A stretch of 64,000 bases of DNA from Tumebacillus algifaecis. Its GTDB lineage: Bacteria > Bacillota > Bacilli > Tumebacillales > Tumebacillaceae. Where the stretch lies: assembly GCF_002243515.1 (NCBI RefSeq), contig NZ_CP022657.1, positions 1,084,001-1,148,000 on the forward strand, given 5' to 3'. This document shows, piece by piece, positions 1-64,000 of this stretch (position 1 is its first letter; each line of letters starts with the position of its first letter). A program made the position numbers and the translations under genes. The notes under the pieces are model-generated. The model did no database searches and was not told the origin of the DNA. It saw only the letters and a list, made by a program, of their open reading frames with translations.

Positions 1-14
1 CACCTTTGTATTTA

Positions 15-626
15 TCAGAGTCCATATTTTTTTACTGCCTGTTCTTTAAGTTTGTAGAATCTCTCGATGTCATCCCCATGACCTAAAAATTCTACCTCTG
101 GATCAAGGAATGCTTTTTTCATTTCATTATGTTTCGTGGGGTGATTCTTAAGATTTACATCATATTTCCCTTCGTATATGCCAACGATCACAAATGAATT
201 CTCAATACCGCTACGCGAAAGAAACAACAAATACTTCCCATCTTCGTTCATCCACTTATAACCTTCGGTCGTGATATAGCGTTCGTTGTTCCAGATGTAG
301 CAATCTTCAAATACGTTTATCTTATCCTTTTTCTGTACATTCCCTTTTAACACTTTTTCAACTTCAACTACTGATTTTGTTACGGTATTCGATACACGAC
401 CAAGGTTATCTTTCTCATTAAACTGTTCTCTCTGACCTGTAAAATTAGCCAAAACAACAAGGTCCGATTCAGTTTCCAACTCCACTATATTTTCATGAGT
501 TTTGAATGCAGCTTGGTTTGAACCTACCTGAAGATTAGTATAAGGATCATCCTTGGCAAATTGATAAATTCCAAAGCCAGTGGCAAGCACAGCGATCGTT
601 ACAAGCAAAGATATTCTTTTCTTCAT
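15..626 (-). CDS. Putative exported protein of unknown function
   Basis: A 203-residue protein beginning MKKRISLLVTIAVLATGF, an N-terminal signal peptide or signal anchor with a Lys/Arg start and one hydrophobic stretch. No lipobox Cys is visible, so it is either cleaved or stays membrane-anchored. The rest is charged and soluble, with no motif I recognise. The start is supported by AAAGGAGG nine bases upstream of the ATG. It lies 25 bp downstream of the metalloprotease gene on the same strand, so the two are probably co-transcribed. The function is unknown; a helper or substrate-binding role for the protease is only a guess. Confidence 0.7.
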   Translation of the reverse strand: MKKRISLLVTIAVLATGFGIYQFAKDDPYTNLQVGSNQAAFKTHENIVELETESDLVVLANFTGQREQFNEKDNLGRVSNTVTKSVVEVEKVLKGNVQKKDKINVFEDCYIWNNERYITTEGYKWMNEDGKYLLFLSRSGIENSFVIVGIYEGKYDVNLKNHPTKHNEMKKAFLDPEVEFLGHGDDIERFYKLKEQAVKKYGL

Positions 627-651
627 TTCACAAGCCTCCTTTGATTTAAAT

Positions 652-1260
652 CTAATACATGTATTGTAGGTTTAAGATATCTACAGTCGTAAGTGAATAA
701 GAATTTGGATACTCTAGTTGCATGACAGATGCTAGATGGCTAAAACCACTTGGCTGATGTACCATACTAAGCACATGACCCAACTCATGAACAGCAACCC
801 TCTTTCGCTGATTTGTTGTAAATTGTGCCTCATCCATTTTTTTATTATCTAACTTAAGGTCAACTTTACTCCATGCTGAGTAGTATGCATCCGCTTCAGC
901 AAGTGGGGCACCGTTACTATCGTAGTTGAAAGTTTTACCATACCAATATGAGGATTGATTTTCAACTACCCAGAATCGTAACGGAGCGGAGTTGATTTCA
1001 GATGAGGTTGCTCTTCGAAAATTAATCACAGCATCGGGCACATTGTCAAACTCAGTTCGTGCAGTTAACATGTGACTGGAATATCCGTAGCTTGAAACAC
1101 TGCTGTCTTCGAAATATACCAATGCCCCTATCAATGAGTCAGGCAGTCCATTCCCAGGATAGAAGGCGTCGCGACTATAATATGTAGCATGAGCTACCTC
1201 AAGAACTGTGAGCGAAGTTAGTGCCAATGTGAGTGCGAGAGCGATTTTAAACTTATTCAT
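652..1260 (-). CDS. Matrixin-like secreted zinc metalloprotease
   Basis: This 202-residue protein has an N-terminal signal peptide (cleavage probably after the Ala-His-Ala around residue 25). It carries the zinc-binding motif HELGHVLSMVH: H158, catalytic E159, H162 and third ligand H168. A Met-turn-like SVM follows at about residue 180. The HExxHxxxxxH plus Met-turn arrangement defines the metzincin/matrixin peptidase fold. It is small for the family, a bare catalytic domain with no propeptide cysteine switch visible. An AGAAGGGA ribosome site precedes the ATG. It is followed closely by the gene at 15-626. Its substrate is unknown; it is presumably an extracellular protein. Confidence 0.85.
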   Translation of the reverse strand: MNKFKIALALTLALTSLTVLEVAHATYYSRDAFYPGNGLPDSLIGALVYFEDSSVSSYGYSSHMLTARTEFDNVPDAVINFRRATSSEINSAPLRFWVVENQSSYWYGKTFNYDSNGAPLAEADAYYSAWSKVDLKLDNKKMDEAQFTTNQRKRVAVHELGHVLSMVHQPSGFSHLASVMQLEYPNSYSLTTVDILNLQYMY

Positions 1261-1353
1261 ATTATGACATTCCCTTCTGTGTTAATTTGTAGAACAATCG
1301 TATCATGCTGAGAACTATGAAAACAATAGAAAATAAAAGTTACACTTAAGATT

Positions 1354-2265
1354 ATGGAAGCAGAAAAAGAATTGAATCAGGTGCTTCAAGTCGCTAATAA
1401 CAGTCAGAATAATCAACTAACTTCAGTTGTACTTCTTTATCTGGGACGGGTTGCCGCTGAACAACATGAGTATTCGATTGCCCTTTTTCATACGAAACGA
1501 GCATGGGATGAACTACAGAGCGGGGAGGAGATCGACCCGAATATTCATTCCAAGGTGTTGATGCAATTGGCAACCCTTCATGAGCAGCTCGGCAAGGCGG
1601 CAGTGGCGGCTACGTATTACGAAAAAGCATTGCTGCTCAATCCATCCAACAACGAAGAACAGGGCAAAATGTATCTTCGTTTGGCAGAAGTTTATGATCG
1701 TCAAAAGAAATATGACCAAGCAGAAGCATACGCTACGAAGGCATCTATATTTCTGGAGGAACATTCTAATCAGGAAGAAAGGCAGGAAATGCAACGACGA
1801 TTGCTTATGCTTCAGCGCGAGTCGAGCGATTGGAAAATGTCCGTTCAAATCCTTTCATCCATCGCGGAACAAAGTGAGCAGGCTGGAAAGAAGCACAAGG
1901 CAGGTGAAGTATATGCCGATCTTGCACTCATCTGCTTGGAGAATCAAGAGTTTGATGAAGCCTGGGCGTATGCCGAAAAATCAAGGCTGGCTTTATCTGA
2001 TACTGATCCTACGACTGGGAAAGTCCATCGCGTCCTGTCGGCTGTCTATTTTCGCCGTGAAGATGAGAAGAAAGGGAAGAAGCATCTCGACAACGCGGTC
2101 AAGATTTATGAACAACACGGCAAGGTTGCGGAGTTGGAAGCGGTCACATTCCAAATGAGCAGGTATTTGAGTGACAGAGGGGAATATCGGGAGGCAAACG
2201 AACGATTGGAATGGTTCCACCTCTTCCTGATGAAGCAGTTAGAAAAGCGTGGGGTTGTGTTGTGA
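1354..2265 (+). CDS. TPR-repeat protein, probably the C-terminal part of a truncated HTH-TPR regulator
   Basis: The 303-residue product consists almost wholly of tetratricopeptide-like helical hairpins. One clear example is AAVAATYYEKALLLNPSN (about residues 84-101). It resembles the TPR half of Bacillales HTH-TPR regulators, including peptide-sensing RRNPP types. The first ATG (1354) has no recognisable Shine-Dalgarno sequence, and the protein opens inside a helical repeat. An in-frame stop at 1327 blocks any upstream extension. I therefore infer that the 5' part, which would carry a DNA-binding domain, was lost. It could still be a short TPR protein made at low level. The flanking sequence is AT-richer than the rest of the window. 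Confidence 0.6.
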   Translation: MEAEKELNQVLQVANNSQNNQLTSVVLLYLGRVAAEQHEYSIALFHTKRAWDELQSGEEIDPNIHSKVLMQLATLHEQLGKAAVAATYYEKALLLNPSNNEEQGKMYLRLAEVYDRQKKYDQAEAYATKASIFLEEHSNQEERQEMQRRLLMLQRESSDWKMSVQILSSIAEQSEQAGKKHKAGEVYADLALICLENQEFDEAWAYAEKSRLALSDTDPTTGKVHRVLSAVYFRREDEKKGKKHLDNAVKIYEQHGKVAELEAVTFQMSRYLSDRGEYREANERLEWFHLFLMKQLEKRGVVL

Positions 2266-2373
2266 AAGTAAAGCTGATGACTCCTTACGAAAGACAGTAT
2301 TGGGAGTGCTATTCCCGAACGAAGGTGAGAATTGGAAGATTAGTAGGTTGCCTGTTTATTCACAAGAAACTGC

Positions 2374-2667
2374 GTGACAATTGGTATTTTCGAGGATATA
2401 GATGTGCAAGCCCAAGACTTTCATCAAGCAATGACCAAGTTAGAAGAAAACATGTTCGGCGTAGACGGGTTATCAAACCCCGCTCAATGGCAAAGGGAAG
2501 GCGCCATGTTCGGTGTAAATGGTAAATGGGGATATTTGTACAAGTGCAAGACGCGGCAAAGTATCTGGATGTGGTGCGGGCATGAGTTCGAAGCGGAGAC
2601 AGAAACGGATGCGAAGAAAAAGATCTCGTGGCGGATTGATATGGTTCCAATATTAAGGTTCCTCTAA
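2374..2667 (+). CDS. Small hypothetical protein, possibly a remnant
   Basis: A 97-codon reading frame opening with GTG, with no convincing ribosome site (only weak purines upstream). The product is soluble, contains several Trp and two Cys, and has no family signature I recognise. It fills most of the 427-bp space between the TPR gene and the lipoprotein gene, which otherwise shows nothing recognisable. Codon use is less biased than in neighbouring genes. It may be a real small gene or debris left by the event that shortened the TPR gene. Confidence 0.35.
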   Translation: MTIGIFEDIDVQAQDFHQAMTKLEENMFGVDGLSNPAQWQREGAMFGVNGKWGYLYKCKTRQSIWMWCGHEFEAETETDAKKKISWRIDMVPILRFL

Positions 2668-2692
2668 CCGCAGTCGAGAGGAGGCAATAGTT

Positions 2693-3175
2693 TTGAACAA
2701 ATTGCATCTATGGGCGTTACTGGTAGTGCTTTTAATTCCTGTTTTGTTTGGCTGCACATCTTCTACAAACATCAGTACAGAACAGGTGAAGATCTTCAAA
2801 AAATCGATTCAAGCAGATCACAAGCAAATTGAAAAGTTCCAAGTGAAAATGTCACCAGCGGGTATTGAATTCAATTATGTGATGGAGGGAGAGAACGCGG
2901 AGTCTGACATGCAGGAGATCTTCGAAAAAACCAAGGCGTTCATTCAAGACCCTGAGTTTCAGAAAGATACGATTGAAGGGACTTATTTCGAAAAGTATTA
3001 CAAAAAAGATCGAATTTATCCCCAAATGTATGTGCGATTCGATCTTGATGGTGACGAGCATACGGATCGACTTTATGAAGCCTCGTATTATCAAACACCA
3101 GATGTGTCTTCAGAAGCAAAGCGCAGTTTGCTGGATAAATACCAGACCTGGTCTTACATGGACTATGCAAAATGA
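2693..3175 (+). CDS. Putative lipoprotein of unknown function
   Basis: A 160-residue product starting at TTG 2693, chosen because GAGAGGAGG lies 8-9 bases upstream. It begins with a hydrophobic signal peptide ending in a lipobox, PVLFGC, with Cys21 as the predicted lipidation site, so it should be anchored to the outer face of the membrane. The mature part is rich in Lys, Glu and Asp and matches no family I know. A strong hairpin follows the stop codon, so this transcript ends here. Confidence 0.7.
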   Translation: MNKLHLWALLVVLLIPVLFGCTSSTNISTEQVKIFKKSIQADHKQIEKFQVKMSPAGIEFNYVMEGENAESDMQEIFEKTKAFIQDPEFQKDTIEGTYFEKYYKKDRIYPQMYVRFDLDGDEHTDRLYEASYYQTPDVSSEAKRSLLDKYQTWSYMDYAK

Positions 3176-3202
3176 TCAGGTACTGGTCAAAGTGCATCAT
3201 CG

Positions 3203-3233
3203 AAATGATCTGCCTGTCGGGGCAGATCATTTG
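3203..3233 (+). terminator. Hairpin terminator after the lipoprotein gene
   Basis: The arms AAATGATCTGCC and GGCAGATCATTT pair perfectly around a short loop and are followed by a T-rich stretch (TTGTTTTG). It sits 28 bp after the lipoprotein stop codon. The A-rich 5' flank means it could also work on the other strand. Confidence 0.75.
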
Positions 3234-3456
3234 TTTTGTGGGAGGTTTGGTTACGGTCTTCAAAAATCAACTAGGCAGTTAGAAGCAAGTAATAAATCTC
3301 CAAATATGCATAGATGAATAAGTTTGATAGTTGGGCTGATTTTTCACAGCTCATCGTTCAGATAATCACGGTAGATCGAATGATAAGGGAAAAACGTTAA
3401 TTAATCCTTTGTTTTATAATCTGTTATGTAATCTAAATTAAAGGGAGATGACAATC

Positions 3457-3921
3457 ATGAAAAAAGCTGTAGCAATTTTGTCGGCAGTAGTAATTGCAGG
3501 GACAGCCCTGACCTCCGTGGCAAGCGCCGCGCCAAGTGATGTACCAACAGGTATTGCACAAAAGTCAAACATGGCTGTGCAAGGGCCGGTTACTGTACAA
3601 TCTACGTACACGATCAGCTACGATTTCATGAGTAGCTATAAAGATTACGGTCCGATCTATCTCTCATCTTCTTCCGGTGGAACGCTACAGGGTAAGGTGA
3701 CCAACCAGTGGAGTTCCGGCGCGACCGAAGTTCGTTACAAACTGAGAGACCAAAACGGGAAAACGGTGAAGACCTACACCGCAGTTGGTGATGGCACCTT
3801 TAATTTTACCTTTACCGGGCTGGATGCGAATGTCCCGTACACGCTCCGTGTAGACAATTACTCGTATGATAGATACGATGATTTCCTCAACATCAGCGGC
3901 AAAGTAGTCCTGACGTACTAA
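3457..3921 (+). CDS. Secreted beta-rich protein of unknown function
   Basis: A 154-residue protein with a classic signal peptide (MKKAVAILSAVVIAGTAL... with a likely cut at ASA-AP). The mature part is Ser/Thr/Tyr/Gly-rich, with alternating patterns such as TFNFTFTGLDANVPYTLRVD that suggest a small beta-sandwich of the kind found in secreted or spore-surface proteins. An earlier in-frame ATG at 3448 touches the Shine-Dalgarno AAAGGGAG, so 3457 is the better start. A TATAAT -10 element lies at 3415-3420 with a poor -35. It is followed by a hairpin and stands alone. The function is unknown. Confidence 0.75.
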   Translation: MKKAVAILSAVVIAGTALTSVASAAPSDVPTGIAQKSNMAVQGPVTVQSTYTISYDFMSSYKDYGPIYLSSSSGGTLQGKVTNQWSSGATEVRYKLRDQNGKTVKTYTAVGDGTFNFTFTGLDANVPYTLRVDNYSYDRYDDFLNISGKVVLTY

Positions 3922-3942
3922 TAGGGATCGGAATATTGGATA

Positions 3943-3992
3943 AACAAAATATCACATCTATCGTCATGCATGTGAGATATGATATTTTGTTA
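3943..3992 (+). terminator. Inverted repeat / terminator
   Basis: AACAAAATATCA (3943-3954) is the exact complement of TGATATTTTGTT (3981-3992 region), with partly paired sequence between. It lies 22 bp downstream of the secreted-protein gene and probably ends its transcript. The stem is AT-rich. Confidence 0.55.
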
Positions 3993-4105
3993 TGAATACC
4001 TGAATGACGCTTCCGATGTGACTGTTGAATGCAACGGAATGGCAAGTCAAAATCTCCACATCACGAAGGAAGCCCACAGCCACTAAAATCACGGTCGGTA
4101 GATAT

Positions 4106-4150
4106 AAAAAGGCAAGCACCACGGGGACGCCCGAGGATGCTTGCCTTTTT
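4106..4150 (-). terminator. Terminator for the VOC gene at 4176-4574
   Basis: A perfect 13-bp stem AAAAAGGCAAGCA / TGCTTGCCTTTTT encloses a GC-rich loop, with A and T tracts at its ends so it can act in both directions. It lies 26 bp beyond the stop codon of the minus-strand VOC gene. Confidence 0.8.
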
Positions 4151-4175
4151 AGTATGTGATCGCTTGGCGCTACGA

Positions 4176-4574
4176 TTATCCGTTCTTCACAAGGGAGATT
4201 TGCCAAGAAACGCCGAATTGGTCGGCCACCCAGCCGAACTTTTCAAGACCTGGGTAAGCGGCCAACGGCATCAGCACTCCCCCGTTTTCAGACAAGCTGG
4301 CGTACAATCTGTCAATCTCCTCTTCTGTGTGACAAGTCACGAACAAAGACATGGACGGTGTGAAGGTAAATTCGTGTTTGATGAAGCTATCGATGCACAT
4401 AAATTCTTGTCCGTTAAGCAAGAATTTAGCATGCTGTACGGTGCCTTCTGGGCCGGGCCCTTCTGCTCCATAGCGTCTAATGCTTACGATTTCGGAGTTG
4501 TCAAAGATGGACATATAAAAATTCATCGCACTTTCTGCTTTGCCTTCGAACATCAGAAATGTTGTGATTTGCAT
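4176..4574 (-). CDS. PhnB-like VOC-fold protein
   Basis: A 132-residue member of the vicinal-oxygen-chelate (glyoxalase/dioxygenase) superfamily, PhnB-like subgroup. It opens with MQITTFLMFEGKAESAMNFY and contains GPEGTVQHAKFLLNGQEFMC and the ending FGVSWQISL typical of that group. The reading frame extends 45 codons further upstream, but ATG 4574 is chosen because AAGGGAG lies 9-10 bases in front of it. Proteins of this group are small homodimers of largely unknown activity; many have lost metal binding. It is probably a single-gene unit. Confidence 0.8.
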   Translation of the reverse strand: MQITTFLMFEGKAESAMNFYMSIFDNSEIVSIRRYGAEGPGPEGTVQHAKFLLNGQEFMCIDSFIKHEFTFTPSMSLFVTCHTEEEIDRLYASLSENGGVLMPLAAYPGLEKFGWVADQFGVSWQISLVKNG

Positions 4575-4785
4575 GGTGATCAGGCTCCCTTGCACCTTAT
4601 TTTTGAGGTGTTTCTCTCCAACAGTATAACAGATTCTCCGATGTCCCCATTCATCGTCAGCAGTAAGCGTTACGCTTGTCTGCATCGAAAGAGAGGGCGC
4701 GTTTGGCATCTTCCTTGTCAGAACGACAAGGGAATCTTGTCATGATTCCAGAATGCTAGCCATGCGAGGTCAGATAGGCGATTTG

Positions 4786-5145
4786 TCATGCTTTTTTTTC
4801 GACCAACCCCCACACGTTTCCGAACGGGTCTTGCAGTTGGCAAACGTGCACGCCATCGATGCCAAGGATCGGCCCGCGAAACAGTGTGCAACCGTGGGCT
4901 TCGAAGTGTGCGATCGACGACTGGAGATCTTCAACTCGCCAGTACACCACCTGTCCTGCCACGCCAGCGGAAGTCTTAGCATCTGCTGGATGAAGTCCAA
5001 TCGTCACCCTGCCCAATTGAAAGGTGCAGTAATTGGGATCATCGAACGTTGGACTTGTCTCGAACACTTTCATGTACCAGCGCTTGGCTTCGCTCACATC
5101 TTGGACAAAGAAAAGGACCTCATCAACATCGACAATCCTGTGCAA
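4786..5145 (-). CDS. VOC-family (glyoxalase-like) protein
   Basis: A 119-residue glyoxalase-fold protein. The first beta-alpha-beta module includes DVSEAKRWYMKVFETSP and the second ends with LQDPFGNVWGLVEKKA, the usual VOC closing strand. The longest frame starts at ATG 5163, but the ideal ribosome site AAGGAGG lies inside it. It points instead to TTG 5145, six bases downstream, which is the start given here. It could be an antibiotic-resistance-type or metabolic dioxygenase-like protein; the substrate cannot be read from sequence. Confidence 0.8.
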   Translation of the reverse strand: MHRIVDVDEVLFFVQDVSEAKRWYMKVFETSPTFDDPNYCTFQLGRVTIGLHPADAKTSAGVAGQVVYWRVEDLQSSIAHFEAHGCTLFRGPILGIDGVHVCQLQDPFGNVWGLVEKKA

Positions 5146-5293
5146 AGCTATACCTCCTTGCAATCGTGGTAAATACGACCAGATCGTTACACCAGATATT
5201 CTACTAGAAATGCACTCGATCGTGAATGCGAGAAACTATGCAAGGAGATCGGGGCTGCGTCAAGGAATTGTATAGCAGGTTAGGAGGAATAGA

Positions 5294-6070
5294 ATGGCAG
5301 ACGATCAGATCGTAAAGAACATCAAGGCACTCCTACATATGCATGCGACAGGCTTGCTCGGCGGTGAGATCATGCCGGAGGACGCTCTGCTCGGCGTTGT
5401 CGCCAAGGACGATTTGCCAAACGTGCTGACACTGGGGATGGCGTTAAACTACCAACGTAATTCGTACGCGCTTTGGCGATCTGTTGCAGAGGCATATGTT
5501 GACGATCACTCCCGCTGGATCTTTCATCCACAAACTGTAGCGACTTGTGATCGTGAGGAGTTGCGCGAAGCGTTACTTCGTCATCGCGTGGGCTTGCAGC
5601 CCAACCGCCATCCGGAAATTTGGCAACGTGTGGCCAGCGGAATTGTGCAATCATCAACCAGCGGCGATGTCGATGGATTGATCAAGTCGGCCGACTGCGA
5701 TGTTGCTGTCCTGAAGGCGATCATGCAGGGAACACGCAAGACCGAATTCCCGTATCTCTCAGGGCCAAAGATATTCAACTATTGGCTCTATGTCTTGGAA
5801 AATTACACGGAAACGAGCTGGAAGTCTCGGGAACTGATCACCATCGCCCCAGACACTCACATTTTGCAAGCGTCCGTCCAATTGGGCATATGCACTGCGG
5901 AGGTGTTGGGCGGAACTGCTGAGCACCGTCAAGCGGTGGCGGAAGCGTGGGAGGCGGCACTACAAGGTAGCGGTCTAGCGCCGATCGATGTGCATACACC
6001 GTTATGGTTGTGGAGTCGCTCAGGGTTCCCGCCTTTGGTTCATCTTCCAACCACCCCTGCAACGCTGTAG
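5294..6070 (+). CDS. HhH-GPD (DNA glycosylase)-like protein of unknown specificity
   Basis: A 258-residue protein preceded by TTAGGAGGAATAGA. Two stretches resemble helix-hairpin-helix DNA glycosylases: FPYLSGPKIFNYWL (about residues 152-165), placed like the HhH 'LPGVGPKTA' element, and IAPDTHILQASVQLGI (about 184-199), which mimics the catalytic-Asp segment 'VDTHVxRVxxRLG', making D187 the candidate catalytic residue. The 4Fe-4S cysteine loop of EndoIII is absent. I do not recognise a named family, and assignment to base-excision repair is inference. It stands alone. Confidence 0.6.
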   Translation: MADDQIVKNIKALLHMHATGLLGGEIMPEDALLGVVAKDDLPNVLTLGMALNYQRNSYALWRSVAEAYVDDHSRWIFHPQTVATCDREELREALLRHRVGLQPNRHPEIWQRVASGIVQSSTSGDVDGLIKSADCDVAVLKAIMQGTRKTEFPYLSGPKIFNYWLYVLENYTETSWKSRELITIAPDTHILQASVQLGICTAEVLGGTAEHRQAVAEAWEAALQGSGLAPIDVHTPLWLWSRSGFPPLVHLPTTPATL

Positions 6071-6261
6071 ACGTGTGGATGAATCTGCGAATGTGGTCAG
6101 CAGGTGGGCACAGTCGCCGCCGATGCGAGGGAAGCGGAAGATCGAGGACAGAGGGAGCACGGCACGCCTGTGCCTGATAGAAGGCGCAGATGCGCAAGAT
6201 GACTAGGCTTCTATCATAGGAGAATGTCAACGGAACGAACAGAAGGAGGAGCAGGTGAGCT

Positions 6262-6759
6262 ATGCATGATGTGCTGAATGACGATGTGCAATTGCGAGAG
6301 TTGGAAGAAGCAGATCTTCCGCTCTTTTTCGAGCATCAACTCGATTCGGAGGCTAACAAAATGGCCGCCTTCACAGCGAAAGACCCGTCCGATCGGGCTG
6401 CATTTGATGCGTTTTGGCGCAAAATTAGGGGCGATGAGAGGATTCTGATCAAAACGATCCTTTCGGCCAGACAGGTGGTCGGAAACGTCATGAGCTATGT
6501 AGTAGATGGGAGACGGGAAGTCTGCTACTGGATCGGCAAGCCATATTGGGGTCAAGGGATCGGCACAAAGGCGCTTGCTCAATTCTTGGATCAGATCGAC
6601 GAACGACCCCTGTTTGCCCGCGTTGCGCAAGACAATACTGGCTCGATTCGAATCTTGGAAAAATGCGGCTTTCACATTTCTGGCGAGGATCAAGGGTTTT
6701 CTAACGCGCGGGGCATGGAGGTTGCCGAATACATTCTGACACTGGAGGAATCGCAATAA
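6262..6759 (+). CDS. GNAT-family N-acetyltransferase
   Basis: A 165-residue acetyltransferase of the RimJ/RimL-like type. LRELEEADLPLFFEHQLD opens the GNAT fold. GKPYWGQGIGTKALAQFL (about residues 93-110) is motif A, with the Q/RxxGxG/A acetyl-CoA pyrophosphate loop. NTGSIRILEKCGF is motif B, where an Asn and the following helix end in the usual 'kxGF'. The ATG is preceded by AGGAGGAGCAGGTGAGCT. The acceptor substrate (amine, antibiotic or protein N-terminus) cannot be predicted. Confidence 0.85.
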   Translation: MHDVLNDDVQLRELEEADLPLFFEHQLDSEANKMAAFTAKDPSDRAAFDAFWRKIRGDERILIKTILSARQVVGNVMSYVVDGRREVCYWIGKPYWGQGIGTKALAQFLDQIDERPLFARVAQDNTGSIRILEKCGFHISGEDQGFSNARGMEVAEYILTLEESQ

Positions 6760-6919
6760 TAATCCGAGTTGATAGACAAGCAGGAAAAGATGTGTGGGAA
6801 AGCCAACTTGTAACGACTGGACTGTGATCCTGTCTGGTCGTCTTGTTTTCTGCACATACTTGACCGAGGTATCCCCGTACAAGACAACAGCAACAAAGCA
6901 TAAGAAAGGGGCATGACTC

Positions 6920-7399
6920 ATGCAACAGCGCGATCATCTTTTAGCACTGCTCGATACGCTCTCTGCGGACGATCAAGACTTCATGGTTCGTCTGCTCGAA
7001 GCGAAAATTCGCTCCAACCAAAGCCCATTGGCCTACGTGGAAGAAATGATGTCCTATCAGTTCGCCGGGCAGGATGGGGATCTCTTTATCCACAAGATGG
7101 AGGTACGCCCGGAGATCAGCAACCGCTATGGGATGCTGCACGGCGGCATTTTATCCACATTTATTGACACGGCGATGGGGGCGACCTGCTTTGTCGTCAA
7201 CGGCACTTCACACAAGATGGTCACGCTCGATCTACAGGTGCGTTTTTTAAAAGAAGCGAAACATGGCACGCTCACCTGCAAGACCAAATTTCAAAAAAAT
7301 GGACGCACCATCGCGGTGCTGGAGTCGCATGTGTATGATGAAGAAGGCAACATCATCAGCTCAGCGACTGGTACTTTCTTCAAATTACCGATTGGGTAA
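6920..7399 (+). CDS. PaaI-family hotdog thioesterase
   Basis: A 159-residue protein with a long N-terminal helix (about 45 residues) followed by a hotdog domain. The signature is RYGMLHGGILSTFIDTAMGATCF, the HGG motif plus the following helix in which an Asp acts in catalysis. The second conserved block is KMVTLDLQVRFLKEAKHG. Members hydrolyse acyl-CoA thioesters, often of aromatic or medium-chain acids. It is preceded by GAAAGGGG. It has no evident operon partner. Confidence 0.85.
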   Translation: MQQRDHLLALLDTLSADDQDFMVRLLEAKIRSNQSPLAYVEEMMSYQFAGQDGDLFIHKMEVRPEISNRYGMLHGGILSTFIDTAMGATCFVVNGTSHKMVTLDLQVRFLKEAKHGTLTCKTKFQKNGRTIAVLESHVYDEEGNIISSATGTFFKLPIG

Positions 7400-7566
7400 A
7401 AGTTTCGAAAAGTCTGTCCAGCAGCGTCTATCCTCCGTTCCTGCCACATAGAGTAGTGACAACCTTCGTACTTTTGATATGCTTCACTGTCCAACTATTG
7501 TTGCGTAATTTCGAACTTTTTGTTACAGTGATGACACAAATTTGTCACATTTACGGGGGTTAGAAG

Positions 7567-7713
7567 ATGATACTTGGACTGGGAACTGTCGCTGCAATCA
7601 TAGGTTTGATCTCGTGCGGGATCTGTGTCTACATGATCACCTGGACGGAGCGTGAGAATCCACCGCTTCAGATTCACAACATGGACGACTCGCTCCACGA
7701 CCGAACTGCCTAA
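7567..7713 (+). CDS. 48-residue single-pass membrane protein
   Basis: A short frame (MILGLGTVAAIIGLISCG...) with GGGGTTAGAAG before the ATG. About 25 hydrophobic N-terminal residues form one membrane span with two Cys. A 20-residue charged tail (ERENPPLQIHNMDDSLHD) follows. It is not recognised. It is followed 53 bp later by a second mini membrane protein of similar build and then by a terminator, which suggests a bicistronic transcript of two membrane microproteins. Confidence 0.5.
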   Translation: MILGLGTVAAIIGLISCGICVYMITWTERENPPLQIHNMDDSLHDRTA

Positions 7714-7766
7714 CGAACTGCCCCGCACACCAAGCAGCACGTCCCGCCAATGTGGAGGGAATGCCG

Positions 7767-7868
7767 ATGTGGCCCTTGCTGTTTGCAGTTGGAGTCTTTG
7801 CGTTTGTAGGTCTTTTGTGCGTGCTCTTTGCTTTCAGTGCCCGTTTTTCACAAAAATCGAAAAACTGA
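7767..7868 (+). CDS. 33-residue membrane microprotein
   Basis: The frame MWPLLFAVGVFAFVGLLCVL... ends in FSQKSKN. It has one hydrophobic span of about 22 residues with a basic C-terminus, and a good ribosome site (TGGAGGGA, 6-7 bases upstream of ATG 7767; the in-frame ATG at 7761 is too close). It is followed at once by an intrinsic terminator. The function is unknown. Its pairing with the 48-residue membrane protein upstream suggests that they act together. Confidence 0.5.
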   Translation: MWPLLFAVGVFAFVGLLCVLFAFSARFSQKSKN

Positions 7869-7875
7869 CGATGCC

Positions 7876-7899
7876 GGAAGGGAGACCCCTTCCTTTTTT
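7876..7899 (+). terminator. Terminator after the two membrane microproteins
   Basis: GGAAGG / CCTTCC stem with a GC-rich centre, followed directly by TTTTTT. It is seven bases after the stop codon of the 33-residue gene, supporting the view that the small frames are real transcribed genes. Confidence 0.75.
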
Positions 7900-7945
7900 C
7901 TTGCCCTTCATTTTTATGATACTATGGAATATGGAGGGGATCGCT

Positions 7946-8434
7946 TTGCTTGACTTACATAATCTGTTGCACCTGCAGCGTCAACTCGATGCCCGGATCA
8001 AAGCAGAACACGGTCTTGCCGGACAGGACCTCGTACCGAAAAAACTGCTCGCGCTGCAAGTCGAACTCAGCGAGCTCGCCAATGAGACGAGATGTTTTAA
8101 ATTTTGGAGCAAGAAGCCTGCCTCCGAGCTTCGCGTCATCTTGGAAGAATATGTGGATGCGCTGCACTTCGTATTAAGCTTGGCTCTAGAACTTGGCCAT
8201 ACAGACCTGTTGCTTGGCGAGGAATATCCAAAAGGCGACCTCACCGCTTTGTTCCTTGAACTGATAGCCAAGAGCAGCCAATTGGCTGTGACGCGCTCAG
8301 AAGCGGATCTAACGGCGCTCCTGACGACCCTGCTCGGTCTGGGAGCTGAACTCGGTCTGTCCGAATCGGCGATCGAAGCGGCCTACTTTGCGAAAAATGA
8401 AGTCAATCATCAGCGTCAGGCAGACGGATATTAA
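7946..8434 (+). CDS. Dimeric all-alpha dUTP diphosphatase
   Basis: A 162-residue all-alpha NTP pyrophosphatase of the dUTPase_2 type, which hydrolyses dUTP to dUMP. The N-terminal metal-binding helix reads LLALQVELSELANETRCFKFW (about residues 34-54), with E-x-x-E-x-x-N-E acidic ligands. The second acidic helix is VILEEYVDALHFVLSLALELG. The frame stays open upstream, but TTG 7946 is chosen because GGAGGGG lies six bases before it. It is adjacent to the carbonic anhydrase gene (15 bp gap), probably in one transcript. Confidence 0.8.
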   Translation: MLDLHNLLHLQRQLDARIKAEHGLAGQDLVPKKLLALQVELSELANETRCFKFWSKKPASELRVILEEYVDALHFVLSLALELGHTDLLLGEEYPKGDLTALFLELIAKSSQLAVTRSEADLTALLTTLLGLGAELGLSESAIEAAYFAKNEVNHQRQADGY

Positions 8435-8449
8435 CGGGGGTGTAGCAAG

Positions 8450-9031
8450 TTGAGCAAGACGATTTTGGAACAAGTGTTGGAAGCCAATCAGAATTTTGTA
8501 AGCGAGTGGGCAGAGGTGCAGGGACAGCATAAAGCTCCCGTCTCGAAAATTCCGAGCAAGGAGCTAGCGATCTTCACCTGCATGGACACGCGTCTCGTCG
8601 ATTTTCTGGAAGGCGCGATGGGCATTCAGCGCGGTGAGGCGAAAGTGATCAAAAACGCGGGCAACACGGTCGCCTCTCCGTTTGGTGTGGTCATCCGCTC
8701 GCTGGTGATGGCGATCTACGCCCTCGGTGTCAAAGAGATCATCGTCATCGGCCATCTTGACTGTGGCATGGCGACGGCGACGGCAGAAGGTCTGAAAGAA
8801 AAGATGATCGCCCGCGGCATCGCTCCCGAAGCGATCAAACTGGTCGAAGGTGCGTTGACGCAATGGGTGGACACGTTTCATCATCCGATTGAAAACGTTG
8901 CAGGCGTGGTCAGCGCCATCCGCGAGAATCCGTTGATTCCGAAAGACGTGCCGGTGCACGGACTGATTTTCGACCCGGACAACGGTCGGATCGATCTGAT
9001 CGTCAACGGGTATGATTCGATCGGGAAGTAA
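8450..9031 (+). CDS. Beta-class carbonic anhydrase
   Basis: A 193-residue enzyme interconverting CO2 and bicarbonate. Zinc ligands are visible: C44 and the D46-x-R48 dyad in CMDTRL, and H102 and C105 in HLDCGM. VIKNAGNTVASPFG is the conserved substrate-site strand and helix. The length and short form fit the small bacterial clade (YtiB-like). The TTG start at 8450 has GGGGGTGTAGCAAG in front and is 15 bp after the dUTPase stop. It is cytosolic, with no signal peptide. Confidence 0.9.
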   Translation: MSKTILEQVLEANQNFVSEWAEVQGQHKAPVSKIPSKELAIFTCMDTRLVDFLEGAMGIQRGEAKVIKNAGNTVASPFGVVIRSLVMAIYALGVKEIIVIGHLDCGMATATAEGLKEKMIARGIAPEAIKLVEGALTQWVDTFHHPIENVAGVVSAIRENPLIPKDVPVHGLIFDPDNGRIDLIVNGYDSIGK

Positions 9032-9085
9032 AAACGAGTAGCACCGTTTGGAACTGGTCTCATTGGGATACCCTACAAAGGAGTA

Positions 9086-9114
9086 TTTACAAACTCTGAG
9101 CTTTGCGTTATAGT
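9086..9114 (+). promoter_or_regulatory. SigA-type promoter of the 9160 gene / rpsD unit
   Basis: -35 TTTACA (9086-9091), a 17-bp spacer and -10 TATAGT (9109-9114), a near-consensus vegetative promoter. The predicted start, about 9121, falls at the edge of a Fur-like box. Confidence 0.75.
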
Positions 9115-9122
9115 AGGACTCA

Positions 9123-9142
9123 GAGAATGAGAATCATTTTCA
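9123..9142 (+). promoter_or_regulatory. Fur-type operator
   Basis: GAGAATGAGAATCATTTTC (9123-9141) matches the classic 19-bp Fur consensus GATAATGATAATCATTATC at 16 positions. Its 7-1-7 core, TGAGAAT-C-ATTTTCA, differs from the Bacillus Fur core at two of 15 bases. It lies just downstream of the -10 element, where a bound repressor would block initiation. PerR and Zur cores fit less well. The match is seen directly; the regulator is inferred. Confidence 0.7.
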
Positions 9143-9159
9143 ATTAAAGGTGATGAGTT

Positions 9160-9582
9160 ATGCTCGCTCAAAAAATTCGCAAGGAAGTCGTGCAGTTGTG
9201 TTGGGGAGTCGGACATTACCGTGAACCTGAGCCAATTCTCGACTGTATTGAGCACATTCTGACAAATTGGTCTTACAGTGCGGATGTGGACGTATTTGTC
9301 TCGAAATGGGAGGAAACTGGGTGCCATTTGCATATTAAGGCACTTGTCAAAATTGGTTCCGGCGTGTATTCTTTAATTTTGTCGGAGACATGCGAACCCG
9401 ATGTGCTGATTTACAAGCAAAATGACATCATTTACCTCTTGGCATCGGTCATTGAGGAGACCGAACAAGAGTTGGCTAGACTTCGTTTGGAGGGCGTTGA
9501 AGTGATCGATCCGCTCTCGCAAATGCTTCAGGAAATGGAGCAGTTTCAAGCAGCACAAGATCAAGAACAAACAAGGGAGTAG
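9160..9582 (+). CDS. Hypothetical protein under a Fur-like box, upstream of rpsD
   Basis: A 140-residue soluble protein (MLAQKIRKEVVQLCWGVG...) with a mixed alpha/beta central part and a long C-terminal helix rich in Glu and Gln (ETEQELARLRLEGVEVIDPL onward). It has no membrane segment and no motif I recognise. AAAGGTGATG precedes the ATG. Its promoter carries a Fur-type operator, so iron control is likely. It ends eight bases before rpsD, and the rpsD ribosome site AAGGGAG lies within its last codons. The two are therefore co-transcribed, and S4 synthesis may be partly coupled to it. Confidence 0.7.
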   Translation: MLAQKIRKEVVQLCWGVGHYREPEPILDCIEHILTNWSYSADVDVFVSKWEETGCHLHIKALVKIGSGVYSLILSETCEPDVLIYKQNDIIYLLASVIEETEQELARLRLEGVEVIDPLSQMLQEMEQFQAAQDQEQTRE

Positions 9583-9590
9583 ATACTTAC

Positions 9591-10196
9591 ATGGCACGCA
9601 ATACTGGATCGAAACACAAACTCTGCCGCCAAGTCGGCCAAGCTCTTTGCGGTTCTGCAAAATGCCCGGTGCACAAGCGCCCGTACCCGCCGGGTCAACA
9701 CGGCCCGACCAAGCGCAAAAAGATCAGTGAATACGGCTTGCAATTGCAAGAGAAGCAAAAACTGCGTTACATCTTCGGCGTACTCGAAAAGCAATTCCGC
9801 GCGTACTACGAAGAAGCTGCACGTCAAAAGGGCATCACCGGCGAAAACTTGCTGCGTCAGCTCAACTCGCGTCTTGACTACCTCGTGTACCAAGCAGGCT
9901 TTGCGCGCACGCTCGACGGCGCTCGTCAGCTGGTCAACCACGGCCACGTGACTGTAAACGGCAACAAAGTGGACATCGCATCCTTTGCAGTTCGCCCGGG
10001 CAACGTGATCAGCCTGCGTGAAAAGTCCCACGACATCGTCGTGGTGAAAGACGCACTGGCTGGCGTTACTTCCCGTCCGGCTTACATGGACTGGAACGAG
10101 AACACACTGGAAGCGACCTATGTTCGCTACCCGTCCCGTGAAGAAATGCCGCAACAAGTTCAAGAATCGATGATCGTCGAATTCTACTCCCGTTAA
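9591..10196 (+). CDS. rpsD: Ribosomal protein S4 (cysteine-containing form)
   Basis: A 201-residue 30S subunit primary rRNA-binding protein. RPYPPGQHGPTKRKKISEYG and the S4 RNA-binding domain (LNSRLDYLVYQAGFARTLDG, then ARQLVNHGHVTVNG) are diagnostic. The N-terminus is of the C+ type: H9, C12, C20 and C25 form a likely HCCC zinc site in place of the four Cys seen in Thermus S4. In many Firmicutes rpsD stands alone with an autoregulatory leader. Here it sits eight bases behind a Fur-box gene, leaving no room for a private leader. It ends at a strong terminator. Confidence 0.97.
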   Translation: MARNTGSKHKLCRQVGQALCGSAKCPVHKRPYPPGQHGPTKRKKISEYGLQLQEKQKLRYIFGVLEKQFRAYYEEAARQKGITGENLLRQLNSRLDYLVYQAGFARTLDGARQLVNHGHVTVNGNKVDIASFAVRPGNVISLREKSHDIVVVKDALAGVTSRPAYMDWNENTLEATYVRYPSREEMPQQVQESMIVEFYSR

Positions 10197-10210
10197 TCGC
10201 GGGATCTGGA

Positions 10211-10238
10211 AAACGCCTCCACTGGAGGCGTTTTTTTT
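10211..10238 (+). terminator. rpsD terminator
   Basis: AACGCCTCC-ACT-GGAGGCGTT hairpin followed by a run of eight T. A textbook intrinsic terminator 15 bp after the rpsD stop codon. Confidence 0.95.
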
Positions 10239-10297
10239 GTTTCTAAGGTATAATAGACGAGATTCATTTTTGATGAAACTGAGGAGTGTTTTGATAG

Positions 10298-10579
10298 ATG
10301 AATGAACCAAGACCTTTTATTCAGACCAATCGCATGTCGGTCGCATCGCTTGTGCTCGGCGCTTGTTCGCTGGTGACGGTGATCATTCCATTTCTGAACA
10401 TCATTATCTTGCTGATGGGGCCGCTTGGCATGGTGCTCGGCTTTTTAGCAACTCGACAGATCAAACGGAACCCGGATGAGATGAAAGGCGGCTGGCAGGC
10501 GCTGACTGGCATTCTGCTGAACTTAGTGTCCACGTTGCTCGTGGTGGCCATGTACGGTTTTGTGCTGATGATGATCTAA
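10298..10579 (+). CDS. Small DUF4190-like membrane protein
   Basis: A 93-residue protein with two or three hydrophobic segments. MSVASLVLGACSLVTVIIPF resembles the 'A(I/V)ASLVLGI' opening of DUF4190-type proteins. A polar turn RQIKRNPDEMKGG follows, then a second hairpin. CTGAGGAG lies upstream of the ATG, and a TATAAT at 10248-10253 may serve as -10. The role is unknown. It is immediately upstream of the ECF sigma operon and could be read with it. Confidence 0.65.
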   Translation: MNEPRPFIQTNRMSVASLVLGACSLVTVIIPFLNIIILLMGPLGMVLGFLATRQIKRNPDEMKGGWQALTGILLNLVSTLLVVAMYGFVLMMI

Positions 10580-10687
10580 ATTTTTTTGTAAAATCGTGAA
10601 GGGTTTCTCCCGAATCGGTTCGTCAATAGGGGTGACAGACGAAATCGACGGTGGTTGCAAGCAGGGAGAAGGGGGGACCGGTACGCG

Positions 10688-11290
10688 ATGCAGGGAGAAA
10701 GCGATCTAGAATTGATACGGCGTGTCACATCGGGTGACAGCGACAGTTATCGACTGCTCGTGGAGCGCTACCAGGCGCTCGTCTATACCATCGCTGCCCG
10801 CATGGTGCGCGACCGGATCGAGGCCGAAGACCTCACCCAGGAAATCTTCCTGAAGGCATACCGCACGTTAGATAGCTTCCGCGAAGAGGCGAGTTTTAAG
10901 ACGTGGATTTGTAAGATTGCTACCAACCGCTGTATTGATTGGCGGCGCAAACATGTGCCGCGTCAGGAGCAGACGGCGCAGGTTGAAGAGGCGGAGCGCA
11001 TTCCGGACGATCTGGAAACCTCACCAGAACGAATGGTGCTTCGTCAGGAACAGCAGGAAGAAGTGCGTGGCCTGCTCGAGGAGATGCCGGAGAAATATCG
11101 ATCGATCCTGCTGATGTACCATTTTCAAGGGATGAGTTACAAGGACATCGCAGAGATGCAGGAAATTTCACCGCGCACCGTTGAAACTCGGCTGTACCGG
11201 GCGAAAAACATGCTTCGCGACCGACTGAAAGGAGGGGAAACAGATGGAGCACGTATCAGGAGATATGATTTGGAAGTTTCTAAACGGTGA
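10688..11290 (+). CDS. ECF-family RNA polymerase sigma factor
   Basis: A 200-residue SigW/SigX-like factor. Region 2 contains RMVRDRIEAEDLTQEIFLKAYRTL (split here: DLTQEIFLKAY is the hallmark) followed by FKTWICKIATNRCIDWRR. Region 4 is YRSILLMYHFQGMSYKDIA with the HTH ISPRTVETRLYRAK. ATG 10688 with GAAGGGGGGACC in front is preferred to the upstream TTG. Its last 47 bases overlap the anti-sigma gene, whose ribosome site GGAGGGG lies inside it, so the two are translationally coupled. A self-recognised ECF promoter could not be identified with confidence. Confidence 0.92.
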   Translation: MQGESDLELIRRVTSGDSDSYRLLVERYQALVYTIAARMVRDRIEAEDLTQEIFLKAYRTLDSFREEASFKTWICKIATNRCIDWRRKHVPRQEQTAQVEEAERIPDDLETSPERMVLRQEQQEEVRGLLEEMPEKYRSILLMYHFQGMSYKDIAEMQEISPRTVETRLYRAKNMLRDRLKGGETDGARIRRYDLEVSKR

Positions 11291-11819
11291 TGAACTGACC
11301 GATGACGAGTTGGATCGGGTGTCGCTACATGTGGCCGAATGCGACCTGTGCGCAGAGCGTCTCGCGAATCTGGCAGAACTGGGTGACGCTATGCCCGAAC
11401 TGATGCTGCTGGAAACGCCGCCTGCCGGGCTTGCCGATCGGATCATGAGCGAGATTGAACAGGATCGACAGCAGGCAGCTTGCGGACCCTACACGACCGC
11501 AGACGGCGCGCATTGCGGGTCGTCCGAAACGGAGTGGTCGAACCAGACTCTGGAAACGAACAATGTTGTGCCGCTTGCACCGCGCAAGGCACGCTCTCCG
11601 CGTCTCGAACTGTTTACCCGCGTCGCTACGGCAGCTGTGGTCACCGGCTTTATGGTGCTCGGCTCGGCCGGACAATCCTATGCCGATCGAGTTCCTGTAT
11701 TCGGCAAGACGATCGCAGCTGTTTCGAACACCGGCAGTTTTGTCTCGAACGGCACAGCCCGCGTCTATTCTGAACTGTACGACCTGTTCAGCGTAGCAAA
11801 CTTTGATCGATCGAAATAG
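11244..11819 (+). CDS. Zinc-finger anti-sigma factor
   Basis: A 191-residue membrane-bound partner of the preceding sigma factor. The N-terminal domain has the ZAS motif LHVAECDLC (H-x3-C-x2-C, residues about 29-37), which holds zinc and binds the sigma factor. A linker of about 80 residues and one transmembrane segment (VATAAVVTGFMVLGSA, about 130-150) follow, leaving a short outer tail of about 45 residues. Known relatives are removed by regulated proteolysis or conformational change after envelope stress. The four-gene operon continues downstream. Confidence 0.88.
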   Translation: MEHVSGDMIWKFLNGDELTDDELDRVSLHVAECDLCAERLANLAELGDAMPELMLLETPPAGLADRIMSEIEQDRQQAACGPYTTADGAHCGSSETEWSNQTLETNNVVPLAPRKARSPRLELFTRVATAAVVTGFMVLGSAGQSYADRVPVFGKTIAAVSNTGSFVSNGTARVYSELYDLFSVANFDRSK

Positions 11820-11834
11820 GGAGGGACCTTTCTT

Positions 11835-12590
11835 ATGAACTGCTTTCATCATCCGGATCGCGATGTGGCGCGTGAATGCCGCATCTGCCACGAAATGATC
11901 TGTTCGGACTGCGTGGTCCCCGTAGGCGATCATGCGGTATGCAAAACATGCGTGTCGCGCACGATGACGCTTGACGACACAGGCTTGTTGCCAGACAAAA
12001 AACAAGCACATCCACCTGCGGACAATAAAGCGCAGCATGCCGTCTCGATTGTTAAACACAAATCGGAAACTTTGACGCAAGGGCACCGGAGCTTTTTCTT
12101 GACCACCTTGTTCTCCTGTCTGCCGGGCTTGGGCCATTACTATCTGGGTCTACAGGTGCGCGGTGTGCACATGATGATCGTTTTCTTCTTCCTGATCTTC
12201 CTGAACACGATCGTGCCGAACTCCTTGCAGTTTGCAACCGGGTTTGCTGTGCCGATCCTCTGGTTCTATGCACAGGTGGATGCACACAAATTCCGTGAAG
12301 CGATCAACCGCGGCGAAACGGTGGAAGATCGCCCGATCTTCCCGCGCTGGAGAGAGATGCTCACCGTTTCGATGATCGGTTGGGCTTTTGCGATCATCGG
12401 CGGTGTCGCGCTGGCATATGGTGTGATCGACCTCGCTGGCGTGAACAACTGGCAGCTGCGTGAAGCGCTCAAAGAGATGGTCACGGCCGCTCTGTTAATC
12501 GGTGCAGGCTATTGGATTATCAAAGGCAAACCGCTTCCTTTCCCGCCGCAATCGCGTACGGAAGAGCGTGAAGACGGTAATCATGCGTAG
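11835..12590 (+). CDS. B-box zinc-ribbon membrane protein
   Basis: A 251-residue protein. The N-terminus (residues 1-42) is a B-box-like zinc module (CFHHPDRDVARECRICHEMI, then CSDCVVPVGDHAVCKTC) with eight or more Cys/His ligands. About four hydrophobic segments follow (LTTLFSCLPGLGHYYLGLQV, then two central spans and one near 165-190). The GLGHYYLG element is common in TM2-like proteins. It lies between the anti-sigma and the DUF4097-type genes, so it is probably a target or modulator of the ECF response. The last eight bases overlap the next gene. Confidence 0.75.
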   Translation: MNCFHHPDRDVARECRICHEMICSDCVVPVGDHAVCKTCVSRTMTLDDTGLLPDKKQAHPPADNKAQHAVSIVKHKSETLTQGHRSFFLTTLFSCLPGLGHYYLGLQVRGVHMMIVFFFLIFLNTIVPNSLQFATGFAVPILWFYAQVDAHKFREAINRGETVEDRPIFPRWREMLTVSMIGWAFAIIGGVALAYGVIDLAGVNNWQLREALKEMVTAALLIGAGYWIIKGKPLPFPPQSRTEEREDGNHA

Positions 12591-13866
12591 AGTTGGAACC
12601 TTAACCAGTGCGTGCACGATGCTCGCACTGGGTCTTCTTCTTTTCTATGACATCGGCTTTCAGCAGAACGCTTTTGTGATCGGGCTCAATTTCTGGCCGC
12701 TCTTGATCATCGGGCTTGGTTTGGAACTGCTGTGGAACTGGCTGTCAAACCGCCGCAAACGTATCCAGGAACGAATTCGCTTGGACGGACGGAGTCTGGC
12801 CCTCCTGTTCCTCGTCGGGGTCTTCTCGGTCAATTTCTACTTATCTACGACCCGCGCAGCACAAGGGGAAGAGCAGGTACCACAGAAGCCGCTGCTCACC
12901 GTGACCAGCAAAAACTTGGATCTGCCGACACAGATTGTCCATCTGCCCGAGCTTGTGAAGGAGTTGGTGATCGACAATCCGCTTGGCACCATCGAAGTTG
13001 TCGGCACGACCGGGCGGCAGATGGAGATTGACGCTGTGGCGCACGTCTCGATCATCAACGAGCGCTCAACGCTCGTCTCGGCGGTCGATCTGATGCCTTA
13101 CACGATGATCGACAAAGTCAGCACCGTGCTGGTCAAAAAGCCGGACCATGTCGCAGAGAGCGCGAGGATCGATCTAAAGCTGCAAGTGCCAGAAGGTCTC
13201 GAACTGCGACTGCGTACGGAGCAAGGCGACATTTTGCTCAGCGCTTACAAAGGGAATGCCAAGATTGGCAGCAAAGGCGGAGAGGTGACCGTCGATACGC
13301 TGAACGGCAATCTGGAAACAGACGTGCAAAATGGCGCGTTGAACGTGCGTGAGATCTATGGAAAGGCCAACCTGCACACCGGGCAAGGCAATGTCAAGAT
13401 TCGTAAAGTCGGCAGCGATCTGTTGTTGCGATCGGACGCTGGCGACGCAGACATTGGACAAGTGGCCGGCAAGTTGGACCTTTACGTCAAACTTGGCAAA
13501 GTGAATGTTGACTCGATCGGCGATGAGATCAAGGCGATAGGCGAGTCGGCGGTGTTCAACATCCGCAATCCGTTTTCGAAACTGGAAGCGACGATCAATG
13601 GGATCGGGGATGTGACGGTGCACGGCGATGTGTTGGCCGCCTGGACGATCGCTGTGAACAATGGCAAGACGACGCTGGAAATGCCGGAGTCGGCCTCGGT
13701 CAAATTTTTGGGTGAGACGAACAAAGGCGTGATCAAAGGTCCAACAAAAACGAGCAAAAACGCAGGCACCAAACAAGGCTCTCTGCTCACCGACCAACTG
13801 GGTGACGGAACATGGCCAGTCACGGTGCGCTCCTATCATGGCAGTATTTTTGTCGATAAGTATTAA
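12583..13866 (+). CDS. LiaF-like membrane protein with DUF4097-type beta-repeat domain
   Basis: A 427-residue protein. The N-terminus has two or three membrane spans of the LiaI/LiaF type (FWPLLIIGLGLELLWNW). From about residue 110 on there is a long extracytoplasmic or cytoplasmic beta-helix made of short strands with alternating hydrophobics, such as GDILLSAYKGNAKIGSKGGE and then VTVDTLNGNLETDVQNG, typical of DUF4097. The frame opens further upstream (12502), but ATG 12583 overlaps the previous stop as expected in an operon. The family is linked to envelope-stress sensing. A strong terminator follows. Confidence 0.78.
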   Translation: MRRVGTLTSACTMLALGLLLFYDIGFQQNAFVIGLNFWPLLIIGLGLELLWNWLSNRRKRIQERIRLDGRSLALLFLVGVFSVNFYLSTTRAAQGEEQVPQKPLLTVTSKNLDLPTQIVHLPELVKELVIDNPLGTIEVVGTTGRQMEIDAVAHVSIINERSTLVSAVDLMPYTMIDKVSTVLVKKPDHVAESARIDLKLQVPEGLELRLRTEQGDILLSAYKGNAKIGSKGGEVTVDTLNGNLETDVQNGALNVREIYGKANLHTGQGNVKIRKVGSDLLLRSDAGDADIGQVAGKLDLYVKLGKVNVDSIGDEIKAIGESAVFNIRNPFSKLEATINGIGDVTVHGDVLAAWTIAVNNGKTTLEMPESASVKFLGETNKGVIKGPTKTSKNAGTKQGSLLTDQLGDGTWPVTVRSYHGSIFVDKY

Positions 13867-13901
13867 AAAGGGTCCCCGCACAAGCGCAGGGACCCTTTTT
13901 G
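13865..13901 (+). terminator. Terminator of the ECF operon
   Basis: AAAAAGGGTCCC / GGGACCCTTTTT stem with a small GC-rich loop and terminal T run. It overlaps the final TAA of the DUF4097-type gene and may also serve the convergent small gene at 13915. Confidence 0.9.
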
Positions 13902-13914
13902 TTGGAGAGGCGGA

Positions 13915-14103
13915 CTAATCGGTAATGGCGTCCATCATGGAATCTGCCATCTGCGCCATCTCATTGGTGTTGTTGCCCGCAGTATTGTTGCGACGCATGA
14001 CTTCCCAAGCGGCGATGCCGATTCCGGCACCAAGTACCATCGCTGTCACAGTGTTCATGCCACTTTTGCGGCGCGGTATCATGTCCGTGATCATTTCCCA
14101 CAT
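13915..14103 (-). CDS. Small YtxH/DUF3918-like membrane protein
   Basis: A 62-residue protein. A basic N-terminus (MIPRRKSG) is followed by a glycine-rich span NTVTAMVLGAGIGIAAWEVM and a polar Asn/Met/Asp tail. This organisation matches the small DUF3918/YtxH-like proteins common in Bacilli. Ribosome site GGGAGGTGG precedes ATG 14103. It converges on the ECF operon terminator. The function is unknown. Confidence 0.7.
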   Translation of the reverse strand: MWEMITDMIPRRKSGMNTVTAMVLGAGIGIAAWEVMRRNNTAGNNTNEMAQMADSMMDAITD

Positions 14104-14228
14104 GTTCTTACCACCTCCCGTACCAGTATTTTTTGCGTTTTTTTCGATCTCATACGAAGGAATAATTGGAGGAACGTAGTATTATAAACTCATATATTAA
14201 AATCTGAATGTAAGAGGGTTGAGTAGAA

Positions 14229-14681
14229 ATGAATAATCTGAATAATGACTCGGAGTTGCGTGCTGCTATTCTTCATATGGTGATTAGGATCAACAACTTG
14301 TTGATCAAACATGGCAATAGTGAAAAGTTGGCGGGGGCGTACGGACTTTCCCAGCAACAATGGACGTTGCTCGGCGTGCTGGACCGTAACGAACAGGGAA
14401 TGACGATGACCGAATTGGGGAAGAATCTGCTTGTCACCAAGGCGAACATGACAGGGATGATCGACAGGTTGGAGCGCGACGGATTTGTCAGCCGACACCC
14501 GGATCAATTTGACCGCCGCGTGACCAAAGTGATGCTGACCGAAAAAGGCGCGCAGTTCATGCGTCACATCGAAGAACCGCGCAATACGTTTACTACGGAG
14601 ATGTTTGGTGATTTTGAATCGGGAGAATGCAAACAGTTTTACAACTATTTGGAACGTTTTTTCAAAAAACTTGACAGCTAA
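14229..14681 (+). CDS. MarR-family transcriptional regulator
   Basis: A 150-residue winged-helix dimeric repressor. QQQWTLLGVLDRNEQGMTMT and ELGKNLLVTKANMTGMIDRL form the HTH, and DGFVSRHPDQFDRRVTKVML is the wing with the conserved D-x-R-x-x-x-V. The N- and C-terminal helices make the dimer interface. The ribosome site is weak (AGAGGG). It converges on the peroxiredoxin gene 65 bp away. The ligand is unknown. There are no Cys residues in the N-terminal half, so OhrR-type peroxide sensing is unlikely. Confidence 0.88.
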   Translation: MNNLNNDSELRAAILHMVIRINNLLIKHGNSEKLAGAYGLSQQQWTLLGVLDRNEQGMTMTELGKNLLVTKANMTGMIDRLERDGFVSRHPDQFDRRVTKVMLTEKGAQFMRHIEEPRNTFTTEMFGDFESGECKQFYNYLERFFKKLDS

Positions 14682-14746
14682 CCGCATTCGCTTGTGCATA
14701 CCTTTGAATAGAAGAAAAGCGATGCCCGATGGACACCGCCGTTGTG

Positions 14747-15205
14747 CTACAATGTATTGGATTCTTGGTTGATTTTCTCAAGCTCTGCAGTCAATTCTTG
14801 CGTGGTCGGCATGCCTTTGTTAAAGTAGCGTACCTTCATCTCTTTGTCGAGAATCATCACCGAGCGGGCGACCATCAGACCGGAAAACGTTGGCACTTGA
14901 TAATCGGCGATGATCTGCCAGCGGTCGTCATAGATCAGCGGGAAGCCGAAGTTATGCTTGGTGCTGAACTTTTTGTGCCCTTCGAACTTGCCAGGGTTGA
15001 CACCTAAGACTACCGCGTCGAGGTTGTCGTATGCGGGGGTGGCATCGCGCGCTTCGCACAGTTGTTTTTTACAGCCGGGCGTATTGTTGATCGGGTAGAA
15101 AATGAGGATGACATTTTTCTTACCCTTGTAATCTTCATACAAATGGACGGGTCCTTCCGTGCTTTCAGCTTGAAAGTCGGGAGCGGTCGCACCAATTTCC
15201 AGCAT
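14747..15205 (-). CDS. Peroxiredoxin, BCP/PrxQ type
   Basis: A 152-residue thioredoxin-fold peroxidase. The active site NNTPGCKKQLC has peroxidatic C45 and resolving C50 five residues later, the PrxQ spacing. Thr42 and Pro43 are the conserved partners, and the active-site Arg is about position 114 (ARSVMILD). It reduces hydroperoxides at the expense of thioredoxin. TGAGGAGGAAC precedes the ATG. It is divergent from the aminopeptidase gene. Confidence 0.88.
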   Translation of the reverse strand: MLEIGATAPDFQAESTEGPVHLYEDYKGKKNVILIFYPINNTPGCKKQLCEARDATPAYDNLDAVVLGVNPGKFEGHKKFSTKHNFGFPLIYDDRWQIIADYQVPTFSGLMVARSVMILDKEMKVRYFNKGMPTTQELTAELEKINQESNTL

Positions 15206-15302
15206 TAAAGTTCCTCCTCACCTGACATTTCTTATATTGTCTCAATCTGTTCAAGGTGAGTCAAGGAGGAACCGCATCTACATAGTGAAGGGGTTAGATA
15301 CG

Positions 15303-16418
15303 ATGAAAGACGTTCGTTACGAGTTGTTGGCGAAAAATCTGGTGGAATACTCCGTAGCCCTGAAGCCGGGTGAAAAGGTGCTGCTTGAAGTGACAGACGG
15401 CGAAGTCCCGCTGACTCGCGAAATCATCAAGGCTGCTTATGCGGTCGGGGCGTTGCCCTTTTTGTGGAATCGAGAGCCGCAGTTGAACCGTGAGTTGATG
15501 CGCGGGGCAAGCGCTGAGCAGGTCAAACTATGGGGCGAGCACGATAAAGCACTCATGGAACAGATGGACGCATACATTTCGATCCGGGCATCGAAAAACG
15601 TCAACGAAATGGCAGGTTTGCCAGCGGAGAAGATGAAGCAATATGCTGAATTCTACTCCAAGCCGGTACATTTTGAAACGCGCGTGCACAAGACCAAGTG
15701 GTGCATCCTGCGCTATCCGAATGAGTCGATGGCACAGTCGGCCAACATGGCGACTGAGGACTTTGAAGATTTCTACTTCGATGTCTGCACGCTCGACTAT
15801 CACAAGATGTCCGAAGCGATGAACCCGCTCAAAGAGCTGATCGAGCGCACCGACCGCGTTCAGATCAAAGGGCCGGGCACCGATCTGTCCTTCTCGATCA
15901 AAAACATCGGGGCTGTCAAATGCGATGGTCAACTGAACATCCCGGACGGTGAAGTCTATACGGCGCCGGTGCGCGATTCGGTAAACGGCACAGTATCGTT
16001 CAATGCGCCGACCTTGTACAACGGGACGACGTTTGACAACATTCGCTTGACCTTCAAGGACGGCAAAATTGTCGAAGCGACCGCCAATGATACCGAAGCG
16101 ATCAACCGCATTTTGGATACGGACGAAGGAGCTCGTTACATCGGTGAATTCTCGCTCGGTTTCAACCCGTACATCCTGAAACCGATGAAGGACATCCTGT
16201 TCGATGAGAAGATCGCAGGCTCGTTCCACTTAACGCCGGGCAACTGTTATGACGATGCTTACAACGGCAACCGCTCCAACATCCACTGGGATCTGGTCTG
16301 CATCCAGACGCCCGAGTACGGTGGGGGCGAGATCTGGTTTGACGATGTGCTGATCCGCAAAGACGGCCTGTTCGTCATTCCGGAACTGGAAGGTTTGAAC
16401 CCGGATCGATTGAAGTAG
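15303..16418 (+). CDS. M29-family aminopeptidase (AmpS/AmpT-like)
   Basis: A 371-residue thermophilic-type metallo-aminopeptidase. The N-terminal domain contains VEYSVALKPGEKVLLEV. The C-terminal catalytic domain has the metal-binding Glu/His/Tyr/Asp set: GEFSLGFNPYI (with Glu), ILFDEKIAGSFHLTPGNCY (Glu and His) and IHWDLVCI (His-x-Asp). The frame runs upstream to 15237, but ATG 15303 behind GTGAAGGGG is the better start. It is a cytoplasmic dimer that trims N-terminal residues from peptides. It is followed by a terminator. Confidence 0.9.
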   Translation: MKDVRYELLAKNLVEYSVALKPGEKVLLEVTDGEVPLTREIIKAAYAVGALPFLWNREPQLNRELMRGASAEQVKLWGEHDKALMEQMDAYISIRASKNVNEMAGLPAEKMKQYAEFYSKPVHFETRVHKTKWCILRYPNESMAQSANMATEDFEDFYFDVCTLDYHKMSEAMNPLKELIERTDRVQIKGPGTDLSFSIKNIGAVKCDGQLNIPDGEVYTAPVRDSVNGTVSFNAPTLYNGTTFDNIRLTFKDGKIVEATANDTEAINRILDTDEGARYIGEFSLGFNPYILKPMKDILFDEKIAGSFHLTPGNCYDDAYNGNRSNIHWDLVCIQTPEYGGGEIWFDDVLIRKDGLFVIPELEGLNPDRLK

Positions 16419-16433
16419 AACAGATTGGCATCG

Positions 16434-16464
16434 AAAAGCACAGCCCCTGTCGGCTGTGCTTTTT
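16434..16464 (+). terminator. Terminator after the aminopeptidase gene
   Basis: AAAAGCACAGCC / GGCTGTGCTTTT perfect stem, loop CCTGTC, then T residues. It lies 16 bp after the stop codon. Confidence 0.92.
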
Positions 16465-16506
16465 GTATAATGGGAAAGAAGTGTGCACGTTTTAGGAGGC
16501 AAGAAC

Positions 16507-17610
16507 ATGCGAGAGACGATGAGACGGACGCAGGTCGATGTGAATATCCAAACGGCCAGAGCTGTCGGTGGGAAGATATATGACTGGTATGAAATGGTGA
16601 AACGCGACCTGCCCTGGCGGCGGACGCGCGATCCGTATAAGATCTGGGTGTCAGAAGTGATGCTGCAGCAAACGCGGGTGGAGACGGTGATTCCATATTG
16701 GAATCGTTTTATGGAACTGTTCCCGACGATTGAGGCGCTGGCGGATGCTCCTGAGCCTGATATCTTGAAGGCGTGGGAAGGGCTCGGCTACTATTCGCGC
16801 GTGCGCAACCTGCAAAAAGGGGCGCAGGTCGTTCGTGAAAAGTTTGCCGGACGAGTGCCCGACACGCTCGATGAAATCTCGACACTACCCGGTGTGGGGC
16901 CGTACACAGCAGGTGCGATCTTGTCGATCGCCTATGATGTGGACGTGCCAGCGGTGGATGGCAACGTGTTTCGGGTGCTGTCGCGGATTTTCCTGATCGA
17001 AGAGGACATCATGAAGCCAAAAACAAGGCGGACGTTCGAAGGGCTGGCCGAATTTTTGATCCCGACTGGACGGGCTGCTTCGTTCAACCAAGGCCTGATG
17101 GAGCTTGGGGCGACGATCTGCATTCCGAAAAATCCGCGCTGTCAATCGTGCCCGGTACAGGAACATTGCCGTGCGCTCGACGAGGGGATGCAAGAAGCGT
17201 TTCCGGTCAAGGAGAAGAAAAAGCCGCCCAGACCTGTCGATATGACGGCCGCACTGCTTCGCGATGGCGACCGCGTGCTGATTCGCAGACGTCCCGATAA
17301 AGGGCTCTTGGCGGGCATGTGGGAGTTTCCAGGCGGTGAGAGGGTGGAAGGTCTGTCCCTGGAGGAGAGCTTGATTACACACCTTACAGAGGCGTTCGGT
17401 GTGACGGTGGCACCGCAGCGGCTTTTTGCACAGGTTCAACATACTTTTAGCCACCTGCAATGGGACATGCGCGTGTTTGAATGCGCGATCGTTCAAGGAC
17501 AGGTGCGCGAACATGACGATTTGAAATGGGTTGCCGTTGGAGAATTGGATGCCTATACGTTCCCGGTGGCGCATGGGAAAGTGGTCAAGGAATTGGGTGG
17601 ACTGGTTTAG
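16507..17610 (+). CDS. mutY: A/G-specific adenine DNA glycosylase
   Basis: A 367-residue base-excision repair enzyme that removes adenine opposite 8-oxoguanine. The HhH-GPD core has E50 in WVSEVMLQQT and D151 in VPAVDGNVFRVLSRI, with the hairpin LPGVGPYTAGAI. The 4Fe-4S cluster loop is C205-x6-C212-x2-C215-x5-C221. The C-terminal NUDIX-like domain (GLLAGMWEFPGGE, from about residue 245) reads 8-oxoG. GTG 16483 is also in frame, but TAGGAGGCAAGAAC points to ATG 16507. Confidence 0.96.
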   Translation: MRETMRRTQVDVNIQTARAVGGKIYDWYEMVKRDLPWRRTRDPYKIWVSEVMLQQTRVETVIPYWNRFMELFPTIEALADAPEPDILKAWEGLGYYSRVRNLQKGAQVVREKFAGRVPDTLDEISTLPGVGPYTAGAILSIAYDVDVPAVDGNVFRVLSRIFLIEEDIMKPKTRRTFEGLAEFLIPTGRAASFNQGLMELGATICIPKNPRCQSCPVQEHCRALDEGMQEAFPVKEKKKPPRPVDMTAALLRDGDRVLIRRRPDKGLLAGMWEFPGGERVEGLSLEESLITHLTEAFGVTVAPQRLFAQVQHTFSHLQWDMRVFECAIVQGQVREHDDLKWVAVGELDAYTFPVAHGKVVKELGGLV

Positions 17611-17614
17611 GGTA

Positions 17615-17671
17615 GGTTTCTTCAGTGAGCAAAGAAACCCTTTCTTCTCGAAATAGAAGAAAGGGTTTCTT
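17615..17671 (+). terminator. mutY terminator with an overlapping alternative hairpin
   Basis: A perfect 17-bp stem (17632-17648 with 17655-17671, loop CGAAAT) forms a bidirectional terminator between mutY and the convergent gene at 17673. Its 5' arm also pairs with the upstream GGTTTCTT (17615-17622), giving a second, mutually exclusive hairpin. Confidence 0.85.
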
Positions 17672-17672
17672 A

Positions 17673-18101
17673 TTAGATGGATGCAACTGCGTATTCATCT
17701 GTGGCCGCTGTGACATGAGCGTGCAGATCAAACAACAAAATTTGATTCCTGACCGCCTCGTTCATCTCAATCGCCAGTCCGCCTTGGTACATCCGTTTGT
17801 GAATCGTCGTCGCATCCGGCCGTTCCGACCCGGTGAGAAGGTACAGCGCATCGGCTGTGCACAGGCCGCGCAGGAAATCGCGGTGAGCGCTGAAAGGGAG
17901 CACGAACTGCAAGTGGTGTTTCTGTCCATTCACTTCAAAATAGGCATGCAGTTCCAGCGCGGCGCGACCCTGATGCGTTTGAAGGGCTGAGGTCAAGCGG
18001 GTCGGAATCAACCGCTCTGTGTGGATGACTTCACTTGGCAAAACACAACCGACTACGTAAGGGACGCGTGCGCGGTCTACGAGCAGTGCTCCTGTTTCCA
18101 T
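17673..18101 (-). CDS. Hypothetical protein
   Basis: A 142-residue soluble protein (METGALLVDRARVPYVVGCV...). It has a short beta-rich beginning and a middle resembling a PilZ-like or small-barrel fold (ALELHAYFEVNGQKHHLQFV), but no diagnostic residues. The frame extends 13 codons further upstream, but ATG 18101 lies about nine bases after AGGGGGAA. Its stop abuts the mutY terminator. The function is unknown. Confidence 0.6.
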   Translation of the reverse strand: METGALLVDRARVPYVVGCVLPSEVIHTERLIPTRLTSALQTHQGRAALELHAYFEVNGQKHHLQFVLPFSAHRDFLRGLCTADALYLLTGSERPDATTIHKRMYQGGLAIEMNEAVRNQILLFDLHAHVTAATDEYAVASI

Positions 18102-18208
18102 GGCGGTTCTTCCCCCTGTTTGTGGTATTATCTTCATCATACAGGGGGAACGTAGATCTCCCTTGAACAGTTTTTAAATCCTTTGTGAAGACAGGCGGGT
18201 GGAATGAA

Positions 18209-18526
18209 GTGGCAGTGCGTGGATTTTTTGAATATAAGATTACAGAGGGAAAACGGACAGACTATCTCGAACTGATCGCAAAACTCCGTGTCAAACGCAC
18301 AGAAGCAGGCTTCACACACTATAGTGTAAGTGAGGGCATCGACCAAAAAAATCTTGTCGTTGAGACTTTTTTGGTCCCTTCGATAGAGGAGTATCGGGAA
18401 TTGGAAGCGAAACTATTGGAAGACCCGGAGTCGGCACTCTATATACGGTCGCTCGATACCTGTATCGACGGGGGGATGGGCGCGAGGAAGGTTTGGTTTT
18501 TTGCCGAACTGGACTTTTTCGCGTAG
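18209..18526 (+). CDS. Small dimeric alpha/beta-barrel (ABM-like) protein
   Basis: A 105-residue protein. FFEYKITEGKRTDYLELIAK, the phrase TEAGFTHYSVSEGIDQKNLV and FLVPSIEEYRELEAKLLEDP give the strand-helix-strand-strand-helix order of antibiotic-biosynthesis-monooxygenase or ferredoxin-like small dimers. The start GTG 18209 follows GGGTGGA; an earlier GTG (18185) has no such site. It is 37 bp upstream of the HesB-like TGA gene and could be in one transcript. No catalytic residues can be assigned. Confidence 0.6.
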   Translation: MAVRGFFEYKITEGKRTDYLELIAKLRVKRTEAGFTHYSVSEGIDQKNLVVETFLVPSIEEYRELEAKLLEDPESALYIRSLDTCIDGGMGARKVWFFAELDFFA

Positions 18527-18563
18527 TTGGGAACACTGTAAGAACAGAGAGGGGTGAGCATCA

Positions 18564-18854
18564 ATGATCTCGATTACTGACATCGCAAAAGAGAAGATTC
18601 AGGAGATCTTGGAGCAAGAACCGGAAGGCACCGTCATTCGCGTCAGTGTATCGCCTGGTTGAGGCGGCATGCGCTTTCGTTTGGCTCTGGATGAGTCAAA
18701 AGACTATGACAAATCGGTTGAGGCACATGGCATCACGTTTGTGATGGACCCATTTGCTGTCGCGCTGATTGAGGGAATTCAAATCGATTACGATGATATT
18801 GTCGAAGATGACTTCATCGTTACGAATACAGCAGGCCCGAGCTCGTCTTGCTAA
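18564..18854 (+). CDS. HesB/IscA-like protein with in-frame TGA (candidate selenoprotein)
   Basis: Read through the in-frame TGA at 18660-18662, this gives a 96-residue A-type Fe-S carrier-like protein: MISITDIAKEKIQEILEQE at the front, VIRVSVSPG-U33-GGMRFRLALDE at the usual cluster-ligand site, then DPFAVALIEGIQIDYDD and a C-terminal SSSC. In IscA/HesB the aligned residue is the first cluster Cys (GGCSG, six residues before 'LAL'), so the TGA sits exactly where Cys is expected. AGAGGGGTGAG precedes ATG 18564. A SECIS-like hairpin follows the TGA. HesB-like selenoproteins are a described family; translation of this copy as Sec is inferred. A second copy lies at 42254. Confidence 0.75.
18680..18700 (+). 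promoter_or_regulatory. SECIS-like hairpin downstream of the TGA codon
   Basis: TTTGGCTC (18680-18687), loop TGGAT, GAGTCAAA (18693-18700): an eight-pair stem with one G-T wobble. The loop Gs lie about 27-28 nt after the TGA, inside the spacing usual for bacterial SECIS elements (about 16-37 nt). The same stem and loop occur in the second HesB-like gene. Confidence 0.6.
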
Positions 18855-18882
18855 TCTTTTCGCAAAAAGGGGACAACATCGC

Positions 18883-19284
18883 ATGGAAACTCCGGTACAA
18901 GTGAATTATGATATCAAATCGATGGAGCGCTGCATCTCAGCAACGTTCTCTTTCGGTCAGACTTCGATGAACAACCCGTACTTCTCGATCTATTTTGTTG
19001 TCAACAACGCAGGGATCGTCGCGGTGTACGACAAGTCGATGCCGCTGCAAGGCGCAACCGTGAACGAGGAAAACGAGGTTCCTTTTGTCGATCAACTGAA
19101 AACCAACTCGATCAATCTCAAGCAAGGTACCAATAAATATGAAGTGCTGCGCTACATTCATGATGAACTCCAGCGCATCGGTGAAAAGCTGCAACGCGAT
19201 GGCCGTCCGCTCAACGACTCAGACATTTCGAAGCTGATGACCAAGATCGCCTCCAAGTACGAAGGGCAACAAAACGTTCAATAG
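18883..19284 (+). CDS. Hypothetical protein
   Basis: A 133-residue soluble protein (METPVQVNYDIKSMERCISA...). It has a beta-rich N-terminal half (NPYFSIYFVVNNAGIVAVYD) and a helical C-terminal half (YEVLRYIHDELQRIGEKLQR). ATG 18883 follows AAAAGGGG by ten bases. It lies 28 bp after the HesB-like TGA gene and ends at a terminator, so it is probably its operon partner. I do not recognise the family. Confidence 0.65.
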   Translation: METPVQVNYDIKSMERCISATFSFGQTSMNNPYFSIYFVVNNAGIVAVYDKSMPLQGATVNEENEVPFVDQLKTNSINLKQGTNKYEVLRYIHDELQRIGEKLQRDGRPLNDSDISKLMTKIASKYEGQQNVQ

Positions 19285-19317
19285 TCGGCGGGCAGGTTGA
19301 CAGCACGCGATGGAAGG

Positions 19318-19344
19318 GATCTCCAGTCTTTTGGAGGTCTTTTT
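19318..19344 (+). terminator. Terminator after the 18883 gene
   Basis: GATCTCCA / TGGAGGTC hairpin (one wobble) followed by TTTTTC, 33 bp beyond the stop codon. Confidence 0.8.
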
Positions 19345-19458
19345 CATTTCGATTCAAGTTTTGGTGCAAGTTTCGATGCAAACAAAGTGAAACTTAATTT
19401 CTTTTTCTTCGTATAAGGTTGTATAATTACGTTATAGAGACTTGAAAGGAGTGTCAGT

Positions 19459-20103
19459 ATGCAACCATCTTATTCTGGAAGCCGCACGGTAGGTGTGAAT
19501 CGTGTTCTGCCGATGTTCTTCCTGAGCCTTTTGTTCGCATTAATCGGAACGATCGTAGGCACTCAAGTGCCGACCGCGTTCTTCCTGCCGCTGATGATCA
19601 TCGAAATCGGGATGTTGATCGCAGCAATGTTCTTGAGAAAACGCCGTGTAGGTTACACGTTCCTTTATTTGTTCACTTTCATCAGCGGGGTTACGTTCTA
19701 CCCGGTGCTTGCTCACTATACAGCAGGGATCGGCGGGGACATGGTGATGGCAGCATTTGGTGTTTCTACGCTCGCATATGGTGCGACCGCGCTGTACGCA
19801 TGGAAATCGAAAGCGGACTTCTCGTTCCTCGGCGGCTTCCTGATGGTCGGTATTATCGCGCTGATCGCTCTGTCCTTGTGGAACATGTTCATGCCGCTTG
19901 GCGGCACGATGTACCTGTTGTTCACGCTGCTGGGCATCTTCATCTTCATCGGATTCACGTTGTATGACATCTCGAACATCGCTCGCAACGGCGTACCGGA
20001 AGACATGGTGCCGATGGCGGTGCTCGGCCTGTATCTCAACTTCATCAACCTGTTCCTGTTCGTGCTGCGTCTGTTCGGCATCAACTTGGGGTCTGATGAC
20101 TAA
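19459..20103 (+). CDS. Bax inhibitor-1 (BI-1/YetJ) family membrane protein
   Basis: A 214-residue protein with seven hydrophobic segments. The family signature near the end reads LGLYLNFINLFLFVLRLFG (about residues 189-207). In B. subtilis YetJ, a pH-gated Ca2+ leak channel, a D171-D195 pair controls opening. Here D170 (TLYDISN) is present, but the second position is N194 (YLNFIN) instead of Asp. GAAAGGAGTG precedes the ATG. It stands alone and ends at a terminator. Confidence 0.88.
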   Translation: MQPSYSGSRTVGVNRVLPMFFLSLLFALIGTIVGTQVPTAFFLPLMIIEIGMLIAAMFLRKRRVGYTFLYLFTFISGVTFYPVLAHYTAGIGGDMVMAAFGVSTLAYGATALYAWKSKADFSFLGGFLMVGIIALIALSLWNMFMPLGGTMYLLFTLLGIFIFIGFTLYDISNIARNGVPEDMVPMAVLGLYLNFINLFLFVLRLFGINLGSDD

Positions 20104-20120
20104 GCCAAACTGTGCGCCGG

Positions 20121-20149
20121 AAAGCCCGCTCCATATGGAGTGGGTTTTT
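20121..20149 (+). terminator. Terminator after the BI-1 gene
   Basis: AAGCCCGCTCCA-TA-TGGAGTGGGTTT stem (one G-T pair) followed by TTTCTTTTTTTT. Confidence 0.88.
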
Positions 20150-20274
20150 CTTTTTTTTAATTTTACATTGACATTATTCTAATTCTACTGATACCATTTA
20201 TAAAAATAGTGTATTCAGAATTTGCCAGATAAACAAATAAATCTCAAGATACAGTTTAAGGAGCTGAGCGACAC

Positions 20275-23200
20275 GTGCTGATCCAAAATGCTGCGAAACG
20301 TCAAGTAACTGAGATTCCTTTGTTAACATTACCTGTGGATCGTCCGCGACCTGCGACGGTGGTTTTTCGGGAAGCGGAAGCGCGGTTTGTGTTGCCCGAT
20401 CAATGTGTTCAAGCGCTGACAGAAGTTGGTGCACGTGAAGGAGTTTCGTTATCTGTTTTGTTGCTGGTCGCCTTTCAATCGCTATTAGCGCGATATTCCG
20501 GCCAAGAGGAGTTGGGGATCGGTCTGGTCGATGAAAGCGGTTTAGTGCGTCTGCTGTGCAGTGATCTAAGCCCGCTGCAAACGTTTGCCGAACTGACTCG
20601 TGCGGTGCAGGAACAGGTTGCCTCGATCGAGCGGGAAGCTGTTTTGACAGATGATTCGGCGCTACAAGTGCTGTACGCTTTCGAATGTGCACTTCCTAAA
20701 GCGCGTGAGTATGACGTGGCGCTGATCATTCGTCAGGAAGCGGACGGGCTGTTGCTCAAGTTCTCCTACAACGCTGAACTGTATGACCTAGCTACGATCG
20801 AGCGGATGGGCGGACACCTGCAAGAGTTGTTACAATCCGCTTTGCAAAGCGGCGCCCAACCGCTCATCGCGCTGGCGTTGATCACCGAAGCAGAGCGCAA
20901 ACTCTTGCTCGAGTCGTGGACGGCAGGACCGACGGCCCCGCTCGACCATGAGATGATCGATAAGATGTTTGAAGCGCAGGTGCAGAAGACGCCCGACCGG
21001 ATCGCGCTCCGTTTTGAAGGAGAGAGTGTGACCTATGCGGAACTGAATCGCCGCGCGAACCAACTCGCACGTGCCTTGCGCGCTAAAGGGGTGCAGCCGG
21101 AACAGTTGATCGGGCTGTGCGTGGATCGCTCTGTGGAGATGGTTATCGGAATGTTCGGCATTTTGAAAGCGGGTGCTGCTTATCTGCCGCTCGACCCAGC
21201 CTATCCGACAGAGCGCCTCACCTTTATGGTCGAAGATGCGGGCGTGCAAGTGTTGCTCACCAAAACGCATGTGCTTCAAAAGATCGAGTTGTCGGTCGCT
21301 ACGACGATCTGCCTCGACAGCGACTGGCCAGAGATCGCCAAGGAAAGTGAGGACAACCCGGATTTTGCAGTCCAGCCGGACAATTTGGCTTACGTGATCT
21401 ACACATCGGGCACGACGGGCAGACCAAAGGGCGTGATGATCGAAAACCGCAATGTCTGCAACATGTCGATGGCGATCACCGAGCGTTTTCAGATCGATGA
21501 AGACACGATCATGTTGCAGTTTGCAGCGTTTTCCTTCGATTCCTCGGTAGCCGAGCTGTTCCCAGCGTTGATGAACGGAGGCACGGTCCTCTTGGCACCG
21601 AAAGACAAAGTGATGCCAGGACCAGGTCTGGTCGAGCTGCTGACGCGGGAGCAAGTGACGCATGTGATCTTGCCGCCGTCGGTGCTCGCCCTGTTGCCAG
21701 AAGATCAGCTGAAGCATTTGAAAGTGGTCGTCTCGGCCGGAGAAGCGTGTGCCGCCGAACTGGTCAGAAAGTGGAGCGCTACAGGCCGCCATTTTGTAAA
21801 CGGCTACGGCCCGACAGAAGGGACGGTCGGCGCGTTGATCGGCATTTGCCTGCCTGGAGAAGCGGTGAACGTGGGACGCCCGATGCAAAATACGACCGTC
21901 TATCTGCTCGATGCCAACTTGCAGCCGGTTCCGGTCGGTGTGCCAGGTGAGATTTGCATCGGTGGTGCCGGTCTGGCGCGCGGCTATCTGGGCCGCCCAG
22001 ATTTGACCTCAGAAAAGTTTATCGACAATCCGTTTGAGGATGCGACCGTGCCCCGCTTGTATAAGACGGGCGACTTGGGTTGCTATCTGCCGGACGGTCG
22101 TGTGCGATATATTTCGCGGATCGACAATCAGGTGAAAATCAGAGGGTTCCGCATCGAGCTCGATGAAGTGGAGTCTGCGCTGCTCACCCATCCCGATGTG
22201 CAAAATGCATCGGTGATCGACCGAGAGGACACGCCGGGTGTGAAGCGTTTGGCCGGCTATGTCGTGCCGAAAGAGGGCCGTGCCCTGTCGGTGCGCGAAC
22301 TGCGCCGCTATCTGGCGGAACGCCTGCCCGATTTTATGGTGCCGACGGCGTTCGCGTTGCTCGAAGCGCTTCCGTTGACGCAAAATGGCAAGGTGGACCG
22401 CCGGGCGTTGCCGGTGCCGAATACGGCCGACCGAGCGTTGTATGATGAAGCGTATGTAGCACCTGCTACGCCGGACGAAATGATGCTAGCTCAGATTTAC
22501 AGTGAGGTGCTTGGCGTTGAACAGGTCGGCGTCCATGATCATTTCTTCGAACTGGGCGGCGAGTCGCTGTTGGCGACAAAAGTGGTGGCTCGAGTGCGCG
22601 AACTGTTCGGGGTAGAACTGCCGCTGAACACGCTGTTCGCCAAACCGACGCTCATCGAATTGGTCGCAGAGTTGGCAAGGATGCAGCGCGAGACAACCGA
22701 AACGTTGGCCCCGCTTACGAAGCGTCCGCGCCGGGAGCGCATGCCGCTCTCTTATGCACAGGAACGGATCTGGTTTCTGCGCGAACTGTTCCCAGACAAC
22801 TTGTCGTACAGCGCTTCGTGCCTGCTGACGTTTAAAGGTCCGTTTGATGTGGAGATCATGGAGCGCACCTTGAACGAAATTCTGCGCCGCCATGACATCT
22901 TCAGCACGACTTTCCAATCGGTTCACGGCGAACCGGCACAAGTGGTCGAGCCGTTTGAGCCGATCAAACTGCGGGTGGTCGATCTGCATCAACTCTCGGA
23001 AACGGAGAAGCAGGCCGAGATGGACAAGATCGTCGAGGTGGAGATCAAAAAGCAATTTAAGCTCGATGAACTGCCGATGGTGCGCTGGACATTGTTCAAG
23101 CTGGAACAGGATGTCCACACGCTGCTCCATGTAGAAGACCATCTCGTCCACGATGGCTTTTCGTTCTCCGTCTTCCTGTACGACTTCTTGCACATTTATA

Positions 23201-26200
23201 ACGCCTATGTGGAAGGCAATCAATCTCCGCTCCCCGATCCGGAGATTCAGTTTGTTGACTTTGCCGATTGGCAGCGCGAGATGATGGATGGCCCAGAGGG
23301 CGATCGCCAGTTGGCCTATTGGAAAGATAAATTGACGGGAGCACCGGGAATTCTCGAGTTGCCACTCGACCATCCGCGCCCGGCGGTACAGCGTTTTAAA
23401 GGGGCTGCTTTCCGCTTCCAAATCCCTTATCAAGTATCGAAAGGCATTCGCGAGTTTTCGCGCAAAAACGGCGTGTCATTGTTTATGACTCTGATGGCTG
23501 CGTACAACGTCTTGCTGTATCGCTATTCTGGTCAAGAGGATATCCTCGTCGGGACGGGCATCGCCAACCGCCGTCTCAAAGAGACGGAACGCCTGATCGG
23601 GATGATCGTTAACAACGTGCTTTTTCGCACCCAACTTGGCGGTAATCCGACTTTTAAAGAGATCGTCGAACAGGTGCGCCAAACGTCGATGGAAGCGTAT
23701 GAACACCAAGACGTGCCGTTTGAGCGAGTGATCGCGGCACTTGGCATCGAACGCGATTTGAACCGCAACCCGTTGATGCAAGTGATGTTCTCGATGCATG
23801 ACACCCCGATGCCAGAAATTGAGATCCCAGGCGTGGAGATGTTCATCCACGAAGGCCTGAACAACGGCTCGGCCAAATTTGATATGAACATCATGGTCAT
23901 CCCGCGCCACTCCAAACGCCTTGGCGTGCGCGGCAAAGGGGATTCGAAGGACGAAGGCATCACCGTCAACTGGGAGTTCAACACCGACCTGTGGGATGCG
24001 GACACGATTGATCGGATGATTCAAAATTGGATCGGCCTTCTCGCAGATGTGATCGATCATCCGGACGCGCGCATTGGCGAGCTGTCTCTGTTGTCCCGCG
24101 AAGAGGAGCAGAAACTGCTCGTCGCTTGGAACGACACAGAAGCGGACTATCCGACTGAACGCTGTCTGCATGAACTGTTCGAAGAGCAAGTGCAAAAGTC
24201 GCCGGATCACATCGCTGTCGTCTATGGTGAGCAAACGCTGACCTACGCCGAACTCGATCGGCAGGCAAACCGTTTGGCACACCACCTGCGCGCTCTTGGC
24301 GTAGGGCCGGATGTTCCGGTCGGTGTCTCTTTGGAGCGATGCCCTGAACTGGTCGTCGTCCTGCTCGGTGTGCTGAAAGCAGGCGGTGCCTACCTGCCGC
24401 TCGATACGGATGCTCCTCCAGCCCGAAAAGCGCAGGTGCTGGAAGATGCACAGGCCCCCGTTTGCATCTCACAGGCACATCTGACCGACCGCTTGCCGCA
24501 AGGAGCAGTCAAGTACGTGTTTGTTGACCGCGATGCGGCGGAGATTGCGAAGCATCCGGAGACAAAGCCGGAGACTGATCTGTTGCCTCATCATCTCGTC
24601 TCCATCTACTACACCTCAGGCTCGACTGGCAAACCGAAAGGCGTTTGCTCCACACATGACGGCTGGGTGAACCGGATGAATTGGATGCAGCGCCGCTACA
24701 ACTTGCAGGCGACAGAAACCGTTTTGCAAAAAACGACGTTGACCTTCGACGATGCGGCAGTTGAATTCTTCTGGCCGCTGATGGTTGGCGCGCGGATCGC
24801 GATGCTGGAACCAGAACTGCACAAAGATCCGCTCGCGATCATGGAGGCGGCGATCCGCTATGAGACGGCTGTCCTGCAATTTGTACCGTCGATGCTGTCC
24901 TTGTTCCTCGATGCGGTGACAGCGGAGAAACAAGAGCAATTGCGTGCGCTGCGCATCGTCATCTCCTCTGGCGAAGCGCTGCGCGCCGATCTGGTCCGCT
25001 CTTTCTTGCACAACTTGCCAAGTGCTGGGCTGTTCAACCAATGGGGGGCGACCGAAGTGTCGATCGACTCGACCTGCCATGAGGTGACGGCAGCCGATGC
25101 GAATGAAGAAGGCATCGTTTCGGTCGGCCGACCGATCGACAACAATCAGGTCTACATCTTGGACGGGAATCTGAACCCGATTCCGATCGGGGTGCCAGGA
25201 GATCTGTATTTAGCCGGGGTCGGACTGGCGCGCGGCTATCTGAACAACCCGGAGCGTACCGCAGAAGCGTTTATCCCACATCCGTTCGCACCAGGCGAGG
25301 TAATGTACAAGACGGGTGACCGCGGCTACTACCGTAAAGATGGTTCGATCATGTTTCTTGGCCGCCGCGACGATCAGGTGAAAGTGCGCGGTCAACGCGT
25401 CGAACTGGCGGAGATCGAAGCGGTGCTGGTCACCCATCCAGCGCTCAAAGAGTGTGCTGTCGTCGCACACAAGCGCCCGAGCGGCTATTACATCGTCGGC
25501 TATTACGAGTTGGAGGCGGGCCAGAATGTAACGGTCGAATCGCTGCGTGAACATCTGCTCGCCTTGTTGCCCGAGTACATGGTGCCGGCGCGCTTCGTGT
25601 TGATGGACGCCTTGCCGCTGACGGTCAGCGGCAAGCTCGACCGCAAATTGCTGCCCGATCCTGGCGAGGAGCGTCCCGATCTGGAAGCTGCGTTCATCGC
25701 CCCGCGCAATGAGATCGAACGTACCATCGCGAACATCTGGCAAGAGATCCTGCGCTTGAATGAGGTCGGTGTGTACGACAAATTCTTTGACTTGGGCGGA
25801 CATTCGCTCGATGCGACCCGCATCATGTCGCGCATCAACCGCGAACTGGGCACGTCGCTACCACTGCGCGATCTGTTCGAATGTTTGACGGTGGCAGGTT
25901 TGGCAGAACGGGTGGCCGATGTGCGCAGTTCCGATGCAAAAGGCCAGTTGAAACCTGTGCGCCATGCCGCGACGCGCGATCGTTATGAGCTGTCCAATGC
26001 GCAAAAACGATTCTGGTTCGAATTTATCATGCATCCCGAGTCGGCGATCGGTTCGATGATGGTGAGCGAGTTGCGCGGCCAAGTCAACGTCGCAGCGTTC
26101 CAACAGGCGTATGCACAATTGGTACAGCGCCACAGCATCATGCGCACGACGTTCTTCGAAGCGGACGGAGTGCCCTATCAAGTGGTGCGCGACGATCTCG

Positions 26201-27351
26201 AGATGGCCTGCAAGTTCGAAGACCTGTCGCATCACAGCGAAGCGGAGCAGCAGACCCGGATCGCCGAACATCTGGCGCGGGTCTACAGCACACCGTATGA
26301 TCTGATCAACGGCCCGCTGTTCTACTCGGCGCTTTTGAAACTGACAGACAACAAAGCGCTCTGGGTGCGTTCGACACATGCGATCGTCTATGACGGCTGG
26401 TCATCGATCGTGTACATGAACGATTTTGCTGCACTGTACCAAGCGGCAGTTGCAGGTCAGGAAGGAAGCTTGCCCGAAGCGCTGCAATATGTGGATTATG
26501 CAGAGTGGCAGGCGCACTCCCTAAAAGACGGCGACATGGATGATCAGAAAGCGTATTGGTTGGAGCGACTCGCAGACGTCGGCGCACCGCCGCCGTTGCC
26601 TTACGATTACGATTTGGATGAGGTGGAGCGCCCAGAACCGATGTCGTTGCGGCTCACGACAGTCGATGCACAACTGACAGAGGCGGTTCGTCAACTCGCT
26701 CTCCAGCAAGGCACGACCACGTTCCTCGCCGTGACGGCGGCGTTTAACATCTGGCTATCCCGCGTATCTGGGCAAACGGACGTAGTCGTCGGCTCGCCGC
26801 TGACTGGGCGTACCAATCCGGAGTTAGAACCGGTGATCGGCGTGCTTGTCAATCCGGCCGCTTTCCGTACCGACCTGTCGGGCAACCCGACTGCAATGCA
26901 GGTGATCGAGCGCATCAAGACGGTCGCGTTCGGAGCGTATGCGAATCAGGATTACCCATACGATCTGCTCGTACAGGACCTGCGCGCTCACAGAAGCACC
27001 AACGATCCGCTGTATTCGATTGTGCTCGTCGGCCAAAACGTGCACACAGGCGGCTTCAAACTTCATGATGACTTGCATGCTGTGGGGTTCGAGTACGAAG
27101 CAGTGATCGCTGATCAAGTGAGCATGGAAGTGGAAAGATCACCGTTTGATCTACACATCGAAGTTTTTGAAAAAGGCGATCATCTTTGGATTCGTACGCA
27201 CTATGATGCGTTCCGCTTCCAAAAAGATACGGTCGATCGCTTACTCGCCCAATTTGTCTATGTGCTCGAACAGTTTGTCGAGGAACCGGAAAAACGCTTG
27301 CAACAGTTTGCGTTGGAACGGCTTGAAGACACGCTGGATGACCTGTTCTAA
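20275..27351 (+). CDS. Non-ribosomal peptide synthetase, partial C-A-T-C-A-T-C
   Basis: A 2358-residue enzyme (GTG start behind AAGGAG). Order: residues about 10-210, the C-terminal half of a condensation domain with no HHxxxDG; A1 about 225-720 (core YTSGTTGRPKG near 376); T1 with FFELGGESLL (S764); C2 about 825-1290 with DHLVHDG, catalytic H956 kept; A2 about 1310-1800 (YTSGSTGKPKG near 1446); T2 with FFDLGGHSLD (S1844); terminal C about 1925-2345, where the motif reads HAIVYDG, so the catalytic second His is Ala2036. There is no thioesterase or reductase. By alignment to GrsA from memory, the specificity residues look like DSAIVAGVGK (A1) and DDVQISQIDK (A2), which I cannot assign. No other assembly-line genes are nearby. 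The next gene encodes a beta-lactamase-fold pseudoenzyme. Confidence 0.95.
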   Translation: MLIQNAAKRQVTEIPLLTLPVDRPRPATVVFREAEARFVLPDQCVQALTEVGAREGVSLSVLLLVAFQSLLARYSGQEELGIGLVDESGLVRLLCSDLSPLQTFAELTRAVQEQVASIEREAVLTDDSALQVLYAFECALPKAREYDVALIIRQEADGLLLKFSYNAELYDLATIERMGGHLQELLQSALQSGAQPLIALALITEAERKLLLESWTAGPTAPLDHEMIDKMFEAQVQKTPDRIALRFEGESVTYAELNRRANQLARALRAKGVQPEQLIGLCVDRSVEMVIGMFGILKAGAAYLPLDPAYPTERLTFMVEDAGVQVLLTKTHVLQKIELSVATTICLDSDWPEIAKESEDNPDFAVQPDNLAYVIYTSGTTGRPKGVMIENRNVCNMSMAITERFQIDEDTIMLQFAAFSFDSSVAELFPALMNGGTVLLAPKDKVMPGPGLVELLTREQVTHVILPPSVLALLPEDQLKHLKVVVSAGEACAAELVRKWSATGRHFVNGYGPTEGTVGALIGICLPGEAVNVGRPMQNTTVYLLDANLQPVPVGVPGEICIGGAGLARGYLGRPDLTSEKFIDNPFEDATVPRLYKTGDLGCYLPDGRVRYISRIDNQVKIRGFRIELDEVESALLTHPDVQNASVIDREDTPGVKRLAGYVVPKEGRALSVRELRRYLAERLPDFMVPTAFALLEALPLTQNGKVDRRALPVPNTADRALYDEAYVAPATPDEMMLAQIYSEVLGVEQVGVHDHFFELGGESLLATKVVARVRELFGVELPLNTLFAKPTLIELVAELARMQRETTETLAPLTKRPRRERMPLSYAQERIWFLRELFPDNLSYSASCLLTFKGPFDVEIMERTLNEILRRHDIFSTTFQSVHGEPAQVVEPFEPIKLRVVDLHQLSETEKQAEMDKIVEVEIKKQFKLDELPMVRWTLFKLEQDVHTLLHVEDHLVHDGFSFSVFLYDFLHIYNAYVEGNQSPLPDPEIQFVDFADWQREMMDGPEGDRQLAYWKDKLTGAPGILELPLDHPRPAVQRFKGAAFRFQIPYQVSKGIREFSRKNGVSLFMTLMAAYNVLLYRYSGQEDILVGTGIANRRLKETERLIGMIVNNVLFRTQLGGNPTFKEIVEQVRQTSMEAYEHQDVPFERVIAALGIERDLNRNPLMQVMFSMHDTPMPEIEIPGVEMFIHEGLNNGSAKFDMNIMVIPRHSKRLGVRGKGDSKDEGITVNWEFNTDLWDADTIDRMIQNWIGLLADVIDHPDARIGELSLLSREEEQKLLVAWNDTEADYPTERCLHELFEEQVQKSPDHIAVVYGEQTLTYAELDRQANRLAHHLRALGVGPDVPVGVSLERCPELVVVLLGVLKAGGAYLPLDTDAPPARKAQVLEDAQAPVCISQAHLTDRLPQGAVKYVFVDRDAAEIAKHPETKPETDLLPHHLVSIYYTSGSTGKPKGVCSTHDGWVNRMNWMQRRYNLQATETVLQKTTLTFDDAAVEFFWPLMVGARIAMLEPELHKDPLAIMEAAIRYETAVLQFVPSMLSLFLDAVTAEKQEQLRALRIVISSGEALRADLVRSFLHNLPSAGLFNQWGATEVSIDSTCHEVTAADANEEGIVSVGRPIDNNQVYILDGNLNPIPIGVPGDLYLAGVGLARGYLNNPERTAEAFIPHPFAPGEVMYKTGDRGYYRKDGSIMFLGRRDDQVKVRGQRVELAEIEAVLVTHPALKECAVVAHKRPSGYYIVGYYELEAGQNVTVESLREHLLALLPEYMVPARFVLMDALPLTVSGKLDRKLLPDPGEERPDLEAAFIAPRNEIERTIANIWQEILRLNEVGVYDKFFDLGGHSLDATRIMSRINRELGTSLPLRDLFECLTVAGLAERVADVRSSDAKGQLKPVRHAATRDRYELSNAQKRFWFEFIMHPESAIGSMMVSELRGQVNVAAFQQAYAQLVQRHSIMRTTFFEADGVPYQVVRDDLEMACKFEDLSHHSEAEQQTRIAEHLARVYSTPYDLINGPLFYSALLKLTDNKALWVRSTHAIVYDGWSSIVYMNDFAALYQAAVAGQEGSLPEALQYVDYAEWQAHSLKDGDMDDQKAYWLERLADVGAPPPLPYDYDLDEVERPEPMSLRLTTVDAQLTEAVRQLALQQGTTTFLAVTAAFNIWLSRVSGQTDVVVGSPLTGRTNPELEPVIGVLVNPAAFRTDLSGNPTAMQVIERIKTVAFGAYANQDYPYDLLVQDLRAHRSTNDPLYSIVLVGQNVHTGGFKLHDDLHAVGFEYEAVIADQVSMEVERSPFDLHIEVFEKGDHLWIRTHYDAFRFQKDTVDRLLAQFVYVLEQFVEEPEKRLQQFALERLEDTLDDLF

Positions 27352-27370
27352 GATCGATTGAGCAAACAGC

Positions 27371-27402
27371 AAAACCTCGTCCGCACCTTGGGACGAGGTT
27401 TT
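27371..27402 (+). terminator. NRPS terminator
   Basis: AAAACCTCGTCC / GGACGAGGTTTT perfect stem with a T run, 19 bp after the NRPS stop. The NRPS is thus probably a single-gene transcript. Confidence 0.92.
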
Positions 27403-27463
27403 TGTCTTATCGGCGAGCCCTCCCGCATAGGATGTTCGTAATCGACTAGGGAGGGATACTAGA

Positions 27464-28561
27464 ATGCGAGATATGATCGTACAAGGGGTCGCGCAAGGCA
27501 TTTTTCCCGGAGCTGTCGTCTGCGTGGCGCGCAACGGGGAGCCGCTTTTTTATGAGGCGCACGGTGTAGCAGATGCGACGCAACAGCGGGCGCTGTCAGT
27601 CGAGACGCGCTTTGATATCTCCACGCTGACCCAAGTGGTGGCGACGCTGCCAGCCGTGCTGCGCACGGTGCAGCTAGGCAAACTGACGCTGGTCGATCCG
27701 ATCGCCCGCTTTCTGCCGGAGTTTGCGACGGGTGTTGATCGCTTTGCGAAGGGCCAGATCAGCTTTTTCCATCTGTTGTCCCACGCCTCGGGACTGCCCG
27801 CATGGCGTCCGTTGTTTCTGCAGGCGCGCGGGGTCAAAGCTTACCTTCGCGCGCTGGCCGACACGCCGCTGGAAACGGTGCCGGGCGAACGGTTGATCAG
27901 AAGCGATCTCGGCTACATGCTGCTGGCCTTTGCCTTGGAACGGATCTGGGATCGTCCCTTCGCAGATGTCTGCGAACGCCTCGTCTTTGGCCCGCTTGAG
28001 CTGTATCAGACTTCTTTTGCCGAAGGGGACGGCCTACCGTCGGAGCTTTGTGCGGCGACGGAGATGGGCAATGAGCAGGAGCAACGGCGAGTGGTTGCTT
28101 TTGGACACCACGAATCCTTTCCGTGGCGCGACCATGCGTTGTGCGGTGAAGCGCAGGACGCCAATGCGTTTTACGGACTGGACGGCATCGCCGGGCACGC
28201 TGGGCTGTTTTCCACCGCGCTCGACCTGACCCGCTATGCGGAGATGTGGGTGCGCAAAGGCATCTTCCAGCGCCAGCGCTATCTCGATACGACACTGGTC
28301 TCGCTCGCCGTCAATGCGCACGCCGTCTGGCAAGGGCAGAGTTATGGGCTCGGCTTTGAGACCGCATCGGAACACTGTCCGGCTGGAGAGCGTGCCCCGA
28401 TGCTTTCGTATGGTCAACTGTCCACCACCGGCTGTTCGCTATGGTGCGATCCGGTGCGCAAATTGACGTCTGTCACCATGACCAATGCAGCACAAGGCAG
28501 CAGTAGTGAAGGGCTGTTCGATTGGACCGCTGCGTTTCATAGAAAGGTGTTCAACGAGTAA
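27464..28561 (+). CDS. Serine beta-lactamase-fold protein lacking its catalytic motifs
   Basis: A 365-residue protein of the class C beta-lactamase/EstB fold: GIFPGAVVCVARNGEPLFYE at the start, RFDISTLTQVV in the SxxK place, LLSHASGLP, RSDLGYMLLAFALERI and a final STTGCSLWCDP. The nucleophile motif SxxK is T54-L-T-Q57, and the YxN motif (normally YSNLGY) is R146-S-D148, so all the main catalytic residues are changed while the fold signatures stay. The sequence is otherwise intact, with GGGAGGGATAC before the ATG. It is presumably a pseudoenzyme with a binding role. It follows the orphan NRPS but behind a terminator. Confidence 0.85.
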   Translation: MRDMIVQGVAQGIFPGAVVCVARNGEPLFYEAHGVADATQQRALSVETRFDISTLTQVVATLPAVLRTVQLGKLTLVDPIARFLPEFATGVDRFAKGQISFFHLLSHASGLPAWRPLFLQARGVKAYLRALADTPLETVPGERLIRSDLGYMLLAFALERIWDRPFADVCERLVFGPLELYQTSFAEGDGLPSELCAATEMGNEQEQRRVVAFGHHESFPWRDHALCGEAQDANAFYGLDGIAGHAGLFSTALDLTRYAEMWVRKGIFQRQRYLDTTLVSLAVNAHAVWQGQSYGLGFETASEHCPAGERAPMLSYGQLSTTGCSLWCDPVRKLTSVTMTNAAQGSSSEGLFDWTAAFHRKVFNE

Positions 28562-28593
28562 AAGGGAGGGCGATCTCGTCTTTTCCGCAAAAT

Positions 28594-28620
28594 GCGATCC
28601 TCTGCGGGGTCGCTTTTTTT
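28594..28620 (+). terminator. Terminator after the beta-lactamase-fold gene
   Basis: GCGATCC / GGGTCGC stem (one wobble) followed by seven T. Confidence 0.85.
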
Positions 28621-28674
28621 CGCTGACAGGCATATGTTGTATGATCTGGGGAATTTGCAGGGAGGTGAAGTTAC

Positions 28675-29319
28675 ATGATCTGCTACACCGCCTTGGGAGA
28701 TTCGATCACGGCGGGGCTAAACGCCACTTCATACAGTTTGGCCTATCCGTCGCTCATCGTCCAAGGCGCCAAGAAGCGCGGGAAAGAGGCCGCCTTGCGG
28801 GTCGTTGCTCATAACGGTTGGACGAGCGGAGCCCTCGTCGCAGCATTGCCCTACGCGCTCGACGCAGTGCGCCGCTCGACCACCGTCACGATCTGGATCG
28901 GCGGCAACGACTTGCTGAAAGCTGCGATCGCCATTGTCGGCCAAGGTAGGCCGGTCAAAGCGGCTGTGGCTGGATTGCTCACTTCCTATGGTCACAACCT
29001 CGAACAGATCGTCTCCACCATCGGTCGTCATAGCTCTGCCCGCGTCGTCCTCTGCACCCAATATAACCCGTTTCCGAACTCCCCTGTCGCTCTAGAAGCG
29101 GTGGGCGCCCTCAACTCGGTCACAGAGCAGGCTGCCAAACGCCTGCACACCGAGCTCGCCCCTGTCCATTCTTGGATCGAAGGCAATCAACCCACCTTGA
29201 TCGAGGGGTACCGCACCGGGCGTATTGAAGATGCGCTACAGCTATTTCGCCGTCCAATTCATCCGAACAATGCTGGTCACGCCGTAATCGCGCGCCACCT
29301 ATCTTCTTACATTCGGTAG
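28675..29319 (+). CDS. SGNH/GDSL-family hydrolase
   Basis: A 214-residue alpha/beta hydrolase of the SGNH type. Block I is ALGDSITAG with nucleophile S10, block III is IWIGGNDLL with N78, and block V is RRPIHPNNAGH with the catalytic His. In most members block V is DxxHP; here the Asp position is Arg, so the enzyme may rely on a Ser-His dyad. It has no signal peptide, so it is probably cytoplasmic. CAGGGAGGTGAAG precedes the ATG. It may cleave lipid or sugar esters. Confidence 0.88.
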   Translation: MICYTALGDSITAGLNATSYSLAYPSLIVQGAKKRGKEAALRVVAHNGWTSGALVAALPYALDAVRRSTTVTIWIGGNDLLKAAIAIVGQGRPVKAAVAGLLTSYGHNLEQIVSTIGRHSSARVVLCTQYNPFPNSPVALEAVGALNSVTEQAAKRLHTELAPVHSWIEGNQPTLIEGYRTGRIEDALQLFRRPIHPNNAGHAVIARHLSSYIR

Positions 29320-29336
29320 AATTATCATGCTATAAT
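29307..29336 (+). promoter_or_regulatory. Promoter of the GntR-family gene
   Basis: TTACAT (29307-29312), an 18-bp spacer and TATAAT (29331-29336) preceded by TGC, an extended -10. It overlaps the 3' end of the SGNH gene, so the regulator is probably transcribed on its own. Confidence 0.55.
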
Positions 29337-29372
29337 AAAATAAATCAAAATTCATCCAGTCGAGGGACAACT

Positions 29373-30071
29373 GTGGCCAAACCAAAAAACAAATCGAACA
29401 AAATCTACGAGCAGGTTGCCCAGCACATCAAGCAAATGATCGAAGAGGGCGTGCTCGCCCCCGGTGACAAACTGCCGCCGATGACCGAGCTGGCGAAGGA
29501 ATTCGGCGTGTCGCGTGCTACAGTGCGCGAAGCTTTCTCTTCGCTCGTCGGGATGGGCTTGATCGATCTGCGCCACGGAGAAGGCACGTTCGTCCAAAAG
29601 ATCGATGTCCAGACGATGATCATCGAGCCGATGAACGCCGCGCTTTTGCTTGGACGCAGCAACATGCGCGAACTGTTGGAGATGCGCCGCTTGTTGGAGA
29701 TCGGCACCGTACAGGGCGCTTGTGAGCGTTGGACAGACGAAGGGTTAGCGAGGATCGAGCAGGCGCTCAATCGGCAGGAGGCGGCTTGTCACACCCTGGA
29801 GGAGCAGGTGAGCTGCGAGCTGCAGTTTCATATCGCGATCGCCGAAGCGTCGGGCAACAACGTATTTCTCAATTTGATGAATACGCTGTCGGAAGCGCTG
29901 CGCAGCACGTTGCGCCTCACGCATGAAGCGACCGACGATGTGGAGGCGTTGATCGCTGAACATCGCCGTATCTTCGAAGCGATTCGCAGTCGCGATGGGA
30001 AGCGAGCGGTCGAACTGATGTCCGATCATCTGCTGCACTGTGAGCGACATGTCCTCGCCAAGAAAACCTAA
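29373..30071 (+). CDS. GntR/FadR-family transcriptional regulator
   Basis: A 232-residue regulator. The N-terminal winged helix (APGDKLPPMTELAKEFGVSR, then ATVREAFSSLVGMGLIDLRH) is the GntR DNA-binding domain. The C-terminal FCD domain is all-helical and holds the metal-site pattern: an Asp/Glu near 95-100, ELQFHIAIAEASGNN (His), EHRRIFEAI (His) and SDHLLHCERH (His). Such regulators sense organic acids or sugar acids. GTG start with GAGGG upstream. The target genes are not obvious. Confidence 0.9.
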   Translation: MAKPKNKSNKIYEQVAQHIKQMIEEGVLAPGDKLPPMTELAKEFGVSRATVREAFSSLVGMGLIDLRHGEGTFVQKIDVQTMIIEPMNAALLLGRSNMRELLEMRRLLEIGTVQGACERWTDEGLARIEQALNRQEAACHTLEEQVSCELQFHIAIAEASGNNVFLNLMNTLSEALRSTLRLTHEATDDVEALIAEHRRIFEAIRSRDGKRAVELMSDHLLHCERHVLAKKT

Positions 30072-30107
30072 AAGCACCCGTCACGTCAAAAGTGATCGGG
30101 TGCTTTT
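30070..30107 (+). terminator. Terminator after the GntR gene
   Basis: AAAAGCACCCG / CGGGTGCTTTT stem with T run, overlapping the stop codon. Confidence 0.9.
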
Positions 30108-30169
30108 GTGTATAAATAGCGGGCCGAAGGAAAATGATGTGAGATGACAAATGAGAAGGAGGGTAGCAG

Positions 30170-31054
30170 ATGGAAGCACAGCCGATACTCAAGCGGAATC
30201 ACCGCAAACAATCGTTAGCCGCCAAGATCAAACGCATGTTTTTTATCACGCTCGGCTCCTTGCTCGTCTCAGTGGGGCTGGAAATCTTTCTGGTTCCCAA
30301 CTCGATCATCGACGGCGGCGTGATCGGTATTTCGATCCTGCTGGCCTTTCTGACCGACAAGCCGGTCGGACTCTATATGATCGTCCTCAATCTCCCTTTT
30401 CTGCTCGTTGGGTACAAGCTGATCGGCCGAACGTTTGCGATCACGACGACGATCGCCGTCATCCTGATGTCCAGCTTCGTCACGCTGTTTCACAGCGTCA
30501 GGCCGTTCACAGACGACTTGCTGCTCGCATCCGTCTTTGGCGGGGTGGTACTTGGGATCGGGGTCGGGACGATCATCCGCTATGGCGGGTCGCTCGACGG
30601 CACAGAGATTATTGCCATCTTGCTCGCCCGCAAATCGAGTTTTTCCGTTGGGGAAGTGGTGATGTTTTTCAACATCTTCATTCTCGGCAGCGCTGGATTT
30701 GTATTTGGTTGGGACCATGCGATGTATTCGCTGATCGCCTATTTCATCGCGTTTAAAATGATCGACATCACGATCGAAGGACTCGATGAATCGAAATCGG
30801 TCACGATCATCTCAGACTCACCAAACGAAATCTCAGAGGCGATCCGCAATCGATTGGGGCGGGGGGTCACTCACATTTATGGCAAGGGTGGATATACGGG
30901 CGAAGAAAAAGAACTGCTCTATGTGATTGTGACACGCCTTGAACTTGCTAAATTGAAAGACATCGTGCTCGAATATGACGAGGGAGCTTTTGTTGCGATC
31001 GAACATGTTGCCGATGTGATGGGTGGACGCTTTAAGAAAAATGCAATACACTAG
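30170..31054 (+). CDS. YitT-family (DUF161/DUF2179) membrane protein
   Basis: A 294-residue protein with about five membrane spans (residues about 25-200) containing two DUF161-type repeats (LVPNSIIDGGVIGISILLAF and, later, IIRYGGSLDGTEIIAILLA). A cytoplasmic DUF2179 domain of about 85 residues follows (GLDESKSVTIISDSPNEISE, ending VADVMGGRFKK). The domain order is standard for the family. AGAAGGAGGG precedes the ATG. The biochemical role of this widespread family is not established. Confidence 0.9.
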   Translation: MEAQPILKRNHRKQSLAAKIKRMFFITLGSLLVSVGLEIFLVPNSIIDGGVIGISILLAFLTDKPVGLYMIVLNLPFLLVGYKLIGRTFAITTTIAVILMSSFVTLFHSVRPFTDDLLLASVFGGVVLGIGVGTIIRYGGSLDGTEIIAILLARKSSFSVGEVVMFFNIFILGSAGFVFGWDHAMYSLIAYFIAFKMIDITIEGLDESKSVTIISDSPNEISEAIRNRLGRGVTHIYGKGGYTGEEKELLYVIVTRLELAKLKDIVLEYDEGAFVAIEHVADVMGGRFKKNAIH

Positions 31055-31077
31055 CCCTCCCTCTGCGGAGGGCTTTC
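31053..31077 (+). terminator. YitT-gene terminator
   Basis: AGCCCTCC / GGAGGGCT stem directly after the stop codon, followed by TTTCCC. The T tract is short. Confidence 0.75.
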
Positions 31078-31136
31078 CCATTGAACCGATGGGACAAGAG
31101 CCGTATAATGGAAGTGGACTGTATCCAAAAAGAAAA

Positions 31137-31159
31137 CCTGTTGCCGATTGGGCAACAGG
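31137..31159 (-). terminator. Terminator of the riboswitch-controlled small gene
   Basis: On the minus strand CCTGTTGCC-CAATC-GGCAACAGG is followed by TTTTCTTTTTGG. It lies 30 bp beyond the stop codon of the gene at 31189-31497. Confidence 0.8.
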
Positions 31160-31188
31160 CGCATGCTTGCGAAGTCGTGATGGTAACG

Positions 31189-31497
31189 TTAGAACAGTTG
31201 CATATTTTCTTCGAACAGTGCGGTAATTCTATCTTGATAAAGATAAAAGAATTCGGAATGTTGTAACGAACTCCAGTTGTCGAACAGTTCACGATTCTCC
31301 TGATAGAAGCTATACTGTTCGAGGACCAGATTGTGATCCCTCTGGATAAAGGAATCCAGAGCTTCAGACTTCAGACCGACCGTCTGTGTGAGCACGATCC
31401 CTTCTGTGAGCGTCACCAGATTTGGGACATTCATCATGACGGAGAGTGAGCCCATCATGATCCCGATCAACAACGAGACAGGGAGTCGGAAACGCAT
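31189..31497 (-). CDS. Small signal-anchor protein controlled by a c-di-GMP riboswitch
   Basis: A 102-residue protein with an N-terminal hydrophobic anchor (MRFRLPVSLLIGIMMGSLSV) and an exported or outside domain rich in aromatic and acidic residues (ELFDNWSSLQHSEFFYLYQD). I do not recognise the family. The frame stays open far upstream, but ATG 31497 with AAAGGAGTAAGCGTT is clearly the start: the upstream region is a cyclic-di-GMP-I riboswitch whose 3' end touches this ribosome site. Genes under this riboswitch usually act in motility, adhesion, matrix or surface behaviour. A role there is inferred for this orphan. Confidence 0.75.
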   Translation of the reverse strand: MRFRLPVSLLIGIMMGSLSVMMNVPNLVTLTEGIVLTQTVGLKSEALDSFIQRDHNLVLEQYSFYQENRELFDNWSSLQHSEFFYLYQDRITALFEENMQLF

Positions 31498-31511
31498 AAC
31501 GCTTACTCCTT

Positions 31512-31600
31512 TCGGCAACCCGGCTGCCGTGGCGGACGATGTCGCGCGGTAGGCCCGTGGCTTTGCGTCCCGTCCTTTCGAACGGTTTGCCGTTTCGTGT
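31512..31600 (-). promoter_or_regulatory. Cyclic-di-GMP-I (GEMM) riboswitch
   Basis: The minus strand reads ACGAAACGGCAAACCG, TTCGAAAGGACGGG, ACGCAAAGCCACGGGCCTA and, at the 3' end, GGCAGCCGGGTTGCCG. These are the conserved GEMM-I elements: GGCAAACC, the GAAA tetraloop, GGGACGCAAAGCC..GGCCUA, and the tetraloop-receptor helix closing with GGGUUGCC. The 3' helix ends right beside the Shine-Dalgarno AAAGGAG of the small gene, so control at translation is likely; no terminator lies between. Match to the Vibrio Vc2 class is by recognition. Confidence 0.88.
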
Positions 31601-31621
31601 GGATGTAACAGATTTCGACAT

Positions 31622-31650
31622 AAATTAAATAGATGTCGTACAAATGACAA
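31622..31650 (-). promoter_or_regulatory. Promoter of the c-di-GMP riboswitch transcript
   Basis: On the minus strand TTGTCA (31650-31645), a 17-bp spacer and TAATTT (31627-31622). It would start transcription about 15-20 bases before the aptamer. Confidence 0.5.
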
Positions 31651-31840
31651 AGCTGATAGTTCTATCTTAGGGTATAATAGTGGGGAAGTCAAGACAGGAG
31701 CAGGACTTATAGCCCATATTGCATGACATTTTATAATCATGAAAATTTATTCAATAGTTCTGAAGTACCAAAAATCGCTTCAATCATTAACTTAAAAGAT
31801 TGAACATTGATTCATATCGGGAAAAGGAGCATAAATCACG

Positions 31841-32722
31841 ATGGCAACTGATGAGCGAAAAGACAAGCTCTGCTCCGAATCGAACGAGGCGGGATTTTTC
31901 GAAGCGCTTCAGGCGGTTGATGAACAAGCAGGGGCGTTGTCCCTAGACACGCCTGGCGAACGCTGGACACCCCAAAATACAAAATCATCGGCGAACAAAA
32001 AGCGAGCGCCATTCTGGGTGCTGATACTGGTCGGCGCCTCCTTGCTTGGCAATCTCGGTTTCGGCGCCATGTTCTTGATGAATCGACAAACGGAGCCTGC
32101 ACCATCTGCCGAACCGATCACGAAGCCGCAACCACAATCGGAACAGCCGGAACAATCGGAACAGCAGAAGATCGAAGTGCCGACGACCAGCTTTATTCCA
32201 AAGTCGGTGGTCTGGAATAAGAAGCAGCTTGAGACGCTGTCCGATGCGAAGCGCCGTGAAGTTGAAAGCCAACTTGCACAGTTGCCGACCGGGCGCTATT
32301 TTGTCTCTGGTTTTTTCAATTTGCTGTTCGTACCGGGGGTCAGCGAGATGGAGATCGATGCTGATGGCAAGCTGAAAGTACGGATGTTCGTGCACAACGG
32401 CTATCTGCGCAATTTCACCTTGAAGCGGATTGCGATCAGCGCCTACTATCATGAGAGTGTTGTCTTTAACGGCACGCTCAATGGGCCGCTCGACGAGTGG
32501 TTGCCGGGGGAAGTGCGGATGCTGGAGATGGTCTTTTCCCCGGATGAAATGAAAGATATGAAACTGATGAAGAATTTGGTCGAATATAAGGATGAACAGC
32601 AGAAGCTGTTGTTTCAGGCGCGGTTTGCTATCGACGAACCGAACTTGATGAGCCCGCTCGTATCCGAACCGGTCTGGATGTATTTTAATGCGCATACGGC
32701 CTTGATGAAAAATGTCCCGTAA
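31841..32722 (+). CDS. Membrane-anchored SLAP-domain protein
   Basis: A 293-residue protein: a cytoplasmic N-terminus of about 55 residues, one membrane span (APFWVLILVGASLLGNLGFG), a Pro/Gln/Glu linker (PITKPQPQSEQPEQSEQQK) and an outer domain. The C-terminal half (FVHNGYLRNFTLKRIAISAY, then NGTLNGPLDEWLPGEVRML) resembles the SLAP (S-layer-associated) domain. AAAAGGAG lies upstream. The next gene, a Wzz/tyrosine-kinase-like protein, starts 15 bp later, so the pair may act in surface-polymer or S-layer assembly. A TATAAT at 31673-31678 may belong to this unit. Confidence 0.75.
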   Translation: MATDERKDKLCSESNEAGFFEALQAVDEQAGALSLDTPGERWTPQNTKSSANKKRAPFWVLILVGASLLGNLGFGAMFLMNRQTEPAPSAEPITKPQPQSEQPEQSEQQKIEVPTTSFIPKSVVWNKKQLETLSDAKRREVESQLAQLPTGRYFVSGFFNLLFVPGVSEMEIDADGKLKVRMFVHNGYLRNFTLKRIAISAYYHESVVFNGTLNGPLDEWLPGEVRMLEMVFSPDEMKDMKLMKNLVEYKDEQQKLLFQARFAIDEPNLMSPLVSEPVWMYFNAHTALMKNVP

Positions 32723-32737
32723 AGAGGTGGAACCGAC

Positions 32738-34150
32738 ATGTTAGGCTATTTGTGGAGAAAATATTTCACGGCAGTCAAGAAGCGCATCGGGCTCTTGATC
32801 CTGATCGTCGCTTTTGCAGTCGGCACTTCCACCTATTTGAGCGTGTTCGTGGTGACGCCGACGTACAAAGCGACCGCATCGCTGTTGGTCAACACCGACC
32901 CGACAATCTCGAGCGAATACTTGCTCAATGAAGTGTTGACCAACCAAAAAGTGATCAAAACATATAACGAGATCATCAAAAGCCATCTGGTGTTGCAAGA
33001 GGTGATCGCGAAGCTCAGCCTGCAATTAAAACCGGAGGAATTGGGCAAGTTGGTCAAAGTGGTCAATAACGCAGACTCATCCGTCTTTACGATCACCGTC
33101 AACTATCCGAACCAAGAAGAGGCGATCAAAATCGCTAACGAATTGGCGGGTGTGTTTACCTTAAAAGTCGGCCAGTTGATGCAAGTGGACAATGTGGTGA
33201 TGATCGACCGAGCCACAATGGATAAATCATCAAAAGTGTCGCCCAACATCACGATGAATGTCGCCATCGCGCTGATTCTTTCGACGATGGCTGCGGTCGG
33301 AGCGTTCGGTCTGCGCGAATATTTGGATTCGACGATTAAAAGCCGAGAAGAGATCAAATTTGAGACGGGCTTGGCTACGATCGGAGAGCTCGGGACGTGG
33401 AAGCCGAAACGGCGCTGGTTCCGCTTGCGGAAGAACGCCGATTCGACGAGTGACCTGTCGCTCTTGAAAATGGAGCCGACCAAGCGCAACCGCCGCGTCG
33501 TGGAAAGTTATCTGCATCTCTATCGCAATCTGTTACCGGTGCTGACGATGGAGGATGTGCGGACGATCGTGGTCACCTCAACGCATGAACAGGAAGGGAA
33601 ATCGACGATCTTGACCCATCTGGGCATCTTGATGGCCCAAAACGGTCATGGGGTGCTGATGATCGACGCGAATGCGGAACATCCGACCTTGCATGGCATC
33701 ATGCCGGGCGAGGGAGAGGAAGGGCTGTGCGATCTCCTGCTGGGGACGGTCACGGCTGACCAAGCGATTCGCCCATCGGTGATTGCAGGGCTCGATGTGT
33801 TGCCGCTCGGCAAAGCGTCGCTTGGCGCCCTGCGCAAGTTTGCCGAAGGTGGACTCGATCATATGCTGCCAGACCTTCGCGAGCGCTATGACATCATTCT
33901 GATCGACAGTGGTGCGATCAGCTCCTCCCTGTTGCCAAATACACTGGCCAAAAGTGCTGACGGTGTGCTCTTCGTCTTCCGCAGCGGCAAAGTCGCCCGG
34001 GAGGAAGGTGCTGTCGCCGTAGCTGGATTGCGGCAAAGCGATGCCAAAATCCTCGGCGCTGTTCTCAATAAAAATGAAGGCAAACCGGGTCGTCCACCGT
34101 TCCTCTTAGAACGAGTGTTGCAAAAGGACATTGAACTGAATCGGGCATAA
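32738..34150 (+). CDS. Wzz/BY-kinase-like polysaccharide co-polymerase without tyrosine cluster
   Basis: A 470-residue fusion of a Wzz chain-length domain and a CpsD/CapB-type P-loop domain. Wzz has spans near residues 17-38 and 172-192 and an outer loop (ATASLLVNTDPTISSEYLLN). The P-loop is STHEQEGKST (281-290), the A' motif VLMIDANAEHP (D310) and Walker B YDIILIDS. Typical BY-kinases show 'PGEGKS', 'DxDxR' and a C-terminal Tyr cluster. Here the P-loop Pro is missing, Arg of A' is Glu, and the tail (LQKDIELNRA) has no Tyr, so autophosphorylation in the usual way is unlikely. It is followed by a terminator. Confidence 0.85.
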   Translation: MLGYLWRKYFTAVKKRIGLLILIVAFAVGTSTYLSVFVVTPTYKATASLLVNTDPTISSEYLLNEVLTNQKVIKTYNEIIKSHLVLQEVIAKLSLQLKPEELGKLVKVVNNADSSVFTITVNYPNQEEAIKIANELAGVFTLKVGQLMQVDNVVMIDRATMDKSSKVSPNITMNVAIALILSTMAAVGAFGLREYLDSTIKSREEIKFETGLATIGELGTWKPKRRWFRLRKNADSTSDLSLLKMEPTKRNRRVVESYLHLYRNLLPVLTMEDVRTIVVTSTHEQEGKSTILTHLGILMAQNGHGVLMIDANAEHPTLHGIMPGEGEEGLCDLLLGTVTADQAIRPSVIAGLDVLPLGKASLGALRKFAEGGLDHMLPDLRERYDIILIDSGAISSSLLPNTLAKSADGVLFVFRSGKVAREEGAVAVAGLRQSDAKILGAVLNKNEGKPGRPPFLLERVLQKDIELNRA

Positions 34151-34152
34151 CA

Positions 34153-34179
34153 AAAGGGACTCGCATCGCGAGTCCCTTT
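34153..34179. terminator. Bidirectional terminator between the Wzz and glycosyltransferase genes
   Basis: AAAGGGACTCGC-ATC-GCGAGTCCCTTT perfect 12-bp stem. It serves the plus-strand Wzz-like gene and the convergent glycosyltransferase gene. Confidence 0.92.
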
Positions 34180-34186
34180 CTGCTGT

Positions 34187-35215
34187 CTATGGTGTTTGGC
34201 TACTACATGGCGAGCATTGTCTGATCGAGCGGTACATCTCCAAAAATGTATCGCGTTCACGCTCCAACGAGAAATGTGTGGCGATAGTCTTCAGTGCCCC
34301 TTGGCTCAGTTTTTCCACCACGAGCGGATCGGTCACGAGCAGGCTGGCCTTTTCAGTCAACGCTGCTTCGTCATCATAGAGGAAGCCATTTTCACCGTCG
34401 GTGATCAGGTCGCGGTTGCCTGGCACGTCTGAGGCGAGCACCGCTTTTCCGATCGACATCGCTTCGAGCAGGGCATGGGAGAGTCCCTCGGAGGACGAGG
34501 TGTTCATCACCACGTCGGCTACGCGGTACAGATCGGCGATTTCTTCATAAGGCACCGAACCGAGATAGCGGGCAAACGGGCTGTCCGCAAATGCGGCCTC
34601 AACTTCGGCGCCCACATGATCATCGAGCACCGGGCCGACCAGCACGAAGCGCACCTGCGGATGTTGCTCATGCACGCGCTTCAACGGTTCGAACGCATCG
34701 AGCGGACGCTTTACCGGGCGCAGACCTGCGACGAGCAGGAACAGAAAATCGTCATCCGCTATGTCGAAATCGGCACGCGTTTTGCCTGCTCCCTGCGGTA
34801 GGTCGATCCCAAGGTTGATCACGTAAGACTTGTCTGCCGCTTTTGGACGGATGATGGCGAGACGATCTTTGGCATCGAGGGTCAAAAAGACGATCGCCGA
34901 TGAATAATCGACCGCTTCGCTCATCGTGGCGGACGTGTCAGGATGCCCGAGGTGTTCGTTGACATCGGTGCCAGTCATCGTCAGCACCAGCGGTTTGTTG
35001 TGACGCTTGGCATCCTTGACAATGTGGCGTCCGGTGACGTAGGCATTGTAGGCGTGTATGATGTCAGCCGCCGAAAAATCCGGGTCGGACACTTGATCGA
35101 GAGGTTTGATCGTGATGTTGATACCGTGCGGGCGCAAGTTTCGTTGCAGACGCCCTGAATAAGTCCAATTGCCGCCTGAAGGCTGGTTGGGCGGGAGAAC
35201 GATCAGGATGTTCAT
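34187..35215 (-). CDS. Family GT4 glycosyltransferase
   Basis: A 342-residue GT-B retaining glycosyltransferase. The N-terminal domain is MNILIVLPPNQPSGGNWTYS with the acceptor-side HAYNAYVTGRHI. The C-terminal donor-binding domain includes LLVAGLRPVKRPLDAFEPL and the EX7E motif SSEGLSHALLEAMSIGKAVL. AAAGGACCGATCCTC precedes the ATG. The product may be a lipid- or cell-wall-linked glycan. It converges on the Wzz gene, so a joint role in surface glycan formation is possible. Confidence 0.9.
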   Translation of the reverse strand: MNILIVLPPNQPSGGNWTYSGRLQRNLRPHGINITIKPLDQVSDPDFSAADIIHAYNAYVTGRHIVKDAKRHNKPLVLTMTGTDVNEHLGHPDTSATMSEAVDYSSAIVFLTLDAKDRLAIIRPKAADKSYVINLGIDLPQGAGKTRADFDIADDDFLFLLVAGLRPVKRPLDAFEPLKRVHEQHPQVRFVLVGPVLDDHVGAEVEAAFADSPFARYLGSVPYEEIADLYRVADVVMNTSSSEGLSHALLEAMSIGKAVLASDVPGNRDLITDGENGFLYDDEAALTEKASLLVTDPLVVEKLSQGALKTIATHFSLERERDTFLEMYRSIRQCSPCSSQTP

Positions 35216-35375
35216 GAGGATCGGTCCTTTCTCATACGCTATTCCTATTACTTTACCCTGACTCTTGATTCGCTACTGTCACCTGAACTACATTTTTTTC
35301 GTTTTGCGGCGAATTTACACGAACTTGTGTTATGATAAAAACAGAATTTCTTTGCGTGCGAATGAGGTGAGAGAG

Positions 35376-35609
35376 ATGTCGCTGTGGTTCAAATCACCGA
35401 TGCCAAAAAAGGTACAGGTGTTCTTTTTCATCTATGTTTTGCTCATCATGGCCACGTTCGCGTTGGTCGGGATCACGTTCTCGCAGTTCCATTATGGACT
35501 CGCCGGTCTTTTGTTGCTCGCGGCGGTGCTGATGGCAGGGATCGGGTTCATGGTTCGCAAACGAGTGCTGCGCAGCATGGGTGTGTTCGATCAAATCGAA
35601 GAAGCATAG
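35376..35609 (+). CDS. Small two-span membrane protein
   Basis: A 77-residue protein: a short basic N-terminus (MSLWFKSPMPKKVQ), two hydrophobic spans (VFFFIYVLLIMATFALVGIT and, after a short loop, AGLLLLAAVLMAGIGFMV) and a basic then acidic tail. ATG 35376 follows GAGGTGAGAG. It is 62 bp upstream of the two-component genes, with a hairpin between. It resembles YvlA/YtpI-like small proteins. The function is unknown. Confidence 0.65.
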   Translation: MSLWFKSPMPKKVQVFFFIYVLLIMATFALVGITFSQFHYGLAGLLLLAAVLMAGIGFMVRKRVLRSMGVFDQIEEA

Positions 35610-35613
35610 ACAG

Positions 35614-35644
35614 CAGGGGACCTGGGCAATGCCTGGGTTCCCTG
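35614..35644 (+). terminator. Hairpin between the small membrane gene and the response regulator
   Basis: CAGGGGACCTGGGC-AAT-GCCTGGGTTCCCTG, a strong hairpin with several wobble pairs and only a weak T tract. It is probably a partial terminator. Confidence 0.6.
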
Positions 35645-35671
35645 TGTTATACATAATGAGAGGTGACGGGC

Positions 35672-36379
35672 ATGGAGGAGGCGAAACGGATTTTCGTGGT
35701 GGATGATGATCCGAACATCCGTCTGATCATCACGCGTTATTTGGAAGCGGAAGGGTACAAAGTCAAGCAGTTTGTAAACGGAGAGCAATTGTTGACTGCG
35801 GTCGCTGACGAGGAGCCCGACATGGTGATTTTAGACCTGATGATGCCGGGAATTGACGGCTTTGAAGTCTGTCGCACGTTGCGTGCCAAGAGCCAGCTCC
35901 CAATCATCATGGTCTCAGCCAAAGATGATGAAGTGGATCGGATCGTCGGTCTCGAACTAGGCAGCGACGATTATCTGTCCAAACCGTTTTCGCCGCGTGA
36001 GCTGGTCGCCCGGGTCAAGACGGTGTTTCGCCGCTATTATGCCGGACTGGCAGTCAATCTGCCGAGCGAATCGGAAGCGGCAGGAGGGTTGCGTCTCAAA
36101 GATATCGCCCTGTTTCCGGAAGAGCGCAAAGTGATCTGCCAAGAGGTGGATATGGAGTTGACAGCAAAAGAGTTCGACCTTTTGCACTTTTTCGTCGGAC
36201 ATCTTAACAAAGCGTTCACCCGCGAGCAGCTGTTGACCCAAATCTGGGGATTCGATTATCTCGGTGATGAGCGAGCGATCGATGACCTTGTCAAACGATT
36301 GCGTAAGAAGCTAAAAGGAGCCGGGTCGCAATTGGAAATCACCACCGTTTGGGGATACGGTTACAAGGTCGAAGCATGA
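35672..36379 (+). CDS. OmpR-family response regulator
   Basis: A 235-residue regulator. The receiver domain has the acidic pocket VVDDDP (residues 9-14), phospho-acceptor D55 in VILDLMMPG, the switch Ser/Thr in IIMVSAKDD and the Lys in LSKPFSP. The C-terminal winged-helix domain includes LTAKEFDLLHFFVGHLNKAF and the recognition part DERAIDDLVKRLRKKLK. ATG 35672 after GAGAGGTG is chosen over GTG 35663. It overlaps the kinase gene by four bases (ATGA), so the two are coupled. Confidence 0.94.
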   Translation: MEEAKRIFVVDDDPNIRLIITRYLEAEGYKVKQFVNGEQLLTAVADEEPDMVILDLMMPGIDGFEVCRTLRAKSQLPIIMVSAKDDEVDRIVGLELGSDDYLSKPFSPRELVARVKTVFRRYYAGLAVNLPSESEAAGGLRLKDIALFPEERKVICQEVDMELTAKEFDLLHFFVGHLNKAFTREQLLTQIWGFDYLGDERAIDDLVKRLRKKLKGAGSQLEITTVWGYGYKVEA

Positions 36380-37755
36380 AACAGTGGAGCATTCGAACCA
36401 AATTGATCCTCTCCTATCTCCTGCTTGTCGTCGTGGCGCTGGCGATCTCCGGCGGAATGTTTTACGCGCTGGTCAACAAGGCGGTGACCAAGCAGGCGAT
36501 CGATTCATTGATCACGGGCGGGCATAATTTTTTGGAAATGTTAGAAGAGGAAGACTTGCCGTTTAGCGATGGGAGCATGACCGATCGGATGAAGCGCAAG
36601 ATCAAGCTATCCCTCGCCTCACGCACCACTACAGCCTCCTATGTGATCGCCCGCATCGAAGGTGGTCATACGGTGATGACGACCAATCTCGATGGAATGA
36701 AGCGCGGAGATAAATTTCAGTACCCGCTTGAGGGGTTAAAAGATCAGGAATCGCTAACCGACCGTGTCACGGTCGCCGATCATGAGTACCTGATCTATGC
36801 GACGCGAATGAACGAATTGAAAGACTATGCGCTCGTTCTGCTCGCCCCGCACGAAATCGTCAGTAGCGTGATCAAAGACATGCTGCGCCTGCTTTTGATC
36901 GGTTTTGTGCTGACTTCGGTGGTGGTCGTGTTGCTGGGAGTCATACTGTCGCGGTCACTGACCAAGCCGGTGAGCGTGCTTGGTGAGCAGATGCGCAGGT
37001 TGGCCAAGCGTGATTTTACCCCGCCGCAGATCGTGCGCACCGGGGATGAAATCGAAGAGGTCTCTCGTACCTTCGCTTCGATGGTAGCAGAGTTGAAAAG
37101 CTACGACCTCGCCCAACGCCGCTTTTTGCAAAATGCGTCCCATGAATTGAAAACGCCGCTGATGGCGATTCAAGGTTATGCGGAAGGGATCAAAGACGGA
37201 ATTTTCCAAGGCGAAGAAGCATCGGTTGGGCTGGAAGTGATCGCGCAGGAGTCTACGCGCTTAAAAGGGGTGGTCGATGAGCTGATCTACCTCTCGAAGC
37301 TGGAGACGATGGAAGCGATCTACCATCCCAGCGAGTTTGAATGCACAGAGTTTGTCGAAGACTCTCTGACCCGCGTCCGTTCACTCGCTCTGCAAAAAGG
37401 TGTCGAACTGCAACTGCACGGCTACGGTGTCTATCAGATCAAAGCTGACCGTGACAAACTGATGCAGGCGATGCTCAACTTGCTATCCAATGGCATTCGT
37501 CATGCCCGCTCGCAAGTCGATGTCAGACTGGCGAAAAAAGCTGGCATGCTGTCGATCACGATCCGAGACGATGGGGAAGGTTATCGCGGGTCGTTTGAGA
37601 CGATCTTTGAGCGCTTTTCCACAGGAGTCAAAGGCGAGACGGGGCTTGGCCTGGCGATCGTCAAAGCGATCGTCGAAAAATCAAACGGTACGATCCGCGC
37701 CGCCAATCATCCGCAGGGCGGGGCTGAATTTCACATCGAATTGCCACTTTCCTGA
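36376..37755 (+). CDS. Membrane sensor histidine kinase
   Basis: A 459-residue kinase with two spans (about 10-30 and 170-192) and an outer sensor domain of about 135 residues rich in charged residues. A HAMP domain (SRSLTKPVSVLGEQMRRLAK) follows, then the H-box NASHELKTPLMAIQGY with H256, N-box NLLSNGIRHA, G1 DDGEG, F-box FERFSTG and G2 GETGLGLAIVKA. It partners the preceding OmpR-type regulator. The signal is unknown. It converges on the TPR gene of the mini-peptide locus, and the two are separated by a terminator. Confidence 0.94.
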   Translation: MKQWSIRTKLILSYLLLVVVALAISGGMFYALVNKAVTKQAIDSLITGGHNFLEMLEEEDLPFSDGSMTDRMKRKIKLSLASRTTTASYVIARIEGGHTVMTTNLDGMKRGDKFQYPLEGLKDQESLTDRVTVADHEYLIYATRMNELKDYALVLLAPHEIVSSVIKDMLRLLLIGFVLTSVVVVLLGVILSRSLTKPVSVLGEQMRRLAKRDFTPPQIVRTGDEIEEVSRTFASMVAELKSYDLAQRRFLQNASHELKTPLMAIQGYAEGIKDGIFQGEEASVGLEVIAQESTRLKGVVDELIYLSKLETMEAIYHPSEFECTEFVEDSLTRVRSLALQKGVELQLHGYGVYQIKADRDKLMQAMLNLLSNGIRHARSQVDVRLAKKAGMLSITIRDDGEGYRGSFETIFERFSTGVKGETGLGLAIVKAIVEKSNGTIRAANHPQGGAEFHIELPLS

Positions 37756-37839
37756 AATCGGACCGATCCTGTTTCATGAAATGTTTGCCTCGAGGCGCAA
37801 GGTCGGACAAGATGGCGGTTGGCAAAGGTAAATGAAAAG

Positions 37840-37876
37840 AAAGAGCACGCTGGCCCTGATGGCAGCGTGCTCTTTT
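37840..37876. terminator. Bidirectional terminator between kinase and TPR genes
   Basis: AAAGAGCACGCTG / CAGCGTGCTCTTT stem with T run. It ends the two-component operon and, on the other strand, the mini-peptide operon. Confidence 0.92.
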
Positions 37877-37880
37877 TGCA

Positions 37881-39755
37881 TTAGATGATCATCTGCGAGA
37901 TCGACTGGTTCAAAATGTACGAACCGTAGTCCAAGTATTCGTTGGCATGTGCGACCACTTCGCCTTTGACAAACAGTTCAGCGAAGCGTGGCGGCAACAG
38001 TTCCTGTGCCTCATGGAAGACGCTTTGCGCCTGCTCGTCGTTGCCGAGCTTCAGGTGGCAGAGAATGATCGACATGTAGGTGTTGGTCAGGCGATTGTCA
38101 CCCAATTCGCGTTTTAAGGAAAGGGAACGCTCGTACCATTGCAACGCTTGATCGAAGCGCTCCAACTGGAAGTAGGTGACGGCCAGCGGTCGAACGCTAA
38201 TCTCCGCATTGAAGGAGTCGGCGTTCAGCATTGCAATCTTGTACGTCCGCTCGAAGGAGGCCAACGATTCCTCTTTCTTGCCCATGCGGTTTAAGATGTT
38301 GCCTTCGAAGTAGAAAAATTCCTTTTTGTAGACATCTGGAATGTTTTTGACCGAGTCACCGACCGTGTTTTGCCAGAGTTCGATCGCACTGTCGTAATCC
38401 TTGCCGAAGTAGTGCAGGTACGAAATGTTGATCGACAGGTTGTAAAACAGGCGCAGCGGCACTTTCGGGTCTTCCAGTTCTTCCATGACATTTTCGCCTT
38501 TTGCCATGTGCGAGAACGGCTTGATGCCCTCGTAGGCTGTGTTGGCGTATTCGAGCGCAAGCGGAATGTTGCGGTCGTGCAGGTAGGTGACATAGGCGAG
38601 GAAGTTGAACAGCCAGCAGCGCTCGTAGACGGTGTCAAAATCGGAGTGCCCTTCGGTCATGCGGATTCCCTCGTGCAGGAACTGTTTGGCGATGTCCCAG
38701 CGCCCGACGCGCTTGCCATAGCAGAGGGCGAGCAGATGATACGCTTTCGTGCTCTCCGACAGATGGCCCGCATAGTCGTTCATCAGGGTGAAAGCGTGGA
38801 TCGCCTCTGGGTACATTTCCATAAATGCCAAGGCCACCCCTTTTTGGCGCCAGATGTGAAAGCGGATCGCTCGTTCCTCTTCGGCGGGGAGCACTGGCAG
38901 ATGAGCGAGCATTTCATCGCCAAGGGTTAGCACTGCGTCCAAGTTATAATAGAGCATCGTAGAGGCAAGTTGATCCTTATATTTCTCCGTATCCCACTCA
39001 CCGCGGCGCATCTGTTCGACCACCTCGCGGATCGAATCGACCGTCTGCTCTCCTGCTTGTGAGGAGGGAGCCAGATCTGGTCCATCGCTTTTCGAGCCGA
39101 TCAAATGCAACGGCTTCAAAGCATCGGCGATAACCCCGAGCAATTTTTCAATCGCTTGACCGTTGTCGGACGTGATCTGACGGCCCACCGTGTCATAGGG
39201 GCGCTTTTGCATAACGAGAACGACTCGCTCCGCCTTCAGATTGTGCAGCAGGTGATAGATCGTCTGCAAGGACAGGCGGTCAGCATGCTGAATGTCGTGC
39301 AGGGCGATCACCAGCGGTTTGTGCTGTGCTACTTCTTTGAGCACGTGCGCTGCGAAATGCATGATGCGGTAGCCCCATTGAATGTCGCGATTCAAGCGAA
39401 GTTCAGACCACGAGTACGTGACTTGGTAAACATCGGGCAAGCCTTCGTAACTGCCTGGAAACAGACCGTTCATTTCGTGGTAGTAGTCGCGCCGAATCCA
39501 TTCCCATTGCGACCAGAGTGGCTTCGTTAGCAACAGCAGTTCTTTGATCGTGCCGAAAATCGTGCGGTCGAGCAGCGTGAGCGTAGTGCGGTAAAAATAA
39601 CCGTCCACGCCTGCAAACGAGGCAAATGTCTCATCGAGATCGGCCGGATCTCCGTTATCGATCCAGATGGTCTTACCGGAGGGCTTGCCTGCGAGCACAT
39701 CGCTCACGGCGGTCGAAACTTCGGTGGCGATGATTTGATCCAGCATCAAGTTCAT
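37881..39755 (-). CDS. STAND-like ATPase/TPR protein at the end of the mini-peptide operon
   Basis: A 624-residue soluble protein. The N-terminus has a P-loop-like AGKPSGKT (about residues 22-29, fitting [AG]-x4-GK[ST]) and, near 147-170, KPLVIALHDIQHADRLSLQT, which resembles the Walker B segment of MalT/AAA_16-type STAND ATPases. From about residue 280 to the end it is TPR repeats (e.g. RFDQALQWYERSLSLKRELG). No HTH is visible. TTAGGAGG lies upstream, and it starts 12 bp after the exporter gene. TPR domains of this kind often bind short peptides, so a receptor or regulator for the exported peptides is a reasonable but unproven reading. Confidence 0.75.
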   Translation of the reverse strand: MNLMLDQIIATEVSTAVSDVLAGKPSGKTIWIDNGDPADLDETFASFAGVDGYFYRTTLTLLDRTIFGTIKELLLLTKPLWSQWEWIRRDYYHEMNGLFPGSYEGLPDVYQVTYSWSELRLNRDIQWGYRIMHFAAHVLKEVAQHKPLVIALHDIQHADRLSLQTIYHLLHNLKAERVVLVMQKRPYDTVGRQITSDNGQAIEKLLGVIADALKPLHLIGSKSDGPDLAPSSQAGEQTVDSIREVVEQMRRGEWDTEKYKDQLASTMLYYNLDAVLTLGDEMLAHLPVLPAEEERAIRFHIWRQKGVALAFMEMYPEAIHAFTLMNDYAGHLSESTKAYHLLALCYGKRVGRWDIAKQFLHEGIRMTEGHSDFDTVYERCWLFNFLAYVTYLHDRNIPLALEYANTAYEGIKPFSHMAKGENVMEELEDPKVPLRLFYNLSINISYLHYFGKDYDSAIELWQNTVGDSVKNIPDVYKKEFFYFEGNILNRMGKKEESLASFERTYKIAMLNADSFNAEISVRPLAVTYFQLERFDQALQWYERSLSLKRELGDNRLTNTYMSIILCHLKLGNDEQAQSVFHEAQELLPPRFAELFVKGEVVAHANEYLDYGSYILNQSISQMII

Positions 39756-39767
39756 GCAACGAACCTC

Positions 39768-41000
39768 CTAAGCGATTTTACGTAATGGCGTGAAAAAGGA
39801 AATCAACCCGGATGCGACGATCATGGCGGTTGCCAGCAGATAGGTGATCACCGAACCGCTGGCCATGCCGATGGTGACCCCGCCGACCATACCGGCCAGT
39901 GGAATGCAGCAGTTGGAGATCGAGGTGATCGCACCTTCCACGCGGCCGAACATCTGGTTATCGATGTTGCCTTGCTTGTAGGCGTTCAAAATCACGTTCA
40001 TCACCACCACGCTGCCGAGCAGTACGCCCAGACCAAGCCCGGTCGCGATCCAGTGCGGTACCAAAGCGATCAGACCGCCGCCGATCAAGCCGCCAAAGGT
40101 CATCAGCGTGCTGAGCAGCTGGCCGCGACGAAAGCGCTTGGTCAGCGGTTGGCTGATCAAGGCGCCGAGGATACCGAAAATGCCGACCGAGGAGAACACC
40201 AGACCGACTCGATATTCATCCGCGCCCAACGTGTCGCGCAGGTAGAAGACCAGCGTTGACATGACCAGCCCGAGCCCAAAATTGCAGAACATCGAGATCG
40301 CGCCGATCGCCCGCAGGTCGATGCGGTTCCATCCGTACGCAAACCCTGATTTCATATCCTGCCAGATCGTTTTCGGTTCTTGGCCAGACAGATCCGGCTT
40401 TGGAATCGATCCGATCAGGAAGACGCAGAGCGCCATCACCAAGTAACTGAAAGCGCAGATGAAGATGGAAAGCGACGTGCCGATCGCTGCGAGCAGAGCA
40501 CCGGCGAGGATCGGCCCGAGCAGGCGAATCGTGTTGTCAACCAACTGCAGTTGACCATTCGATTTGATCAGTTGATCCTTATCGACCAGATTCGGGATGA
40601 CCGCAGACAAGGAAATATCGACAAAGAAGGAGAGCGTAGAGAGCACAAAGGACAATGCGAAAAGATAAGGCATGGACAGCAGATCCATCCAATAGAGCAA
40701 CGGAATCGAAACGATCAATAACATACGAGCTATATCGCAGACCATCATGATCTTACGGCGATCAGAACGGTCGATGATCACGCCACCAAGCGGCAACAAT
40801 AGCAGGAACGGCAAGGTTTCAAAAGCGAACACCGCTCCCATCTGCACCGACGACCCCGTCAGATCATAGGCCAGCCAGGGAAGTGCGAGCATGTAGATGT
40901 TGTTGCCAAGACGAGAAAAAAGCAACCCGAACAACAGGTAGTAAAAACGGTAGGCTTGTTTGGGCTGTGGTTGAGTTGGCTGCGTCAACGGATTAGACAT
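39768..41000 (-). CDS. MFS exporter of the mini-peptide locus
   Basis: A 410-residue, twelve-span major facilitator of the EntS/MFS_3-like export type. Motif A is in loop 2-3: GGVIIDRSDRRKIMMVCD (about residues 72-89). The central loop includes PKPDLSGQEPKTIWQDMKSG. The N-terminal cytoplasmic tail is rich in Pro/Gln (NPLTQPTQPQPKQ). The start overlaps the end of the flavoprotein gene by eight bases, so the two are coupled. Relatives export siderophores, drugs and peptides. Its place between the peptide-modifying enzyme and the TPR gene points to release of the modified peptides. Confidence 0.85.
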   Translation of the reverse strand: MSNPLTQPTQPQPKQAYRFYYLLFGLLFSRLGNNIYMLALPWLAYDLTGSSVQMGAVFAFETLPFLLLLPLGGVIIDRSDRRKIMMVCDIARMLLIVSIPLLYWMDLLSMPYLFALSFVLSTLSFFVDISLSAVIPNLVDKDQLIKSNGQLQLVDNTIRLLGPILAGALLAAIGTSLSIFICAFSYLVMALCVFLIGSIPKPDLSGQEPKTIWQDMKSGFAYGWNRIDLRAIGAISMFCNFGLGLVMSTLVFYLRDTLGADEYRVGLVFSSVGIFGILGALISQPLTKRFRRGQLLSTLMTFGGLIGGGLIALVPHWIATGLGLGVLLGSVVVMNVILNAYKQGNIDNQMFGRVEGAITSISNCCIPLAGMVGGVTIGMASGSVITYLLATAMIVASGLISFFTPLRKIA

Positions 41001-41562
41001 ACAGCCCTTGCCCCCTTAAAATCTCTTCTAAACGCGGGATAAACTGGCTATAGGAAGGCATCGCACCTTGCACTCTTTGTCCAGTGGAGAGCTGGATCGC
41101 GTCTTCTCCGCCTGGTTCGACGATCAGGTAGCCGTCCTCTTTAAGTCGGCGCAAGTTGCGCTGCATCGCAGGGCGATTGAGCATGTGTTCGTTCATGTTC
41201 GGGCAAAATACGACCGGACACTTCGCCGCCATCGCAGCGGTGGAGAGCAGATCATCAGCAATGCCGTTGGCTACCTTGCCCACGATGTTGGCGCTGGCCG
41301 GGATAATCACCATCAGGTCGGCCCAAGCGGTCAGATGAATGTGCGGAATTTTAAATTGGTCGGTCGAGTCGGTCGATTTTAAAAACACATTTCCATCGAT
41401 GAAATAGTTGACCGTGCTGCTTTGGAGCATCGAGGCGGCACTTTCGGTCATAATGACATGTACGCTTGCGCCCCAAGTGCTGCGAAGAGCTGTGAGATAG
41501 TTTTGAATTTCTACTGCGCCGATCGACCCGGAAATGCCTACGAGCACTTTGTTGATGTCCAA
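40993..41562 (-). CDS. EpiD/LanD-like flavoprotein cysteine decarboxylase
   Basis: A 189-residue HFCD-family flavoprotein (EpiD, MrsD, PPC decarboxylase group). FMN site VLVGISGSIGA (6-16); catalytic His in PHIHLTAWADL (H74 is the likely equivalent of EpiD H67); PASAN motif 88-92 followed by KVANGIADDLLS; substrate clamp PNMNEHM (121-127). It lacks the PPC-synthetase half of Dfp, as expected for a dedicated peptide decarboxylase. TTG 41562 is chosen because GGAGGGG sits six bases before it, although the frame opens at 41625. Such enzymes oxidatively decarboxylate a C-terminal Cys to an aminoenethiol; four Cys-ending mini-peptides lie just upstream. Confidence 0.85.
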   Translation of the reverse strand: MDINKVLVGISGSIGAVEIQNYLTALRSTWGASVHVIMTESAASMLQSSTVNYFIDGNVFLKSTDSTDQFKIPHIHLTAWADLMVIIPASANIVGKVANGIADDLLSTAAMAAKCPVVFCPNMNEHMLNRPAMQRNLRRLKEDGYLIVEPGGEDAIQLSTGQRVQGAMPSYSQFIPRLEEILRGQGLYV

Positions 41563-41586
41563 GTGAGTCCCCTCCATAAATGAGTG

Positions 41587-41616
41587 AAAAGCCCGGATGG
41601 AACCATCCAGGCTTTT
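41587..41616 (-). terminator. Attenuator-like hairpin between mini-peptides and decarboxylase gene
   Basis: On the minus strand AAAAGCCTGGATGG-TT-CCATCCGGGCTTTT forms a 13-pair stem with one mismatch, ending in TTTT. Placed between the peptide genes and the enzyme gene, it would let most transcripts stop after the peptides, a common way to make more precursor than enzyme. Confidence 0.75.
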
Positions 41617-41640
41617 GAGATGCATGTTATGAGTCAGTGA

Positions 41641-41667
41641 TTAGCAAACCCAGACTTGATCTTTCAC
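41641..41667 (-). CDS. Mini-peptide precursor 4, MKDQVWVC
   Basis: An eight-codon gene, GTG start, TAA stop, encoding MKDQVWVC. Ribosome site GGAGGTGA (41680-41673) five bases upstream. An in-frame ATG at 41682 would give a 13-residue form, but it overlaps the ribosome site, and the GTG form aligns exactly with mini-peptide 2 (MKDPVFVC). The C-terminal W-V-C fits the EpiD substrate rule. It lies about 80 bp upstream of the decarboxylase gene with a hairpin between. Confidence 0.75.
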   Translation of the reverse strand: MKDQVWVC

Positions 41668-41711
41668 GACTGTCACCTCCATGCGTCTCAAGTGTTATCA
41701 TGAAAATGAAA

Positions 41712-41747
41712 CTAGCAGATGAAGATCGGTTCGAAAGTTTGTGCCAT
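41712..41747 (-). CDS. Mini-peptide precursor 3, MAQTFEPIFIC
   Basis: An eleven-codon gene encoding MAQTFEPIFIC, ATG start, TAG stop, with GGAGGTGA (41760-41753) five bases before the ATG. There is no leader segment: the whole product is 11 residues and ends F-I-C. It shares with the other three peptides the aromatic-aliphatic-Cys end, one or more acidic residues and identical translation signals, while the bodies differ. Confidence 0.75.
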   Translation of the reverse strand: MAQTFEPIFIC

Positions 41748-41795
41748 GGTTGTCACCTCCCTACAGTAGTTTAGAAGTTCTCGTTGGAAAGGAAA

Positions 41796-41822
41796 TTAGC
41801 AAACGAATACCGGATCTTTCAT
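41796..41822 (-). CDS. Mini-peptide precursor 2, MKDPVFVC
   Basis: An eight-codon gene encoding MKDPVFVC, ATG start, TAA stop, with GGAGGTGA (41834-41827) four bases before the ATG. It is 6/8 identical to mini-peptide 4, with both changes conservative in kind (P/Q at 4, F/W at 6), which suggests gene duplication and selection on the peptide sequence. It ends F-V-C. Confidence 0.75.
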   Translation of the reverse strand: MKDPVFVC

Positions 41823-41952
41823 ATTGTCACCTCCGCACCAACGTAAATATCGAAAGAAGAATGTATTTAATTCAACCACTTGTATGAATGAATACTACAA
41901 GCGGGGACATGATTCCTACCTGAAATTGAAAAAATCTGAAAATAAATGATGG

Positions 41953-41975
41953 AGCCCGGTAAGAAAACCCGGGCT
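41953..41975 (-). terminator. Hairpin after mini-peptide 1
   Basis: AGCCCGG / CCGGGCT stem (minus strand, loop of nine bases) 11 bp after the first mini-peptide stop, followed by an AT-rich stretch (CCATCATTTATTTTC). It may end or thin the transcript of peptide 1. From here to peptide 2 (about 130 bp, AT-rich) no gene is visible; it may hold a second promoter. Confidence 0.55.
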
Positions 41976-41986
41976 TTGGTTTGAAA

Positions 41987-42034
41987 CTAGCAGAGGTAGA
42001 TGTTGATATCGCCTACTTTGACGTTGCGCTCCAT
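41987..42034 (-). CDS. Mini-peptide precursor 1, MERNVKVGDINIYLC
   Basis: A fifteen-codon gene, ATG to TAG, encoding MERNVKVGDINIYLC. GGAGGTGA (42048-42041) precedes the ATG. It ends Y-L-C, again aromatic-aliphatic-Cys. It is the most upstream of the four and is set apart from them by about 165 bp with a hairpin. Region 42035-42253 between it and the divergent HesB-like gene is AT-rich, with tandem CGAGTAT/CGAGTGT near 42091-42105, and presumably carries both promoters. Confidence 0.72.
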   Translation of the reverse strand: MERNVKVGDINIYLC

Positions 42035-42253
42035 GTCTGTTCACCTCCGATTCTAAATTAATAAAGGTTGTTCTGAAATATAAATACTACACTCGATACT
42101 CGAACTCCTTTCTATTAGTCAAAATTAATTGAAAAAATCTGCAACTTCCCATCGGCGGCAGTTTTTTGGTACTTTGAACAGGCAAAGATCTTGTACAGAT
42201 CGAATGCACTACCGCAAGACACACGATTTCAATTGAACAAGGGGGAAGCAACT

Positions 42254-42562
42254 GTGATCTCCATAACGGACCGCGCTAAAGAAGCACTGCACATCTACCA
42301 GACTGTAGGCGAGACGCTGACTTTGCGCTTTTTTATCGAAACGGAAGGCGGCTGAAGCGCTACAACCTTTTATGATTTGGCTCTGGATGAGCCAAGAGCG
42401 GATGATGAAGTGATCGACGCAGGTGACAACATCCAAGTGGTCGTCGATCGCGGGTCGTGGTTTTTTGTCGATGAGCCATTGAAAATCGATTACGAGCCCG
42501 CAGAAAAAGCGTTTCGGATTCGGGCGGCGACCCACGTGATCCCTGACCGAATCAAGTTGTAA
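42254..42562 (+). CDS. Second HesB-like protein with in-frame TGA (candidate selenoprotein)
   Basis: Read through TGA at 42353-42355, this gives a 102-residue HesB-like protein: MISITDRAKEALHIYQTVGE, then TLTLRFFIETEGG-U34-SATTFYD, LALDEPRADDEVIDAGDN, and an end without Cys. The TGA replaces the first cluster Cys, as in the 18564 gene. Both start MISITD-AKE and share LALDE. GTG 42254 follows AAGGGGGAAG. A perfect SECIS-like hairpin lies 21-40 nt after the TGA. Without readthrough both halves would be too short to fold. It is divergent from the mini-peptide operon (220 bp). Sec insertion is inferred; HesB-like selenoproteins are a known family. Confidence 0.75.
42376..42396 (+). promoter_or_regulatory. 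SECIS-like hairpin in the second HesB-like gene
   Basis: TTGGCTC (42377-42383), loop TGGAT, GAGCCAA (42389-42395): seven perfect pairs plus an outer T-G. The loop Gs are about 30 nt after the TGA. The stem and loop sequence match the hairpin at 18680-18700 almost base for base, including third codon positions. Confidence 0.65.
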
Positions 42563-42603
42563 CCAATGTCGTCGCGCTGTCCAAGCTGTCAATTGGCAAA
42601 TAA

Positions 42604-42640
42604 AAAGCGGCTTGCAGAGTAAGACTCTGCAAGCCGCTTT
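42604..42640. terminator. Bidirectional terminator between the HesB-like and fabI genes
   Basis: AAAGCGGCTTGCAGAGT-AAG-ACTCTGCAAGCCGCTTT, a perfect 17-bp stem with A/T ends. Confidence 0.93.
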
Positions 42641-42655
42641 GCGTGTTGGTATCGT

Positions 42656-43426
42656 TTAGCCCATGATGTGGTAGCCAGCGTCCACGTGAATCGTTTCGCC
42701 GGTGATGCCGCTGGCCAAGTCGGAAGCGAGGAACAGCGCGGTCTTGGCGACTTCTTCCTGCGTGATGTTGCGGCGCAGCGGGGATTTTTCTGCCACTTGC
42801 GGGAGGATCGACGTGAAGTTTTTCACGCCGCGCGCAGCGAGCGTGTTGATCGGACCTGCGGAGATCGCGTTGACGCGGATGCCCTGCGGACCGAGGTCAT
42901 TGGCGAGGTAGCGCACGCTATGTTCCAGCGCTGCTTTGGCCACACCCATCACGTTATAGTTGCTGACGATGCGCTCACCACCGATATAGGTCATCGTGAT
43001 GATCGAGCCGCCTTCTGTCATCATCTCTTTTGCTTCCTTGGCGATGGTGACCAGCGAATATGCCGAGATGTCATGTGCGAGCAAGAAGCCTTCGCGGGAC
43101 GTGTTGACAAAGCTGCCTTCCAAATCCTCAGCTTTTGCGTACGCCAAGGAGTGAACGACCCCATCCATCGTGCCCCATTCTGCCTTGAGCTGACCAAACG
43201 CAGCGGTGATTTCTTCGTCGCGGGTGACATCGACAGAAATCAACGACGAGCCCGGCATGGTCGTTTCCACGAGCTTTTGTACACGGGATTCCAAACGCTC
43301 CCCTTGGTAGCTGAATGCGAGGGTTGCGCCCGCTTCGTGCAGCGCTTTGGCGATCGCCCAAGCAATCGAGCGGTCATTGGCAACGCCCATGATCAAGAAC
43401 TTTTTACCGGCTAACAGTTGGTTCAT
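42656..43426 (-). CDS. fabI: Enoyl-ACP reductase FabI
   Basis: A 256-residue SDR enzyme for the last step of fatty-acid elongation (NADH/NADPH-dependent). FabI signature GVANDRSIAWAIAKALHEAG at the N-terminus replaces the normal SDR glycine motif, SLAYA holds the cofactor, and the catalytic pair is in YNVMGVAKAALE (Y-x6-K). It ends GETIHVDAGYHIMG. ATG 43426 with AAAGGAG is the start; the frame extends upstream without support. The promoter region contains a FapR operator. A second reductase (FabL type) is encoded at 55032. Confidence 0.95.
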   Translation of the reverse strand: MNQLLAGKKFLIMGVANDRSIAWAIAKALHEAGATLAFSYQGERLESRVQKLVETTMPGSSLISVDVTRDEEITAAFGQLKAEWGTMDGVVHSLAYAKAEDLEGSFVNTSREGFLLAHDISAYSLVTIAKEAKEMMTEGGSIITMTYIGGERIVSNYNVMGVAKAALEHSVRYLANDLGPQGIRVNAISAGPINTLAARGVKNFTSILPQVAEKSPLRRNITQEEVAKTALFLASDLASGITGETIHVDAGYHIMG

Positions 43427-43457
43427 ATTCAATCTCCTTTGTGAGTAGAATACACTC

Positions 43458-43473
43458 TTAGTACCTAGTACTA
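43458..43473 (-). promoter_or_regulatory. FapR operator at the fabI promoter
   Basis: TTAGTACCTAGTACTA, a near-perfect palindrome that matches the Bacillus FapR box (TTAGTACC-N-GGTACTAA type). On the minus strand TATAGT (-10-like) overlaps it, so FapR binding would block fabI transcription and malonyl-CoA would relieve it. This is known for the FapR regulon and inferred here. Confidence 0.82.
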
Positions 43474-43624
43474 TATTGAACGATTTTGCCGCAAAGGACA
43501 AGTCCTGGCTTTCCTAACATTTTTTTCTCGAGGTAAAAATGAGAAAGGGTGAAACTCTACTCGCGTTCGCTCGTATACTAGATGCGGTGCTTAGCAACCG
43601 AGCATACACAAGGAGAGTACCCCC

Positions 43625-44140
43625 ATGGGATTTTTCGATAAGATAAAAGGAATTTTTGGCGCTGACAAACCGAAGGGTTTGGAACAACGAACATTGGTCA
43701 ACCTAAAAGTTGGCGATATCATTTCGATCGACCTGACCGATTACGAGGTGACAGGTATCACGATCTATCGCGGCGGCTCCAAGCAACGCATCGGGTATCT
43801 GCTGAACGATGCCGGCCGCAAGTGCTTCTTGCTCGTCGAGACGAAAGAGGTCATCCGAGCTTTCCTGTATGAAACGATTCAAGCTCGTCTTGCCAACCCT
43901 GAAGCGGTCAACTACGAGATGATCTACGACGGGTTGTCCTATTTTGAAAAAGTGCGCGGAGAGTCGAACGTCAACGTGATCGGCCAAAGCGCATTTAACA
44001 CGGTCGATCCGGTCCATTGGTGGATGCACGTTGCCGATAGCGGGCAGGCAATGTTAATCGAATGGCAAAACGGAGAGACGATCTTTCGCATCGGAGCCCC
44101 GATCAAAGCGGACCACATCACGATCTTCGCCAACAACTAA
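43625..44140 (+). CDS. DUF4178-domain protein
   Basis: A 171-residue soluble protein. The N-terminus MGFFDKIKGIFGADKPKG looks amphipathic and may touch the membrane. The body (LKVGDIISIDLTDYEVTGIT onward, then WWMHVADSGQAMLIEWQNGE) matches DUF4178, a small beta-barrel-like domain. ACAAGGAG precedes the ATG. It is 31 bp upstream of the YidC-like gene. Relatives occur beside membrane-stress and spore genes; the function is not known. Confidence 0.72.
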   Translation: MGFFDKIKGIFGADKPKGLEQRTLVNLKVGDIISIDLTDYEVTGITIYRGGSKQRIGYLLNDAGRKCFLLVETKEVIRAFLYETIQARLANPEAVNYEMIYDGLSYFEKVRGESNVNVIGQSAFNTVDPVHWWMHVADSGQAMLIEWQNGETIFRIGAPIKADHITIFANN

Positions 44141-44171
44141 CGAACTAGACCTGATAGGAAGAGGGAGATAG

Positions 44172-44909
44172 ATGAGCAACTGGGCCGTTGTACAATTTCT
44201 AGCTGGGCTGCTACATCCTGTTTTGAACACGATCGAAGGAGTTGTTCACGACTGGGGACTGGCTGTCATTTTGTTTACCTTATTGGTTCGACTGGTCTTT
44301 TTCCCCATTTCGGTGCGTCAAGCACGGTTCGCATGGAAAAACCGCAAATTCTCTAAAGCGATCAAGGAGTTGCGCACGCGTTTTGCCGATAAGCCGGAGC
44401 GACTGCGCGAAGAGACGACCCGACTCGCCTTGGAACACAAGTTCAACCCGTTTGGCGCGCTCGGCACGGCGATCTTGCAAATGCCGATCTTCGCTGCGGT
44501 GTATGCGTTGTTTTATCACTTTGGAGCAGACATCACGTCGGTGCTGATCCCGTGGGCTTCGGCGCTCGGTCACAACGACTCCACACACGTGCTCCCGATG
44601 ATCGCTGCCCTGTTCACCGCAGGTGGTGCCTTGGTGCCGCTGATCCAGCCGGAAGCGGTTGAGCAGATGGCTGCGCTCAAAAAACTGACGCCGATGCTGA
44701 TGATGCTGCCGCTGATGTTGTTCGTGCTTTGGAAAGCGCCGGTGGCGATCTCCTTGTACATGGGCACCACGGCGCTTTGGGGAATGCTTGAGCGCACATT
44801 TTTGCGAAGCGCGTTTGCTGTCAAGCGCTTCCGCCTCGATCCGGACGCGATTTTCTCGTCTGGGCAGGGAGGAGTCATAGCTACAGAAGACGAAACAAAA
44901 AAAGCGTAG
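44172..44909 (+). CDS. YidC/Oxa1/SpoIIIJ-family membrane insertase
   Basis: A 245-residue insertase that helps small membrane proteins into the bilayer. The core of five spans starts with WGLAVILFTLLVRLVFFPIS; Arg40 in this helix is the conserved positive charge of the substrate groove. A cytoplasmic hairpin of about 40 residues (KFSKAIKELRTRFADKPERL) follows, then MPIFAAVYALF. There is no lipobox Cys at the N-terminus, unlike most Gram-positive YidC1/2. It looks shorter and divergent, so it may be an accessory paralogue. GAAGAGGGAG precedes the ATG. Confidence 0.85.
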   Translation: MSNWAVVQFLAGLLHPVLNTIEGVVHDWGLAVILFTLLVRLVFFPISVRQARFAWKNRKFSKAIKELRTRFADKPERLREETTRLALEHKFNPFGALGTAILQMPIFAAVYALFYHFGADITSVLIPWASALGHNDSTHVLPMIAALFTAGGALVPLIQPEAVEQMAALKKLTPMLMMLPLMLFVLWKAPVAISLYMGTTALWGMLERTFLRSAFAVKRFRLDPDAIFSSGQGGVIATEDETKKA

Positions 44910-44929
44910 CCCGCAAGGCTGCGCTTTTT
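44899..44929 (+). terminator. Terminator after the YidC-like gene
   Basis: AAAAGCGTAGCC / GGCTGCGCTTTTT hairpin (one wobble), overlapping the stop codon. Confidence 0.88.
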
Positions 44930-44978
44930 GTTCAATCAAGTTTTTTTCGAACTAAATAGGAAAAAAGGAGTGGGTGAG

Positions 44979-45410
44979 ATGCATTACACAGTCGTCCCGA
45001 TCATCCAAGATGAGCCGCTTACCTTGGGCGCAGAGCATCTGCCCCTCGACGGGTCAGAAGGTGAGCGTTGGAAAAAAGCGATTCAGAGCTTGCACCCGCG
45101 CCTCTTGCCCTCGTTGAAAGAAAATGCACTGCTCTCCGAAGAAGACAGCGAGTTCTGCGTGGCAGGCGGCATTTTTGATTATGAGCGGGGCCGCGAGCTT
45201 GTGTTCGACGGCACCGAACTTCGCTTATCGCACTGTGCTGAGAACTTTTTCGATTTCTTGATGGCACCTGTAGACTGTTTGCATGTCTTAGCCGAGCGGC
45301 AGGAGCAATGCGCAGAGATCGAAAGCAGTGCTGACAACAGAGCGCGCCTTGCTGTGCTCACCGCCTGGTGGGAGCAAGGGTATCGCGTTCTGATGCTGCA
45401 ACATCAATAA
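44979..45410 (+). CDS. Hypothetical protein upstream of the SSADH gene
   Basis: A 143-residue acidic, soluble protein (MHYTVVPIIQDEPLTLGAEH...) with four Cys and no family I recognise. ATG 44979 follows AAAAAAGGAGTGGGTGAG. It ends 18 bp before the succinate-semialdehyde dehydrogenase gene, so the two are probably one transcript, but nothing in the sequence ties it to that reaction. Confidence 0.6.
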   Translation: MHYTVVPIIQDEPLTLGAEHLPLDGSEGERWKKAIQSLHPRLLPSLKENALLSEEDSEFCVAGGIFDYERGRELVFDGTELRLSHCAENFFDFLMAPVDCLHVLAERQEQCAEIESSADNRARLAVLTAWWEQGYRVLMLQHQ

Positions 45411-45428
45411 GCGAGGAGATGTAGCCCG

Positions 45429-46865
45429 ATGACCGTGGATTCGAACAAATTATTCATAAATGGCGACTGGATTTCGGCGGGAGGCACCTTTCCGATCCAT
45501 GATCCGGCGACAGGAGAAATCGTCGGCTACGCGGCCGACGCTGAACAAAGCCACGCCCTGCTGGCGGTCGAAGCGGCGCATACCGCGTTTCCCACATGGT
45601 CGAAAACGCCCGCACCGAAGCGTTCCGCCCTGCTTTATAGATGGTACGAACTGATCATGGAACATCGTGACGAGATCGCGACCCTGCTGACCTGTGAGAT
45701 GGGCAAGCCGTTTCCGGAAGCGAAAGGGGAAGTCAGCTTCGCAGCAAACTTTGTGCTATGGTATGCAGAGGAAGCCAAGCGGATCTATGGCGACACGGTC
45801 CCGTCCAACGAACCGAACAAACGAATCACTGTGCTGCGCCAGCCGGTCGGCGTCGTCAGTGCGATCACCCCGTGGAACTTCCCGGCGGCGATGGTCACTC
45901 GCAAAGTCGCTCCGGCGCTGGCGGCTGGCTGCACAGTCATTCTAAAGCCTGCTGAGCAGACACCGCTCACGGCGATCCGTCTGGTCGAGTTGGCCGAAGT
46001 GGCCGGCTTTCCTGCGGGCGTGTTCAATTTGGTGACGACCAGCAAACCGGCCGAAGTCGGTAACGTGCTGACCACCGACCCGCGCGTTCGCAAAGTCACG
46101 TTTACAGGCTCGACCGAAGTTGGCAAACTGCTCTATCGCCAAGCGGCCGACACCATCAAACGCGTCTCGCTGGAGTTGGGCGGTCACGCACCGTTCATCG
46201 TCTTTGCAGATGCGGAGATCGACCTTGCTGTTCAAGGGGTAATCGCCTCCAAATATCGCAATGCGGGCCAAACTTGTATCTGCACCAATCGCGTCTACGT
46301 CCACGAAAGCATCGCCGCGTCGTTTGCTGAAAAGCTGAGGCAGGCGGTCAGCACATTGCAGGTCGGGCCCGGAATGAAAGAAGGCGTTCACATCGGCCCG
46401 CTGATCGATGAGCACGCGCTAGCCAAGGTGGAACGCCATGTTGAAGATGCGTTGGCCAAAGGTGCGACGCTTTTGATCGGCGGAAGTCGGGAAGGTGAGC
46501 AAGGCTACTTTTTCCAAGCGACGGTGCTCAACCATGCCACCGAAGACATGCAGATAGCGACCGAAGAAACATTTGGTCCTGTCGCGCCGATCTTCACCTT
46601 TCAAAGCGAAGAGGAAGTGCTGGCCCGCGCAAACGATACGCCCTACGGCTTGGCCGCGTACTTCTACACCCGCGACATCGGTCGCGTCACGCGGATGCAA
46701 GAAAACTTGGAGTACGGCATCATCGGAGTCAATGATCCGGCGCCGTCTGTGGCGATTCAAGCGCCGTTTGGCGGGGTGAAAGAGAGCGGTTTGGCTCGCG
46801 AAGGCGGCAAATATGGCTTGGATGCCTTTCTTGAAACGAAATATATCTCGTTGGCCTTTGCATAA
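45429..46865 (+). CDS. gabD: NAD(P)-dependent succinate-semialdehyde dehydrogenase
   Basis: A 478-residue aldehyde dehydrogenase of the SSADH clade, oxidising succinate semialdehyde to succinate in the GABA branch. Cofactor site TPWNFPAAMVTRK, FTGSTEVGK; general base E249 in LELGGHAPF; nucleophile C283 in NAGQTCICTNR. C285 two residues on can form the redox-switch disulfide known in GabD-type enzymes. C-terminal FGGVKESGLAREGGKYG fits. A GABA transaminase gene is not in the window. GCGAGGAGATG lies upstream. Confidence 0.88.
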   Translation: MTVDSNKLFINGDWISAGGTFPIHDPATGEIVGYAADAEQSHALLAVEAAHTAFPTWSKTPAPKRSALLYRWYELIMEHRDEIATLLTCEMGKPFPEAKGEVSFAANFVLWYAEEAKRIYGDTVPSNEPNKRITVLRQPVGVVSAITPWNFPAAMVTRKVAPALAAGCTVILKPAEQTPLTAIRLVELAEVAGFPAGVFNLVTTSKPAEVGNVLTTDPRVRKVTFTGSTEVGKLLYRQAADTIKRVSLELGGHAPFIVFADAEIDLAVQGVIASKYRNAGQTCICTNRVYVHESIAASFAEKLRQAVSTLQVGPGMKEGVHIGPLIDEHALAKVERHVEDALAKGATLLIGGSREGEQGYFFQATVLNHATEDMQIATEETFGPVAPIFTFQSEEEVLARANDTPYGLAAYFYTRDIGRVTRMQENLEYGIIGVNDPAPSVAIQAPFGGVKESGLAREGGKYGLDAFLETKYISLAFA

Positions 46866-46895
46866 AAAACACCCTACGCAGTGGTGCGCAGAGTG
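46864..46895 (-). terminator. Terminator of the metallophosphoesterase gene
   Basis: On the minus strand CACTCTGCGCA-CCAC-TGCGTAGGGTG (two wobbles) followed by TTTTTT. The stem overlaps the last codons of the gene. Confidence 0.75.
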
Positions 46896-47689
46896 TGAAC
46901 GGTAATCTCCGGACGGGTGCCGAGGCGGACATTGAGTCCAGCTTGGCCCATCCCGTCTGAGATGTAGATGTTTTTGCCAAACACATGATGGGAGCCGGAG
47001 ATCACATTCGATTTTGGCAACTCGCCCATCGGAAACAGCTTGAATGCGCCGGGAATCTTAAACTGGCCGCCGTGTAGATGGCCGGAGAGCATCAGATCGA
47101 ACGCGTGCTCCTCCATCTCCAGCACGATGTTCGGGTCGTGTGACAGCACGAGGTTGATGCCGTCTTCCACACCGCGAAACGAGCGTGGGATGTCCGATTT
47201 GCCAAGGCAGAAATCATCGATGCCGATAATGTTCAGGCGCTTTTCGCCAAACAGGATCGACTCGCTCTCATTCTCCAACACCTTCACACCTTTGGCGCGG
47301 ATCAGCTCGCCCAGATGCTCGATGCGGTCGCCAAGGTAGTGATCATGGTTGCCCCAGACCAGCCAAATGCCATGTTTCGGCTCTGTTGCAACAATCGCGT
47401 CCAAATAAAGCATAAATTTGTCCAAGTTCTTATAGTTATCCAAATAATCACCCGTCATCACGATCAGATCCGGCTTCGCGTCTGTGATGGCATCGACCAA
47501 TCGGGCCGGGGAGATCGACTGACGCTCCATATGCAAATCGGATAGCTGCACGATGCGCAGTTCCGCAAATCCTCCATCCTTCTCAAGGGTCATCTCGACT
47601 TTACGGATGACCGGACGGAACGTGTTCCAATGCGCATAGGACAACACTAGCACAACAGCTACAGCCACAATCATCAATAGGTAGAACAT
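46874..47689 (-). CDS. YkuE-like membrane-anchored metallophosphoesterase
   Basis: A 271-residue calcineurin-like phosphoesterase with an N-terminal membrane anchor (LLMIVAVAVVLVLSYAHW). The two-metal site is complete: LSDLHM (D-x-H), TGDYLD, WGNHDH, LSHDP and SGHLHGGQ. The family includes B. subtilis YkuE and UDP-2,3-diacylglucosamine hydrolase-like enzymes; the substrate here is unknown. AAGAAGGTGACTCTCG precedes ATG 47689. Confidence 0.9.
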   Translation of the reverse strand: MFYLLMIVAVAVVLVLSYAHWNTFRPVIRKVEMTLEKDGGFAELRIVQLSDLHMERQSISPARLVDAITDAKPDLIVMTGDYLDNYKNLDKFMLYLDAIVATEPKHGIWLVWGNHDHYLGDRIEHLGELIRAKGVKVLENESESILFGEKRLNIIGIDDFCLGKSDIPRSFRGVEDGINLVLSHDPNIVLEMEEHAFDLMLSGHLHGGQFKIPGAFKLFPMGELPKSNVISGSHHVFGKNIYISDGMGQAGLNVRLGTRPEITVHTLRTTA

Positions 47690-47806
47690 CGAGAGTCACC
47701 TTCTTTCACATCATTTCGTTTGTGGATAAGTGTTATGTCAACAAGAACTGATTTTAGCACGACATCTAGCAAGAAATCGACCCACAAAACTTGGAGGAGA
47801 GTCCGG

Positions 47807-48322
47807 ATGAAACAAGTTTGGATGCAAAGCTACAAGCACGATGGACGCGAGCACCGCAAATGGGTCAAACTGTATGAAGTGCCCGGCGAGAAAGGAATCT
47901 ACTGGATCGATCCGGATACACCTGTCGTCGAAGCCGATGGCTCCGAATGGTCCAGTCCCTTTCCGGTCATCTACTGGCTACATCCTGAAAAATGGTACAA
48001 CGTGGCGATCCTTTGTAAAGAGACGGGAACTGGTTATTACTGCAACATCGCCTCTCCGGTCGAATATGACGATGAACACCATCTCTACCGCTTCATCGAT
48101 TACGACGTAGATCTGATCGTCAACGAAGATGGCGTCTACGAGGTGGTAGACGAAGAGGAATTGACCGAACACGCCCATGCTATGAAGTACCCACAGGAGA
48201 TTCTGCACAAAATTGCCGAGGCGACGGCCGAACTGGTCGCGCTGTTCGAAGCGCAGGAGGGGCCGTTCGACCCCGAAGCGCGGGCGCGCTGGACAGAAGC
48301 GTGGCTCGAGGCAACCTCTTGA
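47807..48322 (+). CDS. DUF402/Ntdp-type nucleoside tri- and diphosphatase
   Basis: A 171-residue protein of the YgaC/Ntdp (DUF402) family. Relatives such as S. aureus Ntdp hydrolyse nucleoside tri- and diphosphates with metal. The conserved middle KWYNVAILCKETGTGYYCNI and SPVEYDDEHHLYRFIDYDVD, with DLIVNEDG, contains the acidic metal ligands. ATG 47807 follows TTGGAGGAGAG; the frame extends upstream without a signal. It is a single gene next to a YflT-like gene. Confidence 0.85.
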   Translation: MKQVWMQSYKHDGREHRKWVKLYEVPGEKGIYWIDPDTPVVEADGSEWSSPFPVIYWLHPEKWYNVAILCKETGTGYYCNIASPVEYDDEHHLYRFIDYDVDLIVNEDGVYEVVDEEELTEHAHAMKYPQEILHKIAEATAELVALFEAQEGPFDPEARARWTEAWLEATS

Positions 48323-48384
48323 CGCATGACTTTGTCCCTCTTCACAAACACTAGTTCAGAAGCAGTCGATGAAGAGGTGAAAAA

Positions 48385-48825
48385 ATGGAATTTGTCAACA
48401 AACAGGTACTCGTCGCAGCGTTTTCGAGCTATCAGAACGCCCATAACGCCATGCAAAAACTGCACGGCGCAGGAATCAACGATTTTACCGTTTTATATCT
48501 GCAAAAAAATGGTGACCAAAACGGTGATGGCGTTGAAGGTTTCTACCCATCGATCACCCCGAACATCCAAAGCGTGATCGATGGACCGGTCCAAGGGGAG
48601 ATCGAGGCCCCGCAACTTTTTGTGCTCCCCGGTCATAACAACCAGCGCACACAAGTCGGGATCGAAGACCGCCTTGAGTCGTACGGTGTTCCTGAGTCTA
48701 CGGTAGACCAATGCACCGCCCAGATTGAGGGTGGAAACGTTTTGGCTGTCATCCGTGACAGTGAACGCATGGACAACATCAGCCAATTGCTCAAAGCGGA
48801 GACGGACTTCGTTCAGCTCGTCTAA
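48385..48825 (+). CDS. General-stress-protein-17M-like (YflT-type) protein
   Basis: A 146-residue protein. VLVAAFSSYQNAHNAMQKLH, then GINDFTVLYLQ, resembles the YflT/GS17M domain, which starts with a ferredoxin-like strand-helix unit ('v.gvy.s.eeA..ai..L...Gy...di.vi'). The C-terminal part (EDRLESYGVPESTVDQCTAQ, then GGNVLAVIRDS) repeats the pattern. GAAGAGGTG precedes the ATG. It is probably a stress protein. It ends at a strong terminator. Confidence 0.65.
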   Translation: MEFVNKQVLVAAFSSYQNAHNAMQKLHGAGINDFTVLYLQKNGDQNGDGVEGFYPSITPNIQSVIDGPVQGEIEAPQLFVLPGHNNQRTQVGIEDRLESYGVPESTVDQCTAQIEGGNVLAVIRDSERMDNISQLLKAETDFVQLV

Positions 48826-48827
48826 GC

Positions 48828-48856
48828 AAAGCCTGCCGATTCGGCAGGCTTTTTTT
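48828..48856 (+). terminator. Terminator after the YflT-like gene
   Basis: AAAGCCTGCCGA / TCGGCAGGCTTT stem followed by a run of T. Confidence 0.93.
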
Positions 48857-48903
48857 CATCAAGATGGGGCACCCTACATGACAACGAAGGAGTGTGATAG
48901 CAG

Positions 48904-49467
48904 ATGACCAAGTTCAAAACGATTCTCACAGCCACAGCGCTTGCCGCTTTGACGATGAGCGCTACTGCCTATGCGGGAAACGAACACGGCGCAGTCGATT
49001 CGGACATCGTACATAGCCACCCTGCCGGACATGACCATTCATCCCATCAGCACCAGCACAAAGCACCACAAAAACAGCTTGGCGAACTTGAGAAACAAGC
49101 GCTCGTCGATGCAGGCATCGATCTCAAGCAACTGCAGGTCGCTCATGAGCAGATCCGTGTCGAGTTCGACAATTTGCGGGCGCACAGCAACGCAATCCAT
49201 GAAAAAGTGAGCGCTGCCAAAGACGAAAAACTGCAAGCTCAAGTGAAACAAGATCTTGAGAAATTCCGCTCGATCATGCAGCAGCTGCAAGTGAGCAAAC
49301 AGGAGTATCGCACACTCAAGCAGGAGCTTCGCACTGCGGCCGAAGCGAAAGACAAGTCGAAAATCAAAGCGACCTTCGCCAAACTGCAAACGAGTCAACA
49401 AGACGTGGTCAAACTGCTCCAAGCTGCTGACAAAGAGCTACAAAAAGAGTTGACCAAACTCCAATAA
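48904..49467 (+). CDS. Secreted His-rich coiled-coil protein
   Basis: A 187-residue exported protein: signal peptide (LTATALAALTMSATAYA-GN), a His-rich stretch HSHPAGHDHSSHQHQHK (residues about 37-53, nine His) able to bind metal ions, then about 125 residues of continuous helix rich in Lys, Gln and Glu. The layout recalls Spy/CpxP-like periplasmic chaperones and His-rich metal buffers; which of the two applies is unknown. CGAAGGAGTG precedes the ATG. It is monocistronic with its own terminator. Confidence 0.7.
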   Translation: MTKFKTILTATALAALTMSATAYAGNEHGAVDSDIVHSHPAGHDHSSHQHQHKAPQKQLGELEKQALVDAGIDLKQLQVAHEQIRVEFDNLRAHSNAIHEKVSAAKDEKLQAQVKQDLEKFRSIMQQLQVSKQEYRTLKQELRTAAEAKDKSKIKATFAKLQTSQQDVVKLLQAADKELQKELTKLQ

Positions 49468-49490
49468 TTCATCATTCCGAAGAGCAGACC

Positions 49491-49517
49491 AGCCGATCCA
49501 AATTTGGATCGGCTTTT
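49491..49517 (+). terminator. Terminator after the His-rich protein gene
   Basis: AGCCGATCCAAA-TTTGGATCGGCT stem followed by TTTAAATTTT. Confidence 0.88.
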
Positions 49518-49552
49518 AAATTTTATTTTATATTCAAACGAGATGAAATTTC

Positions 49553-49572
49553 TTTACCTAATCATAGGTAAA
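49553..49572 (+). promoter_or_regulatory. Palindromic operator-like site before the sortase gene
   Basis: TTTACCTA-ATCA-TAGGTAAA, a perfect 8-bp inverted repeat with a 4-bp centre. TTTACC could serve as -35 and TACAAT (49580-49585) as a loosely spaced -10, so a protein bound here would overlap the promoter of the sortase/adhesin unit. The binding protein is unknown. Confidence 0.5.
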
Positions 49573-49628
49573 TAAGATACAATCTATTAGAGATGAAGAA
49601 TTTTACTCTTGAGGAAAGGAGGACCACC

Positions 49629-50267
49629 ATGTCGAGACTGCACTGGAAACAAAATCGCTTCCTGCACATCACACTCTGGCTCATGCTGGCGGTCGGTGTG
49701 GGGATGATGCTGTTGCCTCGTATCGATGAGTGGATTCAAGAGCGCAAGCAAAACCAACTCTTGACCGAGTGGACGAAAGAGTTGCGTTCATCGGAGGAGC
49801 AGAGTACCAAGCTGGAATCTTCTGCTTCGGTGAACGGTTCACCACATGCAGCTTGGAAAGAGATTGATGGAGTTCCGGTGTTGGGTACGATTGCGATCGA
49901 CAAAATTGCGCTTCGTGAAGCGATCGTAAAAGGTGCCGATCCAGAGTCGTTAGATCTTGGCATTGGTGTAGTGGAAGCGGATCGTTTTTCCGGGCAGAAC
50001 GATCATCTCGTGCTGGCGGGACACCGCAGTTTTAAGCCTGGAAAGCACTTTAACCGTTTGGGGGAGTTGGAGCGAGGCGATCGAATCTTGATCGAAACTG
50101 CTGAAGGCACAGTTGCCTATGCGGTCAAAACATCGTTTTTGGTAGAACCAACCGATTTGAGTGTTCTGAATTCCCATTCTGAGGAAGCAGAATTGACTCT
50201 GATCACTTGCCATCCGATGCGCAATCCAACTCATCGGTTAATCGTGAAAGCATCCCAAGTATTTTAG
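49629..50267 (+). CDS. Class D-like sortase
   Basis: A 212-residue transpeptidase: one N-terminal membrane anchor (LHITLWLMLAVGVGMMLL), then the sortase barrel from about residue 80 (VPVLGTIAIDKIALREAIVK). The triad is complete: H132 in LAGHRS, C194 in TLITCHP and R203 in NPTHRLIV. ATG 49629 follows GGAAAGGAGG; the frame extends upstream without support. The next gene encodes a surface protein ending in LPQTG, so this is a dedicated substrate-enzyme pair. Their genes are 14 bp apart. Confidence 0.9.
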   Translation: MSRLHWKQNRFLHITLWLMLAVGVGMMLLPRIDEWIQERKQNQLLTEWTKELRSSEEQSTKLESSASVNGSPHAAWKEIDGVPVLGTIAIDKIALREAIVKGADPESLDLGIGVVEADRFSGQNDHLVLAGHRSFKPGKHFNRLGELERGDRILIETAEGTVAYAVKTSFLVEPTDLSVLNSHSEEAELTLITCHPMRNPTHRLIVKASQVF

Positions 50268-50281
50268 ATGAAGGAGTAATG

Positions 50282-55790
<5,509 letters not shown>

Positions 55791-55861
55791 CTGGCATTTG
55801 ACCTTCACCCCGTACTTCGTTAAACTGAAACCAAGAACGCACTACATACGAGGTGATCTCA

Positions 55862-56230
55862 ATGCTTACCGAAGCACTTTTTCGCTCCAACGAATTTATG
55901 GTCATCCAAGCGGCAGTAGCTGCTGCCAACTTTGCCATCGGTGCCTTTACCATTGAAAAACAAGGCCAAGAGGCGCTTGGTGATACGGAACGTGCAGCTC
56001 GCATGCAAGGTGCCATCGATAAAGCGAAAGCGGACCGTAAATTCGCGCTCTCCCTGTTTGACACGCATCTGCGAGGCGAATTCAACACCGAAGCAGATTT
56101 CAAAACAGTGCTCGACATGGTGCACAACTACAACTCCTTGATCGATCACTCCTTGATCAACTCCCGTGCGGCATTCCTTCCGCTCGGCGCTGTGCCGGAG
56201 ATGCGCAAAGATCGTTTCGAAGAACAATAG
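55862..56230 (+). CDS. Hypothetical helical protein
   Basis: A 122-residue soluble protein, mainly helical (FMVIQAAVAAANFAIGAFTI, then EALGDTERAARMQGAIDKAK). It has no motif I recognise. ATG 55862 follows CGAGGTGATCTCA; an in-frame GTG at 55853 overlaps the ribosome site. It is single, ending at a compact terminator just before the cobalamin riboswitch. Confidence 0.6.
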   Translation: MLTEALFRSNEFMVIQAAVAAANFAIGAFTIEKQGQEALGDTERAARMQGAIDKAKADRKFALSLFDTHLRGEFNTEADFKTVLDMVHNYNSLIDHSLINSRAAFLPLGAVPEMRKDRFEEQ

Positions 56231-56254
56231 GACCAGCCTGCGGGCTGGTCTTTT
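56231..56254 (+). terminator. Terminator after the 55862 gene
   Basis: GACCAGCC-TGCG-GGCTGGTC followed by TTTT, starting at the base after the stop codon. Confidence 0.92.
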
Positions 56255-56257
56255 CAC

Positions 56258-56286
56258 TTGTTTCTCAATCATCTAAATGATAAACT
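56258..56286 (+). promoter_or_regulatory. Promoter of the cobalamin-riboswitch operon
   Basis: TTGTTT (56258-56263), a 17-bp spacer and TAAACT (56281-56286), placed about ten bases before the aptamer P1 stem. Confidence 0.55.
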
Positions 56287-56290
56287 ACCA

Positions 56291-56446
56291 CTGTAGTTAG
56301 AAGAGAAGGGAAAGTGGTGCAATTCCACTGCAGCCCCCGCTACTGTAAACGGCGACGCGCTCACGATAACCATTGTCCAATCGGATGAGAAGGGGTGAGA
56401 ATTGCGGTAGACCCGTTAGCCAGGAAACCTGCTTCTAACCGTAGTC
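56291..56446 (+). promoter_or_regulatory. Cobalamin (B12) riboswitch aptamer
   Basis: Outer stem GTTAGAAG (56296-56303) pairs with CTTCTAAC (56432-56439). Between them are the family landmarks GAAGGGAA, GTGGTGCAATTCCACTGC, GCCCCCGCTACTGTAA and the B12 box AGCCAGGAAACCTGC. The order and spacing are those of the adenosylcobalamin-type riboswitch. It precedes an intrinsic terminator and a B12-uptake-like operon. Confidence 0.95.
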
Positions 56447-56540
56447 CTTTGGTGCTTTCGGCGGGAAGGTACAGGAACCGGGTGATATTCTCATGGCGAT
56501 CCCTAGCGATGGCTGGTTGACCCTGATCCTCTACACCTTC

Positions 56541-56570
56541 AACTCCTCCCTGAGCGGCAGGAGTTTTTTT
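56541..56570 (+). terminator. Riboswitch expression-platform terminator
   Basis: AACTCCT / AGGAGTT stem with a GC-rich loop followed by TTTTTTT, 34 bp before the first gene. Cobalamin binding should favour this terminator and switch the operon off. Confidence 0.88.
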
Positions 56571-56603
56571 ATGACCACTTTTCATTTCGAGAGGAGAATA
56601 TTC

Positions 56604-57896
56604 ATGAAAAAGCGTTTGGCAAGCATCCTGCTCGCCACCTCACTCTTGATCCCGCAAACGGCTGTGCTCGCGGCGGATGATCAAGCGACAGTCAAAGTCC
56701 GTGTCGTCGGACTGAACGGCCTGTACAAAGAACAAACTGTTCATGTCGGTCAAACTGGTTTTAAAAACACAGTCGGTGAAGTGATCACCATGCAAAAACC
56801 GACGACGATGGGTGCACTGGTCACGCTGCTTGATCAAGAAAAGCTGACCTACGAAGCGAAAACGGTTTCTTTCGGCTCCTACATCAGCAAAATCGACACC
56901 CTCGCTGAAAAGACCCTTAACGCCAATTCCGGTTGGTCGGTCTGGGTCAACGGCCAAGCGCCGAACTTGTCGGCCGATGTAGCCGAGATCAAAGATGGCG
57001 ACGAAGTGGTCTGGGGTTACTATGACTACACCCAAACCCTCTTCCCGCAAGTCAACTTCTCGACGACCACACCCAATGTAGGTACCTCGTTCACAGTCAA
57101 AGTCACTGCGGAACAGACCACCTATGACGAAGAGTGGAACCCGACCGTCTCCACCGTAAACATCGATCAAGCGGCCGTCCACCAAGCGAATAGCGCAACG
57201 CAACTGGCTTTGACCAATGCTGAAGGTGTCGCGACGATCGAAGCCAAGCAAGCAGGTCTGCTCCAACTGCACATCGACAAAACGGATGCAGCAACAGGCG
57301 TGCCGCAACTGATTCGTACCGGCACCTTAAACGTGCTCGTCGGCAACCCGAACGCCTCTTTCAACGACTTGGCTGGCTATAATTGGGCCGAATCGTCGAT
57401 CCTGAACCTCGCCCGAAAAGGGGTGGTCATCGGAGCTGGCAACAACGATTTCCAACCGAAGCGCGCTGTCACCCGCGCTGAATTGACGAAGATCCTCGCC
57501 CTTGCAAACGGCGACCTTTCCTTTGGCGGAACCGCATCGTTCCGTGACGTGGCCGACAACAACGGCTATAAATCTTTCATCCAAACGGTCGTGCAAAGAG
57601 GGTATATGAGCGGCGATCAAGCGGGCACGTTCCGTCCTGATTCGGGCCTCACCCGTGAAGAGTTGGCCGTCGTCCTCGTCCGCTTCTCCGGCCTAGAACT
57701 GTCGAATACCAAAAACCTGGTGCCTTTCAGCGACAGAGAAACTGTCAGTGACTGGGCACAGCCGTATGTCAAAACCGCTTTTGACAAAGGTCTGATGGCT
57801 GGCGATGCAGAAAACACCTTCCGTCCGCAGGCCACCGCTTCGCGTGCTGAAGTAGCAACTGCTATCGTCAATGTCATGAACAAACTCAACAAGTAG
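56604..57896 (+). CDS. SLH-anchored DUF4430 (transcobalamin beta-domain-like) surface protein
   Basis: A 430-residue exported protein: signal peptide (SLLIPQTAVLA-AD), a DUF4430 domain (about 30-150; ANSGWSVWVNGQAPNLSADV is the typical core), a beta-rich linker domain (about 155-245) and three SLH domains (about 250-428; e.g. FRPDSGLTREELAVVLVRFS) that bind secondary cell-wall polymer. DUF4430 matches the small C-terminal domain of human intrinsic factor/transcobalamin. ATG 56604 follows GAGAGGAGAATATTC. It is the first gene behind the B12 riboswitch, so capture of cobalamin at the cell surface is the likely role. Confidence 0.9.
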   Translation: MKKRLASILLATSLLIPQTAVLAADDQATVKVRVVGLNGLYKEQTVHVGQTGFKNTVGEVITMQKPTTMGALVTLLDQEKLTYEAKTVSFGSYISKIDTLAEKTLNANSGWSVWVNGQAPNLSADVAEIKDGDEVVWGYYDYTQTLFPQVNFSTTTPNVGTSFTVKVTAEQTTYDEEWNPTVSTVNIDQAAVHQANSATQLALTNAEGVATIEAKQAGLLQLHIDKTDAATGVPQLIRTGTLNVLVGNPNASFNDLAGYNWAESSILNLARKGVVIGAGNNDFQPKRAVTRAELTKILALANGDLSFGGTASFRDVADNNGYKSFIQTVVQRGYMSGDQAGTFRPDSGLTREELAVVLVRFSGLELSNTKNLVPFSDRETVSDWAQPYVKTAFDKGLMAGDAENTFRPQATASRAEVATAIVNVMNKLNK

Positions 57897-57905
57897 TACG
57901 CTGTA

Positions 57906-57934
57906 CGGGAGAGGCTCTGCAAAGAGCTTCCCCG
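57906..57934 (+). terminator. Intercistronic hairpin in the B12 operon
   Basis: CGGGAGAGGCTCT-GCAA-AGAGCTTCCCCG, a strong stem with little T after it. It may protect or thin the transcript between the surface protein and the transporter genes. Confidence 0.6.
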
Positions 57935-57978
57935 TTTGCTACTTCTGCTTATATGAATGAACAGGAGGAACAGGTATC

Positions 57979-59192
57979 ATGCAGTTCACGAAACGTCTTG
58001 GACTTTTTCTTGCGCTTGCCTTCTTGGTCACCGCTTGTGGCAGCGAAGAGTCAAAACAACAAGTGGGAAAGCTGCCCGAACAAGTCGTCCAGCTCCCGGA
58101 GCAAGAACAGACTCAACAGGAAGCGGAACAAACAGACCAAGAACCTCAACCGCCTGATGACAAAAAAGAAGCGGAACAGCAGCCAACCACCGATCCGGCT
58201 ACTCCGTCCAAGCCTGCTAACGAAGCTCCGGCATCCAACGGCACCTCAACCCCACCTGCGACATCAACCAAAACGCCAAGCGGCGGGGAGCAACTAAACC
58301 ATCCACCCCACCAAAAAAACAGCCTGCAGGCAACTTCAACATGTTTGTCACCCACAATTTTGGTGCGGCCTCTGTGTACAACCAAGCGGTTGATTACTAC
58401 AGTGGTGACACGGTGATGGACGTGATGCGCACCCGTCTCGAAATTGAAACGGCGTATGGGGGCGGATTTGTCAACAGCATCAACGGGGTCAAATCGGGCT
58501 ACACGGACAAATCGATCTTTACCCGCAAAAAACGCGACTGGTTTTACTACGTCAACGGCTCGATCTCCGGTGTCGGGGCCGATGCTTACAACGCCAAAAG
58601 CGGCGACACTGTCTGGTGGGACTACCACGATTGGTCGGGCAACGGCTCGACCACGCCGAGCGTGGTCGGCGCGTATCCGCACCCGTTCACTGTCGGCTAT
58701 AACGGGGCGATGCCAGGCACTATCATCTATTACAGCGGCGGCCACACCGAACAAGCGGAACGATTGGCCGTCTCCTTGCGCAGCAAAGGGGCGAAAAACG
58801 TGCGTCATGAAGCGTTCAGCAACCAAAGCCTGACCGAAAACACGACCAACGCTATTTTGCTCGGCACTTGGTCCGAACTGGAGGCGAATTCGTCCGTTCA
58901 AGAACTGTTCAGTACCCCGACTCGAACCGGCATCTATGCCAATTTCGAAAACGGTGCGGTCAACCTGCTCGACTACACGGGCGGCGCATCGGGCCAAACG
59001 GGGCAAGCGCTGGTCGCAGCGACCGGAACGGGCAATGGCGACACCACTCCGACATGGTTTTTGATCGGTCTTGACGTCCCCGCCCTCGATGCGGCGGTCG
59101 GCACTTTGGTGAATCCCGGAAACAAACTGCGCGGGAAAGTTGGCGTCGTTTTAAGCGGCGGCACAGCGATCGGAGTTCCAGTCGCACCATGA
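57979..59192 (+). CDS. DUF4430 lipoprotein split by a -1 frame change
   Basis: The first frame (57979-58416) gives a lipoprotein start: basic N-terminus, lipobox LVTAC with Cys20, and a long Gln/Glu/Pro/Thr linker. The second frame (open before ATG 58341, to 59192) gives FNMFVTHNFGAASVYNQAVD, a DUF4430 domain (KRDWFYYVNGSISGVGADAY) and a further domain of unknown type. One extra G in the GGGG at 58285-58288 would join them with an unbroken Pro/Lys-rich linker. Also, CA-AAA-AAC at 58312-58320 contains the slippery heptamer A_AAA_AAC in the right phase for -1 shifting. Either an indel (real or sequencing) or programmed frameshifting is possible. Role: membrane-side B12 binding for the ECF importer. 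Confidence 0.75.
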
Positions 59193-60064
59193 GGCTCGAA
59201 CGATTCCACGCGGCGACGCTCTCGATCTATCCGCTCCTGCTGATCGTGCTTGCGATGATCACGCAACACCCGCTCTACCTGACCGCTTTGCTTGTGGTCA
59301 CTTGCTTAGCGTTGCGAACGGCAGGGGGAGCGAAGACGTTCATCAAAACGATGCGCTACACGTGGCCGATCCTGCTGATCATTCTGCTGATCAATGTCTT
59401 GATCTCCAAAAACGGAGCGACCGTTCTTTATGACGGCCCGCGAATTCCGGTGTTCGGAGCGCTGCGAATCACGCTGGAAGCCACCTTGTTCGGTCTGATC
59501 ATGGTCTTGCGCCTGTTGATCGTACTGGCCGCCTGCAGCCTTTACCTCGCATGGCTCCCCCCAGACCGGGCGCTGGGGCTGATGGCAAAATGGGCTGGCC
59601 GATCGGCAGTTGTCGCTATGTTGACCGCCCGACTGATTCCCTACCTCACCGAGCAGGCCAAGAGCGTCGGAGAGGTGATGCAGACACGCGGTGTGCGCTT
59701 TCAGGAAGGCAGCACTCGTCAGCGCCTGCAAAAACATGGCCGGATGCTCAACGTCCTGCTCATCTCTTCGCTGGAAGGATCGTGGCAGGTCGCCGAAGCG
59801 ATGGAAGCGCGCGGGTTCGGATCACGCCACCGCAGCTCCTATACACGGGAAAAGTGGCAGCGAAACGACCTGCTGGCAGGAGTGGCGATGTTCGTCGCCG
59901 TACTTGCGATGCTGGTGCTCGCAGGAGCTGGCGCGGTAGCTTATGAGTTCTACCCGCACTTGACACCGCTGCTTGCCGCTGGAAGCATCACGTGGGTCGG
60001 TGCGCTTGCACTGGCTCTCTTGCTCGCCATCCCACCTGCGCTGGTACAAAGGAGAAAGAACTAG
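59189..60064 (+). CDS. ECF transporter transmembrane component EcfT (CbiQ family)
   Basis: A 291-residue membrane protein with about six hydrophobic segments and the two coupling-helix signatures: SVGEVMQTRGVRFQEGST (usual ARG, here TRG) and SWQVAEAMEARGFGSRHRS. These contact the ATPase grooves. It starts within the stop of the lipoprotein gene (ATGA overlap) and ends one base before the ATPase gene, so the set is tightly coupled. It lies in a B12-riboswitch operon, pointing to cobalamin import. Confidence 0.88.
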   Translation: MRLERFHAATLSIYPLLLIVLAMITQHPLYLTALLVVTCLALRTAGGAKTFIKTMRYTWPILLIILLINVLISKNGATVLYDGPRIPVFGALRITLEATLFGLIMVLRLLIVLAACSLYLAWLPPDRALGLMAKWAGRSAVVAMLTARLIPYLTEQAKSVGEVMQTRGVRFQEGSTRQRLQKHGRMLNVLLISSLEGSWQVAEAMEARGFGSRHRSSYTREKWQRNDLLAGVAMFVAVLAMLVLAGAGAVAYEFYPHLTPLLAAGSITWVGALALALLLAIPPALVQRRKN

Positions 60065-61783
60065 ATGGCATCTTCAGACCTTCGACTGACCAAGCTAACC
60101 TACTATTATCCAGATACTGACCGACCGGCGCTCGATGACCTCACATGGGGCGTCGAGCGCGGTGAGTTTGTCGTGCTTGCAGGTCCTTCCGGTTGTGGCA
60201 AATCAACGATGCTCCGTGCACTCAACGGTCTCGTCCCCGAATTTTATGGCGGTAAGATCGCAGGCACCGCAACGTTTCGCGGCGTCAACTTGACCGATTT
60301 TCCAGAGCGCGGGATCGCTCGCCACATCGGGATGGTCTTTCAAGACCCGGAAAAGCAGCTCGTGATGTCTGAGGTCGAGCGTGAGATCGCGTTTGGCCTC
60401 GAAAATTTGCGCATCCCGCAAGCGGAAATGCGCCGCCGCGTCGCGGAAGTCATGTCCTTCTTCGACTTGACCCCGCTTCGCCGTCACAAGACGGCAGACC
60501 TTTCCGGCGGGGAAAAGCAGAAAGTCGCGATCGCGTCGGTGATGGCTTTGCAGCCTGACGTGTTGCTGCTCGACGAACCGACCTCTCAGCTCGACCCTGG
60601 TACGGCCCAAGAGATCTTAGACCTGATCAAGCGGCTCAACGAAGAGCTGGGTCTCACCGTCATTCTCGTCGAACAGCGTCTCGACCGCGTCTTGCATCTG
60701 GCCGATCGGGTTACGGTGATGTACGGAGGGCGCATCGAATATGACGGCGACCCGCTCGGATTTGCCCATCATGCGGCAGATCGGCGCAATGAACTATTAT
60801 CACCTGTGACCAAGCTGTTCGTTGAAGCTGGCTCCCCGCACCGGCCCTTGACGGTCAAAGCGGCGCGGCAACTTGTCACCGCACAGTTCCCACCGCAACC
60901 GCTGGCACCGACCCCCGTTGAAAAAAACGGTTGGGCAGCATCTGTTCGCAACTGGCTAGGCGCGCGCAACAGACAGGAGGAGCCGCCTGTCATCCTGCGC
61001 GCCAAAGATGTTCGTTTCGCCTATCCAGAAGGGGAAGATGTGTTAAAAGGGATCAATCTGGCGATCGGCCAAGGAAGGCTTACGGCGATGCTCGGTGCGA
61101 ATGGCACTGGCAAAAGCACGCTGTTCCGCCATTTTTCTTCCCTTGTCAAACCTACTGCGGGGAAGGTTGAAATCGACGGACGGAACAGCAAAGACCTCGA
61201 TCCTGCCGATCTGGCCGGAGTGATCGGATATCTTTCACAAAACCCGAGCGACTATCTGTTTCATGACACGCTATGGCAAGAGTGCCAGTTCTCACGGCAA
61301 CTGATCGGACTGCCGACAACAGGGGAGGAGGCCGAACGTGAAATCGGTGCGATCCTGAGCAGTCTTGGCCTGCTCGAACAGAAAGATCGCAACCCTCGCG
61401 ATCTGAGCGGAGGGGAACGCCAGCGCGCCGCACTTGCGACCGTGCTCGTGCAACAACCGAAGCTCCTGCTGCTCGACGAACCGACGCGGGGCCTCGACAG
61501 CGGTCAAAAGGAGAACTTGGGCAAGTGGCTCCACTCCTATCTGTTACAAGGCGGAACGGTGCTTCTGATCACGCACGATGTAGAATTTGCAGCCGAATAT
61601 GCCGATTGGGTCGTGCTGATCGACGATGGGATCGTCGCAGCAGAAGGCACCCCACAGCAGATGCTGACCCGCGGCATGTTTTACGCCCCGCAGGTCGGGC
61701 GCATCTTCCGCGGAGTGGCCGAGCATGTGGTCACCTTGCAGGACGGCATCCAACTGCTGCGCCAAGGAGGAACGAGCGAATGA
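60065..61783 (+). CDS. Fused ECF transporter ATPase (EcfA1-EcfA2)
   Basis: A 572-residue protein with two ABC domains. First: Walker A GPSGCGKST (about 40-48), Q-loop FQDPEKQLVM, signature LSGGEKQKVA, Walker B VLLLDEPTSQLD. A linker near 270-310 joins the second: Walker A GANGTGKST, signature LSGGERQRAALATVL, Walker B LLLLDEPTRGLD and switch His ITHDVEFA. It drives import by the CbiQ-type EcfT. The start is adjacent to the EcfT stop, with AAAGGAGAAAGAACTAG as ribosome site. Confidence 0.93.
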   Translation: MASSDLRLTKLTYYYPDTDRPALDDLTWGVERGEFVVLAGPSGCGKSTMLRALNGLVPEFYGGKIAGTATFRGVNLTDFPERGIARHIGMVFQDPEKQLVMSEVEREIAFGLENLRIPQAEMRRRVAEVMSFFDLTPLRRHKTADLSGGEKQKVAIASVMALQPDVLLLDEPTSQLDPGTAQEILDLIKRLNEELGLTVILVEQRLDRVLHLADRVTVMYGGRIEYDGDPLGFAHHAADRRNELLSPVTKLFVEAGSPHRPLTVKAARQLVTAQFPPQPLAPTPVEKNGWAASVRNWLGARNRQEEPPVILRAKDVRFAYPEGEDVLKGINLAIGQGRLTAMLGANGTGKSTLFRHFSSLVKPTAGKVEIDGRNSKDLDPADLAGVIGYLSQNPSDYLFHDTLWQECQFSRQLIGLPTTGEEAEREIGAILSSLGLLEQKDRNPRDLSGGERQRAALATVLVQQPKLLLLDEPTRGLDSGQKENLGKWLHSYLLQGGTVLLITHDVEFAAEYADWVVLIDDGIVAAEGTPQQMLTRGMFYAPQVGRIFRGVAEHVVTLQDGIQLLRQGGTSE

Positions 61784-61899
61784 GACATGTTGTTGTTCCT
61801 TGGCACTCGATAGTCGCTTGCTGCGGCGGTGCAGAGCAGTTCGGTACGATGCGCGATGTTTTCGTACAGCCCTTTGCTCGTGCAAAGGAGGAGCTATGA
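61780..61899 (+). CDS. 39-residue Cys/His microprotein coupled to the ECF genes
   Basis: The frame MRHVVVPWHSIVACCGGAEQ... to ...FARAKEEL has AAGGAGG (61764-61770) nine bases before its ATG. It overlaps the ATPase stop (ATGA) and overlaps the next start in the same way (CTATGA). It has two adjacent Cys, two His and no long hydrophobic span. It bridges what would otherwise be a 112-bp gap in a tightly packed operon. It may be a real microprotein that binds metal or cobalamin, or a translated spacer that couples the two transporter genes. Confidence 0.5.
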   Translation: MRHVVVPWHSIVACCGGAEQFGTMRDVFVQPFARAKEEL

Positions 61900-62621
61900 A
61901 GCGCAAACTGCTCTCTGTTCTCCTGATCTTGGTCACGGTGGGGCTTGCTTGGCTGGCTTATGCGCTGTGGCCGAGCGAAGATTTAAATTGGGCCGTGACT
62001 TCGTTCGTGTTCTTGCTGCTCGCGCTCGGCTTGTTCTACCTGCGTTTTGAGCGGGCCAAAGTGTCCTCCAAAGAGATGGCCTTGATCGCTTCCTTAGCGG
62101 CGCTGGCTGTGGTGGGGCGCATCATCTTCGCACCGTTTCCCAATTTCAAACCGACCAGCTATCTGATCTTGCTCGCAGGCTACGTCTTTGGCCCACGCGC
62201 CGGATTTATGGTCGGTGCGACGGTGGCGGTCATCTCCAATATGTTTTTCGGGCAAGGCCCGTGGACTCCGTGGCAGATGATGGCTTGGGGGCTGATTGGT
62301 GCCACAGCCGGGCTTTATGGCAGGTGGCGTGGGGAGAAGGTACATCCGCTCGAACTCGCCGTTTTTGGAGCTGTCTGGGGCTTTCTGTTTGGCTGGTTCA
62401 TGAATACGTGGGTCTGGCTGACCACCTTCTATCCGCTCAACCTGACAACCTTTCTGGCCGCCAATGCGGCAAGCGTTTGGTTCGATGTGTCCCACGCAAC
62501 GGCGAACGTGCTGTTTGCGCTGTTGCTGACCCGCTCCTTTTTACCGATTCTCTATCGTTTCCGAAAAAAACTGACCACGACTTCGTTGGAGGTGCAGACC
62601 GATGTTGAAACAAAAAACTAA
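61896..62621 (+). CDS. ECF transporter substrate-binding (S) component, probably for cobalamin
   Basis: A 241-residue membrane protein with about seven or eight spans. The N-terminal pair (LLSVLLILVTVGLAWLAYAL and a second) precedes the S-component core: KEMALIASLAALAVVGRIIF holds the AxxxA helix that docks on EcfT, then PTSYLILLAGYVFGPRAGFM and a late SHATANVLFALLL. The N-terminal extension recalls the CbrT-type B12 S component. ATG 61896 follows AAAGGAGGAGCT. The B12 riboswitch and DUF4430 genes make cobalamin or a corrinoid the best guess for substrate. Confidence 0.82.
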   Translation: MKRKLLSVLLILVTVGLAWLAYALWPSEDLNWAVTSFVFLLLALGLFYLRFERAKVSSKEMALIASLAALAVVGRIIFAPFPNFKPTSYLILLAGYVFGPRAGFMVGATVAVISNMFFGQGPWTPWQMMAWGLIGATAGLYGRWRGEKVHPLELAVFGAVWGFLFGWFMNTWVWLTTFYPLNLTTFLAANAASVWFDVSHATANVLFALLLTRSFLPILYRFRKKLTTTSLEVQTDVETKN

Positions 62622-64000
62622 AACGCTGTTCTTGACCGCATTGGCGCTGGCGATCACCGCAACGCCGCTGCAAGCGGCAGGCCCGTCAACTCCGGCCGAA
62701 TACCGGGATAGCGCGATCTCCTACCTGCATAGTTACTTATCGAAAGGCGAATCCCCGTTCCGCTACGTCATGGATTGGCCTGCGCTCACCTTGTATGCGG
62801 CAGGGGAATCACCGACGAGTGCCAAGTGGACGACAGCCGCTGGACAAAACGGTGTGACGTGGCGCGAAGCAGACCTCAAGAAAAACTTGAACATTACCGA
62901 TGCGACCACCGACTTTGAGAGCACGATGCTCGGCGCCCTCGCAGCAGGCAAAAATCCGCGCGCCTATGGACGCCGCGACCTCGTACAGGCGGTGCTTTCC
63001 GCTCAGCAGACGAACGGAAAATTTGCCGACACGATCTATGGGGTTGGCGATGAGCTGCTCAATGCACACATCTACGGGATCATCTCGCTGTACGCAGCAG
63101 GCGTTGAGATTCCGAACAAACAAAAAGCCACCGACTACCTGCTGTCCAAACAGCATCGTGACGGTGGATTCAACTGGGCCAACGGGATGGATCGCTCCAA
63201 CCCGGATGTAACGGCGATGGCCCTGATCGCGATGAATGCGCTCGGCCTTGCGCAACAGCACCCAAATGTGCAGCAAGCGCTGACCTATCTCAAACAAAAC
63301 CAGAGCGAGCAAGGCGGCTTTAAAAGTGAAGGCGTCGAGAATCCGGACAGTTCGGCCATCGTCACAGAGGCCTTGCTGATGTATAAGATCGACCCGATTT
63401 CCTGGAAAAAAGGCAGTGGGGACGTGATCTCCAACATGCTCAACTACCGGAATGCGGACGGTGGTTTTGCCTATAGCAAAGGGGGACCTTCCAGCGTCCT
63501 CGCCACCCAAAACGTCGCGCTCGCGCTCTCCGACTCGATCAAAGGCGAATCGGTCTACAGGCAGTTACACGAGCAGTACGCAGGGAAATCGAGCACATGG
63601 CAGCCGGTGTTCCCCGACTTGCCGTTCTCTCATCCCTATTACAAAGAGAACATCCAGATGGTCAATCTCGGTGTGGTCGTCGGCCACCCGAACGGCACCT
63701 ACGGCCCGAACGACAACGTGTCCCGCGAGCAGTTTGCGACGATCATGGTCAACGGTTTGCACCTGCAAGATCAGCTGGGCACGAAGATTACGAAATTCCG
63801 CGATGTCACAGCGGATCGCTGGTCCAATCCGTACATCCAAGTCGCTTTCAAAAACAAGTTTATCATCGGTACGTCCGACACTACGTTTGACCCGAGCGGC
63901 AACGTGACCGGGGCACAGGTCATGGCCATTTTGGTACGGATGTTGGGGTTGGAGAGCGAAGCGTTGTCTCGTCCCAACCAGAAGAACTGGTATGATGGTC
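62602..64000 (+). CDS. SLH-anchored alpha6/alpha6-barrel protein (intrinsic-factor alpha-domain-like), partial
   Basis: Open to the window end (466 codons visible). Signal peptide (ALAITATPLQA-AG), then about 290 residues of terpenoid-cyclase/prenyltransferase-type repeats, visible as RDGGFNW, EQGGFKSEG and ADGGFAYSKG motifs each followed by a helix, making an alpha6/alpha6 barrel. At least two SLH domains follow (from about residue 335; HPNGTYGPNDNVSREQFATI). The large domain of intrinsic factor and transcobalamin has this same barrel. It overlaps the S-component gene by 20 bp, with GGAGGTGCAGACCG as ribosome site. It is probably a surface B12-binding partner of the DUF4430 proteins. Confidence 0.85.
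   Translation, partial: MLKQKTKTLFLTALALAITATPLQAAGPSTPAEYRDSAISYLHSYLSKGESPFRYVMDWPALTLYAAGESPTSAKWTTAAGQNGVTWREADLKKNLNITDATTDFESTMLGALAAGKNPRAYGRRDLVQAVLSAQQTNGKFADTIYGVGDELLNAHIYGIISLYAAGVEIPNKQKATDYLLSKQHRDGGFNWANGMDRSNPDVTAMALIAMNALGLAQQHPNVQQALTYLKQNQSEQGGFKSEGVENPDSSAIVTEALLMYKIDPISWKKGSGDVISNMLNYRNADGGFAYSKGGPSSVLATQNVALALSDSIKGESVYRQLHEQYAGKSSTWQPVFPDLPFSHPYYKENIQMVNLGVVVGHPNGTYGPNDNVSREQFATIMVNGLHLQDQLGTKITKFRDVTADRWSNPYIQVAFKNKFIIGTSDTTFDPSGNVTGAQVMAILVRMLGLESEALSRPNQKNWYDG

What the first reader, a model, noticed from the sequence alone, without database searches (positions are those of the whole stretch)
37881..42034. Candidate new minimal RiPP/peptide-signal system: four leaderless Cys-ending mini-peptides with an EpiD-like decarboxylase, MFS exporter and STAND/TPR protein
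Seen: four genes of 8-15 codons on one strand, each with GGAGGTGA, encode MERNVKVGDINIYLC, MKDPVFVC, MAQTFEPIFIC and MKDQVWVC, and lead into an HFCD flavoprotein, an MFS exporter and a TPR protein in tight order. Known: EpiD/LanD enzymes oxidatively decarboxylate C-terminal Cys (loss of 46 Da), and peptide-library work on EpiD showed a preference for a C-terminal hydrophobic/aromatic residue, then a small or aliphatic residue, then Cys. All four tails (YLC, FVC, FIC, WVC) fit. Inferred: the peptides are modified without a leader and exported as aminoenethiol peptides. The lack of leader, lanthionine enzymes, cyclodehydratase or protease sets it apart from lanthipeptide, linaridin and thioamitide loci known to me.
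Basis: partly seen in the sequence, partly recalled or inferred. Interest (0 to 1): 0.95.

Follow-up and report, generated by a model that had tools for sequence, protein, structure and literature searches.

The report
Cys-ended mini-peptide genes with decarboxylase
Three related bacteria carry a conserved row of 4 to 6 tiny genes for peptides of only 8 to 15 amino acids, all ending in cysteine, next to an enzyme resembling those that decarboxylate cysteine-ended peptides and a likely export pump; this looks like an undescribed, extremely small way of making modified peptides.

Summary
Four minus-strand mini-genes (MERNVKVGDINIYLC, MKDPVFVC, MAQTFEPIFIC, GTG-started MKDQVWVC) precede a PF02441 flavoprotein, an MFS transporter and a STAND-like/TPR protein. 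None of 2,000 dinucleotide shuffles of the region gave more than one such Cys-ending gene. The cassette is syntenic in all 3 genomes held of the genus (window, Tumebacillus avium, one unnamed), with 4, 6 and 5 peptides; all 15 end aromatic-[VIL]-Cys. A motif for the commonest tail found no array in 375 other class genomes. The flavoprotein is closest to MrsD, SpaF and EpiD, and homologues elsewhere sit by other Cys-ending peptides. I infer leaderless C-terminal oxidative decarboxylation, then export. Nine of 15 peptides lack a suitably placed Ser/Thr and 13 proteins scanned here include no dehydratase or cyclase, so AviCys rings are unlikely. A published LanD-based mining study required 20-100 aa and T/S-Xn-C, so it could not have found these. 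Chemistry, export and role are untested.

The parts
41987..42034 (-). mini-gene 1, MERNVKVGDINIYLC, ATG, SD GGAGGTGA
   Evidence: orthologues MERNITFGDINIWIC and MERNIAVGDINIWIC
41796..41822 (-). mini-gene 2, MKDPVFVC, ATG, SD GGAGGTGA
   Evidence: orthologue MRDPVYLC in both relatives
41712..41747 (-). mini-gene 3, MAQTFEPIFIC, ATG, SD GGAGGTGA; this family has 3 copies in T. avium and 2 in G006
41641..41667 (-). mini-gene 4, (GTG) MKDQVWVC, SD GGAGGTGA
   Evidence: orthologues MQDQVWVC and MDDQVWVC
42083..42109 (-). promoter-like box AGGA-N15-GTAGTATT upstream of mini-gene 1
   Evidence: same kind of box before both units in all three genomes
41891..41917 (-). second copy of the box, upstream of mini-gene 2
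41953..41975 (-). hairpin after mini-gene 1 (possible terminator)
   Evidence: window z -2.6; T. avium -3.9; G006 -3.2; the consensus scan did not list it
41587..41616 (-). hairpin between mini-gene 4 and the flavoprotein gene, sequence nearly identical in three genomes
   Evidence: window, slightly cut, z -2.9; T. avium -5.4; G006 not folded; not listed
40993..41562 (-). EpiD/MrsD-like flavoprotein (PF02441), 189 aa, TTG start
   Evidence: 107.5 bits against cut-off 22.7; best PDB sequence match MrsD; model pLDDT 87.8, best folds MrsD, SpaF, PPC decarboxylase, CoaBC, EpiD
39768..41000 (-). MFS transporter, 410 aa, overlaps the flavoprotein gene by 8 nt
   Evidence: PF07690 98.8 bits; TIGR00900 173.5 bits, below its cut-off of 319.6
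37881..39755 (-). TPR protein with degenerate STAND/AAA-like N-terminus, 624 aa
   Evidence: TPR_12 50.3 bits, AAA_16 E 0.002 below cut-off; 73 and 71% identical orthologues; model pLDDT 62.5, best fold 6mfv STAND-TPR

Best explanation
A leaderless, multi-substrate mini-RiPP cassette. Shown by sequence: 4-6 tandem mini-genes, each with a near-ideal ribosome site, encode 8-15 aa peptides ending aromatic-[VIL]-Cys; hairpins separate them from each other and from the enzyme genes; a single LanD-type flavoprotein, an MFS transporter and a STAND-like/TPR protein follow; the whole is conserved in synteny. Inferred: the flavoprotein binds the hydrophobic tail, oxidises the C-terminal Cys with FMN and releases CO2, giving a C-terminal aminoenethiol/thioaldehyde 46 Da lighter. 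Without dehydrated Ser/Thr there is usually no AviCys ring; the product stays an enethiol, forms a disulfide, or closes head to tail through the reactive (thio)aldehyde. The MFS protein exports it. The TPR protein is the least certain part: sensor of the peptides, self-protection, or scaffold for the decarboxylase. The production logic is like microcin C, the chemistry like LanD.
For: Conservation and synteny of mini-genes, flavoprotein, MFS and TPR genes in 3 of 3 genus genomes held, with 4/6/5 peptides. 15 of 15 peptides end in Cys and have F/W/Y at -3, V/I/L at -2, I/V at -4, and one Cys each. In the last six codons of three orthologous families, 54 pairwise comparisons, differences fall 4/4/14 on codon positions 1/2/3. 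Flavoprotein: PF02441, best to MrsD by sequence (1.3e-31) and fold; His74 is invariant in 11 of 11 rows and the PNMN motif is present. The genome has a separate CoaBC-length frame (L012, 433 aa), so this is not the housekeeping copy. EpiD was crystallised with the pentapeptide DSYTC; a review passage says class I decarboxylation does not depend on the leader and that short peptides treated with MicD cyclise head to tail (PMC12328550). Flavoprotein homologues outside the genus also neighbour Cys-ending short ORFs: 29-aa peptides ending CNNCWC in two sister-genus genomes, a 24-aa one ending NCHNC in L041, and a repeat peptide ending NNNVC in L021.
Against: No biochemistry, no expression data. 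Outside the last six codons the mini-genes show no third-position excess (13/4/10), and over whole genes more codons changed non-synonymously than synonymously (22 against 11), so only the tail shows constraint. The flavoprotein scores far below the NCBIfam CypD cut-off (25.5 against 215) and scores highest on the CoaBC model, though below its cut-off (147.8 against 219.7). The flavoprotein tree is unresolved. Some HFCD enzymes need a partner (TvaE, KinH; PMC9415263 passages), and no kinase-like partner was seen. Only one genus, three genomes, has the arrays.
Confidence: 0.7

Rival explanations
1. Peptide signal system: the (modified) peptides are exported and then sensed, and read by the STAND-like/TPR protein, in the way Rap proteins read Phr peptides. 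Compatible with the decarboxylation step; it differs in purpose.
For: TPR C-terminal part; fold matches include Rap and NprR entries, some with bound peptides, ranked below STAND-TPR and LGN; several related peptides per genome.
Against: Pfam and NCBIfam found no DNA-binding domain in the TPR protein; the model is poor; no peptide-uptake gene in the cassette; TPR fold matches are promiscuous.
Confidence: 0.25
2. Antimicrobial: a microcin-C-like or reactive-aldehyde peptide, with the MFS pump and TPR protein as export and immunity.
For: Same set as the minimal microcin C set of precursor, modifying enzyme and pump (PMC6495379 passages); several peptide variants per genome.
Against: No toxin target or immunity enzyme recognised among 13 proteins scanned; no bioassay.
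Confidence: 0.25
3. Regulatory leader peptides: the mini-ORFs sense cysteine supply by stalling and control read-through of the hairpins into the flavoprotein operon.
For: Short ORFs with a terminal Cys codon upstream of hairpins.
Against: Four to six different ORFs in tandem, each with its own SD; one Cys codon each; amino-acid constraint over the tail and change in copy number; a box precedes each of two sets; no relevant Rfam match.
Confidence: 0.06
4. The peptides are exported unmodified as thiol peptides (for metal or redox), and the flavoprotein acts on another thiol substrate.
For: Exactly one Cys per peptide; the flavoprotein resembles PPC decarboxylases too.
Against: A uniform aromatic-[VIL]-Cys-stop tail is not needed for a free thiol; gene adjacency in three genomes; MrsD is the best match; homologues elsewhere also neighbour Cys-ending peptides.
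Confidence: 0.08

Closest known systems
Microcin C (mccA-mccB-mccC; peptide-nucleotide RiPPs)
   Same: Short precursor gene (7 codons) whose whole product is used, terminator between precursor and enzyme genes, an enzyme acting on the C-terminal residue, an export pump; ORFs of 2-8 codons can be translated reiteratively (PMC6495379 passages; PMC7136475 passages). That MccC is an MFS protein is recalled.
   Different: Enzyme is MccB, an adenylyltransferase acting on the C-terminal Asn; here a PF02441 flavoprotein and Cys. One precursor in the E. coli cluster, 4-6 different ones here.
LanD/EpiD/MrsD peptidyl-cysteine decarboxylases (AviCys-forming RiPPs)
   Same: Enzyme family and expected reaction; C-terminal Cys; aromatic residue two places before Cys as in the EpiD ligand DSYTC.
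   Different: No leader; no dehydratase or cyclase among 13 proteins scanned; 9 of 15 peptides lack T/S-X2-6-C; precursors 8-15 aa.
Flavoprotein loci of the sister genus (L021-L024, L028) and of G697 (L041)
   Same: 30-42% identical flavoproteins in the sister genus; MFS gene beside it in L021 and L028; Cys-ending short peptide in L021, L022, L024 and L041.
   Different: Radical SAM genes (L021, L022, L023, L028, L041) and TldD-like genes (L021) by Pfam; peptides 24-29 aa, or up to 116 aa with six TVPTQNTNNNVC repeats; no mini-gene arrays.
Rap/NprR-type peptide receptors
   Same: TPR-rich protein beside small peptides.
   Different: STAND-like N-terminus; resemblance seen only at fold level.

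Membership tests
HFCD / LanD-type cysteine decarboxylase | PF02441 domain above cut-off | tested here: met
   107.5 bits against 22.7
HFCD / LanD-type cysteine decarboxylase | catalytic His and PxMN motif | tested here: met
   His74 aligns with a MrsD His and is invariant in 11 of 11 rows; PNMN present. Their catalytic role is recalled, apart from the EpiD H67N entry title
HFCD / LanD-type cysteine decarboxylase | oxidative decarboxylation of peptidyl-Cys | not testable with these tools
   needs an enzyme assay
CypD-type RiPP decarboxylase (NF033753) | score over curated cut-off | tested here: not met
   25.5 against 215 bits
CoaBC / PPC decarboxylase | score over equivalog cut-off | tested here: not met
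   147.8 against 219.7 bits; separate CoaBC-length frame in the genome
Lanthipeptide / AviCys RiPP | Ser/Thr placed for the ring (T/S-X2-6-C) | tested here: not met
   1 of 4 window peptides, 6 of 15 in all; so not met as a general feature
Lanthipeptide / AviCys RiPP | dehydratase/cyclase gene nearby | tested here: not met
   none among 13 proteins scanned between 31841 and 47689; a distant trans-acting enzyme is not excluded
Lanthipeptide / AviCys RiPP | leader peptide | tested here: not met
   peptides are 8-15 aa in total
Microcin C-like | leaderless mini-gene precursor | tested here: met
Microcin C-like | MccB-type adenylyltransferase | tested here: not met
   none among 13 proteins scanned
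STAND NTPase with TPR | NTPase domain over cut-off | tested here: inconclusive
   AAA_16 19.1 bits, E 0.002, below its cut-off; poor N-terminal model

The most novel reading that the evidence does not exclude
Probability: 0.5. Interest if true: 0.88.

Novelty: new variant of a known kind. Interest (0 to 1): 0.78.

Why it matters
If true, a LanD enzyme works as the sole maturase on complete gene products, with no leader, ring or protease: a genetically minimal route to C-terminal enethiol or thioaldehyde peptides and a possible source of reactive C-termini for bioconjugation. It also shows a blind spot: a published LanD-based mining study required 20-100 aa and T/S-Xn-C (PMC11162475 Methods passage), and gene callers seldom report 8-codon genes (recalled), so such systems would stay unseen. 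Four defined peptides and one small enzyme make the question directly testable.

Tried and rejected
Cysteine-attenuator reading: unlikely, for the reasons under rivals. AviCys as general product: 9 of 15 peptides lack the Ser/Thr.

Wider distribution. Flavoprotein searched in 7 (family), 14 (order), 398 (class, E 1e-35) and 398 (phylum, E 1e-36) genomes. Cys-ending mini-ORF scans: L001-L016 and the larger loci L021-L026, L028, L039-L041 (L021, L023, L025, L026, L028, L040, L041 near the flavoprotein also). No array; single Cys-ending ORFs of 29 aa in L022 and L024 and 24 aa in L041, kept as leads; a 4-mer in L023, a 20-mer in L024, a 7-mer and a 25-mer in L013 and a 17-mer in L027 I take as chance. 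Contiguous tail motif in 378 class genomes: 13 have a match; 9 matches lie in the arrays of the 3 genus genomes; the 10 matches in 10 other genomes have no SD-start mini-ORF; the reversed-pattern control gave about 25 matches (my count). That motif covers only the D/E-P-I/V-F/Y-x-C tails with TAA/TAG stops and not all Val codons, so Trp-type arrays could be missed. TPR protein in 398 class genomes: outside the genus only G053 (two) and G057, without Cys mini-genes. Plasmids: 19 records with a distant flavoprotein, of which I looked at two neighbourhoods; TPR none. Viral contigs: none, with a query that reaches close relatives only.

Tree of 14 flavoproteins unresolved; six of the eight CoaBC loci offered were dropped by my script's filter. 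TPR model too poor for the N-terminal domain. Rfam: one match at E 0.52, outside the cassette and irrelevant. Promoter scan: one weak site, no more than in shuffles. Literature: nine searches, seen as listings of at most 20 titles each, gave no description of this cassette in the held open-access library.
Full report
OBSERVATION. The minus strand of 41641-42034 holds four ORFs of 8-15 codons with GGAGGTGA sites: MERNVKVGDINIYLC, MKDPVFVC, MAQTFEPIFIC and (GTG-started) MKDQVWVC. They precede a PF02441 flavoprotein (TTG start at 41562), an MFS transporter overlapping it by 8 nt, and a TPR protein 12 nt further on. Within the 64-kb window, 10 ORFs of 6-20 codons carry GGAGG upstream, and the 4 that end in Cys are these. 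In 2,000 dinucleotide shuffles of the 498-nt region, 5 gave one Cys-ending SD mini-ORF and none gave two.

CONSERVATION. The window lies in a 4.5-Mb genome; a relative is Tumebacillus avium AR23208, with a 91% identical flavoprotein. In all 3 genomes of the genus that are held, the cassette and neighbours such as the enoyl-ACP reductase and the HesB-like gene are in the same order. T. avium has six peptides: MERNITFGDINIWIC, MRDPVYLC, MSYEPIFLC, MVVSDPIFLC, MVVTDPIFIC, MQDQVWVC; G006 has five: MERNIAVGDINIWIC, MRDPVYLC, MASYEPIFIC, MIVVTDPIFIC, MDDQVWVC. All 15 have one Cys, at the end; -2 is I/L/V (6/5/4), -3 is F/W/Y (7/5/3), -4 is I/V (9/6). In three orthologous families (93 pairwise codon comparisons, not independent) differences fall 17/8/24 on codon positions 1/2/3, with 11 synonymous and 22 non-synonymous codon changes. 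Split: the last six codons give 4/4/14 with 8 and 8; the rest 13/4/10 with 3 and 14. So the constraint is on the tail, and the front is nearly free. Family 3 has 1, 3 and 2 copies.

REGULATION. A box AGGA-N14/15-GTRGWATT precedes mini-gene 1 and mini-gene 2 in each of the three genomes; it also occurs once elsewhere in the window and once in an unrelated locus. Hairpins follow mini-gene 1 and precede the flavoprotein gene (window z -2.6 and -2.9; T. avium -3.9 and -5.4; G006 -3.2 for the first); the second is nearly identical in sequence in all three. The consensus terminator scan did not list them, so 'terminator' is inferred.

THE PROTEINS. The flavoprotein's best solved relatives by sequence are MrsD, 7cfu (SpaF), 6jls (TvaF), CoaBC, a human protein and EpiD. 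Its model (pLDDT 87.8) matches MrsD best, then SpaF, PPC decarboxylase, CoaBC and EpiD, including EpiD H67N with substrate DSYTC. His74 is invariant in 11 of 11 homologues aligned and the PNMN motif is present; the Asn is missing in L025, L026, L028 and L040. It is below the NCBIfam cut-offs for CypD and CoaBC, and the genome has a separate CoaBC-length frame. The MFS protein matches TIGR00900 below cut-off, with weaker matches to EntS, Tap and a ryptide exporter. The TPR protein has a weak AAA_16 match; its low-confidence model matches a STAND-TPR protein best, then LGN and others including Rap proteins.

SURROUNDINGS. Ten further proteins between 31841 and 47689 were scanned: Wzz/AAA, glycosyltransferase, response regulator, histidine kinase, enoyl-ACP reductase, DUF4178, 60-kDa membrane-insertion type, aldehyde dehydrogenase, phosphoesterase, and one without a match. 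Among these 13 there is no dehydratase, cyclase, YcaO, radical SAM, ThiF-like or peptidase match at the threshold used; smaller ORFs were not scanned.

DISTRIBUTION. Outside the genus, the strict searches gave flavoprotein homologues of 38-46% identity in 5 of 398 class genomes (one of them a CoaBC-length frame) and 1 of 398 phylum genomes. In the sister genus, Pfam shows radical SAM, two TldD-like and MFS proteins at L021, a B12-type radical SAM at L023, radical SAM at L022, MFS and radical SAM at L028; other neighbours were judged by eye. No mini-gene array was seen in these loci, but several carry a Cys-ending peptide: L021 six TVPTQNTNNNVC repeats, L022 MKKSLKKPQAVVVANVQAYDNENCNNCWC and L024 MKKALKKPQAVVVANVQAYDNEGCNNCWC, L041 MEWIQKPDAALDPPQHFDSNCHNC. 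This supports C-terminal Cys as the target of this group of flavoproteins; I raised my odds from 0.68 to 0.70 for it. A contiguous motif for the commonest tail in 378 class genomes gave array hits only in the genus; the 10 other matches had no SD-start mini-ORF and were fewer than the control's. The motif does not cover Trp tails. On this sample the arrays are restricted to one genus; about half of known species are not held.

MECHANISM. I take the peptides to be complete substrates. The EpiD-DSYTC structure shows that a pentapeptide with an aromatic residue two before the Cys can be bound. A review says that class I decarboxylation does not depend on the leader, and that short peptides modified by MicD cyclise head to tail (PMC12328550 passages). 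Since 9 of 15 peptides have no T/S-X2-6-C, a thioether ring is not the general product. Whether enethiol, disulfide or macrocycle forms is open. Some HFCDs need a partner protein (PMC9415263 passages); the TPR protein might be one.

COMPARISON. Microcin C is the closest architecture: a 7-codon gene, a transcription terminator before the enzyme gene, an enzyme acting on the C-terminal residue, and a pump; the authors say these three genes should suffice, and that ORFs of 2-8 codons can be translated reiteratively (PMC6495379 passages). Two of the four families here are 8 codons long, inside that range; the others have 9-11 and 15. The chemistry is LanD's. Neither family's membership test is passed in full, so I call it a new variant of known kinds. 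A LanD-based mining of 21,911 actinobacterial and 30,666 firmicute genomes required 20-100 aa and T/S-Xn-C (PMC11162475 passages), which excludes these peptides by design. My searches found no description; they cover the held open-access library and were read as listings.

VERDICT.

Noticed in passing
window 42254-42562, + strand (in-frame TGA at 42353-42355): HesB/IscA-like gene with a conserved in-frame TGA (GG-TGA-S) in all three genus genomes; read as Sec it matches PF01521 at 1.4e-10, and the genome has a SelB over cut-off. Candidate selenoprotein; the downstream fold is not convincing (z -1.1 and -1.6) and no tRNA-Sec was found in the 4.9-kb SelB locus.
   Followed up: partly
L022 4862-4951 and L024 4011-4100 (+), sister genus: Conserved 29-aa ORF ending CNNCWC with a good ribosome site, between a radical SAM gene (Pfam in L022) and a subtilisin-like gene judged by eye, about 2 kb before a LanD-like flavoprotein: an apparently different short Cys-ending precursor.
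   Followed up: partly
L021 11371-11721 (minus), sister genus: ORF with six TVPTQNTNNNVC repeats ending in Cys, beside MFS, two TldD-like proteins, a LanD-like flavoprotein and a radical SAM enzyme: an apparently different multi-core RiPP locus.
   Followed up: partly
L041 6779-6853 (+): 24-aa Cys-ending ORF (ends DSNCHNC) between a radical SAM gene (Pfam) and a LanD-like flavoprotein.
   Followed up: no
L035/L036 and L037: Distant homologues of the TPR protein sit beside a lantibiotic-dehydratase-like gene (L035, PF04738) and, by eye, MFS genes (L036, L037) and an M16-peptidase-like gene (L037): STAND-TPR plus MFS may recur in peptide loci.
   Followed up: partly
L037 9344-9243 (minus): 33-aa acidic, leader-like ORF with a ribosome site, overlapping the start of the TPR ORF as called.
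   Followed up: no
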